A stretch of 64,000 nt of DNA from Siphonodentalium dalli (taxonomy: Eukaryota; Mollusca; Scaphopoda; Gadilida; Siphonodentaliidae). The DNA lies in NCBI GenBank assembly GCA_032622095.1, contig CP136065.1, forward strand, positions 150,789,577 through 150,853,576, read 5' to 3'. Under the pieces are notes generated by a model. The model made no database searches. It saw only the letters and a program-made list of their open reading frames with translations, and was not told where the DNA came from. Below are positions 1-64,000 of this stretch, in pieces; position 1 is the stretch's first letter; each line of letters begins with the position of its first letter. A program made the translations under genes and the position numbers.

Positions 1-78
1 ATGTTATAGTGACACATGTCACCGTGGACGCATTGATTAAAAGTCGTTCGAAGGTTTATGAACACACTGGCCGCCTCA

Positions 79-334
79 TGCAACATCACACCGTATTTAA
101 GTGAGAAAAGCACATAAGACCGGGCCACCCGGCAAACCGAGTGGTCCCAGCTTGCCGAGTTGTCCCGGCTCATGTTTAATAAATTTGTTAAGCCCCTAAA
201 TCAAGTCAATCATTCCCGTAGCCTGCATTATCAAAACATTGGCGACAGTTTTTATAACGTATAAGTATTCATAATTATGTTACAGTAATGTAACTTGAGA
301 TCCGTAAGTGTCGTAAACTGGTATATTTTCCAAT
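79..334. repeat. Dispersed repeat R1, uninterrupted copy
   Basis: This segment matches a second copy that is broken into 2938-3113 and 5297-5390. Shared landmarks are CAACATCACACCGTATTTAA at the start, CCGGGCCACCCGGCAAACCG in the middle, and GTAAGTGTCGTAAACTGG near the end. Because this copy is uninterrupted across 'aaaacattggcgacag', it acts as an empty site showing where the 2.2-kb element at 3114-5296 was inserted. No coding potential was recognised. Confidence 0.8.
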
Positions 335-661
335 GATCTAATGCTATATAAATCTTCATCTATTTTTCATAGTTTCACTTGGGGCTCGCCGTTAGCTGGC
401 AAGGTTCTTACAACAGGGAAAGTTCGGAACGTAAGTAATTTATTTCACCCTATTATATATTAAAATATACTCACGTCAAGAAACCTACTTTCTTTGAACA
501 TGAGAATGCATTCGCTATATCTACACTAAGGTGGCGAGAAATACATATTGCTAGTTTTTATATTGGTGTCTATGAAACAAACTGCAAGGCAGATAGTGTT
601 TAGTTGATATGGCTGTTCTGTCAGCTGGTTCCGTCGCTCGACCCCCCCCCCCCCCCGCGGA

Positions 662-837
662 AATGAAATTATCAAATGAGATTTCGTTTCGTTGATTACT
701 TCGCTTTCCCATGCATGTTCCATGCCACGAAATCTCGTTTGATTATCTCGTTTTCATCGCTTTCGTCGATGCAAGAAAATCAAACGACAGAGCCACCGAA
801 AGCTAAATAATCTAACGAGATTTCGTTTGATTTTGTC
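662..837. repeat. Short inverted repeats around 'gaaatctcgtttgatta'
   Basis: The string ATCAAATGAGATTTCGTTT near 670 recurs as its complement (GAAATCTCGTTTGATTA) near 730, and again in the first orientation near 812. A C15 homopolymer precedes it at 642-656. It looks like a small palindromic repeat; family unknown. Confidence 0.55.
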
Positions 838-1520
838 ACTTAAGGCGGTTTCCGCGGTTCCCTCGCATGGTGCCATGAGTGCGCATCGGCGCTTTCGGTG
901 GTTCCAGATGGGAGTCAGTCGGCGACGAGAGAAATCGCTTCCTGGATCGCTCCAATATACAAGTCCACCGGTTATCGATCGACATTCCCCACAGCGGTTG
1001 ACTGATATATACTGTAATCCCCGCTATACGGTACGTGGTGTGTCTATTGTCTCGTCTGCACGTGGTGAGTATCTTGAGCTGGTGAACAATCCAAGCTCAG
1101 GGATCACACGTGCAGGTTCACCGAGACTATCGAGTCGCCAACTCGTTCGTCGGCTAATCGTAAAATACACACAAATATGTGTTAAAGTGCAGACTAATTC
1201 ACCACGTTCGTGTATTCAAGAATATGAATCACACCAAAATTAAGCGAATTGTAAATGGAATGTGTAGGTATAAGCTGCCATGTATATATCATTCTCCAAA
1301 TGCTTCAATATCATGACAATCTATTAGTTATTATAAAAAAAACCTCAAAGTTTACGGAACGTCGCGATATACGCAAGAACGCAAACATACCATATTATCG
1401 TACGCTATTTCGCTGTTGGGCCGATCGTTCAATGTAACATAATTATGTTTGTCCTGAACTAATGTCTGTGAACAACGATTGTTAAGTTGATATATGAACT
1501 ATCCATGTCGTGTGAAGACT
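838..1520. other. Unassigned stretch; one 138-codon ORF not supported as a gene
   Basis: The + strand is open for 138 codons (827-1243), but the predicted peptide is basic, has no recognisable domain, and begins inside the inverted repeat at 662-837. I see no splice sites, promoter or neighbouring exon. It could be decayed mobile-element sequence. No function is proposed. Confidence 0.3.
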
Positions 1521-1524
1521 TATA

Positions 1525-1757
1525 ATAAAAGGTTCCCTGAAGAACCATGTTGGGATATATTATGGTTCCCTAAAGAACCCTGTTCTGTTATGAACAGGGT
1601 TCTCTGAAGAACCCTCTTGGGGTTCTTCTGTGGAACCTTATGATATGGTTCTTCAGTAGAACCTTATGATGGGGTCCTTTGAAGCACCAAATAAGGTGCT
1701 CCTATTGTGACAAGGTGAAGAACCTTTTTGGGTTCTCTGAAGGACTTCTGGTTCAAA
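1525..1757. repeat. Cluster of GGTTC..GAACC short inverted motifs
   Basis: About ten occurrences of GAAGAACC, GGTTCTTC, GGTTCCCT or AGAACC lie within 230 bp, alternating in orientation, for example 'aaagaaccctgttctg..gaacagggttctctgaagaaccc'. Neighbouring motifs can pair into small hairpins. The array resembles short palindromic interspersed repeats, but no family is identified. Confidence 0.6.
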
Positions 1758-1857
1758 GAGTGTATATGGATGTAGAGTACATATAGTACGTGGGTATACA
1801 TTCATGTAGGAATATATACACAAAACCACACACCCCTCCTACATTCCCCATGTGTAT

Positions 1858-1935
1858 TCGGATTAGTGTTAGGGTCAGGGTTGGGTCTATATGGTTAGGG
1901 CTATGGTTAGGGCTGGAATTAGGGTTGGTGTATTC
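1858..1935 (+). repeat. Degenerate TTAGGG-like tract
   Basis: Several GTTAGGG or ATTAGGG words, with related GTCAGGGTTGGG, occur in about 75 bp. This resembles a decayed interstitial telomere-type repeat, TTAGGG being the usual metazoan telomere unit. The spacing is irregular, so chance is possible. Confidence 0.35.
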
Positions 1936-2186
1936 TTACAATTAAGAAGGACATACCGCAGAGTGGATGGCGATATTGAAATTGAGGTGACCTGAGAGAC
2001 GCCCAGATCCCTCCTCCCACTTGATCACCGCACGGCCACTGACGTCACACCGGCGTCACTTCGCACCCCGCCACACAGACTGCCGCTTACAGTCGTATAG
2101 TCCCGTGCATGAGTCTGATATTCCACCACCAGCTCCTGCATGCGCCCCATTCTAGGTTGGCCCTATATATTCCATAATGAGCCGGA

Positions 2187-2925
2187 CAACTCGGTTAGCC
2201 GGGCAACTCGGTTTGACGTGCACACAACTATACTTATCCATCTAGTTGTCAGTCACGACGTCAGTCCCTACTGTCGCTGAATTGGTCGATCTCACCGGTT
2301 TTTTTGGTGATAAAGGTACCCATGTTCTGAAAATTGCGATAAAGGAACCCGTGTTGGGAAAAATCGTGATAAAGGTACCCAGGTTCATCGAATCTGAGAT
2401 TAAACGAGATTTAAATGTCTTTGCTGGAAATTCCTTTGGTTTTAAGCAGTTGCTTTCAGTTTTAAATTGTTTGAACTGCTCTGAATTGAAAGGATGTAGT
2501 CCCGATGAAGATCAACTGATGTATTATTTGATATGATGTCCTGCAGTGTAACACAAAAATACCCCGTCGACCGCAGATGAACCTGTGTACCTTTATCACG
2601 ATTTTCCCAACCGGGCAACCTGGGAAACTTTATCACAATTTTCAGAACCTGGGTACTTTTATCCCACACACAAACGATGAGAGTTACCAATTCAGTCCTA
2701 ATGTCGGCGCCATAAGTGAGTGGCTTGGATGTCACTAAACGCCACTCATGAGCATGAGCATGGCTACCGTCATGTCAACTCACAGCAAATCGTGTTACAT
2801 GTATATATATACTTCCCAGACTTCCACTCAGGCTAGCCGGGATGACTCGCTGTTACGTGAGCCGAGTTGTCCCGGTTGACCGAGTTGTTCCTGCAAGACG
2901 GGACTGGACAACTCTGTTTGCCGAG
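2187..2925. mobile_element. Foldback element with two nested pairs of arms
   Basis: The outer left arm (CAACTCGGTTAGCCGGGCAA, ~2190-2220) is the inverse of the right arm near 2850-2895. Inner arms near 2307-2385 (GATAAAGGTACCC motifs) pair with 2582-2672 (TACCTTTATCACGATTTTCC). Between them, 'gacgtcagtccctactgtcgctgaattgg' near 2256 pairs imperfectly with 2690-2715. ORFs of about 96 codons on both strands are products of this symmetry. No transposase is present, so this is a non-autonomous palindromic element. Confidence 0.7.
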
Positions 2926-2937
2926 TTGGGCCGGTCA

Positions 2938-3113
2938 CGCAACATCACACCGTATTTAAGTGAGAAAAACACATGAGACCGGGCCACCCGGCAAACCGAG
3001 TTGTCCTGGCTTGCCGAGTTGTCTCGGCTCATGTTTACAAAAAAATTTAAGCCTCTAAATGTGGATAATGTATGCAAGTCAATCATTCCCGTATCCTGCA
3101 TTATCAAAACATT
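2938..3113. repeat. Dispersed repeat R1, second copy, left part
   Basis: It aligns with 79-240 and ends in 'atcaaaacatt', where the 2.2-kb TIR element begins. The repeat resumes at 5297 with 'attggcgacag', matching the uninterrupted copy at 238-250. Confidence 0.8.
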
Positions 3114-5296
3114 AGAGACCTTTCGCATCCTTACACTTACGATTACGAATACGGATAGCTATTCGTAGTCGTAAATCTATCGGTATGGCCAAAAATTCCT
3201 TTCGCAAAACGACTACGGATAAGAGTTTTGACGAACACGTTCAGTAATTATTTCGTACCTCTTTTAAAACTTGAAACGTTGGTTTTGTATCCAGTCGTCT
3301 GTAACGTTATTTATACAACATGTACAACACCAAAAGATAACGACTAGATGCAGATTGCCAACAGTATGAGTAAACATCATGTATACTATATATATATAAT
3401 GACCGACCTCATATTTCAGCAAGTTCTCGTGGCAAAAATTTTAATGTATAACAAAACAGACAAGTTTATAGGATTGGCATACAGTTTGTTAATCATTGGT
3501 ACATGTGCTCTTATGCAGCCGTATTGTTTATGGATAGGGTGTTTCTGGGGACGTTCAGCGAGTTTATTTCGATATAAAAAACATCTTGGGGGATCTTTAC
3601 GAAATGTGCAGACACAGGACTGACTTGTTTAGTTTTGTCAAATCCAGGTGAACCCATCATTTGGATTTCCGATTTTGTTAAAAAGGCATAAAGCTCTAGT
3701 TTTGTCATGTAATATATATATCTTCAACTCGTTACGTTGGGATATAAGTACATAACGAGTTGGAGATGTTCTATGAATGTCTGATTAGTATTAAATATTT
3801 GAAAACAAAAAACATTTTCCGGTACTATAATTCCAATATGACCACTGTTAAGAACCTGACTTTGTTGCAATCTGAGGCAAATTAAAGCACCTGGACAGTC
3901 CCTCATCAACCCGTATGGTGCTAATGTGCTACTGAAAAACAGAACAGTATTATTCTTTGTAAATATTTGCCAAAAAGCATTCACCACACAATTTGTAATC
4001 ACTGGACAAAATGAATGTTTCCTGGCTCCGGGTGACCCACGGCCCTGTGTCTGGATTTCTTCAGCAGACACCCCCCCCCCCCTTCCTGTGCGCCACGGCC
4101 TTTCCTGGCCCATGCATAGTTGATCTGAATCCGATATGGGATCTTCTGACATTCATCAAATGTGTTGTGATGGCATTTTATACACGCTATTCCAAGCTGC
4201 ATGATTGTCCACGACTCGTTTGCCACGTCAGCTGTTCCCGTGCATGTTATGTACAACAACCGTGATGGTATGGATGTTGCGACAGAGTTGTCATTTATCC
4301 ATGCACCCCTTCCCAAATTTTTATGCCCCAACTTTGCATGTTATCGCTATACATTTGAGACCTATAATACTGTGGTTATGAACAGTTTTGACAATTAGCC
4401 CCTGACTGCTACTATTTATAATTGTTTACTTGATATGATTTTAAAGAAACCGTTATTCTCTTGGTTTCTTTTGGATTCTCCAATAGTTTCCACACAGCTG
4501 CAATTTAAATTTATAATTTAAATCTACAATTCTTGTAATTTATTATCTTGGTTTCTTTTGGATTCTCCAATAGTTTCCACACATGCAGCTGCAATTTAAA
4601 ACTACAGTTTGCTTGCTAAATTGTAGGCCATAAGTAGCATGCAGTTGGATTTTACCAGTGTATATAACGGCGCATATATACCACGTAAATCTTCATCAAG
4701 AGGGTGGGGTACAAACCGAATTTTCCGTTCGGTCATTATCGGTGGTGGTATATGACTAGGAAAGAACAGTCGCGAGAAATGCATTTCCGACCAATCTAGT
4801 GCAGGTACTAGCCTATTGCCACACCCATGCACACTGTAAATATTATATGTAACAGATACTCGTTCAATTGTATATGTTATACGATCTCCATATATTTTGG
4901 ACTATATGTATACGCTTGAGGTTTAACGAATATATGTACGCATACACTGAGAGTGGACGTTGTTCGTGACGGATAGCGCGTTTGTTTCGCATGTTTCTCG
5001 CGAATCACGACGACGGGTATCTTGATAGCCAATCTAAATCACAGATCAAGGTTAAGCGGCAATATAAATGGGCCTGCTATATACATAAGACGCATTTGAC
5101 AGTGAACAGTAGAGCGAAATTGTATATTTTAGAAATGAAATCAGTTGTGTTAAGTGAATTTATAATAATTCATGAAATCCTATCCGCTCTTACGGATAGT
5201 AAACTACGACAACGATTAGAAAGTACACACATGTTGGTGACGTAGTACCCTATCCGTAATCGTAAACGTAATCGTGAGTTTTGCGAAAGGGTGTCT
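3114..5296. mobile_element. TIR DNA element inserted in repeat R1, no transposase
   Basis: The left end AGAGACCTTTCGCA and the inverse of the right end (TGCGAAAGGGTGTCT) match with one substitution and one indel. Similarity continues inward through CACTTACGATTACG and ACGGATAG. The flanking 3 bp ATT (3111-3113 and 5297-5299) looks like a target duplication, because the empty paralogous site near 238 has a single ATT. The 2183-bp interior carries only short ORFs without recognisable domains and a C12 tract at 4071, so the element is non-autonomous. A 3-bp duplication is compatible with PIF/Harbinger-type elements, but the family is not established. Confidence 0.72.
4459..4597 (+). repeat. Direct repeat of about 50 bp, period about 90 bp
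   Basis: The segment 'cttggtttcttttggattctccaatagtttccacaca..gctgcaatttaaa' occurs twice, at 4459 and 4548, inside the 2.2-kb TIR element. It is non-coding. Confidence 0.75.
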
Positions 5297-5390
5297 ATTG
5301 GCGACAGTTTTTATAACGTACCGGTATATGTATGCATAATCATGTTACAGTATGTAACCTGAGATAGTCCGTAAGTGTCGTAAACTGGTG
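5297..5390. repeat. Dispersed repeat R1, second copy, resumed part
   Basis: It matches 238-325 of the uninterrupted copy ('attggcgacagtttttataacgta..taagtgtcgtaaactggt') and ends where the 5.26-kb foldback element begins. Confidence 0.8.
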
Positions 5391-5398
5391 TATTTTAT
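5390..5398. repeat. 9-bp target-site duplication, left (GTATTTTAT)
   Basis: GTATTTTAT directly precedes the left terminus GGGTCCGTGAAG and is repeated exactly after the right terminus at 10657-10665. Confidence 0.85.
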
Positions 5399-8300
5399 GG
5401 GTCCGTGAAGTTGGATCGAAGTTCGAAGTTCGAAATTCGGTGGAGATTCGCGTGAAGTTAGATTGAAGTTCGAAGTTCGAAATTCAGATTGAAATTCAAC
5501 CCCCACTTTTTTTTGCCTCAACTTCGTTGTTGTGGTCCAATTCGTGCTCCCCTGTTCAAAATTTTGGTCAAAAGTGATTTTTTTAACTTTTTCTGAGATA
5601 CTGTTGGACTTGGAAAATTTAGCCACGCGCTGGACTTAGAAAAATTCGCCTTCAATATCAAGGTGCCGAAGGGAAGTGGCATTGTTTATGGCTGGATCGT
5701 GCTGAAACTTGGCATTTTTTACACTTTCCATAAGAGAATCTAGCAAACTAACGCTCAGCTTCGAGAAATTACTCGATCTATAGGTTTGAATTTCAATCTG
5801 AGCGTTCGAAATTCGGTGGAGATTCGTTCGAAGTTCGAAATTCAGATTGAAATTCAAACCCCACTTTTTTTTGCCTCAACTTCGTTGTTGTGGTCCAATT
5901 CGTGCTCCCCTGTTCGAAATTTTGGTCAAAAGTGATTTTTTTTCACTTTTTCTGAGATACTGTTGGACTTAGAAAATTTAGCCACGGCGCCGAAGGGAAG
6001 TGGCATTGTTTATGGCTGGATCGGGCTGAAACTTGGCATTTTTTACACTTTCCGGTAGAGAATCCAGCAAACTAACGCTCAGCTTCGAGAAATCACTCGA
6101 TTTATAGGTTTGAATTTCAATCTGAGCGTTCGAACCTTCAGTGGAGATTCGTTCGAAGTTCGAAATTCGGTGGAGATTCAACCCCTAATTTTTGTTTTGC
6201 CTCAAGTTCATTGTTGTGTTCCAATTCGTGCTCCCCTGTTCGATTTTGGGTCAAAAGTGATTTTTTAAAACTTTTTTTCTGAGATACTGCTGGACTTTTG
6301 CCACGGCGCTGGACTTGTGACTTGATTTGTGATTTCTAGATGGACTAGTGGTGCACAAGAAGAATCCACAAGGATAGCCCCGTGGTTGCTGTGGTTATCC
6401 ATAAAAATTCGCCCAGATTGAAATTCAGATTGAAATTCAAACCTATAGATCGAGTAATTTCCCGAAGCTGAGCTCAGCTCAATCCAGCCATAAACAATGC
6501 CACTTCCCTTCGGCACCTTAATATTGAAGGCGAAATTTTCTAAATCCAGCGCCGTGGCTAAATTTTCCAAGTCCAGCAGTATCTCAGAAAAAGTAAAAAA
6601 AAATCACTTTTGACCAAAAATTCGAGCAGGGGAGTACGAATTGGAACACAACAATGAACTTGAGACAAAAAAATGTGGGGGGTCGAATTTGAATCTGAAT
6701 TTCGAACTTCAATCCAGATCGAAATTCGCCCAGATTGAAATTCAAACCTATAGATCGAGTAATTTCTCGAAGCTGAGCGTTAGTTTGCTTGATTCTCATA
6801 TGGAAAGTATCAAACATACCAAATTTCAGCTCAATCCAGCCATAAACAATGCCACTTCCCTTCGGCACCTTAATATTGAAGGCGAAATTTTCTAGGTGCA
6901 GCGCCGTGGCTAAATTTTCCAAGTCCAGCAGTGTCTCAGAAAAAGTAAAAAAAAATAACTTTTGACCAAAAATTCGAGCTGGGGTGTACGAATTGGAACA
7001 CAACAATGAACTTGAGACAAAAAAATGTGGAGGTCGAATTTCAATCTGAATTTCGAACTTCAATCCAGATCGAAATTCGCCCAGATTGAAATTCAAACCT
7101 ATAGATCGAGTAATTTCTCGAAGCTGAGCGTTAGTTTGCTTGATTCTCTTATGGAAAGTATCAAACATACCAAATTTCAGCTCAATCCAGCCATAAACAA
7201 TGCCACTTCCCTTCGGCACCTTAATATTGAAGGCGAAATTTTCTAGGTGCAGCGCCGTGGCAAAATTTTCCAAGTCCAGCAGTGTCTCAGAAAAAGTAAA
7301 AAAAAATAACTTTTGACCAAAAATTCGAGCAGGGGTGTACGAATTGGAACACAACAATGAACTTGAGACAAAAAAATGTGGAGGTCGAATTTCAATCTGA
7401 ATTTCGAACTTCAATCCAGATCGAAATTCGTCCAGATTGAAATTCAGATTGAAATTCAAACCTATAGATCGAGTAATTTCTCGAAGCTGAGCGTTAGTTT
7501 GCTTGATTCTCTTATGGAAAGTATCAAACTTATCAAATTTCAGCTCAATCCAGCCATAAACAATGCCACTTCCCTTCGGCACCTTAATATTGAAGGCGAA
7601 ATTTTCTAGGTGCAGCGCCGTGGCTAAATTTTCCAAGTCCAGCAGTATCTCAGAAAAAGTAAAAAAAAAATAACTTTTGACCAAAAATTCGAGCAGGGGT
7701 GTACGAATTGGAACACAACAATGAACTTGAGACAAAAAAATGTGGGGGTCGAATTTGAATCTGAATTTCGAACTACAATCCAGATCGAAATTCGCCCAGA
7801 TTGAAATTCAAACCTATAGATCGAGTAATTTCTCGAAGCTGAGCGTTAGTTTGCTTGATTCTCTTATGGAAAGTATCAAACATACAAAATTTCAGCTCAA
7901 TCCAGCCATAAACAATGCCACTTCCCTTCGGCACCTTAATATTGAAGGCGAAATTTTCTAAATCCAGCGCCGTGGCTAAATTTTCCAAGTCCAGCAGTAT
8001 CTCAGAAAAAGTTAAAAAAAATCACTTTTGACCAAAAATTCGAGCAGGGGAGTACGAATTGGAACACAACAATGAACTTGAGACAAAAAAATGTGGGGGT
8101 CGAATTTGAATCTGAATTTCGAACTTCAATCCAGATCGAAATTCGCCCAGATTGAAATTCAAACCTATAGATCGAGTAATTTCTCGAAGCTGAGCGTTAG
8201 TTTGCTTGATTCTCTTATGGAAAGTATCAAACATACCAAATTTCAGCTCAATCCAGCCATAAACAATGCCACTTCCCTTCGGCACCTTAATATTGAAGGC

Positions 8301-10656
8301 GAAATTTTCTAGGTGCAGCGCCGTGGCTAAATTTTCCAAGTCCAGCAGTGTCTCAGAAAAAGTAAAAAAAAAATAACTTTTGACCAAAAATTCGAGCAGG
8401 GGTGTACGAATTGGAACACAACAATGAACTTGAGACAAAATCTGAATCTGAATTTCGAACTTCAATCCAGATCGAAATTCGCCCAGATTGAAATTCAGAT
8501 TGAAATTCAAACCTATAGATCGAGTAATTTCTCGAAGCTGAGCGTTAGTTTGCTTGATTCTCTTATGGAAAGTATCAAACTTACCAAATTTCAGCTCAAT
8601 CCAGCCATAAACAATGCCACTTCCCTTCGGCACCTTAATATTGAAGGCGAAATTTTCTAGGTGCAGCGCCGTGGCTAAATTTTCCAAGTCCAGCAGTATC
8701 TCAGAAAAAGTAAAAAAAAAATAACTTTTGACCAAAAATTCGAGCAGGGGTGTACGAATTGGACACAACAATGAACTTGAGACAAAAAAATGTGGGGGTC
8801 GAATTTGAATCTGAATTTCGAACTACAATCCAGATCGAAATTCGCCCAGATTGAAATTCAAACCTATAGATCGAGTAATTTCTCGAAGCTGAGCGTTAGT
8901 TTGCTTGATTCTCTTATGGAAAGTATCAAACATACAAAATTTCAGCTCAATCCAGCCATAAACAATGCCACTTCCCTTCGGCACCTTAATATTGAAGGCG
9001 AAATTTTCTAAATCCAGCGCCGTGGCTAAATTTTCCAAGTCCAGCAGTATCTCAGAAAAAGTTAAAAAAAATCACTTTTGACCAAAAATTCGAGCAGGGG
9101 AGTACGAATTGGAACACAACAATGAACTTGAGACAAAAAAATGTGGGGGTCGAATTTGAATCTGAATTTCGAACTTCAATCCAGATCGAAATTCGCCCAG
9201 ATTGAAATTCAAACCTATAGATCGAGTAATTTCTCGAAGCTGAGCGTTAGTTTGCTTGATTCTCATATGGAAAGTATCAAACATACCAAATTTCAGCTCA
9301 ATCCAGCCATAAACAATGCCACTTCCCTTCGGCACCTTAATATTGAAGGCGAAATTTTCTAGGTGCAGCGCCGTGGCTAAATTTTCCAAGTCCAGCAGTG
9401 TCTCAGAAAAAGTAAAAAAAAATAACTTTTGACCAAAAATTCGAGCAGGGGTGTACGAATTGGAACACAACAATGAACTTGAGACAAAAAAATGTGGAGG
9501 TCGAATTTCAATCTGAATTTCGAACTTCAATCCAGATCGAAATTCGCCCAGATTGAAATTCAGATTGAAATTCAAACCTATAGATCGAGTAATTTCTCGA
9601 AGCTGAGCGTTAGTTTGCTTGATTCTCTTATGGAAAGTATCAAACTTACCAAATTTCAGCTCAATCCAGCCATAAACAATGCCACTTCCCTTCGGCACCT
9701 TAATATTGAAGGCGAAATTTTCTAGGTGCAGCGCCGTGGCTAAATTTTCCAAGTCCAGCAGTATCTCAGAAAAAGTAAAAAAAAAATAACTTTTGACCAA
9801 AAATTCGAGCAGGGGTGTACGAATTGGAACACAACAATGAACTTGAGACAAAAAAATGTGGGGGTCGAATTTGAATCTGAATTTCGAACTACAATCCAGA
9901 TCGAAATTCGCCCAGATTGAAATTCAAACCTATAGATCGAGTAATTTCTCGAAGCTGAGCGTTAGTTTGCTTGATTCTCTTATGGAAAGTATCAAACATA
10001 CAAAATTTAAGCTCAATCCAGCCATAAACAATGCCACTTCCCTTCGGCACCTTAATATTGAAGGCGAAATTTTCTAAGTCCAGCGCCGTGGCGAAATTTT
10101 CCGAGTCCAGCAGTATCTCAGAAAAAGTAAAAAAAAATCACTTTTGACCCAAAAGTCGAGCAGGGGAGTACGAATTGGAACACAACAATGAACTTGAGAC
10201 AACAAAATGTGGGGGTCCTGCGCCGTGGCTAAATTTTCCAAGTCCATGCAGCAGTATTTCAGAAAAAAGTGAAAAGATTCACTTTTGACCCAAAATTCGA
10301 GCAGGGGAGCACGAATTGGAACACAACAATGCATTTGAGACAAACAAAAGTGGGGGTCGAATTTCAATCTGAATTTCGAACTTCAATCCAGATCGAAATT
10401 CGCCCAGATTGAAATTCAGATTGAAGGCTATTGAAGGCTAAATTTTCCAAGTCCAGCAGTATCTCAGAAAAAGTAAAAAAAAAAATAACTTTTGACCAAA
10501 AATTCGAGCAGGGGAGTACGAATTGGAACACAACAATGCATTTGAGACAAACAAAAGTGGGGGTCGAATCTCCACCGAATTTCGAACTTCAATCTAACTT
10601 CACGCGAATCTCCACCGAATTTCGAACTTCGAACTTCGATCCAACTTCACGGACCC
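5399..10656. mobile_element. 5.26-kb foldback transposon with tandem-repeat arms
   Basis: The termini are perfect inverse copies starting GGGTCCGTGAAGTTGGATCG, and inverted similarity continues for more than 200 bp. The left arm (5399 to about 6310) holds about two to three monomers in one orientation. A unique spacer of about 100 bp (6311-6412) separates it from a 4.2-kb right arm carrying about eleven monomers in the opposite orientation. A 9-bp GTATTTTAT duplication flanks it. Long inverted repeats built of tandem subrepeats with a 9-bp duplication are the hallmark of FB/foldback elements, and 9 bp is also typical of Mutator-like elements. No transposase was found, so mobilisation must have come from elsewhere. 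The many in-phase ORFs are translations of the repeat. Confidence 0.85.
6450..10206 (+). repeat. Tandem array of ~351/364-bp monomers with A-B-C higher-order unit
   Basis: Monomers start at about 6673, 7025, 7376, 7740, 8091, 8442, 8790, 9141, 9492 and 9856. Spacing is 351 bp except 364 bp when a 13-bp 'cagattgaaattc' is doubled, and one monomer lacks 16 bp near 8440. Variant sites show a repeating trimer: A ('gaactacaatcc', 'ctaaatccagcg'), B ('gaacttcaatcc', 'ctaggtgcagcg') and C (the 364-bp type). Trimer starts 7740, 8790 and 9856 are 1050 and 1066 bp apart. By eye the A monomers at 7740 and 8790 are identical, implying recent amplification. Confidence 0.88.
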
Positions 10657-10665
10657 GTATTTTAT
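10657..10665. repeat. 9-bp target-site duplication, right (GTATTTTAT)
   Basis: Exact repeat of 5390-5398, directly abutting the right terminus ...CTTCACGGACCC. Confidence 0.85.
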
Positions 10666-10959
10666 CTGATTATTAGATTTAACGGTCCTTCAGATGGCAT
10701 TTTCGGGTGTTGCATGCATGGTTGAAAACATTGACTCGCGGGGTACAACTCGAACCCCCCCCCCCCCCCCCAGTTCTCATTGTATCAAGTTATTGCGTCT
10801 CAACAAAATCGTACAATGGACACCTTTCGTATAATTACATACTAATGATATTACGAATAGCTAATGAATAAAGAGTAGTCGTAAATTGATTGGATGGTCT
10901 AAAACGTGTTCGAAGTATTGACAACTACAAATCCGTTTGTGAGTAAATAGTGCCGTTAG

Positions 10960-11125
10960 TCTGCATGGTCGTTGAGACTCGATTTTGAGGTGAACCTAGA
11001 ACAAATTGTTTACAAGCTGTTTTCGGTGTCATTCGACGCGGAAAAGCATCAGGAACAACATATCGAAAATCCGCAAAAATCCGCGTTGGGGAAACTTTGT
11101 TATCAACGATGGCGTCCAACATGGT
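10960..11125 (+). repeat. Inverted-repeat arm, left
   Basis: It contains CCTAGAACAAATTGTTTACA and 'aacaacatatcgaaaatccgc'. Its inverse lies at 12985-13150 at roughly 80% identity by eye, and a copy of that arm recurs at 15092-15258. The 2-kb interval may be a non-autonomous TIR element whose true ends are not clear. A nearby motif (CACCTTTCGTA..ACGAATAGCTA, 10822-10860) resembles the terminus of the 3114-5296 element. Confidence 0.6.
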
Positions 11126-11229
11126 TGTCTATACTACATCAGTTCTCGATATAAGTCATTATACGATATAATGTGGCATCAGAATTATGCCGTTATATCA
11201 GTTTGTGTTAAATTAGAATGCGGGAGCGA

Positions 11230-12960
11230 GTAGAGTGACACGGACAGAAAATTATACAATCGTGGCCATGAAATGGCTCTCAAAATGGCGCAACTCCAAA
11301 CCATACGACGTAGAAAGCAACATATTGGGTAACCACATAAGAGTGAAATACGTATTGGCAATATACAAGTCGGTTGTTAAATATCTTTAAAGGTACACAT
11401 ATCATTAAAACAGATCAATCTGAAGGATCATCGGTCACTGCACAGCAAGTCAACCCCCCAATGATTTACGTCTTTAACGTTTGGGTGTTCTGCTTATCCA
11501 ACATCCAACTGTTGGGCAAAACAAAAATAGCTCGTGCATGCAACACACGAACTAATGTTTCGCCTCACAGTGCATGGTAGTTTCATTCGGCATGGTGATT
11601 AAATATTGAATGCAACGCCGAAATTTAAGTGCATACTCTAGAGGTATAAATACTAGTTATATTTCCGGAATTGTCAACACTCCCGGTGATAATAAACGAT
11701 ACACGTATGTCGCAATGGTTATTATACTGTAAAGAAACACTCATATCTTCAATGGATTAGCACCAAATCTCACCAGGTCAAAGAGACTGTACATAGTACA
11801 TTGTATGTAAGACTAATTTTCATTCTGCTACCAACCCGGTTTCTTAGTAGACAATTTTGTTAAGATTACTTCAGTGGCCACTTTACAACTAGAATAAGCT
11901 ACAGCGCAATGCACACTATTAGTTTTCAGTATATTTTTGTTTGAAAATATATTACCATTACCACCCACGTAATCGTGCTAAATATCAGGTGATCATCGTT
12001 TAAGATGTTATTCCAACGTTGAACATTCACCCGATATTGTTAGTTGTGGTTCTGTGTGCAACAGACATGTGTAACATTATGGAAAATGGGTAAACGCGGT
12101 GATGCGGTTGAAGACAACGTAGTAAGTTTCGCGTAGATGTGGCCTTGGTGAATTCAACCAAATATAATTTCCAGGCTCTGTCACAGATTATGTAGGCAAT
12201 TTTGGTCAAGTTTTGTATTGAAGACAGTCTATGGTACTCATTTGTGATTTAATAAATTTAGTTCATGGTACACCATCACGCATTCTTGTGATAAAAGCGA
12301 AATATTCGTGTTTTATCACTTGATCTGAGGCAACTATAACTACTATTTTGAGACACGTACAATAGGATCTACGCATTCTCCCCAGTACAATATGAACATA
12401 ATTCATACCGTTTTATAGCAATTAATTTTTTAAGGTTTTATACCGTAGATATCAAAATAAATGGTGATCGGTCTCATTCGTGAGACTGCTCTGAATACAT
12501 ATATTTCTGCTTCTAGAGAAAGGCCGCATAGTCAATACATCCCTACTAAATCCCGCTTAGCTGTTTAATTACACATATATCACACGATTCAAGATTAGCG
12601 GTACAGATAAAACTGCGTCATTTTTCCGTTTCTGGACGCCCAAAAGTCCAGATTTAACCGTTCCACAAGACCCTGATTTCGCTTGCTCTCTCGTGAGATA
12701 CATTAGAAAGAATTCGTACATCTCTAATAAAAAGTTTCTCTTATACTTGTAGTCATTCTTCCTCGCAATATTCGAGCGTTTGTTCACTCGTATAGGACTA
12801 GCTATTCAATTTTGCACTAAATGTAAATTTCATTCGATTTTGTCCATTTTGGTGGCCATTTTGGGAAAAATATTCTACATATATGGTTTACGACTAAGCA
12901 ATGTTTGTGTATATTTCAATTTATTACGAATTTGGCATTAATTGGAGCACCTGCCGCAGA
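11230..12960. other. No gene seen
   Basis: AT-rich DNA between the two inverted arms. ORFs are under 75 codons and carry no recognisable domain. I see no splice-framed exon, RNA gene or strong repeat here. Confidence 0.5.
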
Positions 12961-12965
12961 ATTCA

Positions 12966-13833
12966 TGATTTTCCGATAACAACAGACATTATGGACGCCA
13001 TCTTCAATAGAGAATTTTCCCCGAAGCGGATTCTAGCGGATTTTGGATATGTTGTTCCCTACACATTCTGCCCGACAATATGACACCAAAAACAGCTTGT
13101 AAACAATTTGTTCTAGGTCCAATGATTCAACGACCAGACTACGTGCAAACTTCTTACCACTCGCAGTAAGGTTATATGGTTCTGTTGGTCGTGATTATTA
13201 TGTATTTCAACGACAATTGATTGAAAGAACACGCGTCCTAATGACATAGTATACTATTCACAATCGGAGAAAATGAAGCCTTAGTCCCAAATTATGTCAA
13301 CATCGAGTTGGGCAAAATATTAACTGGTGCTGCTGTAACAAGCTTTCTATAAATATCAACAAGAGTAATTATATGCTCATCCACCCCCAAAACAACGACA
13401 AAAAATGGAACACACTGTAAATAATGTTAAACAACACTGCGTTAAATCGAATAGGGATTCTTATACAAGAATCATCTACAAATACCTTGGAATCTATATT
13501 GATGAGAATCCATGGTTTGTTCGAAAATTTCACACGCAGTATACTGCATTACTAAAGTGAAGCATTTTTCCCCAAGTAAAGTTGTGATAACATTATATTA
13601 TGCATTGATCCAAAGCCACTTTGTTTATGGTATTCAGGTCTGGGGACATGTCCCCGAAGTAAAGAATATGTTTCTTTCTGCAAAAACGAGCTTTACAGAC
13701 CATATGCAACAACAGTATAGAAGCCATACCGAACCACTCTTCAAAGGGGAGAATATATTTAATATATACGACCTTCACACTTCATCCCTAGAAACACCAA
13801 TAACTGTTTGGTGTGGAAATCTAACCCATCATA
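12966..13833 (+). repeat. Duplicated segment, copy 1 (contains inverted arm and LINE piece)
   Basis: It runs nearly identically to 15073-16038, from 'catgattttccgataacaac' to 'ctaacccatcat'. Copy 2 carries about 98 extra bases near 15318-15415 after 'attatgtattt'. An oppositely oriented LINE 3' fragment (14003-15073) sits between the copies. The very high similarity suggests a recent segmental duplication or nested insertion. Confidence 0.85.
13440..13833 (+). pseudogene. LINE reverse-transcriptase fragment (frameshifted), copy 1
   Basis: One frame reads 'YKYLGIYIDENPW' and, after a frameshift, 'YALIQSHFVYGIQVWG' and 'SHTEPLFKGENIFNIYDLH'. These are landmarks of the RT thumb and C-terminal region of L2/CR1-like non-LTR retrotransposons. 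Only about 130 residues survive, so the fragment is dead. The downstream ORF to 13940 runs out of the element. Confidence 0.75.
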
Positions 13834-14002
13834 TATTTATTCTAGTACCTCCACTATGGAGAAGAGTATTTACAGGTTATTTACAATGTTGCCGCGTTGT
13901 GTACAATGATATCGATGTAAAAACACGTTTTCAAATATAGTTCAGGTTCAGTGGATTTTGTGAGAGTTCGAGCTCACGTTAAAGGTTCGAGTGTCACATC
14001 AA

Positions 14003-15073
14003 CTAGGAAACATTGTGTGTAGTTTGGCCTTTGATGACAGAACAAGTTGCAAGAAGAAATGATGCTGAGTGGAGTAATATGTCGTCCGCACACTCCGTTA
14101 GATGCTGGGGAGGTGCAGAAACGTTCCCTCCGAGTAAGAATGCAGATAGTGATTTATCGTCCAAGGAGTCGTGCATGAAAAGGAATATTTCAATACCAAA
14201 GTGATTTATAATGAATTCCCAGTAGCTATTTCGGAGAGAAAGTATGACTTCTGATGGACAATATCGTACAGCATGGAGGATTTCGTTGTTATAGTGGCAG
14301 TCACAAGCATTGCATCTCAGATTGTTCATGTATGTTGTCTTGTTGAGTAATAGGCCAAGGTTTCGTAGTTGTGCTGAACGGTCGGGATGTTGCTTCAGGG
14401 GTTTCCATATCGTCCAGTTAGTAGTGGGGTCTGTGTGGACCAATCGGAAAGTGTTAAGGGATTGGTTGTTGTCAACAGATAACGACCAGGCAGTCGAGTA
14501 ATGATCCAAAACAGCTTTCTTGTAAATACTTTTCCATGCTGCTTCTGATGGAAATTGACCAGTATTGGTAAATGTGTCCAGGAAGTCGTATAGTTTATAC
14601 GCTTGGAGGATATGAACTATATCGGTCACGAATCCAGTTGTCCGTCGATCAAACAGAGTGTACTGGTAAAACCGTTGGAGAAATATCTTTAAAGGCACCT
14701 GGTGTGTTTGCGGCAGATGTATCAGGTGTCCAAGGAAATTCATCTTCTTCATGTGAATTTCACATTCGAGAGGGAGGAGTCCCAACAAGCTAAGAGCAAT
14801 GTCCGTTGGTGTGCGTTCCGGGAGAGTTTCTATGTGCTTCACACAACAGTGGAGTGCTCGTTCTAGGCAGTGCTTCGTCGAGCGGGTGTCGGTTGTCATC
14901 AGCTCGCTCCCGTAGAGCGCCTTGGGTAGAACAACTGACTTGAGCATAGACCCCATTGTTATGGGAGAGCATGATTTAAGATGTCTGTTTCCAACTAGGG
15001 CGAAATAACTTTTTCTCAGTTTCTGTGTTAGATCAGTAGCTCTGCTATATTCATTTTTGAATTTGTTTTTCAT
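14003..15073 (-). pseudogene. LINE 3' fragment, 356-codon open C-terminal ORF
   Basis: The ORF begins near the RT thumb region ('KLRKSYFALVG', 'LPKALYGSEL'), continues 'HIETLPERTPTDIALSLLGLLPLE', and ends with a zinc-knuckle-like region around 'CNACDCHYNNEILHAVRYCPS'. This C-terminal arrangement is typical of non-LTR retrotransposons of marine invertebrates. It is 5'-truncated exactly at the junction with the duplicated segment, so the apparent start codon is fortuitous. The frame is intact over 356 codons, which suggests a fairly young copy. It lacks the endonuclease and the RT catalytic core. Confidence 0.8.
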
Positions 15074-16038
15074 GATTTTCCGATAACAACAGACATTATG
15101 GACGCCATCTTCAATAGAGAATTTTCCCCGAAGCGGATTCTAGCGGATTTTGGATATGTTGTTCCCTACACATTCTGCCCGACAATATGACACCAAAAAC
15201 AGCTTGTAAACAATTTGTTCTAGGTCCAATGATTCAACGACCAGACTACGTGCAAACTTCTTACCACTCGCAGTAAGGTTATATGGTTCTGTTGGTCGTG
15301 ATTATTATGTATTTAAATGTGGGTCAGTCAGTGGTTGTCTCGATGATTCCATGCAAAGCTCGCGTGCCCATGCTTAGCTTCTCAAAACCGCGTATTCGTA
15401 ACAGATATGACAAAACGACAATTGATTGAAAGAACACGCGTCCTAATGACATAGTATACTATTCACAATCGGAGAAAATGAAGCCTTAGTCCCAAATTAT
15501 GTCAACATCGAGTTGGGCAAAATATTAACCGGTGCTGCTGTAACAAGCTTTCTATAAATATCAACAAGAGTAATTATATGCTCATCCACCCCCAAAACAA
15601 CGACAAAAAATGGAACACACTGTAAATAATGTTAAACAACACTGCGTTAAATCGAATAGGGATTCTTATACAAGAATCATCTACAAATACCTTGGAATCC
15701 ATATTGATGAGAATCCATGGTTTGTTCGAAAATTTCACACGCAGTATACTGCATTACTAAAGTGAAGCATTTTTCCCCAAGTAAAGTTGTGATAACATTA
15801 TATTATGCATTGATCCAAAGCCACTTTGTTTATGGTATTCAGGTCTGGGGACATGTCCCCGAAGTAAAGAATATGTTTCTTTCTGCAAAAACGAGCTTTA
15901 CAGACCATATGCAACAACAGTATAGAAGCCATACCGAACCACTCTTCAAAGGGGAGAATATATTTAATATATACGACCTTCACACTTCATCCCTAGAAAC
16001 ACCAATAACTGTTTGGTGTGGAAATCTAACCCATCATG
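15073..16038 (+). repeat. Duplicated segment, copy 2
   Basis: Matches 12966-13833 with a 98-bp insertion near 15318. Just after the match, a 52-bp piece ('catccctagaaac..aacccatcatgcc') is repeated at 16080-16132. Confidence 0.85.
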
Positions 16039-16132
16039 CCGCTAACCTATCTAATACAAATACAAGACAACCAAACCCCACATCCCTAGAAACATCAAGA
16101 ACTGTTTGGTGTGGAAATCTAACCCATCATGC
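15645..16132 (+). pseudogene. LINE reverse-transcriptase fragment, copy 2
   Basis: The same coding remnant as at 13440-13833 ('YKYLGIHIDENPW', frameshift, 'FVYGIQVWG', 'SHTEPLFKGENIF'), differing by very few bases. It extends slightly further because of the local 52-bp duplication. Non-functional. Confidence 0.75.
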
Positions 16133-16579
16133 CTTCGCAACCACATGTAAGAATCTATAGAAGAGGAATACACATCGGATTAAACAATACATACTAAACA
16201 AATATTCTGAAAATGTGAAATGTAAAAATGTTGGATGTCGGGACTGCACTGTTCAAGATGCTGCAATCATATCAATTGTGCACCTATTGTAAATTGTATA
16301 CACATATCAACACACTCCACCCCGCAATCATGCAATTAATGAATCCCAGATACGTGATAATTCCCCAAAACCTCACCCACAAATTGCCTTCCCGGTGAAC
16401 TACGCAAAATATTTTAGTTATTGTTACGAACAATGGTCCGGGTTGGTACCCATAAAATTCAACATGTCTGTAACACACCTTTGATGCTATTTCCACATGC
16501 TACGATATAGTCTGTGCGCTTACGTGGAGATGAACGCCCACATACGCCATCATTAAACAATCGTAACGATACCTATATA

Positions 16580-16736
16580 TATATACCACCGGGGGATGGC
16601 AGGAAGACAGCTTGCCAGGGCTATGTTATCCACTAGCAATATACAACATACCTGTTTATGTATTGTTGGTGATATGTTTGCTGTACATGTGTGTAGTGTG
16701 AATAAAGTTATCCTATCCTATCCTACCTATACACTG
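16580..16736 (+). mobile_element. Retroelement 3' end with AATAAA and (TATCC)n tail
   Basis: The segment ends 'gtgtgaataaagttatcctatcctatcctacc', an AATAAA signal followed by a short simple-repeat tail as seen at the 3' ends of CR1/L2-type LINEs and their SINEs. It abuts the vWA exon, and its pyrimidine-rich tail forms part of the 3' splice-site tract of that exon. Confidence 0.55.
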
Positions 16737-16740
16737 CCAG

Positions 16741-17306
16741 GTTGCTATCAAGATGCCGATATTGCACTCGTGATCGACTCATCGTCAAGCATCACCAACG
16801 ATGATTTCAAAACTGGGATGAACTTCCTCATTGAATTCGCCAAGCAATTCAACATTGGACCAAATGAAGTGAGATTAGCAATCATCACATACAGCAACAA
16901 AACTCACAAAGAAGAGGCCATCAGATTTACAGAAACCACGAACGTCAACGATCTGGTAGAAGCAATGAAAAACATTACGCATCATGCAGGCTGCATATGA
17001 CGGAAACAGGTGACGCGATAAAATACATGAGAGAGATATTAATTAAGGAGGCAAGAAATGACGTAAAGAAGATTGGAATTGTCATAACGGACGGGATGTT
17101 ACAGGAATGGACTAAGACGAGAGAGGAAGCTAAAAAGACTCGGGATGCCGGAATCGATATGGTTGCCATTGGAGTCGGCAAGGAAAATGTCAACAAGGAC
17201 GAGGAACTTAAGAGAATCGCAAGCCGTGAAGAGTTCATCTTCGATATTGCGAATTATACAGATCTCTTCAAGATCAAGGATCGTCTGGTCGAAGTCACAT
17301 GTCCGG
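16741..17306 (+). CDS. von Willebrand factor A domain exon, one-base frameshift
   Basis: The exon lies between an acceptor (..tacactgccag) and a donor (gtaagc), both in phase 1, and starts and ends with the cysteines that commonly bracket vWA domains. The protein reads CYQDADIALVIDSSSSI (MIDAS D-x-S-x-S), then 'VRLAIITYS', 'TETGDAIKYM' (MIDAS threonine region), 'IGIVITDG' (MIDAS aspartate) and 'GIDMVAIGVG'. This is a metal-binding vWA fold, as in matrilin, collagen VI or related matrix and adhesion proteins. The frame breaks at 16996-17000 (stop TGA), and the rest continues in another frame from 16997. The exon is 566 nt, one short of the multiple of three expected for a symmetric 1-1 exon, so a single base is missing. 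Either an indel error or a pseudogene. Upstream and downstream exons were not recognised. Confidence 0.85.
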
Positions 17307-19400
17307 GTAAGCAATTATACCTTTGAGTTATCGCAAAACTAGTAGGATCTTGTCAGATGCGCATACTCTCTCCTTTATTATGGTGCGTGGGTTTGGGTTA
17401 ATTTTAAACCCTTTATATACTAAATATACTCATTTCCCTTTGGAAATGTTCAGATAATAAGTTCAACAAACGACCAATATAGCGTGAACTTATCATCTAA
17501 ATATTTCCTATCAATGAACATGAATTCTTCTGCACTAATTGTATTTATATATAGAATTTCATCTGACTGTCGTCTGCTAATTTATCCTGAACACCCCTTC
17601 AAATAAATAATAATTTACCATTATCATGCAAAGGAAATGGAAACAAATACTCGCAATAACAATTATTCGTATCACACAAAATCGCACAAGTACAGCATGT
17701 CCAAAACGATCACGAGTTCGGTCTTTAAATATATATCCTCCGCTTTGGGCGACGGAAACATGGACGTTTTTTAAAAGAGGCGATCGTTTGGAATTTTTGC
17801 TAGGATGACAAAAATAAAAAACGAGATAATAATTCATCTTTTGAAAGTCGATATACATGTAGTGTGTATGAGTCATAACCCGCCCGTTGTATGGTTGATG
17901 TACGGATTCAAATCCTTGCATTATGAAGCGACCAAATGTTCAAGAGGCGGCCTGTTCGTGAATTTTCAAAAACTCTCAATTTCTAACTATCAATTTGAAG
18001 GAAACAATCATTGTATGCTATAGTACTATAACAAAAACACATATTTACCCTCACAATATGAGAGATATGTTTGAATTATGTAGAAAAATTGGTGTAAAAA
18101 AACTACCAATTTGTCATGTAGGTCACTAGAGAGTTTGACAGGAAGTATTTGCAAAAAACACTACTTTATCTATCTTATTATACCAACTAGGGTCTGCACT
18201 CGGTCTACTATCTGAAATCATCACTATCTGTTAGAAAATAAATCAGAAAGTCTTTATTTTATTTTGTAGTTTTTTATTAGCCATTTGCAGAACTATTTTT
18301 TTGGAGGAAAAGTCACCATAAAACAACATAATGTCCAACAAGATGAATCAGTATTGAGTGTTTACGTCTGTCCGATTATTGCAAACGTGGATGAATAATA
18401 TTTTTGTTATTTTGGTCCTCCACACGACAAAAAAACATTAGTTCTGCAAATGGCCACCAAAAAAACTAAAATATGCAATGAAATTTTTTTTATTTTTTTT
18501 CTCGCAGACATTCATGTTAACTATCCTTGGAGCAATGAACTATGACATTTATTATTTCCGATCCCTCATTAATTTGATTTCACTGAACGTAGTATAAACT
18601 TTCACCAAAAATCACCATTGGGATACTAGTCATATCTCAAGAAAATGAGCAGAACTGTGCAGTGTAAGTGAGCCATACCATTACTTATGAATATTTCAAC
18701 GCAAGGAACCAAAATTGTTAATTTAGCTCAAAAATTGCTGACAAAATGGCGCCAAACTATGGGAAATGGCAGATATTGCCCTGTAATCGCTTATAATATG
18801 TGGTTGATGAATAAAATCGACTGAGCTAGATATTTGTAAACTTTGTATGTTTTGAGATGTTCGCAGTTTATGGTACATGATCCCATTTATTCAACAACGT
18901 ACATTGATGCCATATTCGTTATATCAAGTTTAAACATCTGCGTATATGTATATTTGTTATGGGTGAATTATTATGTTCATATTTTGGAAACTCTTGTTCT
19001 ATAAGAGAGTAACAATTGAAAACCACCGTCCAAAAAAGACTGATTGGTCATCTCAGATGTGGCAATTCACCAAAACAAAAAAACGTATCCCCATACACTT
19101 TACACGTGTGACCGCTTCTCGCTTCTAGCTTTTCGATGCTCGTATCTTAATTGTCAGATTTTCGCTGGCGTTAGAACGCGGCGGTTCACATTCGGCATGT
19201 ATACCATGATGCACGAGTGTTAGCTCGACGATATATAGAGCCACTACTGCTAAACGATTTGTCTAGTTGGGACCAATTTAAACCGAAGATGGCGAATACG
19301 TCACTTATATATAGACCTCGCGTTCAAACGATGAATTAACTGTCGCCCATCAAGCATAGCAGACTTTACACACCTCTCCTAATGTTTGCCCGATGTCACC
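17307..19400. other. No gene seen; small inverted repeat at 18277-18455
   Basis: AT-rich, probably intronic or intergenic. The only clear structure is 'gccatttgcagaacta' (18280) paired with 'tagttctgcaaatggc' (18440), about 150 bp apart. ORFs are short and have no domain. Confidence 0.5.
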
Positions 19401-19402
19401 CA

Positions 19403-19586
19403 GTATCGGATTAACCCGGCGGCTAGCAATGTTTGGCATCAACTCGAGCGATGTAAAAAGGTCGGTAACTGGACAGGTAAGGTTGGTAAGTACATACCAA
19501 CCTGACCCCCGCTCATTTGTAAACATGTTACTGAATCGCTCGAATTCGTGCCAAACAAAGCTGGCCGTCGAGTTAATCCGATGTTG
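19403..19586. repeat. Hairpin-forming MITE-like palindrome
   Basis: The left arm (ATCGGATTAACCCGGCGGC..TCGAGCGAT, ~19403-19452) pairs with the right arm ATCGCTCGAATTCG..GAGTTAATCCGAT (~19533-19586). The loop itself contains a smaller palindrome, 'ggttggtaagtacataccaacc'. ORFs on both strands reflect the symmetry. Confidence 0.75.
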
Positions 19587-19589
19587 ATC

Positions 19590-21690
19590 CCGTCCGCTGT
19601 CGGTTGACGATTTAATTCGCTAGATTTTGGCCTTCGCATGCAAAAGTAGAGCAAGCATCTAAACGTTTTCCAAACTGGCATATATTATGGTTGCAAAATG
19701 TCCAACTGTGGGCCATTTCAATAAATTAGATTACGAAGTGAGAAATTTCACATTAAATACTGGTTGGAAAATCAAACAATCCGAACATATTTTGGTCTAA
19801 ATTCACAACTGATTTTGACATAAGTTATATGTTCTCGCCAACTCCACCCTACTCCGTCTGTCATCGCGTAACACACATGCATGATAATAACCGACCTTAT
19901 CATCCGGAAGTAAAATTAATCGGCAACCGGACCGGTTCAAACTTGACCTGTTTTTTTTTAGTGTGAGCAATGAATTTATAAATTTTTGAGACGATCGGAC
20001 AGTTGTAAATATATAGATCATGACATGAATCTCTACTCTGGCTAACGCCCGTATGGATCTTATTCCACCAGTACAAAACCTTGGAACTTTTTGAAGTTTT
20101 GTCAGGGAACCTTATAAAGTCGAAACAATAACGCGGGGAAAAAATTTCTTTATTATTATAGCGAGCCCGAAACGAGACCCCGCAGGGGTCTCGTTCGCGA
20201 GCGATAAGCATATACGTGTATGCGAGATCTACCCTATACTATTCGATGTTTTGGCGGGAAATCTATAAATAGACTATATATATAGTATATATGGTAATTG
20301 ATTACTAAATATAGATGTCGGAGACCCACGAACCTACTTCGTGATGTTGTCGGAGACCCACTAACCTACTTCGTGATGTTCTCGGTTTTCCGAAGTTCTA
20401 TGTCGCTGACCAATCAAAATTAACATTACTGATCAATTACCAATCAAAATTAACGTTACTTATTAATTACTATGGTTGACTTTGACTCCATTTCCATTGC
20501 TTGAGTTCCACCTCGAATTTCATAATAATTAGCATAACTGATTACAGTGGCCAGGAGCAAATATAAATGTCTTTTTCAGCAAAGGTGAGTTATACTCCAT
20601 TACATAGTAAATACCATGAACATGAATGGCGAAACATATTGTAAATTTGCTGACGATATGTTTCATAAAATTTATCAAAAACGTCAAAACTACAATTTAC
20701 AAAAGACGAAAAGTGCTGAAATTCGGAAACGGGAATTGTAAAAGTTTTGTCTACATATTTCATTCAATTATTAAAACTGTTTGCCTCAAAACACAATTCT
20801 AGTTTTCATCTTGGACATTTGGAGCTTGGCTTTAAATTTCTATCGATGTTTTCGCCTAGAACATTGATGGAGGATTGTCAAAGCTCGAAGCCGACAAACC
20901 AAAATTAAAACTTCAGAGCGATACACTTTCAGCTGTTTCCCTTTAAATTTAAAATGAACGGTTGCCAAGGAAATCCATTGTATACTGCTCGTCGTAACAT
21001 CGGCGAGAAAAAAAATAGTTCCCAACATTTTAATCATTTGAGTCATTATATTCACAAAAGAAAGACGGAATATAAATTATGTGATTATAATTATTGATGA
21101 CTGGTTGACAATTTATGTATTTGTATAACGAGCGAATGAAATTACGAGTTTGTTTTGAATTAGGCTAGTAGTAATTGTACGCAAAAATAGTCCGGTGATA
21201 ACATTACAAAAAATTCTAAATAATGGGTGCTGAATACGTGTACGATAATCGGATCAGTTAATAACAATAGAAAGAACATCCATAGTTGCCCAGACGGAGT
21301 ATATGCATAGCACCGAGGTAAGCATTATGTGCCGAGTTACGAATACCAGTTGAACAACATATTTGATAGCAAATTTTAGACAGAGAAGTCACAAGCCTTG
21401 ACAAGGTCACGGAGTTCAAAATCAAAGGTGCAAAGGTTGCCGACCATTTTCGCACAAAAAATCACAAATGCCTTCGTTTCTCACGATGAACTAGATATAA
21501 TATTTGATGCAAAATAGCATGACAATATGAAAATCGGTATTAAAACAGAAGTTTATCAAACTTTAATCATATTGACATTATTGTTGGAAATTAATATATT
21601 CTTAATTTCGCGGCATCTGTATATAATATAGTGTATTCTGTGTCTGTTGATATTTCACAAATTTTCAGTGCAGGAACAAATTCTGGTTAT
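19590..21690. other. No gene seen; hairpin and short direct repeats
   Basis: Contains a GC-rich perfect hairpin at 20172-20196 (AACGAGACCCC-gca-GGGGTCTCGTT), two direct copies of 'gtcggagacccac.aacctacttcgtgatgtt' at about 20314 and 20350, and two of 'ccaatcaaaattaac.ttac' at about 20411 and 20441. Remaining sequence shows no exon or RNA gene. Confidence 0.5.
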
Positions 21691-22140
21691 AGACAACAAT
21701 GGTCCAGGTGCTACCACGACCGCATAACTTTACAGTGTACCACGCTGGACAAAACAAGTGTCTATTGGCACCGCAGTGTATTTGCCGTTCGGCCGCTGTG
21801 TCAGAGTTAGTAACTGCAGTTGAGCACCGCGGCCGAACAGCAAGTACACTGCGGCCAAACGGCAAGTTCACTGCGGCCAAAAGTCAACTACCCTCGCGGT
21901 CGAATGGCATGTACACCGTGGTTAGATTTCTCGTTTGTATTGTCTTTTTTCAGTTTGATGAAAATACACCGTGGCAACTACACCATGCCGAATGGCAATT
22001 ACACCTCGGCCCAACTGTAGTTAGCTGGTGGAGCCACGGTGTAGTTGCATTTCGGCCGCGGTGGCAACACTCACCGCAGTTAAGTGGACACTTGTTTTGT
22101 CCAGCAAGGTACATCTACGGTATAAGTTATATAACCATGT
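21690..22140. repeat. 450-bp GC-rich palindromic repeat
   Basis: GCTGGACAAAACAAGTGTC at 21744-21762 is a perfect 19-bp inverse of 22087-22105. Weaker pairing extends outward, and inward through 'cgcggccga' and 'caccgtggc' motifs. The 147-codon ORF across it is a by-product of the symmetry. Confidence 0.7.
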
Positions 22141-22340
22141 AGTGACTCAAGTTCAGTTCTTTAACATGCACACCGATGCATATACGCAGTTCTTGAAAAG
22201 TACAAAAGATGCGCGAAGGGAAGGGCTTCACAAAATTTATGATTTCATGCAATTCGTATGTAGCAAATTTAGTGGGCGGGGCCAAACTTTAACACTATGG
22301 AAACATTTTTGGTACAAGTACATAGTTCCTTCGGTATCCA

Positions 22341-22457
22341 GCTAACTGGGACCTTGGCTAACTGGGACCTTGGCTAACTGGGACCTCAAGTCAGGCTAAC
22401 TGGGACCTTGGCTAACTGGGACCTTGGCTAACTGGGACCTTGGCTAACTGGGACCTT
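22341..22457 (+). repeat. 16-bp minisatellite (GCTAACTGGGACCTTG)
   Basis: Seven copies of the 16-bp unit, the third followed by a 6-bp interruption ('caagtca'). Confidence 0.92.
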
Positions 22458-22620
22458 CAGATATATTATGAATCATTTCATTGAAATCATTTTTATTAAG
22501 TCATGAGAAAGTTAAAAACAAATAAATAGATAAATAACATTAAACAGAACAGTAAAAACACAATAAAAACACTATACAAGTCTGCTGGTTTTGCTGTATC
22601 TGCATGTATATACCCATACT

Positions 22621-22905
22621 GATTAAAATCGTAAGTGGGGGAAATCGTAGGTGGAGAAATCGTAGCTTGCCCGCAGACGCTACGGTGCTGCGATCTTTGC
22701 AGCTACGATTTTCGTGGTATTTACAACATGACCAGTGCGACAGTGGTCATGTGACAGCTACGATCGCGCGCGTTGCCAAAGTCACGCCACGATTTTCCTG
22801 GTAAAATCAAACAGTGCTTGATTGCTACGATTTGGCTACGATATTGTCGTGGGCATGCGCATTGGATGCTTCCTCCTGCGATTTTCCCCACTTACGATTT
22901 TAATC
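22621..22905. mobile_element. 285-bp MITE with ~27-bp terminal inverted repeats
   Basis: The left end GATTAAAATCGTAAGTGGGG is the exact inverse of the right end (CCCCACTTACGATTTTAATC). Internal 'ctacgattt' motifs alternate in both orientations. No coding sequence. A target duplication could not be settled. Confidence 0.75.
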
Positions 22906-23477
22906 GCAGCGTGTGCGGTGGCACTAAGTGAGGAACCACTTCACATCGATATCTTAATACATGTATCTATTGGTGGATAACTGACTATCGAAAAATACTC
23001 GATATCCCGAACAGTTTTAACCTTGTAGCTGCCAACTTGTCGACCACATGGAAATTCATAGCTTCCAGGTACAGGGGGGGGGGGGTTATAAAAATCTGCC
23101 ATTTTATTCAGAAACCCGGGAAGTTCAGTTTAACGAAGCATATGATCTGAAACAGGATTAACAAACATTGTCTATGTCGTTCAGTGCCTGCGCACCGTGG
23201 ACATTAAAGGCATCTTCTGCTCGATTAATGATTATTTGTTACCCAAATTTCCACCGATTTTGAGACATTTTCCAAATAAGGTACCGCTATTCTCAAAGTA
23301 ATTGACCAGAAAAATGGGGTGATACCCCGGTCATGACCACGGTGATACCGGTAATAAACGGTAGCGGTATCGAGACGGTCATGGCGGTGGAGTTACGGTA
23401 TTGGGCGATAATGATACCGCGGTCTTTTAGCGGGCACCGCATTAATTTTGTTGATTACCGCGGTGATTTTCATGGAA

Positions 23478-23725
23478 CTCTTTTTCAAAACCCAAAACTT
23501 CAAAAATTTCAAAAAATTCAAAAACTTCAAAAATTTCAAAAATTTCAAAAATTTCCAAAACTTCAAAAATTTCAAGTTTTTGAAATTTTTAAAATATTTG
23601 AAAGTTTTTGAAATTTTGAAATTTTTGAAATTTTTGAAGTTTTGGAAATTTTTAAAATATTTGAAAGTTTTTGAAATTTTGGAAATTTTTGAAGTTTTTG
23701 AAATTTTGGAAGTTTTGGGTTTTGA
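23478..23725. repeat. Inverted low-complexity satellite (TTCAAAAA)n/(TTTTTGAA)n
   Basis: About 100 bp of TTCAAAAA/TTCAAAAATT repeats switch near 23577 to about 145 bp of the complementary TTTTTGAA pattern, giving one long foldback. The K/F-rich ORFs on both strands are artefacts. Confidence 0.85.
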
Positions 23726-23935
23726 ATTTTTTTTTTTTTTTGGGAATATTTTAGTACAAACAATTTTAACCCCAAAAAATCTAATTTTAGATGTAGATCT
23801 AACGAGACTCGCGTACTACTTGTCCCAACTCAAAATTGCATCTTTTTCTGTGACTTGTGTGAGCCAATATCGCAATAAACATTGGATTAATTACCCAGGA
23901 GAAATGCCAACATTGTGAGCGACGCAAATCAAAAT

Positions 23936-24540
23936 CATGAAATTTGCTCGAGTACTATTCATATAACTTAATAAATGAACACAGATTCACGACGTCGCCA
24001 TTTTAGTCGCGTGTTCATGTTATGACATCACATATTACGTCATAAAACGATGGAATTGGAGCCCGTAAGCCTCTCTAAACCGAACACCATTCGGATCGTC
24101 CCTTCTGTTCGGTTTCGAGGTGTGTTCGGTTCATAGAAATTTGAACTTGAACCTCTCCTTTCCAGAAACCACGACGGTCAAACCCCGGAAATATCGAAGT
24201 GAGTATATAATTAAATGTTGATCCCGTAGGGTAAAGCGGGGTACAATAGACACTGTGGGGAATATGGCCGGACACTCATATATATACGTTTCGCCATTAA
24301 ATTTCCTTGTAGGAATTGTAATTCCCACTCATCAGTTAACTAATTTGGAAATTTTACCCCAAATTGAATTTTTTTATGTGATAAAAAATGTTCATGTTTG
24401 CAAAAACATCTTGAGTCACATATATATAGGCCTACTAAAGGCAACCGATTTTAAGCATCAGTATGTTCCATCAGATACAATGGACATGTATGCATGGTGA
24501 TGAACATTTCAATACAAGCATACTTGAATCTGGATCTATA
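23936..24540 (+). repeat. Repeat R7, copy 1 (uninterrupted)
   Basis: Shares with 25125-25640 the landmarks 'gctcgagtactattcatat', 'acgacgtcgccatt', 'cctctctaaacc', 'cagaaaccacgacggtcaaa' and 'gagtatataattaaatgttg'. Past the position where copy 2 is interrupted, it continues 'ggcctactaaaggcaaccgattttaagcatcag', so it is a paralogous empty site for the element at 25641-26114. Carries a CRE-like ATGACATCA/ACGTCAT inverted pair near 24022-24042. Confidence 0.82.
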
Positions 24541-24579
24541 GCAATATTAATGATATAAGTGCCCTTTTTTTTACCACTG

Positions 24580-24700
24580 TCATGAGTACTATTCATGTAA
24601 TTTAATAAATTCTGAACCCACTTTCATGACGTCGCCATTCTAGTCGCGTGTTCGTGTTATGACGTCATATATTGCGTCATAAAACGATGGAACTGGAAAA
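24580..24700 (+). repeat. Repeat R7, partial copy
   Basis: Matches only the first ~120 bp of R7 ('catgagtactattcat' to 'cgtcataaaacgatggaa') and includes the palindrome ATGACGTCAT near 24660. Confidence 0.75.
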
Positions 24701-25124
24701 TCTGGCTACATATTTATTTATCTCAAAGGTTGTCTTAGAACAAAGTCCTGAGGCCGCAATGAAGTGGAAGATTCCAGAAAGGGAAATGCAAGAAATTGTT
24801 GCGTACAAAGTTTAAACCCATGCCCTGTGAACACTTTAAATGTATGTACTGGGGACAACCCACAATCTACTCTGGTACATCATGCTTGGTACGTGGGTAT
24901 AGTATACTGGGGTAGGCAGCTAGGATTATATGATATTTATATAACCATCTGTTCATATTCATGTGGGTCTAATGAACGAGACTTCATGATTGTTTGGCAA
25001 ATCACATTCTTGAGTACCGTATATAGATGAATGAAAAGCAACTTACATTAATTTTATAAAGGGATAAATAAATTAAATCTCAGTAAATGATCTATATAGG
25101 CCTACTTAAGGTATTATTTTCGAC

Positions 25125-25640
25125 CACTGTCATGAATTTTGCTCGAGTACTATTCATATAAGACACATAACTTAATAAATGAACCCAGTTTACGACGTCG
25201 CCATTGTAGTCGCGCGTTCATGTTATGACGTCATAAAACGATGTAATTGGAGCCCGTAAACCTCTCTAAACCAAACACCATTCGGATCGGCCATTCTATT
25301 CGGGTTAGAGGTGTGTTCGGTTCATAGATACTTTAACCTGAACCTGAACCTTTCTTTTCCAGAAACCACGACGGTCAAACCCGGAAATATCGAAGTGAGT
25401 ATATAATTAAATGTTGATCCCATAGGGTAAAGCGGGGTGTAGAAAATAGACACTGTGTGGAGTATGGCCGGACAGAATCCGGACACTGAGATATAAGTTT
25501 CGCCATTAAATTTCCATATAGAAATTGTAATTCCCACTCATCAGTTAACTAATTTAGAAATTTTACCCCAAATTTAATTTTTGGGGCATTTTAATTAAAA
25601 TTTTATGTTCGCAAAAACATCTTAAGTCACGTATACTAAC
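25125..25640 (+). repeat. Repeat R7, copy 2, left part
   Basis: Aligns with copy 1 from 'catgaattttgctcgagtac' and ends in 'aagtcacgtatactaac'. The repeat resumes at 26115 after a MITE insertion and is interrupted again at about 26170-26452. Confidence 0.82.
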
Positions 25641-26114
25641 GCTGATGGGGTCATTGTCACAAGGCTCCTGTCACATTCGTAGCCAGCTTTTTAAATCGAT
25701 CACAAATGTAGCCAGCTTTTCTACGGCGATCACATTTGTAGCCAGCTTTTCATATGAGCCTCAATGAACAAGATTAGGTTAGTCTCATTTTTCTGAGTTG
25801 ATGAATGAAAAACAACATAAATTTTAATTTTATATCAGTTCATCTAATAACCCGAGGTTACCGATCAATGTCGTTAGAACTTAGATGCTCGAATTATATT
25901 CCAATATAAGTTGATAAACGAAGTCAGTTTTGGAGCATGACGTCGATATTTTAGTCACGAACGCGATGACGTCATATTTCGCGCCATATAAAGCATGGAA
26001 TTAAAAAAGCTGGCTACGAATGTGATCGCCGCAGAAAAGCTGGCTACATTTGTGATCGATTTAAAAAGCTGGCTACGAATGTGACCGGAGCCTTGTGACA
26101 ATGACCCCATCGGC
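25641..26114. mobile_element. 474-bp foldback MITE with 9-bp target duplication
   Basis: Terminal inverted repeats start GCTGATGGGGTCATTGTCAC and extend about 105 bp. Each arm contains three diverged copies of a ~29-bp 'gatcacatttgtagccagctttt' unit. The exact 9-bp duplication TATACTAAC lies at 25632-25640 and 26115-26123. No ORF of note. Subterminal tandem repeats plus a 9-bp duplication point to a Mutator-like or foldback family. The insertion sits within repeat R7, whose copy 1 lacks it. Confidence 0.88.
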
Positions 26115-26169
26115 TATACTAACTAGGCATGCAATCGATTGTAAGCATCAGTTTGTTCCATTAGATACA

Positions 26170-26452
26170 TATTCTACACCGTTCAGTCAGATAAGTTCAA
26201 TCCATGAATGTCACCTTCATTGTTACTATAGCTACCTTTATTCAGTTTATTGTGATTTAAGTCTGACAAATAACCAGTAATTATGGGGGGATAACCGGAA
26301 GCGGATGATTGACGTATGTACGTCATCCTTCTTGGCGACAACGTCAACAAGAATAGTTCCGACTTGTATTCCACTAGAGGTACACACTAATATGTATTCA
26401 ACGGCTGGGATTCCGTTGAATACATGTGACTGACGTCAATGGGTGTGGACTA
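26170..26452. mobile_element. Second insertion within R7 copy 2
   Basis: Copy 1 reads directly 'ccatcagatacaatggacatg', whereas copy 2 has about 283 extra bases between 'ccattagataca' and 'tggacattg'. The extra DNA contains the palindrome GTATTCAACGG..CCGTTGAATAC (26393-26423). Exact ends and target duplication are unresolved. Confidence 0.6.
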
Positions 26453-26670
26453 AAATGGACATTGTATACATGGTGATGAAAATCTCAACACAAACATAAT
26501 TGAATCTGATCTGGTAATCTGACCATTCTATTCGGGTTCGAGGTGTGTTCGGTTCACAGAAACTTGAACCTGAACTTGAACCTCTCTTTTCCAGAAACGA
26601 CGACGGTCCAACCCCTGAATGATCGAGGTGAGTGTATATACGGTATATAATTAAATGTCGATCCCAAAGT
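26453..26670 (+). repeat. Repeat R7, end of copy 2 and partial copy 3
   Basis: It begins with the right end of copy 2 ('gtatacatggtgatgaa'). It then restarts at about 26525 with 'attctattcgggttcgaggtgtgttcggttca' through 'gagtgtatatacggtatataatt', matching 24107-24210. Confidence 0.7.
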
Positions 26671-26965
26671 GCACTGTCAAAAAGAATTTCTCAATATGAG
26701 AAAAAAAAACTTAAACAAAATTTTCTAGGGAGAATAGCTAGAAAAATGTTTCTCAACATATTTTTTAGGCACAAGAAATCTAAGAAAATATTTACTAGAT
26801 TAAGAATTCCACGAATGTTTGTTTTTTTTCTTGAGCAAGAAAATAAAATCTAGCTGCCGGAAGAATCCCGAAGCTGCAAGCCCTCGCGTATATATGATAA
26901 ATCAGCGTGAAAATCCGATTAACATATGTGCATGAACTGTAACATAAACCATGTCTCGATTAACC

Positions 26966-27370
26966 ATTTCATGACTGGAGCTTCATGAATTTTTGCGAAA
27001 ACCCTGTGCCAATGCATTGTCTTTAACTATTTATATCGACCATACATAGTCGCCTCGCATATATAAGAGAATGTAAGAAAAAATGATAAAAAATTGTTTA
27101 AGAATGTAAGATAGAATGCTAAGAAATGATAAAAAATGATAAAGAATGTAAGAAAAAATTATCAAATATGATCAAACATTTGTTAAAGAATATAAGAAAA
27201 AATAATAAAATTGTTAAAGATTGCAAGAATTTTTTTTAAACAAAACTATAAAAAATGTAAGTAAAATTTTAAAAAAAATGTTAAAGAATGTAAGCAAAAA
27301 TTAAAAAAAAAAATTGTAAGGCCAATGCATTCTCTTATATATGCGAGGCGACGATATATGGTCGATACAA
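26966..27370. mobile_element. MITE with GCCAATGCATT..GCGAGGCGAC arms
   Basis: Starts 'taaccatttcatgactggagcttc', like the TTAA-flanked MITEs at 50719 and 55992. It contains an inverted pair 'gccaatgcatt..cgcctcgcatatataagagaatg' (27010-27075) and 'gccaatgcattctcttatatatgcgaggcga' (27321-27351). Between them is an A-rich tract of degenerate 'aaaaatgataaaaaatgttaaagaatgtaag' repeats. No TTAA right border was identified. Confidence 0.6.
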
Positions 27371-27479
27371 ATAATATTAATATTCCTGAGATCACCGGAG
27401 CGCATCAATCGGCCACGACTCAACCATTCCGACATTAACTTATATAATACCAGCGGTCCTTCTATTAAATAGCTATTTA

Positions 27480-27650
27480 GTTATATCAAAATTTCATTTT
27501 GTGATATCACTATGAATGGATATATATATATATGATATAACAAAATCGAATCTATGATATCACTAAATATTTTATGATATCACAAATTCGATTAAAAGTG
27601 AATAAATAAATTTATGATATCATAAAATCGAATATATGATATCAATACTA
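27480..27650. repeat. Cluster of TGATATCA palindromes
   Basis: At least six TGATATCA or related ATGATATCA sites occur within 170 bp, interleaved with 'aaatcgaat' strings in both orientations. Confidence 0.65.
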
Positions 27651-27656
27651 AGCATT

Positions 27657-27660
<4 letters not shown>

Positions 27661-27691
<31 letters not shown>

Positions 27692-27711
27692 TCCTCTCTC
27701 TCTCTCTCTCT
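27661..27711 (+). repeat. (CT)n microsatellite
   Basis: About 50 bp of CT dinucleotides with two interruptions. Confidence 0.95.
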
Positions 27712-28154
27712 GTACCGATAAAGCGTTTATTATATTACACATTTTTAGTTCATCCCATGTCACAAAGGGCAAAACTACTTCGTTACACCATCCCATGTCA
27801 TCACCCTGGCAAAAGTACTCCATTGAACGTTCCCAGTCATCACCCGAAACTCCCAATTTAAGGCCAAGGTCGAGGAACTATTTTTTGTTGAATTTGGGGG
27901 TGATTCGCACAAACGCGTAATAATACAAAACAAATCTTTCGTAATAAGTCTTAACAGATCCGTTTACGCTTCAAACGAACAGACCTGTTAAATAGTTTCC
28001 AACTTCCGGTGACCTAATTTCACGGGATACTGATACCAACTTCAAAGGATACTGATACGGAATTCATAGAATACCGATACGGCTCACGACCAGACAAGCG
28101 TTTTCCGACTGTTCGGAATTTATCGCCAAACAATAGTGGTATTTGTAAGGGATT

Positions 28155-28510
28155 GGTGGTAGTCATATAATAACACTTAAGGGCTTTGTGGACCCAATTT
28201 TCCAAAATTTCCCTAAATTTTATAGAGTCAGAATAAAGGATTCTGTTCATGTATATTAGTAATAATAGAAACCATGCCCATTGATGCAGCATTTTGAGAG
28301 TATACTTCATGGTGGATTATGTTAGAAATACAAAATGTGAACTTTATTGAGATTTCCAAAAAATTAATTTACAGGCAATGGTCCAAGAAAAACAAAGTCC
28401 AAATTTAAGAATAAAATATGGGAATATGTACTGAACACTGTGATGAATGATGTATTACAAAAAGAATATTATATTTCTTGAGTGTTCTTTGATAAAATGA
28501 CTTTGAACCG
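28155..28510 (-). repeat. Dispersed repeat R2, inverse copy
   Basis: The inverse of this segment matches 63600-63930: 'ggaccattgcctgtaaat', 'cataatccaccatgaag', 'catgaacagaatcctttat' and 'ttgggtccacaaag' occur in the same order. Non-coding dispersed repeat. Confidence 0.8.
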
Positions 28511-28659
28511 GTTGTTGACAAATGATATACTAACTTCATAATATGGTTGACTGAGAGGCAGCAGTTAATGGGTCAACCTTTCATGGCTGATGTCCAGTCC
28601 GATATGAATGGCTTTTTACGTTACCGAACTTACATGGGTGCATGTGGGGACATGAGACC

Positions 28660-29020
28660 CCCGCCAACTATGGTCAAAGTTTTCACCAGTTGGAAACCAT
28701 ATTAGTTGGAAATTTTACACCAACAATGATTTGAAATTGTTCTGGTAGTCTGATTTTTCAACCATTAATGTATGTGGAATTAGTGGTTTTAGACCAATAT
28801 TTGCATTTCTTCCTACTTCGGTCAAAATAATAGCTTGGAATTTCTTCCAAGCCCCACCCTCCCCGGTGTCCAGTCAAAATTCAAGGCATATGAGGTACCA
28901 GGTGGGAAATTCAAAGACGATGGGGGGAGGGGGTGTCTTGGGTTTTTGGCCCGGTTCAAGAGGGGGGGGGGGGTGCAGTCAGAAATCCATGGACATCCTC
29001 CGTCAGCGGAAACCCTCAAA
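28660..29020 (+). repeat. Dispersed repeat R3, copy 1
   Basis: Shares with 43440-43930 the series 'ggtcaaa.ttttca.cagttgga', 'attagttggaaattt', 'caccaaca', 'gaccaatatttgcat' and a long G/C tract (G12 at 28962). An inverse, more diverged copy lies at about 54620-55010. Confidence 0.72.
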
Positions 29021-29365
29021 AGATATACGTCCCCACACATATCCATATAATAGTTCAGCGATTATGTCAAACAATCAAAAATGGAATTACGAAGTCAATT
29101 GTTGAAACAGGTTATAATATTGATGGATCATAACTCGAGTGCGTTAACGGTTACCAGCGTGTCCCTTATAGAGATTAGTTAACGGATACCGATGGCCACC
29201 AATCAAGGTGAACACATATCACCAACTGGCGATAAATTATCAGCGCGCTGCCTTCGTCGGGTATTTTCCGGTATTATTTATTTCATTGGTCAAGTAAGTC
29301 ACATGGGGCATACCTGATATTTTCCTGCCCGCCATGTGTACGCGCCCTAACTGATATGTTTCCAG

Positions 29366-29576
29366 GATGTGGCGTCAAAGCAGATGTCTACTTTATGTAC
29401 GATCAACGTCAGCTCGGATATGAAGGTGTTCAATTGGTCAGTAATTTTGTGAGAAATATCGTCCCGTTGAGAAATTTTGACTGGATGAACTTCGGAACAA
29501 TTACGACATGCGACAACAGCAACAAGATCAGACTCGGAGCTTGGAGATTTCCAGAAGTGGTTGCGAAATTTGATGC
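29366..29576 (+). CDS. vWA domain, first exon, MIDAS lost
   Basis: The exon follows acceptor 'ctgatatgtttccag' in phase 1, starts with a bracketing cysteine (CGVKADVYFMYDQ), and ends at a GTATCA donor in phase 2. The phase-2 end joins the exon at 31746 to give ..VVAKFDANAVTQVSVLLDEL, a normal vWA core. The usual D-x-S-x-S is replaced by D-Q-R-Q-L, so metal-dependent ligand binding is unlikely. Beta-strand hydrophobic patterns are kept ('VYFMYD', 'FDWMNFGTITT'). The frame also stays open through the donor into the LINE fragment in the intron, forming one 445-codon ORF. The domain type is secure; the whole gene is not known. Confidence 0.78.
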
Positions 29577-29579
29577 GTA

Positions 29580-31018
29580 TCAAGCTTGGAAACTTGAGGC
29601 GAACATTAATAAGACCAAAACAATCATCTTCGCGAACAAGTTACCAAGAAATTTTCCTGTGTTCACATACAGAGGGCAGGAAATACTAATTGTAAAAGAA
29701 TTCAGATATCTTGGGATTCAATTTTTCTACAATGGGAGATTTTGTCAGTCCATAAAGAGTACCACAAATACTGCGACAAAGGCAATGTATGGTTTATTGA
29801 AAAAAATTCGCAAACTCAAGTTACCTATCGATATTTCGCTGAAACTATTCGATTGTATGATTCTGCCAATTATGCTATACGGAAGTGAGGTCTGGTGTTT
29901 CGAAAGAATACAGGCCCTAGAGACGCTCCACCTTAAGTTTTGTAAAATTATAACGTCAATGAAATCGAGTACACCTAACTATATGGTATATGCAGAACTT
30001 GGAAGGCACCCGATATCAATAGAAATAAAATATAGAGCACTATCGTATTGGTCAAAGCTAGTGAGTCATGATGGGTCAGAACTAGCAAAGAACATATTTC
30101 TTTTATTGAGGTATGTACATGAAGACAATATCGTATTAAAAGACAAGATCAAATGGTTTAGCTTTGTGGAAGGGATTCTTCACGAAGTAAACATGGACCA
30201 CATTTGGTCAAGTCAGTCATCGCTAAGCAGAACAGCGTTAAGATACATAAAAAGTCAACTGATTGAAAATTATGAACGTAATCTTTTTGACAGTCTGAAG
30301 TCGTCCTCATCTACCAGAGCAATATTCTACAGCAACATTAAGGACTCGATAAAAATGAATCGATATCTAGTATATTTGCCAGCCCATTTATCTAACTTCT
30401 TACTGAAAATACGAACATCAAACCATAAATTACCAGTTGAAAAGAATAGATGGACGAAAGGAAAAAATAATAATGATTTAAACTGTGTTTTGTGCAGCAA
30501 TAGCCCATGTGATGAATACCATTTTATGATCATATGCCAAGAGCTAAAACACTTACGTGAATTATATATTCCAAAATATTATTGGGATAAACCAAACCGA
30601 AATAAATTCCATGGACTACTTTCTCTTGAAAACATGAGCGTTCTGAAAAGACTGAGCATATTTATTAAATTGGCATTGAAAAAGATTTCTTAAATATAAT
30701 ATTATATACACAGATGAAATATATATACATGTATGTTTGTATGTGTATATATATGTGTGTGTGTGTGTGTAATGCGACACATCCATAAATTGGGAATTGC
30801 ATACTTATGCAAGGTAATTGTTAATGAATCTTATGTATAAGTGCTGTGTACAGTTATTGTATTATGGTGGATTTGTTACGAAAATATGATAATGATAATT
30901 GTTAACGTATAAATTGTTTGTATAAACTGTTTCTGTGTATATATGTATATATATGTTTTGGCTATGTTCCAACTTAAATGTTGGCTTTGCAAATAAACAA
31001 TCAATCAACAATCAATCA
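29580..31018 (+). mobile_element. 5'-truncated LINE with 3' tail, inside vWA intron
   Basis: From 29587 the frame encodes the downstream RT and C-terminal region of a non-LTR retrotransposon: 'WKLEANINKTK', 'FRYLGIQFFYNG', 'LPIMLYGSEVW', then 'LRTSNHKLPVEKNRW' and a zinc-knuckle-like 'CVLCSNSPCDEYHFMIIC', with stop at 30693. A 3' UTR with AATAAA (30992) and a short (AATC)n tail follows. The catalytic RT core (FxDD) and endonuclease are missing, so it cannot move. The ORF is intact for over 360 codons. Related pieces lie at 46249-46640 (-) and 63425-63592 (+). Confidence 0.85.
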
Positions 31019-31077
31019 ATAATACAAGAAACTATACATGTTACGGGGTGGCTATTGAAATGCCGCTCTTTCTAAGT

Positions 31078-31261
31078 TTCTAGTCAGAATGGCCTGATGC
31101 ACTGACGAGTAGTACATCGATTTTCAAGCTTAATTTGGTTTGAGGGACATCTCAATGTACCATTCCGATCGACACATGGCCATTTCGATAAGAAATGATA
31201 ATTTGTTCACGCTCAAAGAACAATATACCGCTCTTTGGTGCATCAAGCCATTCTGGCTAAA
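31078..31261. repeat. Small inverted repeat
   Basis: 'agtcagaatggcctgatgcac' (31083-31103) pairs with 'gtgcatcaagccattctg' (31239-31256), inside the intron of the second vWA domain. MITE-like; family unknown. Confidence 0.6.
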
Positions 31262-31410
31262 GAGTGGTGTGTATATATATATATACAGTAATGCTCTAAT
31301 TAATCGACTCCTTAACCACAGCAGAATTATGGGTAACTTTTCAGGATTTAGTCGGAAATATGGCTTGTTGCCATTCATCGGAAAGCTCTCGGTAAATTTC
31401 GTGATACTTT

Positions 31411-31630
31411 AGTGATAATACGGCCATATTTTGGTGAACAAAATGTTGATATATAACAAGTTTTGGGAAATTTGATACAAATTAAGTTGACAGTGGTTAG
31501 ACTTATTTCGTTGCAATAAATCGATTCTGATAACTAAAGCGTATTTTTGAAGAAATTGTGTTGTTGTTGTTGTTGTTATTGTAGTAACTTGATGATATGG
31601 GAACCGTCTGATCGGATTGGTTACCTTTAA
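31411..31630. repeat. Half copy of the palindromic MITE family of 38-41 kb
   Basis: 'gtgataatacggccatattt', 'aacaaaatgttgat' and 'gacagtggttag..gattctgataactaaagcg' match 38697-38850, and 'gatcggatt.g.tacctttaa' matches the family end at 41437. Confidence 0.65.
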
Positions 31631-31745
31631 ATTGAGTTCGCTAAAAAAATGCACAATGATGCTATCAATTTGAAAACATGCATATCATGCATGTATATAT
31701 ATAGCTATTGTAATATACTTCTTGAAATTTTGCCGCATGTTTCAG

Positions 31746-32044
31746 AAATGCTGTGACTCAGGTATCAGTGCTTCTTGATGAGCTGAACGCCAATGGGTTC
31801 ACTGCTGCTAGTGGGTACAGAGCTGGTTCATTGAAGGTTGCTGTATTGTTTATAAAGGGCAAATTAGATAAACCCAGGTATGCCATTGATGCGGCAAAGA
31901 GAGCGCGTGAATCAGGCGTTGGGTTGTATGTCGTTGACTTGGGATGCGCTGGAAGTAGTGCACGTGACTTAGCACCAGATTGTGACATCATCCCTGGGAA
32001 TTCGGTATCTGATGCGAACAATCTGCTGGATAAGTTATGTAAAG
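31746..32044 (+). CDS. vWA domain, second exon, MIDAS lost
   Basis: Acceptor 'gccgcatgtttcag' and donor GTGAGA bound an exon entering in phase 2 and leaving in phase 1, so with 29366-29576 it makes a symmetric 1-1 vWA unit. It reads NAVTQVSVLLDELNANGFTA, 'LKVAVLFIKGKL' where a MIDAS domain would have a T-D-G, 'AKRARESGVGLYVVDLG', and closes with 'LLDKLCK', the closing cysteine. Without the Asp of the T-D-G motif, metal binding is doubtful. It probably belongs to the same gene as the 16741 exon (same strand and phase), but this is inference. Confidence 0.8.
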
Positions 32045-33463
32045 GTGAGACGAATTTCGTTTGATTCTATAATCAAGATATAGCATATTCCAAATGACCT
32101 ATATAATATTCGCTTTTTCTCGGTATATCCAAATAGGTCGATAAGTACTTGAATTACCTTTCTACGAGCATTATATGTCCCAGAAAGACGCATTGAAGTC
32201 ATATAAAATACAACTTTGAAAAACTGTGCCATTTGTTTTCATCGGAATTCTGGGTTCGGAAATGGAATATCCGGAAAAGGTAACTATAGTTAACAACTTC
32301 ACTCACTGCTTTCTCTCGTTTTGATCATCAAAATTATGTAGTATATCATAAAAGTTTCATGCAGAGGGAAGATATGCAGCTCTAGATTTGCTTCCCATGG
32401 TTCATAGTTGCAATTTTTGTATTCTTTAAAAAACAGCTCTTCAAATAATCTTTATAACAATCTTTAAAAACGCTTCTTCAAATATCTCCGTTATTTATTT
32501 ATCCTCGATTAATCCTAAGATCATTTTTTTTTTAAACACTTCTTCTTAGTCAATATTAATCCTCGACTAATCCCAAGTTCACTCTTAATATATATCTTGA
32601 TTTAATATAATGACCCAATATATAGGTATACACGTGTGCCCCCCTGTTGTTCTGATTAAATATTAAACAATATCTATAATCACCCCTTCGATTAAGTATT
32701 TATTTATATGCAATCCTATAAGAATGGCCTGGTCTGGCCATATCTTCCATCCACAGTCTACTCAAGTGATAACGAACTGCTTTCACATAAATGAGCTTAA
32801 CGTTGGGTTCGCACGAAGCGTACATCTTTCACATAAAGCTATATGCGCATATATATAGTTTGCGGTTGTGGTAACGAATTTTTCCTGATCCGTTCATCGT
32901 CGGATGCGTTTGTCTTGCGAAATTACCTTCACATGTTTGCGGTTTCGTTCCGTTATTATGGCCATACGAAAACTGTCGGATAGTTGTGTGTTTCAGTTAT
33001 CTTCAGCATGGAAGGCTAAATATGCATGCATATAGATCGAATCCGACTGCAAAAACCGAGATATATTCCTACTGATACCCATTCTCCAGAATGTTTCCCA
33101 AAAAATATATGTGCCAAACACGCAATACTACACCCCCTTCAAGCCTAATTCTGCATGCTAAACAAAGTAGCCTGTGCAAACATGCAATACTATATACCCC
33201 CAAGTAGACCCCGAAGCCACGAAAAATAGTTTTTGTGGCTGGCTCAACATATTTCATGGCTTGTTAGCTAGCTTAGCCGGTTCAGTCGCCACGTTCGTGG
33301 CTGACGAAATATGGCGGCTCAGCCGGCTGAGACGTTATCGTTCAGCGTATTTTCGTTTCCGAAATGTTCCTAATCCCCGGTTATAGACCCCGTTTGTTTT
33401 AGCGTTTGTGGTGAACCCGTAGAATTCCAGACCATACGTAATATTTTGGAGTTGGGCTTTTCC
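32045..33463. other. No gene seen; includes repeat R4
   Basis: Mostly AT-rich. The part at 32110-32230 ('acttgaattacctttct..cccagaaagac.cattgaagtcat') recurs at 49345-49460 in P450 intron 3. No exon was recognised. Confidence 0.5.
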
Positions 33464-33471
33464 ATTATGGC

Positions 33472-34419
33472 CAGTGTTCGCGCTGTCGGTAGCCAAATTA
33501 GCCAATGGCTAATCTTTTTCGAATTTGGCTAATAAAAATTTCATTTGGCTAAAATTTTGGCTAAACTTTTTTTGACCCCAAATGGAGACTGAAAGCATGA
33601 ATTTTTGGCAAGTGGGTTTTCAATTCTGTGATGTGAACGATCTAGTCCGAAAACATCGTAAGTGGGAATATATCGCCGACTGTATAAAGGGAAACCCGAT
33701 CGCGGACAGTACAAAGGGAAACCCGTCACTCTGCACGAAACAGCAAAAAAATCATTATTTTACATTTAATCCGCTAATCCCGCATTGTCTGTCTGGTCAC
33801 TCACGGGACTCCTGCACAATGCATGTGTATGATGACATTGTATTTATGACGGCCAAGGTTTATGAGCACCAAGTGTAAGACAATAGCTTAATCAGCCAAA
33901 TGTGAATCACGACAGATATTTGTCGTCAATACCGATACATTCAAAATAATATGCATGCTTTTATGACAGATTGCAATTTGATAATGTCGTAACAATATTA
34001 AGTTATTAGTTTCCAGATGTCACTTAAATATTTTCGCAAGAATAATTAATATTTAATGATTTAAAAAAAGATATTGATATAAAACAAAAATTTAATGACA
34101 TTAAGAACGACAATCCCTGGTTACCCCCCACCCCCCCACCCCCCCATAAAGATTAATATTTTTTTAATAAATGATATATATAAAATTATTTCTAGTTCAT
34201 AAAAATTAGTTAAATTATTGTGTATTTTACCTGTGTCTGTTAGATTTGACGTTTTAGTCATTAATTGTGAACCGACCAGAAAACGATTATTTAATTTGGC
34301 CATAGTTTTTTTTAATTTGGCTAAAAAACATTTGGCTAAAGTTTTTTTCATTTGGCTAATAAAATTTTCATTTGGCTAAACTTTTGGCTAAAGTTTTTTT
34401 CGGTCCAGCGCGAACACTG
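33472..34419. mobile_element. Non-autonomous hAT element, 948 bp
   Basis: The termini are inverse copies, CAGTGTTCGCGCTG and CAGCGCGAACACTG, starting with the CAGTG typical of hAT transposons. They are flanked by the exact 8-bp duplication ATTATGGC (33464-33471 and 34420-34427), the size hAT transposases make. Both subterminal regions carry at least eight copies of TTTGGCTAA, probably transposase-binding repeats. Internal ORFs are short and none resembles a transposase. Confidence 0.93.
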
Positions 34420-34427
34420 ATTATGGC

Positions 34428-35690
34428 GAAAATACACGAAGTCCTGGCGTGGATATACTATGTAGTTTCCCATCTAATCGGTAAATGTTACATTTGGGAC
34501 TTCTGTCGACTTCTGACAACTATCATCACTGGCATCTTGCGATATATGCATGCATCATTGAATGATGAATCCGATAGTAATGATAAATAATATTTCAAAA
34601 TATATTTTCTATTTTCATCTACAGATTATGTGCATATATTGACAAATGCCAGCGATGTCTGAGACTGGGCCGTAGATCGTGTCGATATAAACAATTTATA
34701 CTTTAACCCTTTCAATGCCGAATGGAATCGCCCATTCAGTTATATGAAAGCATGCATTGTGATAGTCTATTCCACATTAAGGGGCCCGATGTTTTGATAA
34801 TATAACAACCATGCCGTGTCCATGCCGTTAGTTCTTTGCGATTCGCAGTACAGTTGTGCTTGAAATGTAAGCCTATGCACACTGCTCAACCATTTTACAA
34901 TTCCGGTGGCGGAGATTTGTTCATGTGGCTGGCGTTAGAGATAATATCGCTGGCGACGGCTTGTGGCCAATATGGCTAGCGGCGGCGTGCGATGGCGACG
35001 TCGGGCTCTGCCCCCACGCCTAGTTATGCATGCTTATATATATTTACAATTAAAGTTCTATAATCTATATAGGCGTCTGTTGTCTGCGTGGTTCGCGTTG
35101 TCGGTGCATGGCCCAAATGACCAATGCCCGGTTTTTTTTAAATTGTCAAAGTAAATATCATTTGGCCAACTGCATGGTTCTGATTAATTGATTACCTGTT
35201 TGTTTCGACAACATTTTAACAGAAGAAATAATTTATGAATAATTATATGACTTATGTTATTTGTATTTCGCAATTCCAGTAAGGACGAAATAGATACTGA
35301 AGTGGGTGTGCTCTATTTGCTACAAGAAGAACAGTCATGACGAAATCACAAAGAAATGTCTGCATTCGTGGACGTATGCGCTCGGCCAATTGATCACTAT
35401 ATATCACCAATCAATAAAGATACTTACGTAGAACATGTTAATAATATTCAGTTATAATTCTAGCAAATTCTGTGCAATGTGATCTGTATCCTTATGGCCG
35501 TGTGGTATATTTCTAGATATTAAAAGTTATCAGCAATTCGAATTAGTCGTCATATTACACACAGTGGTTGATTACAGGCATTGTGACCCTTAAAGATGCA
35601 ATAACATCACCCATGAATCAAACTACTATTGAACACACGTTTGCATGATTACACCCCCCCCCCCCCCCAACACACAGGAGAAATAGTTTA
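34428..35690. other. No gene seen
   Basis: No exon, RNA gene or clear repeat. 'tttaaccctttcaatgccgaa' at 34702 resembles the start of a TTAA-type element, but no right end was found. A C15 homopolymer lies at 35654-35668. Confidence 0.45.
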
Positions 35691-37640
35691 TGTTACAAGT
35701 ATTTCACTTAAAGATGGCCTTTCATAATATAAAGCCCAAACTTGACATTGTGACATTGTGTCCGCTGAGTTAGGAGGCTATGATATTGCAATTTTTACAG
35801 AAACGTGGATTTCAGACGAAATACAAGATGCAGGGACTTAGAGATAACCGGTATAGAATGCATATGGATTGAGGTAGTAACCCCTCCAGAACGATTTCTG
35901 CTTGGCACTTTTTATATACCCCCCCCCCCCCCCCCCGCGGCCACCTATTGCGTTATGGGGAAAACAATCTTTTCATCGATCGATATGTCAACGGACGACA
36001 AAAACCTATCACACGTGGTGGTCACTGGATATTTTAACTCCAATGTTTTAGAAAAAGAGACAACGCCGGCAAGATATATTCGACAGAAACTTGGATTAAC
36101 TTAAATTATCAAAGACCCGACATATTTTACCGAAACCTCCTCCTCTCTGCTTGACTTATTTATGATAAATAAACCACATCTTGTCGAATCTTGGGAAGTT
36201 TTAGATCCTTTTTTGTTTGCCGACTTGACTCGCTTTCACTGTCACATATTAGTAAAATTAAGTTTAAAGTTATATCGAGTCGTGTCATCAAACGGCGAGT
36301 CTGTAACTACGATGCAGCAGACTTTACTGCAATGAACAACAAAATCGAACAATGGAACTATAAATTTGATTTGTCTAAAATAGGCTACAAATAGCAAGTA
36401 CACTTACATAATATTATCGAACTTAGCTTCAGAACATTATATCGAACAATATTTCTACTACTATATACGATACGATGAGCCCATCTGGTTGACATACCAA
36501 ATTCGAAGACTTATTAGACAAAGACGACGCCTTTATTAAAATGCAAAAAGAAAGAAACACTACCAAGCATCCATGGGCAAAATATAAGACTAAGAGAAAC
36601 GATGTGACATCGTGTATAAGAAGTGCCAAGCAAAACTTATAGAAAAACCCAGTCCGTACTGGGAAACTGTCTCACTGAATCTTCGCTCTTGGAAGAATCT
36701 AAACCGACTCAAGAGCCAAGAGCGAGAGAGAAAAAAAAGAATACCAGCACTGAAATATTATAATTCTGTTATAACAGACAACGCGTCGAAAGCTGAGATT
36801 TTTTAATAATTATTTCGATATCATCTCTTCCCAATGAAGACAGAATTGACTTACTGCCCTTTGCTTAAAAAACAGAATCCAGACTCGATTCATTCGTTGT
36901 AACGCGTGGAGAAATATATGTCACTGACAAGTGTAAAATCGGCGAAAGCTATAGTGGTCTCGATGTGCATCCTCGCTGGCTGGCCCACTGTAATTTGTTT
37001 TCAATAAACTCACTTGAAAATAATTCTTCCCATCTGACAGGAAAATTGCAAAGGTATACGTCCCATTTATAAGAAAGACGACCCTAGTGAACCCACTAAT
37101 TATCGCCCAGTTTCTTTTTCTAAAAGTGCATCTACTCTCACATGAATAAATACTTCAGGACCAACAACCTCCTAACAAATATTTAGTCAGGATTCACCTC
37201 TAATGGAAGCACAGTCTTTCAGTTAACTGATGTCTATCATTGCATAATATCTTCCTTTGATAGTTAGTGGTAAAGAAGTTAGATGTCTAGCTGTTCTGCG
37301 AAGTTAGCAAGACTTTTGATAACCGCGGTCTTATGGTTAAACTTAAAAGTATGGGAATTATCGGAGCGTCATACGATCTTCTGGAAAAGTATTTAGATAA
37401 TAGACAGCAGCGAGTAATTGTTTCAAATTCAAATTCCAGGAATTCAAGCTAGAAATGTGTCTCAGCTGGTGTGTCCCGGGATCCATTCTTGGCCATCTTC
37501 TCTTTTTAGTCTACATTAATGACATCGTAGAAAATGTTACGAGCAATATAAGGCTTTTTGCTGACGATACCGTGATTCAGTCCCAATTAATGAACACAAT
37601 TTGGGGGGAAATATTTCCTTGTGACAGAAGCTCCTGTTAA
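35690..37640 (+). pseudogene. Decayed LINE with endonuclease and RT remnants
   Basis: Remnants appear in order, in shifting frames: 'VVTGYFNSN' (36020, like the endonuclease GDFN strand) and 'SSSLLDLFMINKPHLVE' (36138). Next come 'PIYKKDDPSEPTNYRPVSF' (37060, RT entry), 'TFDNRGLMVKLKSMGIIG' and 'YLDNRQQRVIV' (37310-37420), and 'SPGSILGHLLFLVYINDI' followed by 'LFADDT' with the catalytic FADD (37470-37575). This is the order of a CR1/Jockey-type non-LTR element. Many stops and frameshifts make it dead. A C18 run at 35919-35936 lies within the endonuclease part. Confidence 0.85.
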
Positions 37641-37769
37641 TTGTTGCCTCTGAATAAAACAATTATTGTTTTAGAAAAATTAATTCAAGTCATACAATTT
37701 AGAATAGTCGCGACCCGATATGTGTATACAGCATCGTGGTAGGGTCTATATATTTGCCACCTGGCAGGT

Positions 37770-39390
37770 AAATAACCAAATGTGTTTAAAATCGTTGCCA
37801 TCCAGAGGGCAAATAACGCTTTTGTGATTTGTTTGGTACCCTACCATATTTGAAGTCTAGAACACACCACGAGCTGAAGATATATGCTCTCAATATTAAC
37901 TATGGGAGTGGTCAATTAGAGGTAGATCTATCTGGGAATACACAATAAATATGGATGAGAAGGTTATCGAAAGCATGGGGAACTATGCAACAAGAGGATG
38001 GCAAATAAGAACGGCGATTTTAGTATATCTGTGACCCCCCCCCCCCCCCGACCATATTTGAAGTCTTGAACGCACCACGAACTGAAGGATTATGCAGCTT
38101 TAATGTATGCTCTCAATATTTTCTGAGGGTGTGCACACAAGATAGATCTAGCAGGAAATACATATGGTGGGATGGTTATTGAAAGGATGGGGCTTTTTAC
38201 AAAAAGAGGATGGCAAATAAGATAGGCGATATTCATTGGTTTGGGACCCCCTACTCTATTTGAAGTCTTGAGCACACCACGAACTGAATGTATATGCTCT
38301 CAATATTTGCTGAGGATCTGGACAAAAGATCTACAAGGTGATACACAGTTATACTGATGGGATGATTACTTTACACAAAGACAACGGCCAGTAAGAAAGG
38401 AGATGTATCGTTGATTTTGGGGATCCACCCGCACGCTATTTAAATTATTGAATACACCACGAACTGAAATATTCCCTCACTATTAAAGATGCATTATCCG
38501 AATTAACGCTCCTAAATTACTATTTCTTTGGCTTCGGGGTGTAAAACATTCGAGTCGATGAACCCACCCATCAAAGCTCAGAGTTATCAGATATCGATTT
38601 TTTAAGTTTGTTATTTCTCGAGATGTGCAACTATTTGTGGCCCAAAAAAACGTCAAACGGACAAAATTGAGGATGAAGATAGATAACTCTAAAATCAAGT
38701 GGTAATACGGCCATATTTCGTGATAATACGGCCATATTTCGTCGAACAAAATGTTGATAAATAACACGTTTCGGGAAATTTGATACCATAGTTGACAGTG
38801 GTTAGCATTATTTTGTTGCAATTAATCGATTCTGATAACTAAAGCGCATTTTGAGTACCTTTAAATATCATTATAAAAGGCATATGGAGCACTTTACAAA
38901 AAGTGGATGTATAATAAGAAAAGCGATTTTTCGTTGGTTTTGGTGACCCCTTAATTACTTCAAATAGGGTAGGGGGTTCCCAAACAAACGAAACATCGCG
39001 CATTCGATAACCACAAACCATATAAATTGTGTATTCCCTTGTAGATGTACCTTTTGTCCACATTCGGTAAATATTCAGCCTTCAGTTCCAAGACTTCAAG
39101 AGGGTCCCCAAACCAACGAAATGTCGCCTTTCTTATTTCCCATGCTCTTTAATTTGTAAAGTGTACCATGCTTTCGCTAACCATCCCATCCATATCAATT
39201 ATGTATTTCCTGCAGTATAGATATATCCTTTGTTCACTTCCACTATTATTGAGCGCATATACCTTTATTTATTGATGTAATTTCTAGACTTCAAATAGGG
39301 GAGGGGTCACCAAAAGCACAAAAAGCATTATTTTCCCATCCGGATAGCAAATAACGATTTTAAGCACACATGGCTATAGTATATGCCAGT
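37770..39390. mobile_element. Foldback element with ~200-bp tandem subrepeats in its arms
   Basis: The left part holds about four diverged units of ~190-205 bp, each with 'atttgaagtct.gaac.caccacgaactgaa', 'atgctctcaatatt' and 'ggcaaataa', starting near 37845, 38053, 38255 and 38430. The right part (about 38950-39370) has the same units inverted ('gacttcaaatagggg..ggtcacc'). The outer inverted pair is 'tttaaaatcgttgcc..' (37795) and 'aacgattttaagcacac' (39354). A palindromic MITE (38483-38874) is inserted in the centre. The architecture is like the 5399-10656 element, with no sequence similarity. Confidence 0.68.
38483..38874. mobile_element. Palindromic MITE (TTAAAGGTACTCAATCCGAT family), copy 1
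   Basis: Shares 'cctaaattactatttctttggcttcgggg', 'aacccaccc.tcaaagctcag' and the terminal 'gagtacctttaa' with 39487-39826 and 41030-41457. Less symmetric than the other two. Confidence 0.7.
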
Positions 39391-39486
39391 CCGTTGGCAA
39401 ATAGCGGCTGCCTCAGAGCATGGAACGTTGTGAACGGTTCTTACGGAAGCGTAGAACCCCCACTTCGTATTCTGTTACTAACTTGT

Positions 39487-39826
39487 TTAAAGGTACTCAA
39501 TCCGATTAACCACCCCTAAATTACTATTTCTTTGGCTTCGGGGGGAAAAAATATTTGATTCGAGTCGAGGAACCCACCCTTCAAACTCAGACTGATCAGA
39601 TATCGATTTTTGAAATTTGTAAATTTTTGGAGATATGGTCCACTTCCACGTCTCAAAGGGACAAATTACGGACACATTGCCGGTGTAAGATGGTTAACTC
39701 TAAAATAAAATGGTTAATGAAGGGTGGGTTCCTCGACTCCAATCAAATATTTTTTACACCCGAAGCCAAAGAAATAGTAATTTAGGGGGGTGCTTAATCG
39801 GATTGAGTACATTTAAATAGAAACTA
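39487..39826. mobile_element. Palindromic MITE, copy 2
   Basis: The left half TTAAAGGTACTCAATCCGAT..'ctaaattactatttctttggcttcgggg' is mirrored by the right half '..cgaagccaaagaaatagtaatttag..cggattgagtacatttaa', giving a ~340-bp foldback. Confidence 0.8.
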
Positions 39827-39829
39827 TCT

Positions 39830-40835
39830 CATTTAATGTAACGAAATTTCCCAATTTTACTACTCCCAGTCGTTATTTTGTCCGCCATTTTTTTATTTTT
39901 ACAATCGAATTCCACACGAATTTATAGATAATTATATGTTTCGATCCAATTTATATTACATGGATTTGGAAAAAATTTGGTATGCCATTGGAAAAATATC
40001 TGCGATTGCATGGGGGCTCACACCGCACCCACACACCTCGACCTTGTATCCTACAATTGTTTCTTGACCGACCCCTTGATGATAAGCGTTTGATTCGAAA
40101 TCGCTCCGCTGATTGCTATTTTTAATCACCAGCTAACAATGACCGGATGGAGAAGTTGAGGCGTGTAGGGGCGGTAGTCGCAAATAGATTCGCGTAAGCG
40201 CGTTGTCTGCATGTTGGTGACAATAAAGGTGGGAACTGCCTGTCGCTCTATTCAGTCAAACCGTAAGATCGATCACACAACTCCTTTCGCTGGATAGTAT
40301 ACAAACTTCCACGGGTACACGAGAACTCAAGACATTTGCCTCTTATGTCGATAATATAATGGACCCGTTATATCCCATCGCAGAAACCACAGGTACACAA
40401 AGCTGGACATACAAAACACTTGACAGTACTGTTGTCGACATAATTCCATTTATAGTAAACTATGCATATATCGGAATGTGTTGGGCACTGGTTTAGTATG
40501 CTGTTCATATGTGCGTGAAAAATAGCATTTCTTGTCAAAATTGTGACGTTACAGATGGCATGTAGACTAATGCCTGTCACATGACAAAAGACAATCAATA
40601 ATTAAATATGTATTGTCAGATCTGACACCAAATTAGTCAAATTTTACTGAGCCAATTCTCAGCTTGCCATACAAAATAAAACGGGGCAATACATGCATTC
40701 ACAATCATGTGCGACACAGGTATTGTGCAAATCCACAATCAGTCAGTTTTACGTTGAAACGAGTACAAACAATCATAATATTTTACGCTCATTATTATCT
40801 ACTGCTGTTTGAAAACGCGACCATGGACACTCTTT

Positions 40836-40867
<32 letters not shown>

Positions 40868-41029
40868 ATAGATAGTGAATCGGACCATTTATTTATTCGA
40901 GACGTCCAACTCCTGACCTATTAACTGAAAGTCTTGAAGCGGTAAACAAACACATCAAAGCAGAATTGGAAAGACTTATGATCACAGTTGTTAAAATTGG
41001 AAATTAAAATTTATCAAAATACCACCAAA
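39830..41029. other. No gene seen; (AAT)n microsatellite at 40836-40864
   Basis: ORFs are below 90 codons and unsupported. Ten AAT units lie at 40836-40864. No promoter or exon was recognised. Confidence 0.5.
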
Positions 41030-41457
41030 TTAAAGTACTCAATCCGATCAGACGCTCCTAAATTACTATTTCTTTGGCTTCGGGGGTATATTTTATTCGA
41101 GTCGAAGAACCCACCCATCAAAGCTCAGAGTGATTATATATCGATGTTTGAACTTTGCGGTTTCTATTGTTTGCGGACCACAAACTGATTGAAGCACGAG
41201 GGTCAAACGGGCGGTCTTGCAGATAAAGATGGATAACTCTAAAATCAAGTGGTTAATATTATCCATCCGTCCATTTGACCCTCGTGCTTCAATCAGTTTG
41301 TGATCCACAAACAATAGAAACCACTAAGTTCAAACATCCATATCTAATCACTCTGAGCTTTGGTGGGTGGGTTCCTCGACTCGAATCAAATATTTGTTAC
41401 CCCCGAAGCCAAATAAATAGTAATTTAGGAGCGTCTGATCGGATTGAGTACCTTTAA
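41030..41457. mobile_element. Palindromic MITE, copy 3 (~200-bp arms)
   Basis: Arms 41030-41236 and 41257-41457 are inverse copies: 'gtactcaatccgatcagacg' against 'cgtctgatcggattgagtac', with 'tttctttggcttcggggg' and 'ttgaagcacgagggtcaaa' also mirrored. The most symmetric family member here. Confidence 0.85.
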
Positions 41458-41624
41458 TGTCTATATTGTTATTAAAGTAGTGGTGTGTGTAGTTATCGGA
41501 GGATTTTGATCCCAGATTTCAACAACTGTGTTTAAAATGTGCAGGAGGACTGTCCTAGTGGAGCTAATGATTACCCCCCCCCCCAGCAGTGCAGTCGGGC
41601 TGCAGTAAGGGTTGTCCTATTAGA

Positions 41625-41991
41625 GTGGTGTGAAACACTCCGGTAGGGTGATCAAATAGAAATTGGAATAATCTTGCTCAAAGTAGTATTTTTTACAAAT
41701 ATTATATCCAAGTTGACAACAAACACCGTCATTCTTATATATTAATTAAATATAGTGACTCTCGATGGCGAAATAGTTTTCGTTAGCTTATCGCAGATAG
41801 TTGCGTCCCGAATCGAGAAGTAAATATTTACAATTGCGCGTATAGTTCAGACGATGTTTTCTATGGAGTGGTGAGGTCGATTTGTTTTAAATTTTCGGCG
41901 ATGTTAGTAGAATGCTATATTCCTCCAGTTGGCATAGTGCCTGAATACTACTAGTTTCACACACCCGAATAAGTACAATATATGTCTTTAA
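41625..41991 (-). repeat. Dispersed repeat R5 (TTAAAGACATATTATG), inverse copy
   Basis: The inverse matches 50827-51201 and 52773-53123 ('ttaaagacatat.', 'acttgttcgggtg', 'acatcgccgaaaa', 'atgacggtgtgtgttgtcaa', 'ggagtgtttca'). The ends TTAAAG..CTTTAA are inverted. Confidence 0.8.
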
Positions 41992-42244
41992 CATATTTGT
42001 TTTCGAAAAAAACCCACAAGAAATACAAGCTCGAAAAAGAGGGACAACTCCAGAACCAACAAATCGGATTGAGCTCGTAATCGCTTGTGCAGAGGTTCGC
42101 AGTGGTGAATATGGGTACCACGTTTCAATACCATTGAAATACCAAGATTGTGTACGAATGAAAGCTAGCACAAATATATGCATGCATCTTGCGAAATATA
42201 ACTATATAGCCGATGAGCCCGACGTTGTCCGGGCTATTCAAAAA

Positions 42245-42690
42245 CCAAATTTCAAGTCGATAGCTCCACCCGTTTCCGAGATCTGGTCTGCGCATGCGCG
42301 AAGCTGGCGTCGCACGGGCTCGGCGATCCGATAAAATTCGTATCCGGGGCAAGATACATTCACATAGCAAATTTCAAGTCGATAGCTCCACCCGTTTCCG
42401 AGATCTCGTCTGCGCATGCGCGAAGCTGGCGTCGCACGGGCTCGGCGACCCGATAAAATTCGTATCCGGGGCAAGATACATTTACATACCAAATTTCAAG
42501 TCGATAGCTCAACCCGTTTCCGAGATCTCGTCTGCGCATGCGCGAAGCTGGCGTCGCACGGGCTCGGAAACCCGATAAAATTCGCATCCGGGGCAAGATA
42601 CATTCACATAGCAAATTTCAAGTCGATAGCTCCACCCGTTTCCGAGATCTCGTCTGCGAAGCGGGCGCCGCACGGGCTCGCCAATATGAC
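42245..42690 (+). repeat. 122-bp tandem repeat, about 3.7 copies
   Basis: Units starting 'caaatttcaagtcgatagct' at 42245, 42367, 42489 and 42611 share 'cccgtttccgagatct' and 'gcgaagctggcgtcgcacggg'. The unit is GC-rich compared with its surroundings. Overlapping ORFs on both strands (R/A-rich) arise from the repeat. Confidence 0.92.
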
Positions 42691-42699
42691 AACGTCGAC

Positions 42700-43025
42700 C
42701 GCCTGGTGAAACTACACACACGTACCAAGTTTCGTCCCGATCGGTCGAGAATCGTAGATTTGTATAAATGACTGACAGACAGACAGACAAACAGACAGAC
42801 AGAGGTCTTCAAAATATATATGAGAAGTCGAAAAATGGGGCATAACTCCACTAAAACAAAGTCGGACGGTGTTATAATCGCAGGTACACTTGTCCCCTTG
42901 CTACTACATATATTTACCAAGTTTCAAGAAAATTTACTGAAAAATGTTGGAAATACATGGACGAACGGATGGTCAGACGGACGAGCTGATTCCAAAATAC
43001 CACCATAACTTCGTTACGGGGGGGG
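42700..43025 (+). repeat. Repeat region with (GACA)n tail
   Basis: The tandem array passes into 'cgtaccaagtttcgtcccgatcggtcgagaatcg' and a (GACA)n-like tail at 42770-42802. A second unit, 'ggggcataactccactaaaa', ends 'ggacgaacggatggtcagacggacgagctgattcc'. Repeats of this kind are common in lophotrochozoan genomes. The class (SINE, LINE tail or other) is not certain. Confidence 0.55.
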
Positions 43026-43439
43026 TATAAACATCGATTGGTTTAGCGAGCAAGCTAAGTTCGTGCGTTTCGGACTCAAACGTGAGTGCGAAGACCACGG
43101 TTTATCATGTAATTTAAAAACCTATTCTTCTTCAGCTGAAACCAATAAAGAGCGTTCGCGGTACGCTTTTTAATTGTATAGTCAGATCCACGTTTTGCCA
43201 AAATTTCCTGGTATTTCAAAATGGATTTTCTCAAAATCTACCAGGGATTCTTTGATAAATTTATTACAAGTGATTATTGATGAACAAAATGACAATCACT
43301 CCGAAAAGGTGAACCACTATACTTATAATCCATTGAATGACGTTTTGTGATGCCATTTGGGTATAAAGTAATGAGAATATGCGCGAGTAACTTTGAGCAA
43401 GAGTATTCCCTATACCCACTAAATGTCCACAGCAGAGGC

Positions 43440-43930
43440 TCTCACCAGAGACGTGGCGACAGGGGGGTTTTGGTGGTGTCTCACCCCCCCCCCCCCCCAC
43501 CCCCAACTTTGGTCAAAATTTTCAACAGTTGGAAATTTCATACCTGACACAACATTAGTTGGAAATTTCACACCAACAACATGTTGAAAATGTTCTTGTA
43601 GTTTGATTTTCAAGACCATTGATTGAGGGAAATTTATTGTTTTTGGACCAATATTTGCATATTTTCCTTCTTTTGGTCAAAAATTTGAACTAAAATGGCC
43701 ATCAGTTGGAAATTTTCCAACCTTAGGGGGGGGTGTCAGGTTGGAAATTTCCAACTGTTGGAAAGCCTTTGTCCTGCATGGTCCCTCCCTCATGGCCAGT
43801 CAAAAACTGCTAGTTAATTTACTAAAACAATATTGTCCTACGTTTGGTAAAAAATTTCATTGGAATTGTCATTAGTTGGAAATTTTCCAACCTAAATGGG
43901 GCTGTCCGGTTAGAAATTTCCAACTCTAGG
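43440..43930 (+). repeat. Dispersed repeat R3, copy 2
   Basis: The long copy, with repeated 'agttggaaatttcca' words, C15 at 43484-43498 and 'accaatatttgcatattttcc', shared with 28660-29020. Confidence 0.72.
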
Positions 43931-44748
43931 AAGGCTTGAAGCTAGTTCAGATGCTAGGGTTTCGTGATCTTCTTGTTCAGATTTCAAAATTTTCCCACAC
44001 TGGGCAGAACCATTGTCGGCCCGGTGTGTCCTGGTCTCTTGCCTGTAGTCGTGTGCATTTTCAGGTTCAAATATCTGAATGTTCTCATACCAGACACATA
44101 AAACCATGGTTTATGAATAGCCTATTAGAACTTAGGTTCAAGGGGGGGGGGGTACAAATGGAATTATGCAAAACCTTGCGTTTTGTTCGGATTCAAGGGG
44201 TGGTGGGTGCAATTGGAATTTCTGCAATTGGAATTTCTCCAAGGTGGACACCGCCCCCTCCCCCCCCCCATGGAGACCCTCTAGCCACACCCCTGGCTCT
44301 CACCTGCACTTTAACTTGGGCAACGCCGGGTAACCCTGCTAGTATTCTATTATAGTAGTAACTATATATGAATGGATATTATGGTAATCTATATTGGTAC
44401 CCAAGGTTTGACCCGTTTATATATCCGGCTTTCGAGATTCTATATCGGGTGGCATGTTTCCCTAAAATAATCTTCTCCAGATTAAAATAAATACAGCTAA
44501 AGGATGTTGATGTTGAAACAAAGCATTGTCAAGCCCCATGGTTATCTCGCAGAAAATCTGAAAATTGAAACACTTCATCCGTCCAACAGGCTCCGCCTTC
44601 CTGTCAAAACAATTATTTTGATTGGAGATCCCGATCAAAATATTATGAGCGAGATTTATAAAAATGGGAAATAACGTATCCACAAAAGTGTGTTCTCAAA
44701 AAAGACAACAAATCTAAGTGTGTATCGAGTATATGATTGTATTGGAAA
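43931..44748. other. No gene seen; possible P450 promoter region not resolved
   Basis: The DNA upstream of the P450 start codon has a G11 run at 44142, a C-rich 'ccgccccctcccccccccatgg' near 44250, and short direct repeats 'aattggaatttct'. No TATA-box arrangement could be assigned with confidence. An in-frame TGA at 44734 lies just upstream of the ATG. Confidence 0.4.
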
Positions 44749-44798
44749 ATGTTGGTCCTTTTCGGAGTAGTAGTTGTGCTTTTGCTGTGTTCATACTG
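44749..44798 (+). CDS. P450 exon 1: start and membrane anchor
   Basis: Encodes [17 protein letters not shown], with the final codon split in phase 2. Donor GTAAGTG. The hydrophobic stretch is the ER signal anchor. Confidence 0.85.
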
Positions 44799-47700
44799 GT
44801 AAGTGTAGATATACGTGTGTATTTTGTTGTAATTCCACCAAAATGTTGGGCTTTTTGAGTTAGAAATAATATCGATTGTATCCAAATTATGTTAAATTAG
44901 AGTTTATAAAATATTTGCAATCAAATATCGATAATTTCGTTTCAAAGTCGACACCGCGCTGTATTGTCATATACTGCAGTAAAAATAAGTAAAATAATAT
45001 CGATTGTATCCAAATTATGTCAAATTAGATTTTATAAAATATTTGCATTCAAATATCGATAATTTAGTTTCAAAGTCGACACCGCACTGTATTGTCATAT
45101 ACTGCAGAAAACATGAAAAATTTTCTGTTTACGTTCGTTTTGGTGCGTTCATCTCTTGGACACCTTTCACTGATTATACAGTCCGAATACATACATTTGT
45201 TTAATGTCTGGTATATATTTATCGGCATATCTTGATCACAAGAACGCATCAACAGCGAAAAATTGCTATAGGTATAATTTGAAGCTTGATGTTTATAATT
45301 TTTTTTAAATATTGTGTATCTCTTCTGGGCCACAATTGCAACAACATAATTTTAATAAAACCCGATTTCAAGACTGCAAATACCTTTTTCTGTTCACAAA
45401 ACAGACAAAAATGAAGATTGTGTATATTATTTGTTTTGAAAGCGTAACATGACGGTTTATTCCGGAGGACAATGGAATGTGCATTAATTGATGGTGTTAG
45501 CAAGATATTAATGGCGAGAATTGGTTTGTGTTCCTTATATGTAATTTGCCTGATCACTTGTAAATATTAATTTCACATGTATACTAATTGTATTTCGTAT
45601 TTATCTCAAATACTGATGAATATGTACGGTTTTATTGAGATTAAACAAATTATAAAAAAAAAATTATCCATCTTGGTATATACGCTCCGATATCTTCCGC
45701 GAGATCGCCTGAAATTTCTATTCTATACAAATAGCTCACAAAACTGTCCCGAAAGATTGTATTTATTGTACCAGAAGAAATCTAAACATAATAAATCAAT
45801 AATATACTGATAGAAGCGTTTTCCGGATTTATTATTTTATACCCTGGAAACTATATTATATAGTTTTATACCCCGGAAACTTTACTATTCTATACCCCGG
45901 AAACTATACTATATATAGTTTTATATTCCGGAAACTATACTATAGTTTCCATAGGTATAAAATAATAAATCCGGGAAACGCTTAGTCTATAGGAAACTTA
46001 TTATGAAGAGAAACACTATTTTAATAATAATAAAAAAACATGTCTTGATATACTTGGGTTTTTTTATAGGTGGCTGAATGAACATTTTAACCAGTTCAAG
46101 AAACTAGGGATTCCTGGTCCAAAACCGAATATCCTGATGGGAAATTTGCTGGAAATAATGCGAAAGGTTCGTACATGCTACCGAGGTGTGATGGAAGCTC
46201 TTTAAATGTGCACGGTCCGAATTGACATCAAATACTAATTTTCCGCTGGTCAGATTCAGATTCAGATTCATTTTAATTCTTCTACCAAATACATGGTTTT
46301 AAGAATATATATAAATATGCATGAACATAGACTCTATGTTTGCTATTTGAAAGAAGAATGGTAAATTTTCTCTGATTATGGAAGTTCCAATAAGATTTCT
46401 TGATGTACATTTTTCTGTTATGCATGGGCTAGTTCTGGACATTCAAGTAATACGTGGTATTCATCACCAATTGCAATAACATTCATTTCACAGAACGTGC
46501 ATTCGCTCTCAGACTGTGTAGTTTTGTTCCATCGCCCGGTCTCTATTGGCAAATAATGGTTCGCCGTTCTAAATAGGATTAAAGTTCTTATCTTTGTCAG
46601 GCTAAAGAAAGTGAACAAATACTTGCAATCATCATCAATGGGTTCACACAGTCATTGTAATCCAGAAAATCACCAGTGAATTAATACGTAGAAAACTACC
46701 ACATTTGCACATAATTGAGAAGGCTCTTTGTTATATACCACTTTTGGGCGACGGATCATGTACGTTATTTTTAAAAGGCGATCATCGAAATTTGCGCAAA
46801 GTTGCAAAACATTCAAAACGTGTTTAAACTTCCTCTTTTTAATAAAAGTCTATATCTTGTCATCATTGAGATCTCCTATTAATTGTATATACAATTTGCA
46901 TATTTTGGTGTTATGGTGTCATCTCGGATATAGGGCTTCTTTAAATTTAGTTGAATATGATAGTGACTTGACTTAAATTTTGAAGAGTGAAATATTTTAT
47001 GATTATATTAAGTTCCATTATCTCCTGGCAAGAATGGACTTCATTTTATTAAACTGAATTTGAATGCTCTTTATATTGGTATATAATACTCATATTTTCA
47101 TAATTGGAAGTCGATTATGTCCACCTGCGATATTATATTAATAATATCACATTAAATAGACAGGCGACTTAAGGAGCGCAAAACTTCGCGGTTATTGAAC
47201 GGTGAATTATATTATTAGTGCGATCGAAATCTCAATAACATCGTGATGCTAAACTCTAAACAAAATTTCAGCTTCATGCCGAATCACTACAGATTTTCGA
47301 CTAGAACATTGGAATTAAAACCGACAAATTTGCTGCCAAATAAATATAATTCCCAGGGATAATCTATGGGCGCGGCATGTTATTCAGTAAAATAAATCTC
47401 GTGAAGTATACTAAAATTGGCTATTTTGCTCTGCTTCTTACAATATCATCTACGGTTAGTCTTTATTGTCAATATGATTTGCTTCCACTTCAGGGTCAAC
47501 TGAGAGCAATAATTGATTGGAAAGAACAATTTGGGAGGAACTTTGGGTGAGTATAAATTCATTAATATATGTGTGTTCTTGAGCCGTTTGGCGAACAATG
47601 CGCATTAATGTTAAGAAGCCATACAGTAATAATAATGCATGGCATTTCCATTCAGACACTTGTGAAAGCAGCCAAAATTGCCGAGTTTCATGCCGAGTAT

Positions 47701-50700
47701 GCCCACAAAAGTGAGTAAAAACTAAAAAAAATAAAAGGCCGCTAGGCCCCATGTCTTCCGAAAATGGTGGCTTTATTTTTTTTTTTTTTTTTTTTCATAG
47801 TAGAAAATATAGCTTTATTCTGGGAACAACCATTGAATAAAACTTTGCTTCCAACTGTCTATGTTATTAAAACACCTAGTTCTATTTGACTAGACACCAT
47901 GCAGATTGATCAGAAAATTCCAAGTCTGACAAATTATCACCGAGAAACTAGAATCATTGGCAAATTCTAAGTCGACAATTAAAGGGCATAACTCTGGTAA
48001 AATAGTTGGACCAAACCCAATTTGAACTTGACCTGTATTTTCTTGTGAGTCCATATACATGTGCCAAATTTGAAACCAATCGGATAACTATAACTAAAGT
48101 TATCATCCAGAAACCAAAATAATTGGTAAACTATAAGTCGAAAAGGACAATAATCAAACCCAAATTTTAACTTGACTTGTATTTTCATGAGGGCAATGCA
48201 CATACACAATTTGAAAACAATCAGGTAGCTATATATACAACGAAAGTTATGTGAATAGTAAAGTCTTCGAACATCTGTACATTGTAGGAACGCTGTATAT
48301 GGTGTTAAATTATAAATGCTGCGTTCTGTTCAATAAGAATCACTTCACAGACCACCATGCATGGGTATACACGTTCGATATATCGAACGCGTACACATCG
48401 TGGTAGACCTGTGAGGTGAAGTGATTCTTATTGAACAGAAAGCTGCATTTACAATAAAACACCCCCACATGCATGGTTCCTGAATCAATCAATAGTTTAT
48501 CGTTTTCTTCAACCATTGACATAAAAGTCAAATAAAAAACTTACAAAAAATACATTGACCACATGAGCTTCACCATAATTATCAGATCATGCATCCCGCT
48601 TTTCCAACATGGCCATGACACTCAGTGCATACTACCCTTTCTTCACAAGACTGAAAAATTGGGCCGTGACGTAGATTTTAAATAAACCGAACGGTTACCG
48701 AAGACAGTCTTTCTTACGTCGTGTTGTGCATTAATCAGATCACAACAAACTGAGAAACTGAAATGTTATTGGCCAATGGAGTACCGATGTGTACGGTGGC
48801 TGGTTCGAACGTGTGAGCTTTTTTTACCATGTCCTAAACCAGCCACCGTAGATGTGGCCAACTGAGATATAACATAAACAAAAATCGTTGCTTTTAAAAG
48901 GGAGGTAATGAGGTAACATTTGAATGGAGAATTCAGTGTTAATTTTCGGGGGAAAAGATTACTCAAAGCAGAAGACCGCTTCGTGTGTTGTTGGAAAGTG
49001 TTAACATATATTTAGTGACAACGCGAAGTTGATTTTTATTTTATTTTGTGACATTTGAATTTTGATGGTAATATTTATAAACAATCATGTACTGTTGACC
49101 TACTTTCTAATAATACCCAAACTGGGTCGAATATCAAAATTTTGCTCTGCGTTGTAACCAGATAAGCATTCAATCTGTCCAATAAGATATGGTATAGTCA
49201 CCACGCTTTGTAACTTTTTAGTAAAGTTTCCCCGAAAAGTAATACTGAATTCCACACCCAAGTGTTACCACTGTACCTCCCTCTTAAATACACCTAATAA
49301 ATTAATAATACATGTATTTTTTTAATTTTTCTGGTATCGAATAGTTTATAAATACTTGAACTACCTTTCTTGCACGCGGAGCAACATAGGTCCCAGAAAG
49401 ACAAATTGAAGTCATAGGAAATACATCTTTGAACATGATGTTTGGGTCCCAAACAAAAACAGCACGACATAGATGATGGAACAGAAAAATACGCTCCGTG
49501 TTAGTCTAGCTGTTCCCGATATGGTAAAAATAAAAAGCGTTTATTTCACTTCTGCGCGAAAAAATGAAAAAAGCTGAGAAATGGTTGTAACCATGGAAAG
49601 TATGTTTCTGAGCATATGAAGCCGGTATATCAATAGTTCGTGTAGTTGTTAACCTATCTTATATACCTCCTTCCAAATTACGTAGACATATTTTGGAAGC
49701 TCGAGTGAACCATGTTCGTTTAACATTTCAGATATTTCGAAGGCTACACGCCCGTCTTGTCCGTCAGCGATCCAGAATATTTGCGAGAGATTCTGGTCAA
49801 GGATTCACACAACTTTTTATCAAGAAAAGTAAGTACCTCTAACCCAGTATAATGTTTCCAAAATTATGGGATACATCGACAGCACTTCCTGTGGACTCTC
49901 GTAATATGTTGGGTGTCTGGTTTTAGATGCATATATAATATTCCCTTTCGGTAATGAAAAAAGTTAACCAAATGAAAATATATATTTTACCAAACGACTA
50001 TTATGGATTTACATTCCCAATTTGGTAAACAGCTTCACTGAGAACTCACGGTTGATACAATAATAATGATGTCACGAAATATTATTTTAAAATGCACATT
50101 TTGTTAAAGACACGGTTGGCCTTGGCGGTGGGTATCCTGTGAAAATATCTCCACCCGTCAAAAACCGCCACAAACAGAAAGAACATCAAAATGTAGATAG
50201 ACTTTGTCCGTATACAAATAAGAAAAATCGCATCAACAGTATGTTATGGTCATATGTTTGACCATTGTTATGTAAACAAAGGCATAAAAAGTTACTTTTC
50301 TGGTGTTTGTTTATATTATTATGGTAAACATAAAGAGCGTCCTTTCTTGGTGAATACCTTATATGGAACTAATAAAGAGCGTTTATGCCATTTGTGTGTG
50401 ATTAGCCAGTAGAATTGTGCTGTCTTCTGTAACACACTCAGGCTCTTGCTTATGTAAAATATAGTAGGTCTTTATGATAACATGCTGTTTACGCGATGGT
50501 CATGGTATATATGAACGGAACTGTGTGCGTTTTAATGTTTTTCTGTTTACGGTGTTTGGAACAAATATGAATATTTTCGAAAATTAAGGCCGCACGTGCC
50601 TTTAAATGGCTATTTACTGGCATTCGAAAAGAGATCAAGACCATGTCCTTTATCACATATTTGTCGAAATTGACATATTAGTATACTATATATCATATAA

Positions 50701-53700
50701 AATAAGTTGGATATTTAACCCTTTCATGACTGGAGCTTCCTGATTTTTTGCGAAAACCCTGTGCCAATGCATTCTCTTATATAGTCGCTCATAGGGCGCC
50801 TCGCATATATACGAGAATGCATTGGCTTAAAGACATATTATGTACTTGTTCGGGTGCGTGAAACTCACAAGTTAGTATTCAAGCGCTATGACAACTGAAG
50901 GAATGTAACATTCTACTAACATCGCCGAAAAATTGAAGCAAATCGACAGTACCACTCCATATAAAACATCGTCAGAAATACGCTCAATTGTAATTATTTA
51001 CTACTCGATTCGGGACGCATCTATCGGCGATAAACTAATGAAAACGATTTCGTCATCGATAGTCAATGCATTTAATTCATATATAAGAATGACGGTGTGT
51101 GTTGTCAATTTGGATATACTATTTTAAAAATTACTTCTTTGAACAAGATTATTCTCCATTTCTATTTGATCACCATACCGGAGTGTTTCACATCACTTTA
51201 ACAATATTAAGCTTGATCTTGTAAGCCAGTGCATTTTCTTATATGCGAGTCTCCTATGGGAGACTCGCATATATAAGAGAATGCATTGGCACATGATCTT
51301 TAATGTTGCACCAGCGCAGCTCCCGCCACGAACGGGTTAAATAAACTTTGTCCTCTGTTTCAGCCGTTTCCATTGGCTCCACGAAATGCACTGGGTCTCT
51401 TTCTGGAGAACGGAGCTCAGTGGCGACACAGCCGCTCAGTTCTTACACCAGCATTTAGCAGCGGAAAACTCAAGCATATGTTCCACACGATGCAGTGGTC
51501 TGCTAACACACTCCTTTCTCAGCTGAAACCTGGAAGTATTTTCAGCGCATATAGGTGAGGATTATATTTTACTTTTACTTCAACGTCACAAATATTCCCA
51601 ATTATTCAAATAAATACTAAACGCATTTGCTCTTTCTATTGATCATCCTCACTTATCTACTACATTTCACCTCACTGCCATTGTTCTTCGAAACGTATCC
51701 ACAAATTTGGCCGAGAGAGAGAGAGAAGGAAAATGCAAAATTGTGGCTGATAATATCAAGCATTTAAATATTCTCGTCTAATAATTTGCTGATTTTTACT
51801 ATCACAATAAAGACCATTGAGTTCTAACTTAGTTATGGATTTTTCCTTTGAATCTGTGTAAAACTAGTAGTGTATAAATGGCCAAGGAGACGATCGAGGA
51901 CTCTGTAGGTTGGTAAATAAAGGATACTTTTAACCAGAAATTACCGTCCATTGTAATTGTACATGTTTACCTGAATGCCACCATGTTATTTTGTCTGAAT
52001 AATATCAACAGAAAAAGGACAAAAGCTTTCGAAGAGCGATTTCTTTTATGTGTTAAATTATTTTGTCACCTTAATAGATATATATATATATATATACATG
52101 TAGATTGCTCTTTTACAATAGTAATCCTTTCTTTACTACATGCTCATTGGTGAGTAGTTCCACTCTCCCGCCAATGAATAGGAATCCTTCTGTGATTGTA
52201 TTATATGTTTGGCTATCTGTCGTCTGCTTATATTTAATGAACATCCCTCCAGATGAATAAAAGATCATTGTATTGATTACTTTTATAACTGTATGGGAGA
52301 ATCCATTCAATAAATAAAGGGTTAACACAGTATATCGACGCAATCATTGCTTCCAGTTCTCTACGTTTGCATATAATGACTTTACATATCCACCAGATAT
52401 ATGTTTGTTTGATACAAGTAATACCATTGATGATTCTACAGCATTATTTTCATAATATTCAGAACATATCAATGTCTCACTCTTGACGTCATCGGTCGTT
52501 GTGCGTTTGGCCTCCAAACTCAAGCTCAAACTGACAGCAAAGATCCATTTCTGACCAACATCCGAACCTTGTTCGATACGATGAGCAAATCGTGCATTCT
52601 TCCATTAGTTAGTAAGTATAACTTGGGATAATAATGCTTATTTTTATTAATTAACAGGGCCAATAACCTACGTCATTAATGCAATCAATAAACCGTCGCT
52701 TCGGGCGTTCGGGCAGCTGATATCTGGAATTCATGCAGTAGGTTCTTGTTGCAGGAGTGATTGTACTTATGCTTAAAGACATATTATGGACTTGTTCGGG
52801 TGTGTGAAATTGATATGGTAATACTCATGCGCTATACTAACTGGATGAATTATACTAACATCGCAGACAATTTCAAAGAAATCGCCAATACCACTCCATA
52901 GAAAACATCGTCTCAATTGTAAATATTTACATCTTGATTCTGGACGATAAACTGACACAAATGATTTCGCCGCCGAGAGTCATTGCATTTAATTAATATA
53001 TAAGAATGACGGTGTGTGTTGTCAATTTGGGTTAAAATTCTTTTTAAAAAAATAACTACTTTGAACAAGATTATTCTCATTTTCTATTTGATCACCCTAC
53101 TGGAGTGTTTCTCATCACTTTAAAGTGGATTATGTACATTTTACTAACATCTAGTAAATTTACTGGGTGAACGTAACCATAGTCAGTTCAGATTTCTGCT
53201 CGTGCAATTCTTATAGTATAAATTAATTCTCAATTGATCCTATATATATAAGCCCATGACTATGAATTTAGTAGATGTTCCTGGTTTAGCTACACGTGTT
53301 GTGTTGGCGGGACAAAACAAAATATGTTCTCAACTTTCCACTTAACTGTAAACCTAATATTATCTACAATTTACTCGTCACTGGCGTATACTGCAATCGG
53401 TGGGCTACTGGTGCCTTACATTGGCCACGTGACTGAGATCTGACTCTACTCCCTTTGTTTTCAGTGTTTATGCCGTTCCTGCAGCACTTTGTATTCGCCT
53501 TGAAAAATGTCGTCTTCCTTTTCGGAATGAATCCGGTCGTATGGCTGAAGACACAACTGGAGGAGGTCATCAGGATAAGGAAATCACTAGAGGTAAATAC
53601 CAGGCGGTTGATAAAATATACCTCTGCTGCATAATAATAGGTGTTAAAGGCCTACTTAATTTTCGAACCCACAGACACATTATATAAAATATATGCCATA

Positions 53701-56048
53701 TTATATGCCATTTGAAAGAGGAAGCTCCAAAACATTGTATTGTCAACTTATCCGGTGAAATAAACTGTGAACATGTTGTTTTTGTTGAGAGGTACTGGAC
53801 TGTACTGCAAAGTCAATTATTTCAGAAGGGGGATAACTCTATATTTTAGTTTGAATTATGTTGCATTCTGGGAGCGAAACGGGGGAATGTTTCTATGAGT
53901 TCAGCTATTTTCTATTACTCAATATGGGCATCTTCTGCGACACAGACGTTCCAAATGGTGATGAATTGCAGTATATTAATTATATTTTATGTCATATATT
54001 GTTATTAAAACCGTATATCAAGGCACTATACACAAAAATAATCAATGACTCGAAAATTAAATTGGCCTTTAAGCAGGCATCGATAATTTGAACTTTAAAA
54101 ATGTGCATGCGTTTACTTCGCCAGTAGAGACAAAATTATCCTGATAAATACACGAAATACTCGTATTATACATACCGTGTATACTCAGAAAAACGTACCG
54201 ATGTCATAGCAACAGTTGTTTTTCACATACATGTATAGGTGATCCAAACACTCCTTTATTCGTATCATATCAGGAATATACTAACGACGAACGCTCTTTA
54301 TTCTTTCATGCTGAACAAAAATCTGGATCCGTTTTATCTTTGAGTCCATACATGAAGGATTTAACATATACATATATATCGCCTACATCCATGTCCGGAA
54401 CCGCCCCGGCTGTAACACAATGGATCATTATTTCGTGTTTTAAACCACCACAGGGGTATTAAACGCTCTCAAAAACTGATCAAACCGAAACATTTGAGTT
54501 GATACTGACCATTAAAACTTCCCACGAATGGGCTCATTTCGTGTTCGGAAAATGGACATAGAGTAGTTCTCGTGTAAAATCGGATGTGGAGTCTTTTAAT
54601 TGTGTGCATGGACGTGGCTAGAGGGTATCAATAGGGAGGGTGTATATAATACACCTTGAACTTTCCAATTTCACCCCCTCCCACACACACACACTTGAAC
54701 CAGACCGATACATTTGCACCCCTTCGCCTGGTATCTCCAGCTTTCCAGAAAACTGCAACCTAAGTTTGGAATATTTGCAACTGATGGCCATTTCAGACCA
54801 ACATTTTGACCAAACGTAGAAAGATATGCTACTGTTGGTCTAAAATTACCCACGAATTGCTGGCTTGGAATATCAAGTAATGAGAACAATTTCAACCTAG
54901 TATATGAGGTGTAAATTTCTAAACTAATGTTGCGCCAAACTTCCAACTGTTGAAAATTTTGACAAAACTTGGAGTGGTCCCTATATGGCCACGTCCCTGA
55001 TTGCATGGGCAAGATATATGGGATGAGTACATGTACACTTTTTGTTCATTCCAGGATGAAGCCAAATACACCGACCTCGTCAACGTCATGCTGAAGGGCG
55101 GAAATGACGAAACGCCCAGGCTTTCCGAGAGAAGTATCGTTGCTCAAAGCATGACATTTTTGTTGGCTGGTTACGAGACGACAAGCACCGTCTTAACGTA
55201 CATGAGCCACATCCTCGCATTCCACCAAGACGTACAGAAAAAGCTGTGTGACGAGATTGACAAGAAAATAGGACAGGTAGGCACATCGATATAGCGAAGG
55301 ACTTTATTGCTTCAATATTCACAAACCCAAGATAGACCAAAGTGCATGTAATCTGTCGGTATTTTAGTATACTTTAAATTAATTTATCATAGGAGCCTAA
55401 ATTTTGGCAAATTAGTAGACATAAAATGGTAAAATCTTATGAGATAAACTATGATGATGCTTGCTTTACACATACTTCATTGCAGTTTATGACACATGTC
55501 GTTATAACATCAACCATGCAGGTTACCCCAAAGTTGGTTCAAATCGGTTCAGGGTTCATTGAACTGTTGACTGTGCACCGAATGCTTCTCAGTTATAGCA
55601 ATAGTTAATACTGAATAACATATATCAGTTGAAATAATAAAGATGAATATGCTATATAATCAATCATTCACTCGCTCTGATAAATGAATCTTCTGGATTT
55701 GTAATTACACATAAATTCTTCGTTTTCCAGAAAGAAGTATGTTATGACGATCTTCACGATTTGCCATATTTCGACATGGTCTTCGACGAAGTTTGCCGAC
55801 TCTACCCAACAGCTTCTCTGTAAGTGAACTGATATACGACATATACGCACGTTGGCATATATGCTTCTGTTTGGCATGTATAATAAGCTTGAAACATTTA
55901 TTAAATATATGGATGATTTATTTTTTGGAATTCAAAGGGAGACAATTCGTAAAGTCGAAATCAGGTGATATACTTTTTGAAGAGTATCTAACCCTTTCAT
56001 GACTGGAGCTTCCTGACATTTTACGAAAATCCTGTGCCAATGCATTCT

Positions 56049-56084
<36 letters not shown>

Positions 56085-57680
56085 AGTCGACCGTAGGTCG
56101 CCTGGCATTTAAAAGAGATAGCATTTAGCCTAACAATATTTACGTTGATCTTGTAAGCCAGTGCATTCTCTTATATATGTGGGGCGACTCGCATATATAA
56201 GAGAATGCACTGGCACAGGGTCTTTAACGGTGCGCCAGCGAAGCTCCCGTCATAATAGGGCTAAAAACTAAAGTGAATCAAAATGCAATCGAAACATTTT
56301 GAAAATTACTACACACGAACGCTTATTTGGTAGACACATTGGTTTTCATGTTAAAATAAATCCTTTGTGGGATAAATAATAGTTTTCAATTGAAAAGAAC
56401 GTATAGTATCTGGGTTTATTTTAGATATGTGAACAACCCTTACAGTAGCGCAAAACGTTCTAGCTTTCCCAAACGAACCAACATTTTGAGAACATAATTG
56501 AACGGATATATGGCTCATTCGAGCTTCCAAATATTGTCTACGTAATTTGGAACTATGTATAATATAGTTGGACCAATACACGAAATATTAATATACCGGC
56601 TTCATATATATGCTCTGAAAAAAATAAGTTTCATTGTCACAGCAATTTTTCCTTTTTGTCACACATAATTGAAATAAACGCTCTTTGTTTCTATACCATA
56701 TCAGAAATAGACTATTTCGGAACGCTCTTTTCTATTCCATATTGTCGTGCAAATGGCTGTTTTTTGCTTCGTGTTCAATGTTGTATTTTGTATGAATTCA
56801 AAACATCTTTATGGGACATATAATGTTCGTGAAAGGTAGCTCAAATATTTATCGACCTATGGGGGGGGGGGAGTTTAAAGCGAATATTATTAGGTGTAAA
56901 TAGGACAGGTAGGCACATCGATATAGCGAAGGACTTTATTGCTTCAATATTCACAAACCCAAGATAGACCAAAGTGCATGTAATCTGTCGGTATTTTAGT
57001 ATACTTTAAATTAATTTATCATAGGAGCCTAAATTTTGGCAAATTAGTAGACATAAAATGGTAAAATCTTATGAGATAAACTATGATGATGCTTGCTTTA
57101 CACATACTTCATTGCAGTTTATGACACATGTCGTTATAACATCAACCATGCAGGTTACCCCAAAGTTGGTTCAAATCGGTTCAGGGTTCATTGAACTGTT
57201 GACTGTGCACCGAATGCTTCTCAGTTATAGCAATAGTTAATACTGAATAACATATATCAGTTGAAATAATAAAGATGAATATGCTATATAATCAATCATT
57301 CACTCGCTCTGATAAATGAATCTTCTGGATTTGTAATTACACATAAATTCTTCGTTTTCCAGAAAGAAGTATGTTATGACGATCTTCACGATTTGCCATA
57401 TTTCGACATGGTCTTCGACGAAGTTTGCCGACTCTACCCAACAGCTTCTCTGTAAGTGAACTGATATACGACATATACGCACGTTGGCATATATGCTTCT
57501 GTTTGGCATGTATAATAAGCTTGAAACATTTATTAAATATATGGATGATTTATTTTTTGGAATTCAAAGGGAGACAATTCGTAAAGTCGAAATCAGGTGA
57601 TATACTTTTTGAAGAGTATCTAACCCTTTCATGACTGGAGCTTCCTGACATTTTACGAAAATCCTGTGCCAATGCATTCT

Positions 57681-57716
<36 letters not shown>

Positions 57717-60370
57717 AGTCGACCGTAGGTCGCCTGGCATTTAAAAGAGATAGCATTTAGCCTAACAATATTTACGTTGATCTTGTAAGCCAGTGCATTC
57801 TCTTATATATGTGGGGCGACTCGCATATATAAGAGAATGCACTGGCACAGGGTCTTTAACGGTGCGCCAGCGAAGCTCCCGTCATAATAGGGCTAAAAAC
57901 TAAAGTGAATCAAAATGCAATCGAAACATTTTGAAAATTACTACACACGAACGCTTATTTGGTAGACACATTGGTTTTCATGTTAAAATAAATCCTTTGT
58001 GGGATAAATAATAGTTTTCAATTGAAAAGAACGTATAGTATCTGGGTTTATTTTAGATATGTGAACAACCCTTACAGTAGCGCAAAACGTTCTAGCTTTC
58101 CCAAACGAACCAACATTTTGAGAACATAATTGAACGGATATATGGCTCATTCGAGCTTCCAAATATTGTCTACGTAATTTGGAACTATGTATAATATAGT
58201 TGGACCAATACACGAAATATTAATATACCGGCTTCATATATATGCTCTGAAAAAAATAAGTTTCATTGTCACAGCAATTTTTCCTTTTTGTCACACATAA
58301 TTGAAATAAACGCTCTTTGTTTCTATACCATATCAGAAATAGACTATTTCGGAACGCTCTTTTCTATTCCATATTGTCGTGCAAATGGCTGTTTTTTGCT
58401 TCGTGTTCAATGTTGTATTTTGTATGAATTCAAAACATCTTTATGGGACATATAATGTTCGTGAAAGGTAGCTCAAATATTTATCGACCTATGGGGGGGG
58501 GGGAGTTTAAAGCGAATATTATTAGGTGTATTTTGTAACGCAAACCGCCATGTGGCTTTAATTTTGTACGATTTTCCGACAAATTTAATCGCATGGACCC
58601 CCAAAGTTGAAAAATAGGATTGACAAAACCTACGAAATGCTCCATATAATTGTATTGGTGATTCAATAATGATTTTCAATGTTATTTGTTTTCTCGCTAA
58701 ATTCAAGTGTTCATTGTTGATTGAATCAAAGCTAACGGCAATATTTGCTATTTTGCAGTATTGTTACACGCCAAGCGTCGAACACAGCATGCTACAACGG
58801 GCTCACTGTACCAGCTGGCATGAATGTACAGGCAAACGTGTGGTCACTGCATCACGACGAACAATACTGGCATCAGCCGGAGAAATTCGACCCAGAACGG
58901 TAAGCATCATCAGGGTTAGCTGGAGTTATTTGATAACATTCCGGTTACTTGTATGGAATCACACCTCCAAAGACCTAAAGCTTTGTCAGATTTGATGCCG
59001 AATAATTCATAATTTCCTAAGAAGTTAAGAAACTTTTTGGCTTAAAGATACGTATGATCTTCGCGATGGGTATTGTTGTTAAAATATAGTCGCATCCGTT
59101 AAAATCACCATAAGCAGATTTGGTCTTATACCAAACTATAAATATAGCATAAATAACATGTTATTGTCAAAATCGTACGCAATGTTATTAAACAAGACTG
59201 ATACAGTACAGTACGTAAAGAGTGTTCGATAACCAAACATTCAACACCGGGGAGATCCCACAAAGTGAACTGTGGTTGAAACTGTTTACAACATACCGTT
59301 ATATTGCTCGTTGATTCTCGCCACTCAGTATATTGGTATGGAATTGGTCACCATGTATCAATCTCCCCAAAAAATTGACCACGGTGTTGTTTTGTTTTGC
59401 TTATCGCACACACTTAATGTGGTGTATATAAACAAATAGGTTCCATTTATATTCTATGAGCGGAGGTTCGTTTAAGTTTCAAGAAGTTGACGTCCAATAG
59501 CCCAATATTTGTACTGCAGCTATACAAAAGAAATATGTTTGAAGGCCCACTGAATTTTCGAGTCAGCGATTATTTTGTTATAGTGCCTTGATATACGGTT
59601 TTAATAACAATCTATGCCATAAAATATAATTAAAATACTATAATTCACCACCACTTGGAACGTCTGGAACTCATAATGTGCCCACAGAGTAATAGAAAAT
59701 AGCAGAAATCATAAAATCATTCCCCCCCCCCCCCCTTGACTTCCAGAATGCAACATAATTCGTACTAAAGATGCATTTTCAATGGAAGGGGAATAACTCT
59801 ATATCTAAATATATAGAGTTATTCCTCTTCCATTGAAAATAATTGATATTGTGCATAAATTTGATAACAGAATAGACGCCAGTTTCTCAACAAAAACAAC
59901 ATGTTCACAGTTTATTGCATCGAATAACTTGAAAAGACAATATTTTGGAGCTTACTCTTTCAAATGGTATATAATATGGCATATATTTTATAGAATTTGA
60001 TTTGGGGGTTCGAAAATTAAGTGGGCCTTTAAATCAGAAAATGTGCAAATAGCAGTATTGTGGTGTCTCCAATTCTGTTCTGATCAGTATTATTTATTAT
60101 ATTTTCAGGTTCTCTAAAGAGGGCAAACAGGCGATTACGCCATACAGTTTCCTTCCGTTTGGTGCTGGACCACGATATTGCATCGGTATGAGGTTCGCTT
60201 CGCTCGAAATAAAAACTGTTCTCATAAACATTCTTCAAAAATATCGATTCGACACATGTTCGGAAACTGAATACATTCTGAAACTGGAAGCACGCGGAGC
60301 AATAGTTCCTACCGGTGACGTCAAACTGAAGCTGACGCCTCGGACACGAATCGTGGCCAATTCCGGTTGA
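44749..60370 (+). CDS. Cytochrome P450, CYP3 clan, complete 11-exon gene
   Basis: Heme-thiolate monooxygenase of the CYP3 clan (CYP3A/thromboxane-synthase-like), predicted to be anchored in the endoplasmic reticulum and to hydroxylate small lipophilic substrates with electrons from NADPH-P450 reductase. Exons: 44749-44798, 46070-46166, 47494-47546, 49732-49828, 51364-51554, 52463-52611, 53465-53592, 55055-55276, 55731-55819 (or its copy 57363-57451), 58759-58899, 60109-60370. All junctions are GT..AG with matching phases. The total is 1479 nt, 492 residues, normal for the family. Visible features: N-terminal anchor 1-17, proline hinge LGIPGPKP 29-36, helix C WRHSR 119-123, I-helix AGYETT 293-298, ExxR EVCR 349-352, FDPERF 402-407 and heme loop [10 protein letters not shown] 423-432 with Cys430. 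All catalytic motifs are intact. The start is the first ATG after an in-frame stop and begins the anchor. The substrate cannot be predicted. Confidence 0.95.
44872..45112 (+). repeat. 128-bp tandem duplication in P450 intron 1
   Basis: 'tcgattgtatccaaattatg' at 44872 and 45000 begin two nearly identical 128-bp copies, ending in 'tgtcatatactgcag'. Confidence 0.9.
45815..45981. mobile_element. 167-bp MITE in P450 intron 1
   Basis: Terminal inverted repeats of about 30 bp ('aagcgttttccggatttatt' and 'aataaatccgggaaacgctt') enclose four copies of 'ataccccggaaactata'. Confidence 0.82.
46070..46166 (+). CDS. P450 exon 2: proline-rich hinge
   Basis: Acceptor 'ttttttatag', donor GTTCGT. Completes W17, then [20 protein letters not shown] and '[11 protein letters not shown]'. 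LGIPGPKP is the conserved hinge between anchor and catalytic domain. Confidence 0.9.
46249..46640 (-). pseudogene. LINE 3' fragment in P450 intron 2
   Basis: On the minus strand, '[17 protein letters not shown]' and a zinc-knuckle-like '[22 protein letters not shown]' match the C-terminal end of the LINE at 29580. A short (TGAATC)n-like 3' tail lies at 46250-46270. Antisense to the gene, about 70 codons only. Confidence 0.75.
47494..47546 (+). CDS. P450 exon 3
   Basis: Acceptor 'ttccacttcag', donor GTGAGT. Encodes [17 protein letters not shown](G), phase 0 in and phase 2 out. Confidence 0.85.
47774..48240. repeat. Poly-T tract and 'gggcataactctgg' repeat in P450 intron 3
   Basis: A 24-base T run (47774-47797) is followed by 'aaagggcataactctggtaaaa' (47981) and two diverged copies of 'caaacccaa.ttt.aacttgac.tgtattttc'. 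This type of repeat is widespread in mollusc-like genomes. Class uncertain. Confidence 0.5.
48317..48449. repeat. Near-perfect 130-bp palindrome in P450 intron 3
   Basis: 'tctgttcaataagaatcact' (48326) is mirrored by 'agtgattcttattgaacaga' (48420-48439). The arms meet at 'cgttcgatatatcgaacg' (48372-48389). Confidence 0.85.
49732..49828 (+). CDS. P450 exon 4
   Basis: Acceptor 'gtttaacatttcag', donor GTAAGT. Encodes [20 protein letters not shown] then [12 protein letters not shown], the beta-1/helix-B region (family pattern 'G..PVL.v.DP..ik.iLvk'). Confidence 0.92.
50719..51336. mobile_element. TTAA-flanked MITE in P450 intron 4
   Basis: TTAA|CCCTTTCATGACTGGAGC opens and GCTCCCGCCACGAACGGG|TTAA closes the element. 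A TTAA duplication with CCC termini is the piggyBac signature. It carries two copies of the 'gcctcgcatatataagagaatgcattggc' palindromic module (about 50760-50826 and 51217-51293), with an R5 repeat copy (50827-51201) between them. Non-coding. Confidence 0.75.
50827..51201 (+). repeat. Dispersed repeat R5, copy in P450 intron 4
   Basis: Begins TTAAAGACATATTATG and ends CATCACTTTAA. Matches 52773-53123 and the inverse of 41625-41991. Confidence 0.8.
51364..51554 (+). CDS. P450 exon 5: helix C WxxxR
   Basis: Acceptor 'tcctctgtttcag', donor GTGAGG. Encodes [20 protein letters not shown], then [21 protein letters not shown]119-x3-R123 contacts a heme propionate in the family. Exits in phase 2. 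Confidence 0.95.
52463..52611 (+). CDS. P450 exon 6
   Basis: Acceptor 'cataatattcag', donor GTAAGT. Encodes [20 protein letters not shown] then [20 protein letters not shown]. '[10 protein letters not shown]' is the helix-E CYP3-clan pattern. Enters in phase 2, exits in phase 1. There is no ATG-initiated ORF here; the exon was found by frame and splice phase. Confidence 0.92.
52773..53123 (+). repeat. Dispersed repeat R5, copy in P450 intron 6
   Basis: Same order of landmarks as 50827-51201 with about 10-15% divergence by eye. Confidence 0.8.
53465..53592 (+). CDS. P450 exon 7
   Basis: Acceptor 'ccctttgttttcag', donor GTAAAT. Encodes (M)[20 protein letters not shown], then [20 protein letters not shown]. 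Helix F-G region, part of the substrate and membrane-facing surface. Phase 1 in, phase 0 out. Confidence 0.9.
53643..53850 (+). mobile_element. MITE (TTAAAGGCCYACTTAATTTTC family) in P450 intron 7
   Basis: Shares 'ttaaaggcc.acttaattttcgaa', 'ttatatgccattt.gaagagg' and 'gggataactctatat' with copies at 59540-60035 and 60689-60915. Confidence 0.7.
55055..55276 (+). CDS. P450 exon 8: I-helix
   Basis: Acceptor 'ttgttcattccag', donor GTAGGC. Encodes [16 protein letters not shown] then '[20 protein letters not shown]'. AGYETT carries the oxygen-activating A/G-G-x-E/D-T-T signature. 74 codons, phase 0-0. Its last 11 bp and donor are duplicated at 56898. Confidence 0.96.
55731..55819 (+). CDS. P450 exon 9, first copy: ExxR
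   Basis: Acceptor 'cttcgttttccag', donor GTAAGT. Encodes [20 protein letters not shown] then [10 protein letters not shown]349-x2-R352 forms the K-helix salt bridge of the heme pocket. 89 nt, phase 0 in and phase 2 out, so only one copy can be used per transcript. Confidence 0.94.
55992..56260. mobile_element. TTAA-type MITE, in duplication unit 1
   Basis: CTAA|CCCTTTCATGACTGGAGC..GAAGCTCCCGTCATAATAGGG|CTAA. A 4-bp duplication CTAA, a variant of TTAA, flanks it. It contains a (TA)n run and two copies of the GCCAATGCATTCTC palindromic arm. Confidence 0.75.
57363..57451 (+). CDS. P450 exon 9, second copy
   Basis: Base-for-base the same as 55731-55819, including acceptor and donor. Including both copies would add 89 nt and shift the frame, removing the heme-binding end. 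Use of exactly one copy, in either case giving the same protein, is required. Confidence 0.85.
57624..57892. mobile_element. TTAA-type MITE, in duplication unit 2
   Basis: Copy of 55992-56260 at +1632 bp, carried by the tandem duplication and not by a separate insertion. Confidence 0.75.
58759..58899 (+). CDS. P450 exon 10: PERF region
   Basis: Acceptor 'tttgctattttgcag', donor GTAAGC. Encodes [20 protein letters not shown] then [20 protein letters not shown] and EKFDPER. The 'yW..PEkFdPERF' meander motif is intact. Phase 2-2. Confidence 0.95.
59540..60035. mobile_element. Two MITE copies head to head, with central hairpin
   Basis: 'gaaggcccactgaattttcgag' (59540) opens and 'cgaaaattaagtgggccttta' (60012) closes inverted copies of the 53643 family. 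At the junction, 59774-59803 and 59809-59840 are near-perfect inverse arms ('attttcaatggaaggggaat' against 'attcctcttccattgaaaat'). A C14 tract lies at 59722-59735. Confidence 0.72.
60109..60370 (+). CDS. P450 exon 11: heme-cysteine loop and stop
   Basis: Acceptor 'ttatattttcag', stop TGA 60368-60370. Encodes [38 protein letters not shown] and a normal CYP3-type tail to IVANSG. Cys430 is the thiolate ligand. No AATAAA is visible in the next 200 bp; TATAAA at 60535 is a weak candidate poly(A) signal. Confidence 0.96.
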
Positions 60371-60688
60371 AGGAAGAAACGTTATATGTGGTTGTTCTTG
60401 AATGGACATGTTACTTATTATTGGAATGTGTTAACTGTTGTTGAGTTTGATGATATTGTTAATCTCTTATCTGTTATTTATATAATATATTTTTGACTTA
60501 TTACAAATTATATTTTATTGTGAAACATGCACTATATAAAATATATGAAATTCAATTCAAATTTTGTATTCTCCTTTGTGCGCATCCAAGTTTATCTCGT
60601 TAAATGGTCATGGCTCATTTGAACCGCTATTGAAGTTGTTGAAGTTCGTGTGCATTTTACATCGCTATTAGCAACCACAGGCCAACGG

Positions 60689-60915
60689 TTAAAGGCCCAC
60701 TTAATTTTCGAATACCCAGGTAGCATTATACAGAACATATTCTATATTATACACCATTTGGAAGAGGAACAGCAGTGGCATAGGAGCATGTCCACCAAGT
60801 GATAGAGATTCTCAGATTTATTCCAAGTCTTCCCCTGTTGTCAAACCAGAATGCATCAGAATTCAAAATAGGATATATAGTTATCCCCCTTCCATTGTGA
60901 ATTGAGTACATTTAA
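60689..60915 (+). mobile_element. MITE (TTAAAGGCCCACTTAATTTTC family), 3' of P450
   Basis: Copy of the 53643 family: 'cacttaattttcgaatac', 'tattatacaccatttggaagagg', ending 'atagttatcccccttccattgtgaattgagtacattt'. Confidence 0.7.
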
Positions 60916-61117
60916 ACAAGTTATGGAACTAGGGTACATGGACAATATCTGTCAAAACATATAGCAACGATGAAGCTCAACATTCCGTCAGTTGGGGTCT
61001 ACAATATTAGCTGGAGACTTCAACCCCAGAACTGGCTCACTGTAGAATATAGCGCCCCTGTTGAGCGTTTAATCTGCATACACTATTACAAGTGTACACA
61101 CAAAACTCGCGCATTAA

Positions 61118-62130
61118 CCCTTTGAACCCTGGCTCCCCACAACGATCGACTCCCTGACCCTGGGCTCCCAGGGGTATTTTGACTTATTGTAGACTGTGTT
61201 CAGGCGTATGGCATGTACATGTATGCATTCTATTCTACAATATTGTTTGCACCATTGGAAAGATTATTAAATTCTGAATTCAGCACATCACAATCTATTT
61301 CAATATTTTAAATCCCGAAAAAGTTATAAAAAATTGAAAACTTAATAGATTTGTTATAGAGACTGCCAAATAATTCTACGTAACGTCACAATCCCAACGT
61401 AAATACATGACGTCATATGGGTTTTAGCCAAAACAAACTATGGGTGTCCTCTGAATACCCCACCAATAACTAAAATGCGCGGCATTGTGCGGTCTATTGG
61501 CTTATGCCATCTTAAAGACACAATTCTGAACTTTATTCTCGAGTAAGTATATATAGCGTGTACCTTTGCACCAAAAAGTTATGATTTAATGAACTCAGAA
61601 GTTTGTATATTCTTGAACAAAACTCGTATGACATGTGTTTACATCCGACAATCATTAGCGCGAATTATATAATTTAGCGGGAATTTCTTCACACATTGGG
61701 AGTTATAAATACAACAAGAATACGTCACTAAAGTTTCTACCTTTTAATATATATTTTTAGATCTCTTATGAGCCATATAAGGCGATATGATCTAACGCGA
61801 AACGAGAGGTCGCGAGAAGCAATATGGCGGCGCCGTAATTGCAGAAATGTGATAACATGCAGACTGTATCCGGGTTTTAATCGGCTTATACTTCGCTATG
61901 CCAAACACAACCTCGATAGTTTTTGTGCAGCTAAAACAGTTGTAATATTAATTTTATGCAACAATATTTTATTTTTCTCAACGTTGAGTATTTATCGAAA
62001 TATAAAAAATAAAGTGCAACACTGCGACGCCGATGGTAGAACGAGATTACGTCATGGCCGGAAAACCGGCCAGTCGCGTATATATGCAATTACGTTCTGG
62101 CCGGAATACCGGCCAGTCGGGTTCAAAGGG
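61118..62130. mobile_element. TTAA-flanked element (piggyBac-like, non-autonomous)
   Basis: TTAA (61114-61117) then CCCTTTGAACCC, and the inverse GGGTTCAAAGGG then TTAA (62131-62134). The 12-bp terminal inverted repeats and TTAA duplication fit piggyBac. The 1013-bp interior has a 130-codon ORF (61768-62160) that overruns the border and shows no transposase similarity. A GC palindrome 'tggccggaataccggcca' lies near the right end. Confidence 0.78.
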
Positions 62131-62157
62131 TTAAAGACACGAGTTCGAGATAAACGG

Positions 62158-62631
62158 TAATATATGTGACCCGCCATATCAAATCCAGTCGTAAGTCGGG
62201 ATTTTTTTAACCCTGTGCCAATGCATTCTCTTATATATGCGAGTCGACCATATGTCGCCTCGCATATATAAGAGAATGCATTGGCGTAACAATTTTTTAT
62301 AATTTTAATAATTTTTTCTTGTATTCTTTAACAATTTTATAATTTCACCCATACAGAGCCCCAGAAAAACATGAGCAGACGACACTCTTCTATATGCTTC
62401 TATATATGTGTGGGGCTCCCTGCAGGGTAATGGATGTTTTTTATTTTATGTCCTAAAAATTGTAAGAAACATTTATTTTTAAAAAATGATAAAAAATTGT
62501 TAGGCCAATGCATTCTCTTATATATGCGAGGCGACCTATGGTCGACTCGCATATATAAGAGAAGGCATTGGCACAGGGTAAAAAAAATCCCGACTTACGA
62601 CTGGATTTGATATGGCGGGTCACATATATTA
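62158..62631. mobile_element. 474-bp near-perfect foldback with four palindromic modules
   Basis: Arms of about 125 bp start TAATATATGTGACCCGCCAT and are mirrored to 62631. Each arm contains a complete GCCAATGCATTCTCTTATAT..GCGAG hairpin (62217-62285 and 62503-62573), so palindromes nest within a palindrome. The centre has 'gagccccagaaaaac' and 'gtgtggggctc' as a weaker inverted pair. No coding sequence. Confidence 0.88.
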
Positions 62632-63189
62632 CACATCATTAGAAGCGGATGTATCTACCGACCATAATCAAACTCGCAAATTAACGGCTCCATAGGTCTA
62701 CTTCTCGTATTTATTAAAAATATCACTTCCAGAACCCTCTAGTGTTTTTTTTTTCTTCGAATTAATCATGACGGCCATGTTATGTGAGTTGGTCGGGAGT
62801 ACTATTTATTATAATATTCTTGCGTTGTTTGAAGCATACTACAGTTAGGTGGACTGAGTCAGCTTTTCGTGCTATTATTTCTGCGCGCAATATGGTATCG
62901 ATGGGTGTGGTCGACACGGATAAATATAGCGAATGTTAGTAGTTTTGCAACGTAACCTCTTTAAGTTTGCAATATTCTAATTGATAGGCCTACATGTATA
63001 TACCTCATTGTCAGAACCAGTTAGAAATTACGAACCTAACGCAATAACCCAGGTATGGGTGGGTGGAATGTCTTGAACTGAATGTAAATTCAGTGTAATA
63101 TTTTGACTCAAAGTTGAACAATATTTAGTTGGTTATTGATCTGAACACAAAATATTTTACACTATACATTGATTGGAAAGGTCCCGTCT

Positions 63190-63424
63190 GTAGAATGGTC
63201 AGTGCATTATGCCGGCATATGCCGTCTAGCCCTGACGAAGTTGGTTCTAATACCGACAAGCGCGGGTTCGCGATCCACGCTAAGTGAGGATAATCTGATT
63301 CGTGTATCTGGGCAAGTTTGTCGGTTGCTTTCCGGGGTCGGTGGTTTCTACACACAGTGGGGTGATTTATCGGTGAAATTTACTCTCTGCGTAGACTTTC
63401 CTCCGCCTCATGTTAACGTTTTTT
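63190..63424 (+). mobile_element. Probable SINE-like fragment (tRNA-type B box)
   Basis: 'gcgggttcgcgatccacgc' at 63263 resembles a tRNA B box (GGTTCRANNCC), preceded at a suitable distance by a weak A-box-like segment near 63222. 'ccggggtcggtggtttct' and 'actttcctccgcct' downstream recall the conserved core of some animal SINEs. No intact tRNA fold. Confidence 0.4.
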
Positions 63425-63592
63425 GATCATCAAATTGTTCCAATTCTCTTATATGGAAGCGAAATATGGGGTTATGAACCGATTACGGATATCGAGTATG
63501 TGCAGTTGAAATTCTGCAAAGATACTTCTTGGCATGAAATCAAGTACGCCCAATTACATGGGGTACGGTGAATTGGGGAGATATCCCCTTGA
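63425..63592 (+). pseudogene. LINE fragment, same family as 29580
   Basis: Reads 'VPILLYGSEIWGYEPI' and, after a frameshift, 'MKSSTPNYMGYGELGRYPL', closely matching 'LPIMLYGSEVW' and 'MKSSTPNYMVYAELGRHPI' of the intact-frame copy. Cut off by repeat R2. Confidence 0.8.
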
Positions 63593-63599
63593 TCAGTGT

Positions 63600-63930
63600 T
63601 CGCGTCCTGAGCATTTTTTTCAAAGAACGCTATTTGTTATATTACATCATTCATCACAGTGTAAACTACACATTATACCATATTTTATTCTTAGATATGG
63701 ACTTTGGTTTTCTTGGACCATTGCCTGTAAATATTATATTTTTTAATTCTCTATAAAGTTCACATTTTGTATTTCTAACATAATCCACCATGAAGCTAGT
63801 ATACTCTTAAAATGTTGCATCAATGGGCATGATTTCTGTGATTAATAATATACATGAACAGAATCCTTTATTTGGACTCTATCAAATTTTGGAAAAATTG
63901 GGTCCACAAAGACCTTAATGTATAACTAAT
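63600..63930 (+). repeat. Dispersed repeat R2, forward copy
   Basis: Matches the inverse of 28155-28510 over its whole length. Its left end abuts the LINE fragment, suggesting insertion into it. Confidence 0.8.
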
Positions 63931-64000
63931 AGTCCAATTTTTTTCAAATCAAACATGAAATCAGCTCGTCTTTCCCTCTATACTGATTTTAAATATAAAA

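Follow-up and report, generated by a model that had tools for sequence, protein, structure and literature searches.

A foldback-type DNA element with asymmetric tandem-repeat arms and a higher-order order of monomer types in Siphonodentalium dalli

The FB elements of Drosophila melanogaster are characterized by 9-bp target site duplications (TSDs) and by long inverted repeats with internal repetition, and both features recur in an element from a 64-kb stretch of DNA of the scaphopod Siphonodentalium dalli, the whole of which was analyzed and is referred to as the window. The subrepeats of FB span only tens of bases, unlike the units of the S. dalli element, and the statement of a preceding sequence-only reading that known subrepeats are much shorter is accurate for FB. 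It does not extend to Tetris and Galileo F, whose repeats measure ~220 bp (PMC4079207) and ~210 bp (PMC3573991), respectively, in the available excerpts of their descriptions, on which the following comparisons are also based.

Tetris from Drosophila virilis and D. americana has the same anatomy as the S. dalli element, as judged by its description: it is an apparently non-autonomous foldback element with modular terminal inverted repeats (TIRs) that contain internal tandem repeats (PMC4079207). TSDs of 8-9 bp flank three complete copies and TSDs of 9-10 bp four rearranged ones, and its authors placed the element in Mutator based on TSD length and on earlier suggestions for foldback elements. 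The number of repeats differs between two alleles, which has been discussed as a possible outcome of unequal crossing-over, and a 37-bp stretch is common to the repeats and the outer TIR domain. In contrast to Tetris, with its shorter repeat and an outer domain of up to 866 bp, the repeat of the S. dalli element has ~351 bp and its outer domains only 55-62 bp; satellite-like arrays of up to 66 copies have been demonstrated for Tetris, but none for the present element (PMC4079207).

Foldback-like TIRs are also found in Galileo F of Drosophila mojavensis, in which the number of repeats is unequal between the TIRs of one copy, as is the case here; each TIR contains two or three repeats, compared to ten full monomers in the S. 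dalli element (PMC3573991). The tandem TIR repeats of Galileo hold further transposase-binding sites (PMC3688188). Galileo belongs to the P superfamily and has 7-bp targets (PMC3573991), whereas the duplicated target here has 9 bp and thereby differs from that of this superfamily. Tm1 of Meloidogyne resembles the present element in having foldback-like TIRs, a 9-bp TSD and unequal unit numbers at its ends, and one Tm1 group codes for a putative Mutator transposase from the Phantom subclass (PMC3169594). Unlike the present element, Tm1 has units of mostly 14 bp, with 1-9 units per TIR, and non-inverted 7-bp motifs beyond the TIRs (PMC3169594).

The S. dalli element is very probably a non-autonomous foldback-type DNA transposon with ancestral arms of tandem ~350-bp units, the right array of which would have grown by unequal exchange or slippage.

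Boundaries and anatomy of the element

The element covers positions 5399-10656 of the window; these coordinates exclude the TSD, which adjoins outside. It consists of the following features:

5390-5398, unstranded: left copy of the TSD, 9 bp, GTATTTTAT
5399-5474, plus strand: left tip of the terminal inverted repeat, 76 bp, exact
5399-6316, plus strand: left arm, 918 bp, tip and about 2.5 units
6317-6404, unstranded: centre, 88 bp, without similarity to the monomer
6405-10656, minus strand: right arm, 4252 bp
6480-10013, minus strand: ten complete right-arm monomers, 348-363 bp, types arranged A C C B A C B A C B
10083-10590, minus strand: three outer right-arm units, truncated or diverged, the last one overlapping the tip
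10581-10656, minus strand: right tip of the terminal inverted repeat, 76 bp, exact
10657-10665, unstranded: right copy of the TSD, 9 bp, GTATTTTAT

The sequence-only reading had described a complete foldback transposon with exact inverse termini, a 9-bp duplication, a unique centre of ~100 bp and arms of ~350-bp monomers measuring ~0.9 and 4.2 kb, and this description was borne out by the boundaries and lengths listed above. The termini form an exact inverted repeat of 76 bp, of which the left tip has a weak internal period of 47 bp. The two TSD copies agree at nine of nine positions, an agreement that two random 9-mers at this base composition would reach with a probability of ~6.5e-6. Apart from the 88-bp centre, which is the sole internal stretch without similarity to the monomer, such similarity is missing only at the extreme ends of the element, over 55 bp at the left end and 62 bp at the right end. 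The number of units in the left arm was derived from unit spacings.

The arms are complementary at 80-82% over ~870-920 bp in the nine best alignments, and at 71.6% over 987 columns when aligned in register from both tips. Folded as DNA, a 1000-base piece spanning the centre (5860-6859) reaches -299 kcal/mol, compared to a mean of -113 kcal/mol (sd 5) for 20 shuffles. The region around the centre folds far better than all of these shuffles, and the term foldback is literally apt. The element has the long inverted repeats able to pair and the internal tandem repeats of the foldback class as well as a TSD immediately beyond the inverted termini.

Two further inverted-repeat structures were observed in the window. 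A second pair of 9-bp TSDs, TATACTAAC at 25632-25640 and 26115-26123, surrounds a 474-bp MITE-like element (25641-26114) with the termini GCYGATGGGGTCATTGTC, in which 108 of the first 120 arm bases match and whose tips do not resemble the tips found in the foldback element. A lax TSD scan returned matches of at least 9 at 5 of 300 random places; the TATACTAAC match, however, adjoins the MITE-like arms. The other structure, at 62157-62632, is a MITE-like inverted repeat with 150-bp arms of 97% complementarity and the tips GTAATATATGTGACCCGCC, and no clear TSD was found at its flanks.

Repeat units in each arm and the arrangement of monomer types

Tandem Repeats Finder (TRF) reports a period of 351 with 10.6 copies, 94% matches and a score of 6682 at 6474-10217; a different tandem repeat of the window, at 42246-42658, has a 122-bp unit in 3.4 copies with 96% matches (TRF). 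The complete right-arm monomers, R01-R10, were delimited from anchor to anchor, and one left-arm unit (324 bp) could be cut likewise. Identity among the ten right monomers is 89.3-99.7% when gaps are counted and 96.0-100% when only substitutions are, and the right arm thus contains tandem, homogenized monomers such as are typical of a satellite. The left unit is 73.2-79.0% identical to these ten monomers with gaps counted and 88.4-91.4% by substitutions. A 161-base core is present in 16 units, three on the left and 13 on the right, and over this core the units of the left arm share a mean ungapped identity of 92.2%, those of the right arm 95.6%, and units from opposite arms 89.2%. The figure for the left arm hinges on one close pair, L5472 and L5830 (97.4%); the third left unit is 89-90% identical to both, and is as distant from them as from many right units. 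Within the right arm, nine units with untruncated core at 6549-9368, plus the one at 9731, share 95.7-100% mutual identity; the identity of the outer units R10220 and R10436 with the other right units is 88-94%.

The distance between the left unit and the right monomers, combined with tips that are identical over 76 bp, would also fit a chimera, in which arms of two diverged subfamilies were joined by recombination and the right arm had been long beforehand. Chimeric copies have been documented in Galileo, but according to the available excerpts these are flanked by different 7-bp sequences (PMC3573991). Both flanks are identical here, and a chimera would therefore need transposition after the joining. 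In an unrooted tree, the outermost right units R10220 and R10436 group with the left-arm units (support 0.86), which also speaks against separate origins of the arms, although raw identity does not reproduce this grouping: R10436 shares 92-94% identity with the right core and 88-90% with the left units, and R10220 is likewise closer to the right core, but only slightly (88-92% compared to 87-89%). Because tree and raw identity disagree, these two units are not confidently called relics of a shared ancestral arm. Taken together, a chimeric origin is unlikely, and growth of the right array from ancestral tandem arms is the preferred reading.

The right monomers fall into three types. Type A comprises R01, R05 and R08 (99.4-99.7% alike by substitutions), type B comprises R04, R07 and R10 (99.7-100%), and type C comprises R02, R03, R06 and R09 (98.6-99.4%). 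A 12-base insertion is common to R03, R06 and R09 and missing from R02, and R06 has lost a further stretch. The array reads ACCB-ACB-ACB, with a strict period of three in the last seven monomers and a register that is shifted once by the extra C. An alternative order, A B' C B A C' B A C B, was rejected, as R02 differs by only two substitutions from R09 of type C, which had been masked by gap columns.

Substitution identity at lags 4, 7, 3 and 6 amounts to 98.1, 98.8, 98.9 and 98.4%, respectively, compared to 97.4-97.7% at lags 1, 2, 5, 8 and 9; the high identity at lags 4 and 7 besides 3 and 6 is consistent with a single register shift by the extra C. When the monomer order was permuted, a period-three contrast as strong as the observed one was reached in 45 of 20000 permutations with gap columns counted and in 594 of 20000 by substitutions alone, the latter being the weaker test. 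Periods of 2, 4 and 5 had no excess under permuted order, either with gap columns or by substitutions alone. Among the 4200 arrangements of three A, three B and four C, there are 20 that maintain a single cyclic direction over nine or more runs, as the observed order does; this test was chosen post hoc. Thus, the right array has a higher-order pattern of monomer types, and this claim survives the corrected order. The order ACCB-ACB-ACB suggests that blocks of ~1.05-1.07 kb were duplicated, most simply via unequal exchange.

Near-identical units might also result from a false inverted or tandem duplication in the assembly. The B monomers R04 and R07 differ by no substitution, and the window contains a head-to-tail duplication of 1633 bp with 100% identity (55266-58530), which is either very recent or itself an assembly artefact, as well as a two-part duplication with 99.7-100% identity (12962-13832 and 15069-16037) that repeats an open frame starting with ESMVCSK. 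The exact 1633-bp duplication is a warning that the assembly may inflate the tandem copy number of the array. The arms, however, differ from each other by substitutions and indels, the monomers vary individually in sequence and in length (348-363 bp), and the two TSD copies match perfectly. An artefact could account for the copy number at most and not for the element, and as an explanation it is highly improbable.

Tips, coding content and mobilization

The tips are more similar to each other than the units beside them. L5472 and R10436, the outermost units adjoining the tips, differ at 11.2% of aligned sites, whereas the 76-base tips have no difference at all. At 11.2% divergence, which yields the preferred figure, and assuming independent sites, the chance of finding no difference in 76 bp is 1.2e-4; at 20% divergence, it is 4.3e-8. 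Identical tips would be explicable by selection for transposase recognition until a recent insertion or by conversion between the tips.

The tip motif recurs in the monomer with 18 of 20 bases, and one of 2000 shuffles gave an equally good match. With at most two mismatches, it is present in all ten full right monomers and was not found outside the element within the 64-kb window; the 12-base tip, with at most one mismatch, is restricted to the two ends of the element in this window. By analogy with Galileo, the monomers may carry additional transposase-binding sites. This idea is weakened by the inner left-arm units, from which the motif is missing at up to two mismatches.

The motif also bears on the possibility that a pre-existing genomic satellite was captured by a foldback element or recombined into it. 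The array is indeed homogeneous and its types follow a higher-order arrangement, as in a true satellite, which speaks for this possibility. However, the left arm contains units of the same family in mirror orientation, and the monomer includes a motif of the tips, both of which suggest that the unit is native to the element. Capture is thus quite improbable compared to the growth of native units in one arm.

The three longest open frames of the element are located in antisense orientation at 6584-7807, 8022-8822 and 9072-9923 and encode 407, 266 and 283 amino acids, respectively. A Pfam scan of these frames gave no match at the cut-off and no transposase. Below the cut-off, eight, four and five matches were obtained for the 407-, 266- and 283-aa frames, with weak matches recurring across all three; the best one was WWE_1 (E 4.6e-5, 24.1 bits compared to a cut-off of 27). 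In the 407-aa frame, variable sites are distributed equally across codon positions (6/110, 6/112 and 6/112). Monomer R05 has no open frame, yet only 32 of 2000 shuffles of R05 have one. A coding role of the long antisense frames was set aside because of the sub-cut-off Pfam matches, the equal variation across codon positions and the lack of an open frame in R05. Given the recurring weak matches and the 32 of 2000 shuffles with a frame, a chance origin of these frames is likely but not proven.

As the element contains no recognizable gene, it was probably mobilized in trans and is probably non-autonomous. The length of the TSD, a feature that is not specific to Mutator, suggests that the transposase was most likely of the Mutator type.

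Other coding sequences were noted in the window. Two overlapping frames at 16557-17326 jointly match a von Willebrand A domain over the greater part of its profile (positions 1-73 and 79-171 of 174); the reading frame changes near 16990, and the two represent exon pieces or a broken copy. Three further frames resemble retrotransposon remains by eye and had no match in Pfam; like the von Willebrand A domain, they would be in line with an animal host.

Proposed growth of the right arm and its significance

A transposase made elsewhere would have recognized the tips, and perhaps also the related motif in the units. The element would then have been excised and inserted into GTATTTTAT, producing the 9-bp duplication by cut-and-paste in trans. 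Tandem ~350-bp units would already have made up its ancestral arms. The array in the right arm would have expanded through unequal exchange or slippage, first from unit to unit and later among three-unit blocks of the order A-C-B, until it comprised ten near-identical monomers, with older and more diverged units remaining at the outer edge. A homogeneous core with diverged edges is the pattern expected from unequal exchange in the evolution of satellites, and the outermost right units are indeed more diverged than the core. The proposal of the sequence-only reading that one arm was enlarged by exchange among its own repeats is supported by the ordered monomer types and the diverged outer units, from which this mechanism is inferred. 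Its further suggestion of a transposon seeding a satellite is supported only in part, as the sole array seen stops at the element's own termini.

A weakness of the transposon reading is that the element is known from a single copy: no further copies of any of its parts were found in the 64-kb window at E 1e-3, and neither a second locus nor an empty site nor a transposase was found in viral and prokaryotic collections. Exact patterns of the tip and the monomer, one of each, had no matches in these contig collections, which has little weight for an animal host, and a blastn search of 5399-5800 against phages gave no match. In literature text, the 12-14 bases of the tip retrieved only work on cGAS that is unrelated as judged by title and abstract, and no published description of the element was apparent from the titles and abstract beginnings of the matches listed. 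A search of literature excerpts also revealed no published counterpart of a higher-order pattern within the TIR of an intact transposon.

The principle of such an element has already been published for Tetris, and the present element is a new example of a known design. Distinctive here are the longer monomer and the stronger asymmetry, both of which are matters of degree, and the higher-order pattern inside an intact element. In the excerpts considered here, units of hundreds of bases occur in few foldback-type elements, namely Tetris and Galileo F, to which the present element adds a family with a longer unit. It captures clearly the step that has been proposed for Tetris, in which native tandem units expand in one arm while the element and its TSD are still complete. 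The short left arm offers a comparison within the same element for a less expanded state, and block-wise exchange is suggested by how the monomer types are ordered. A more far-reaching reading, which is tentative and rather doubtful, is that of an intact, bounded transposon with a young satellite in one arm that is already organized at a higher order (ACCB-ACB-ACB). If true, satellite-type homogenization, including that of multi-monomer blocks, would have its start within a mobile element, which could transport the array as one package before this array becomes a genomic satellite.
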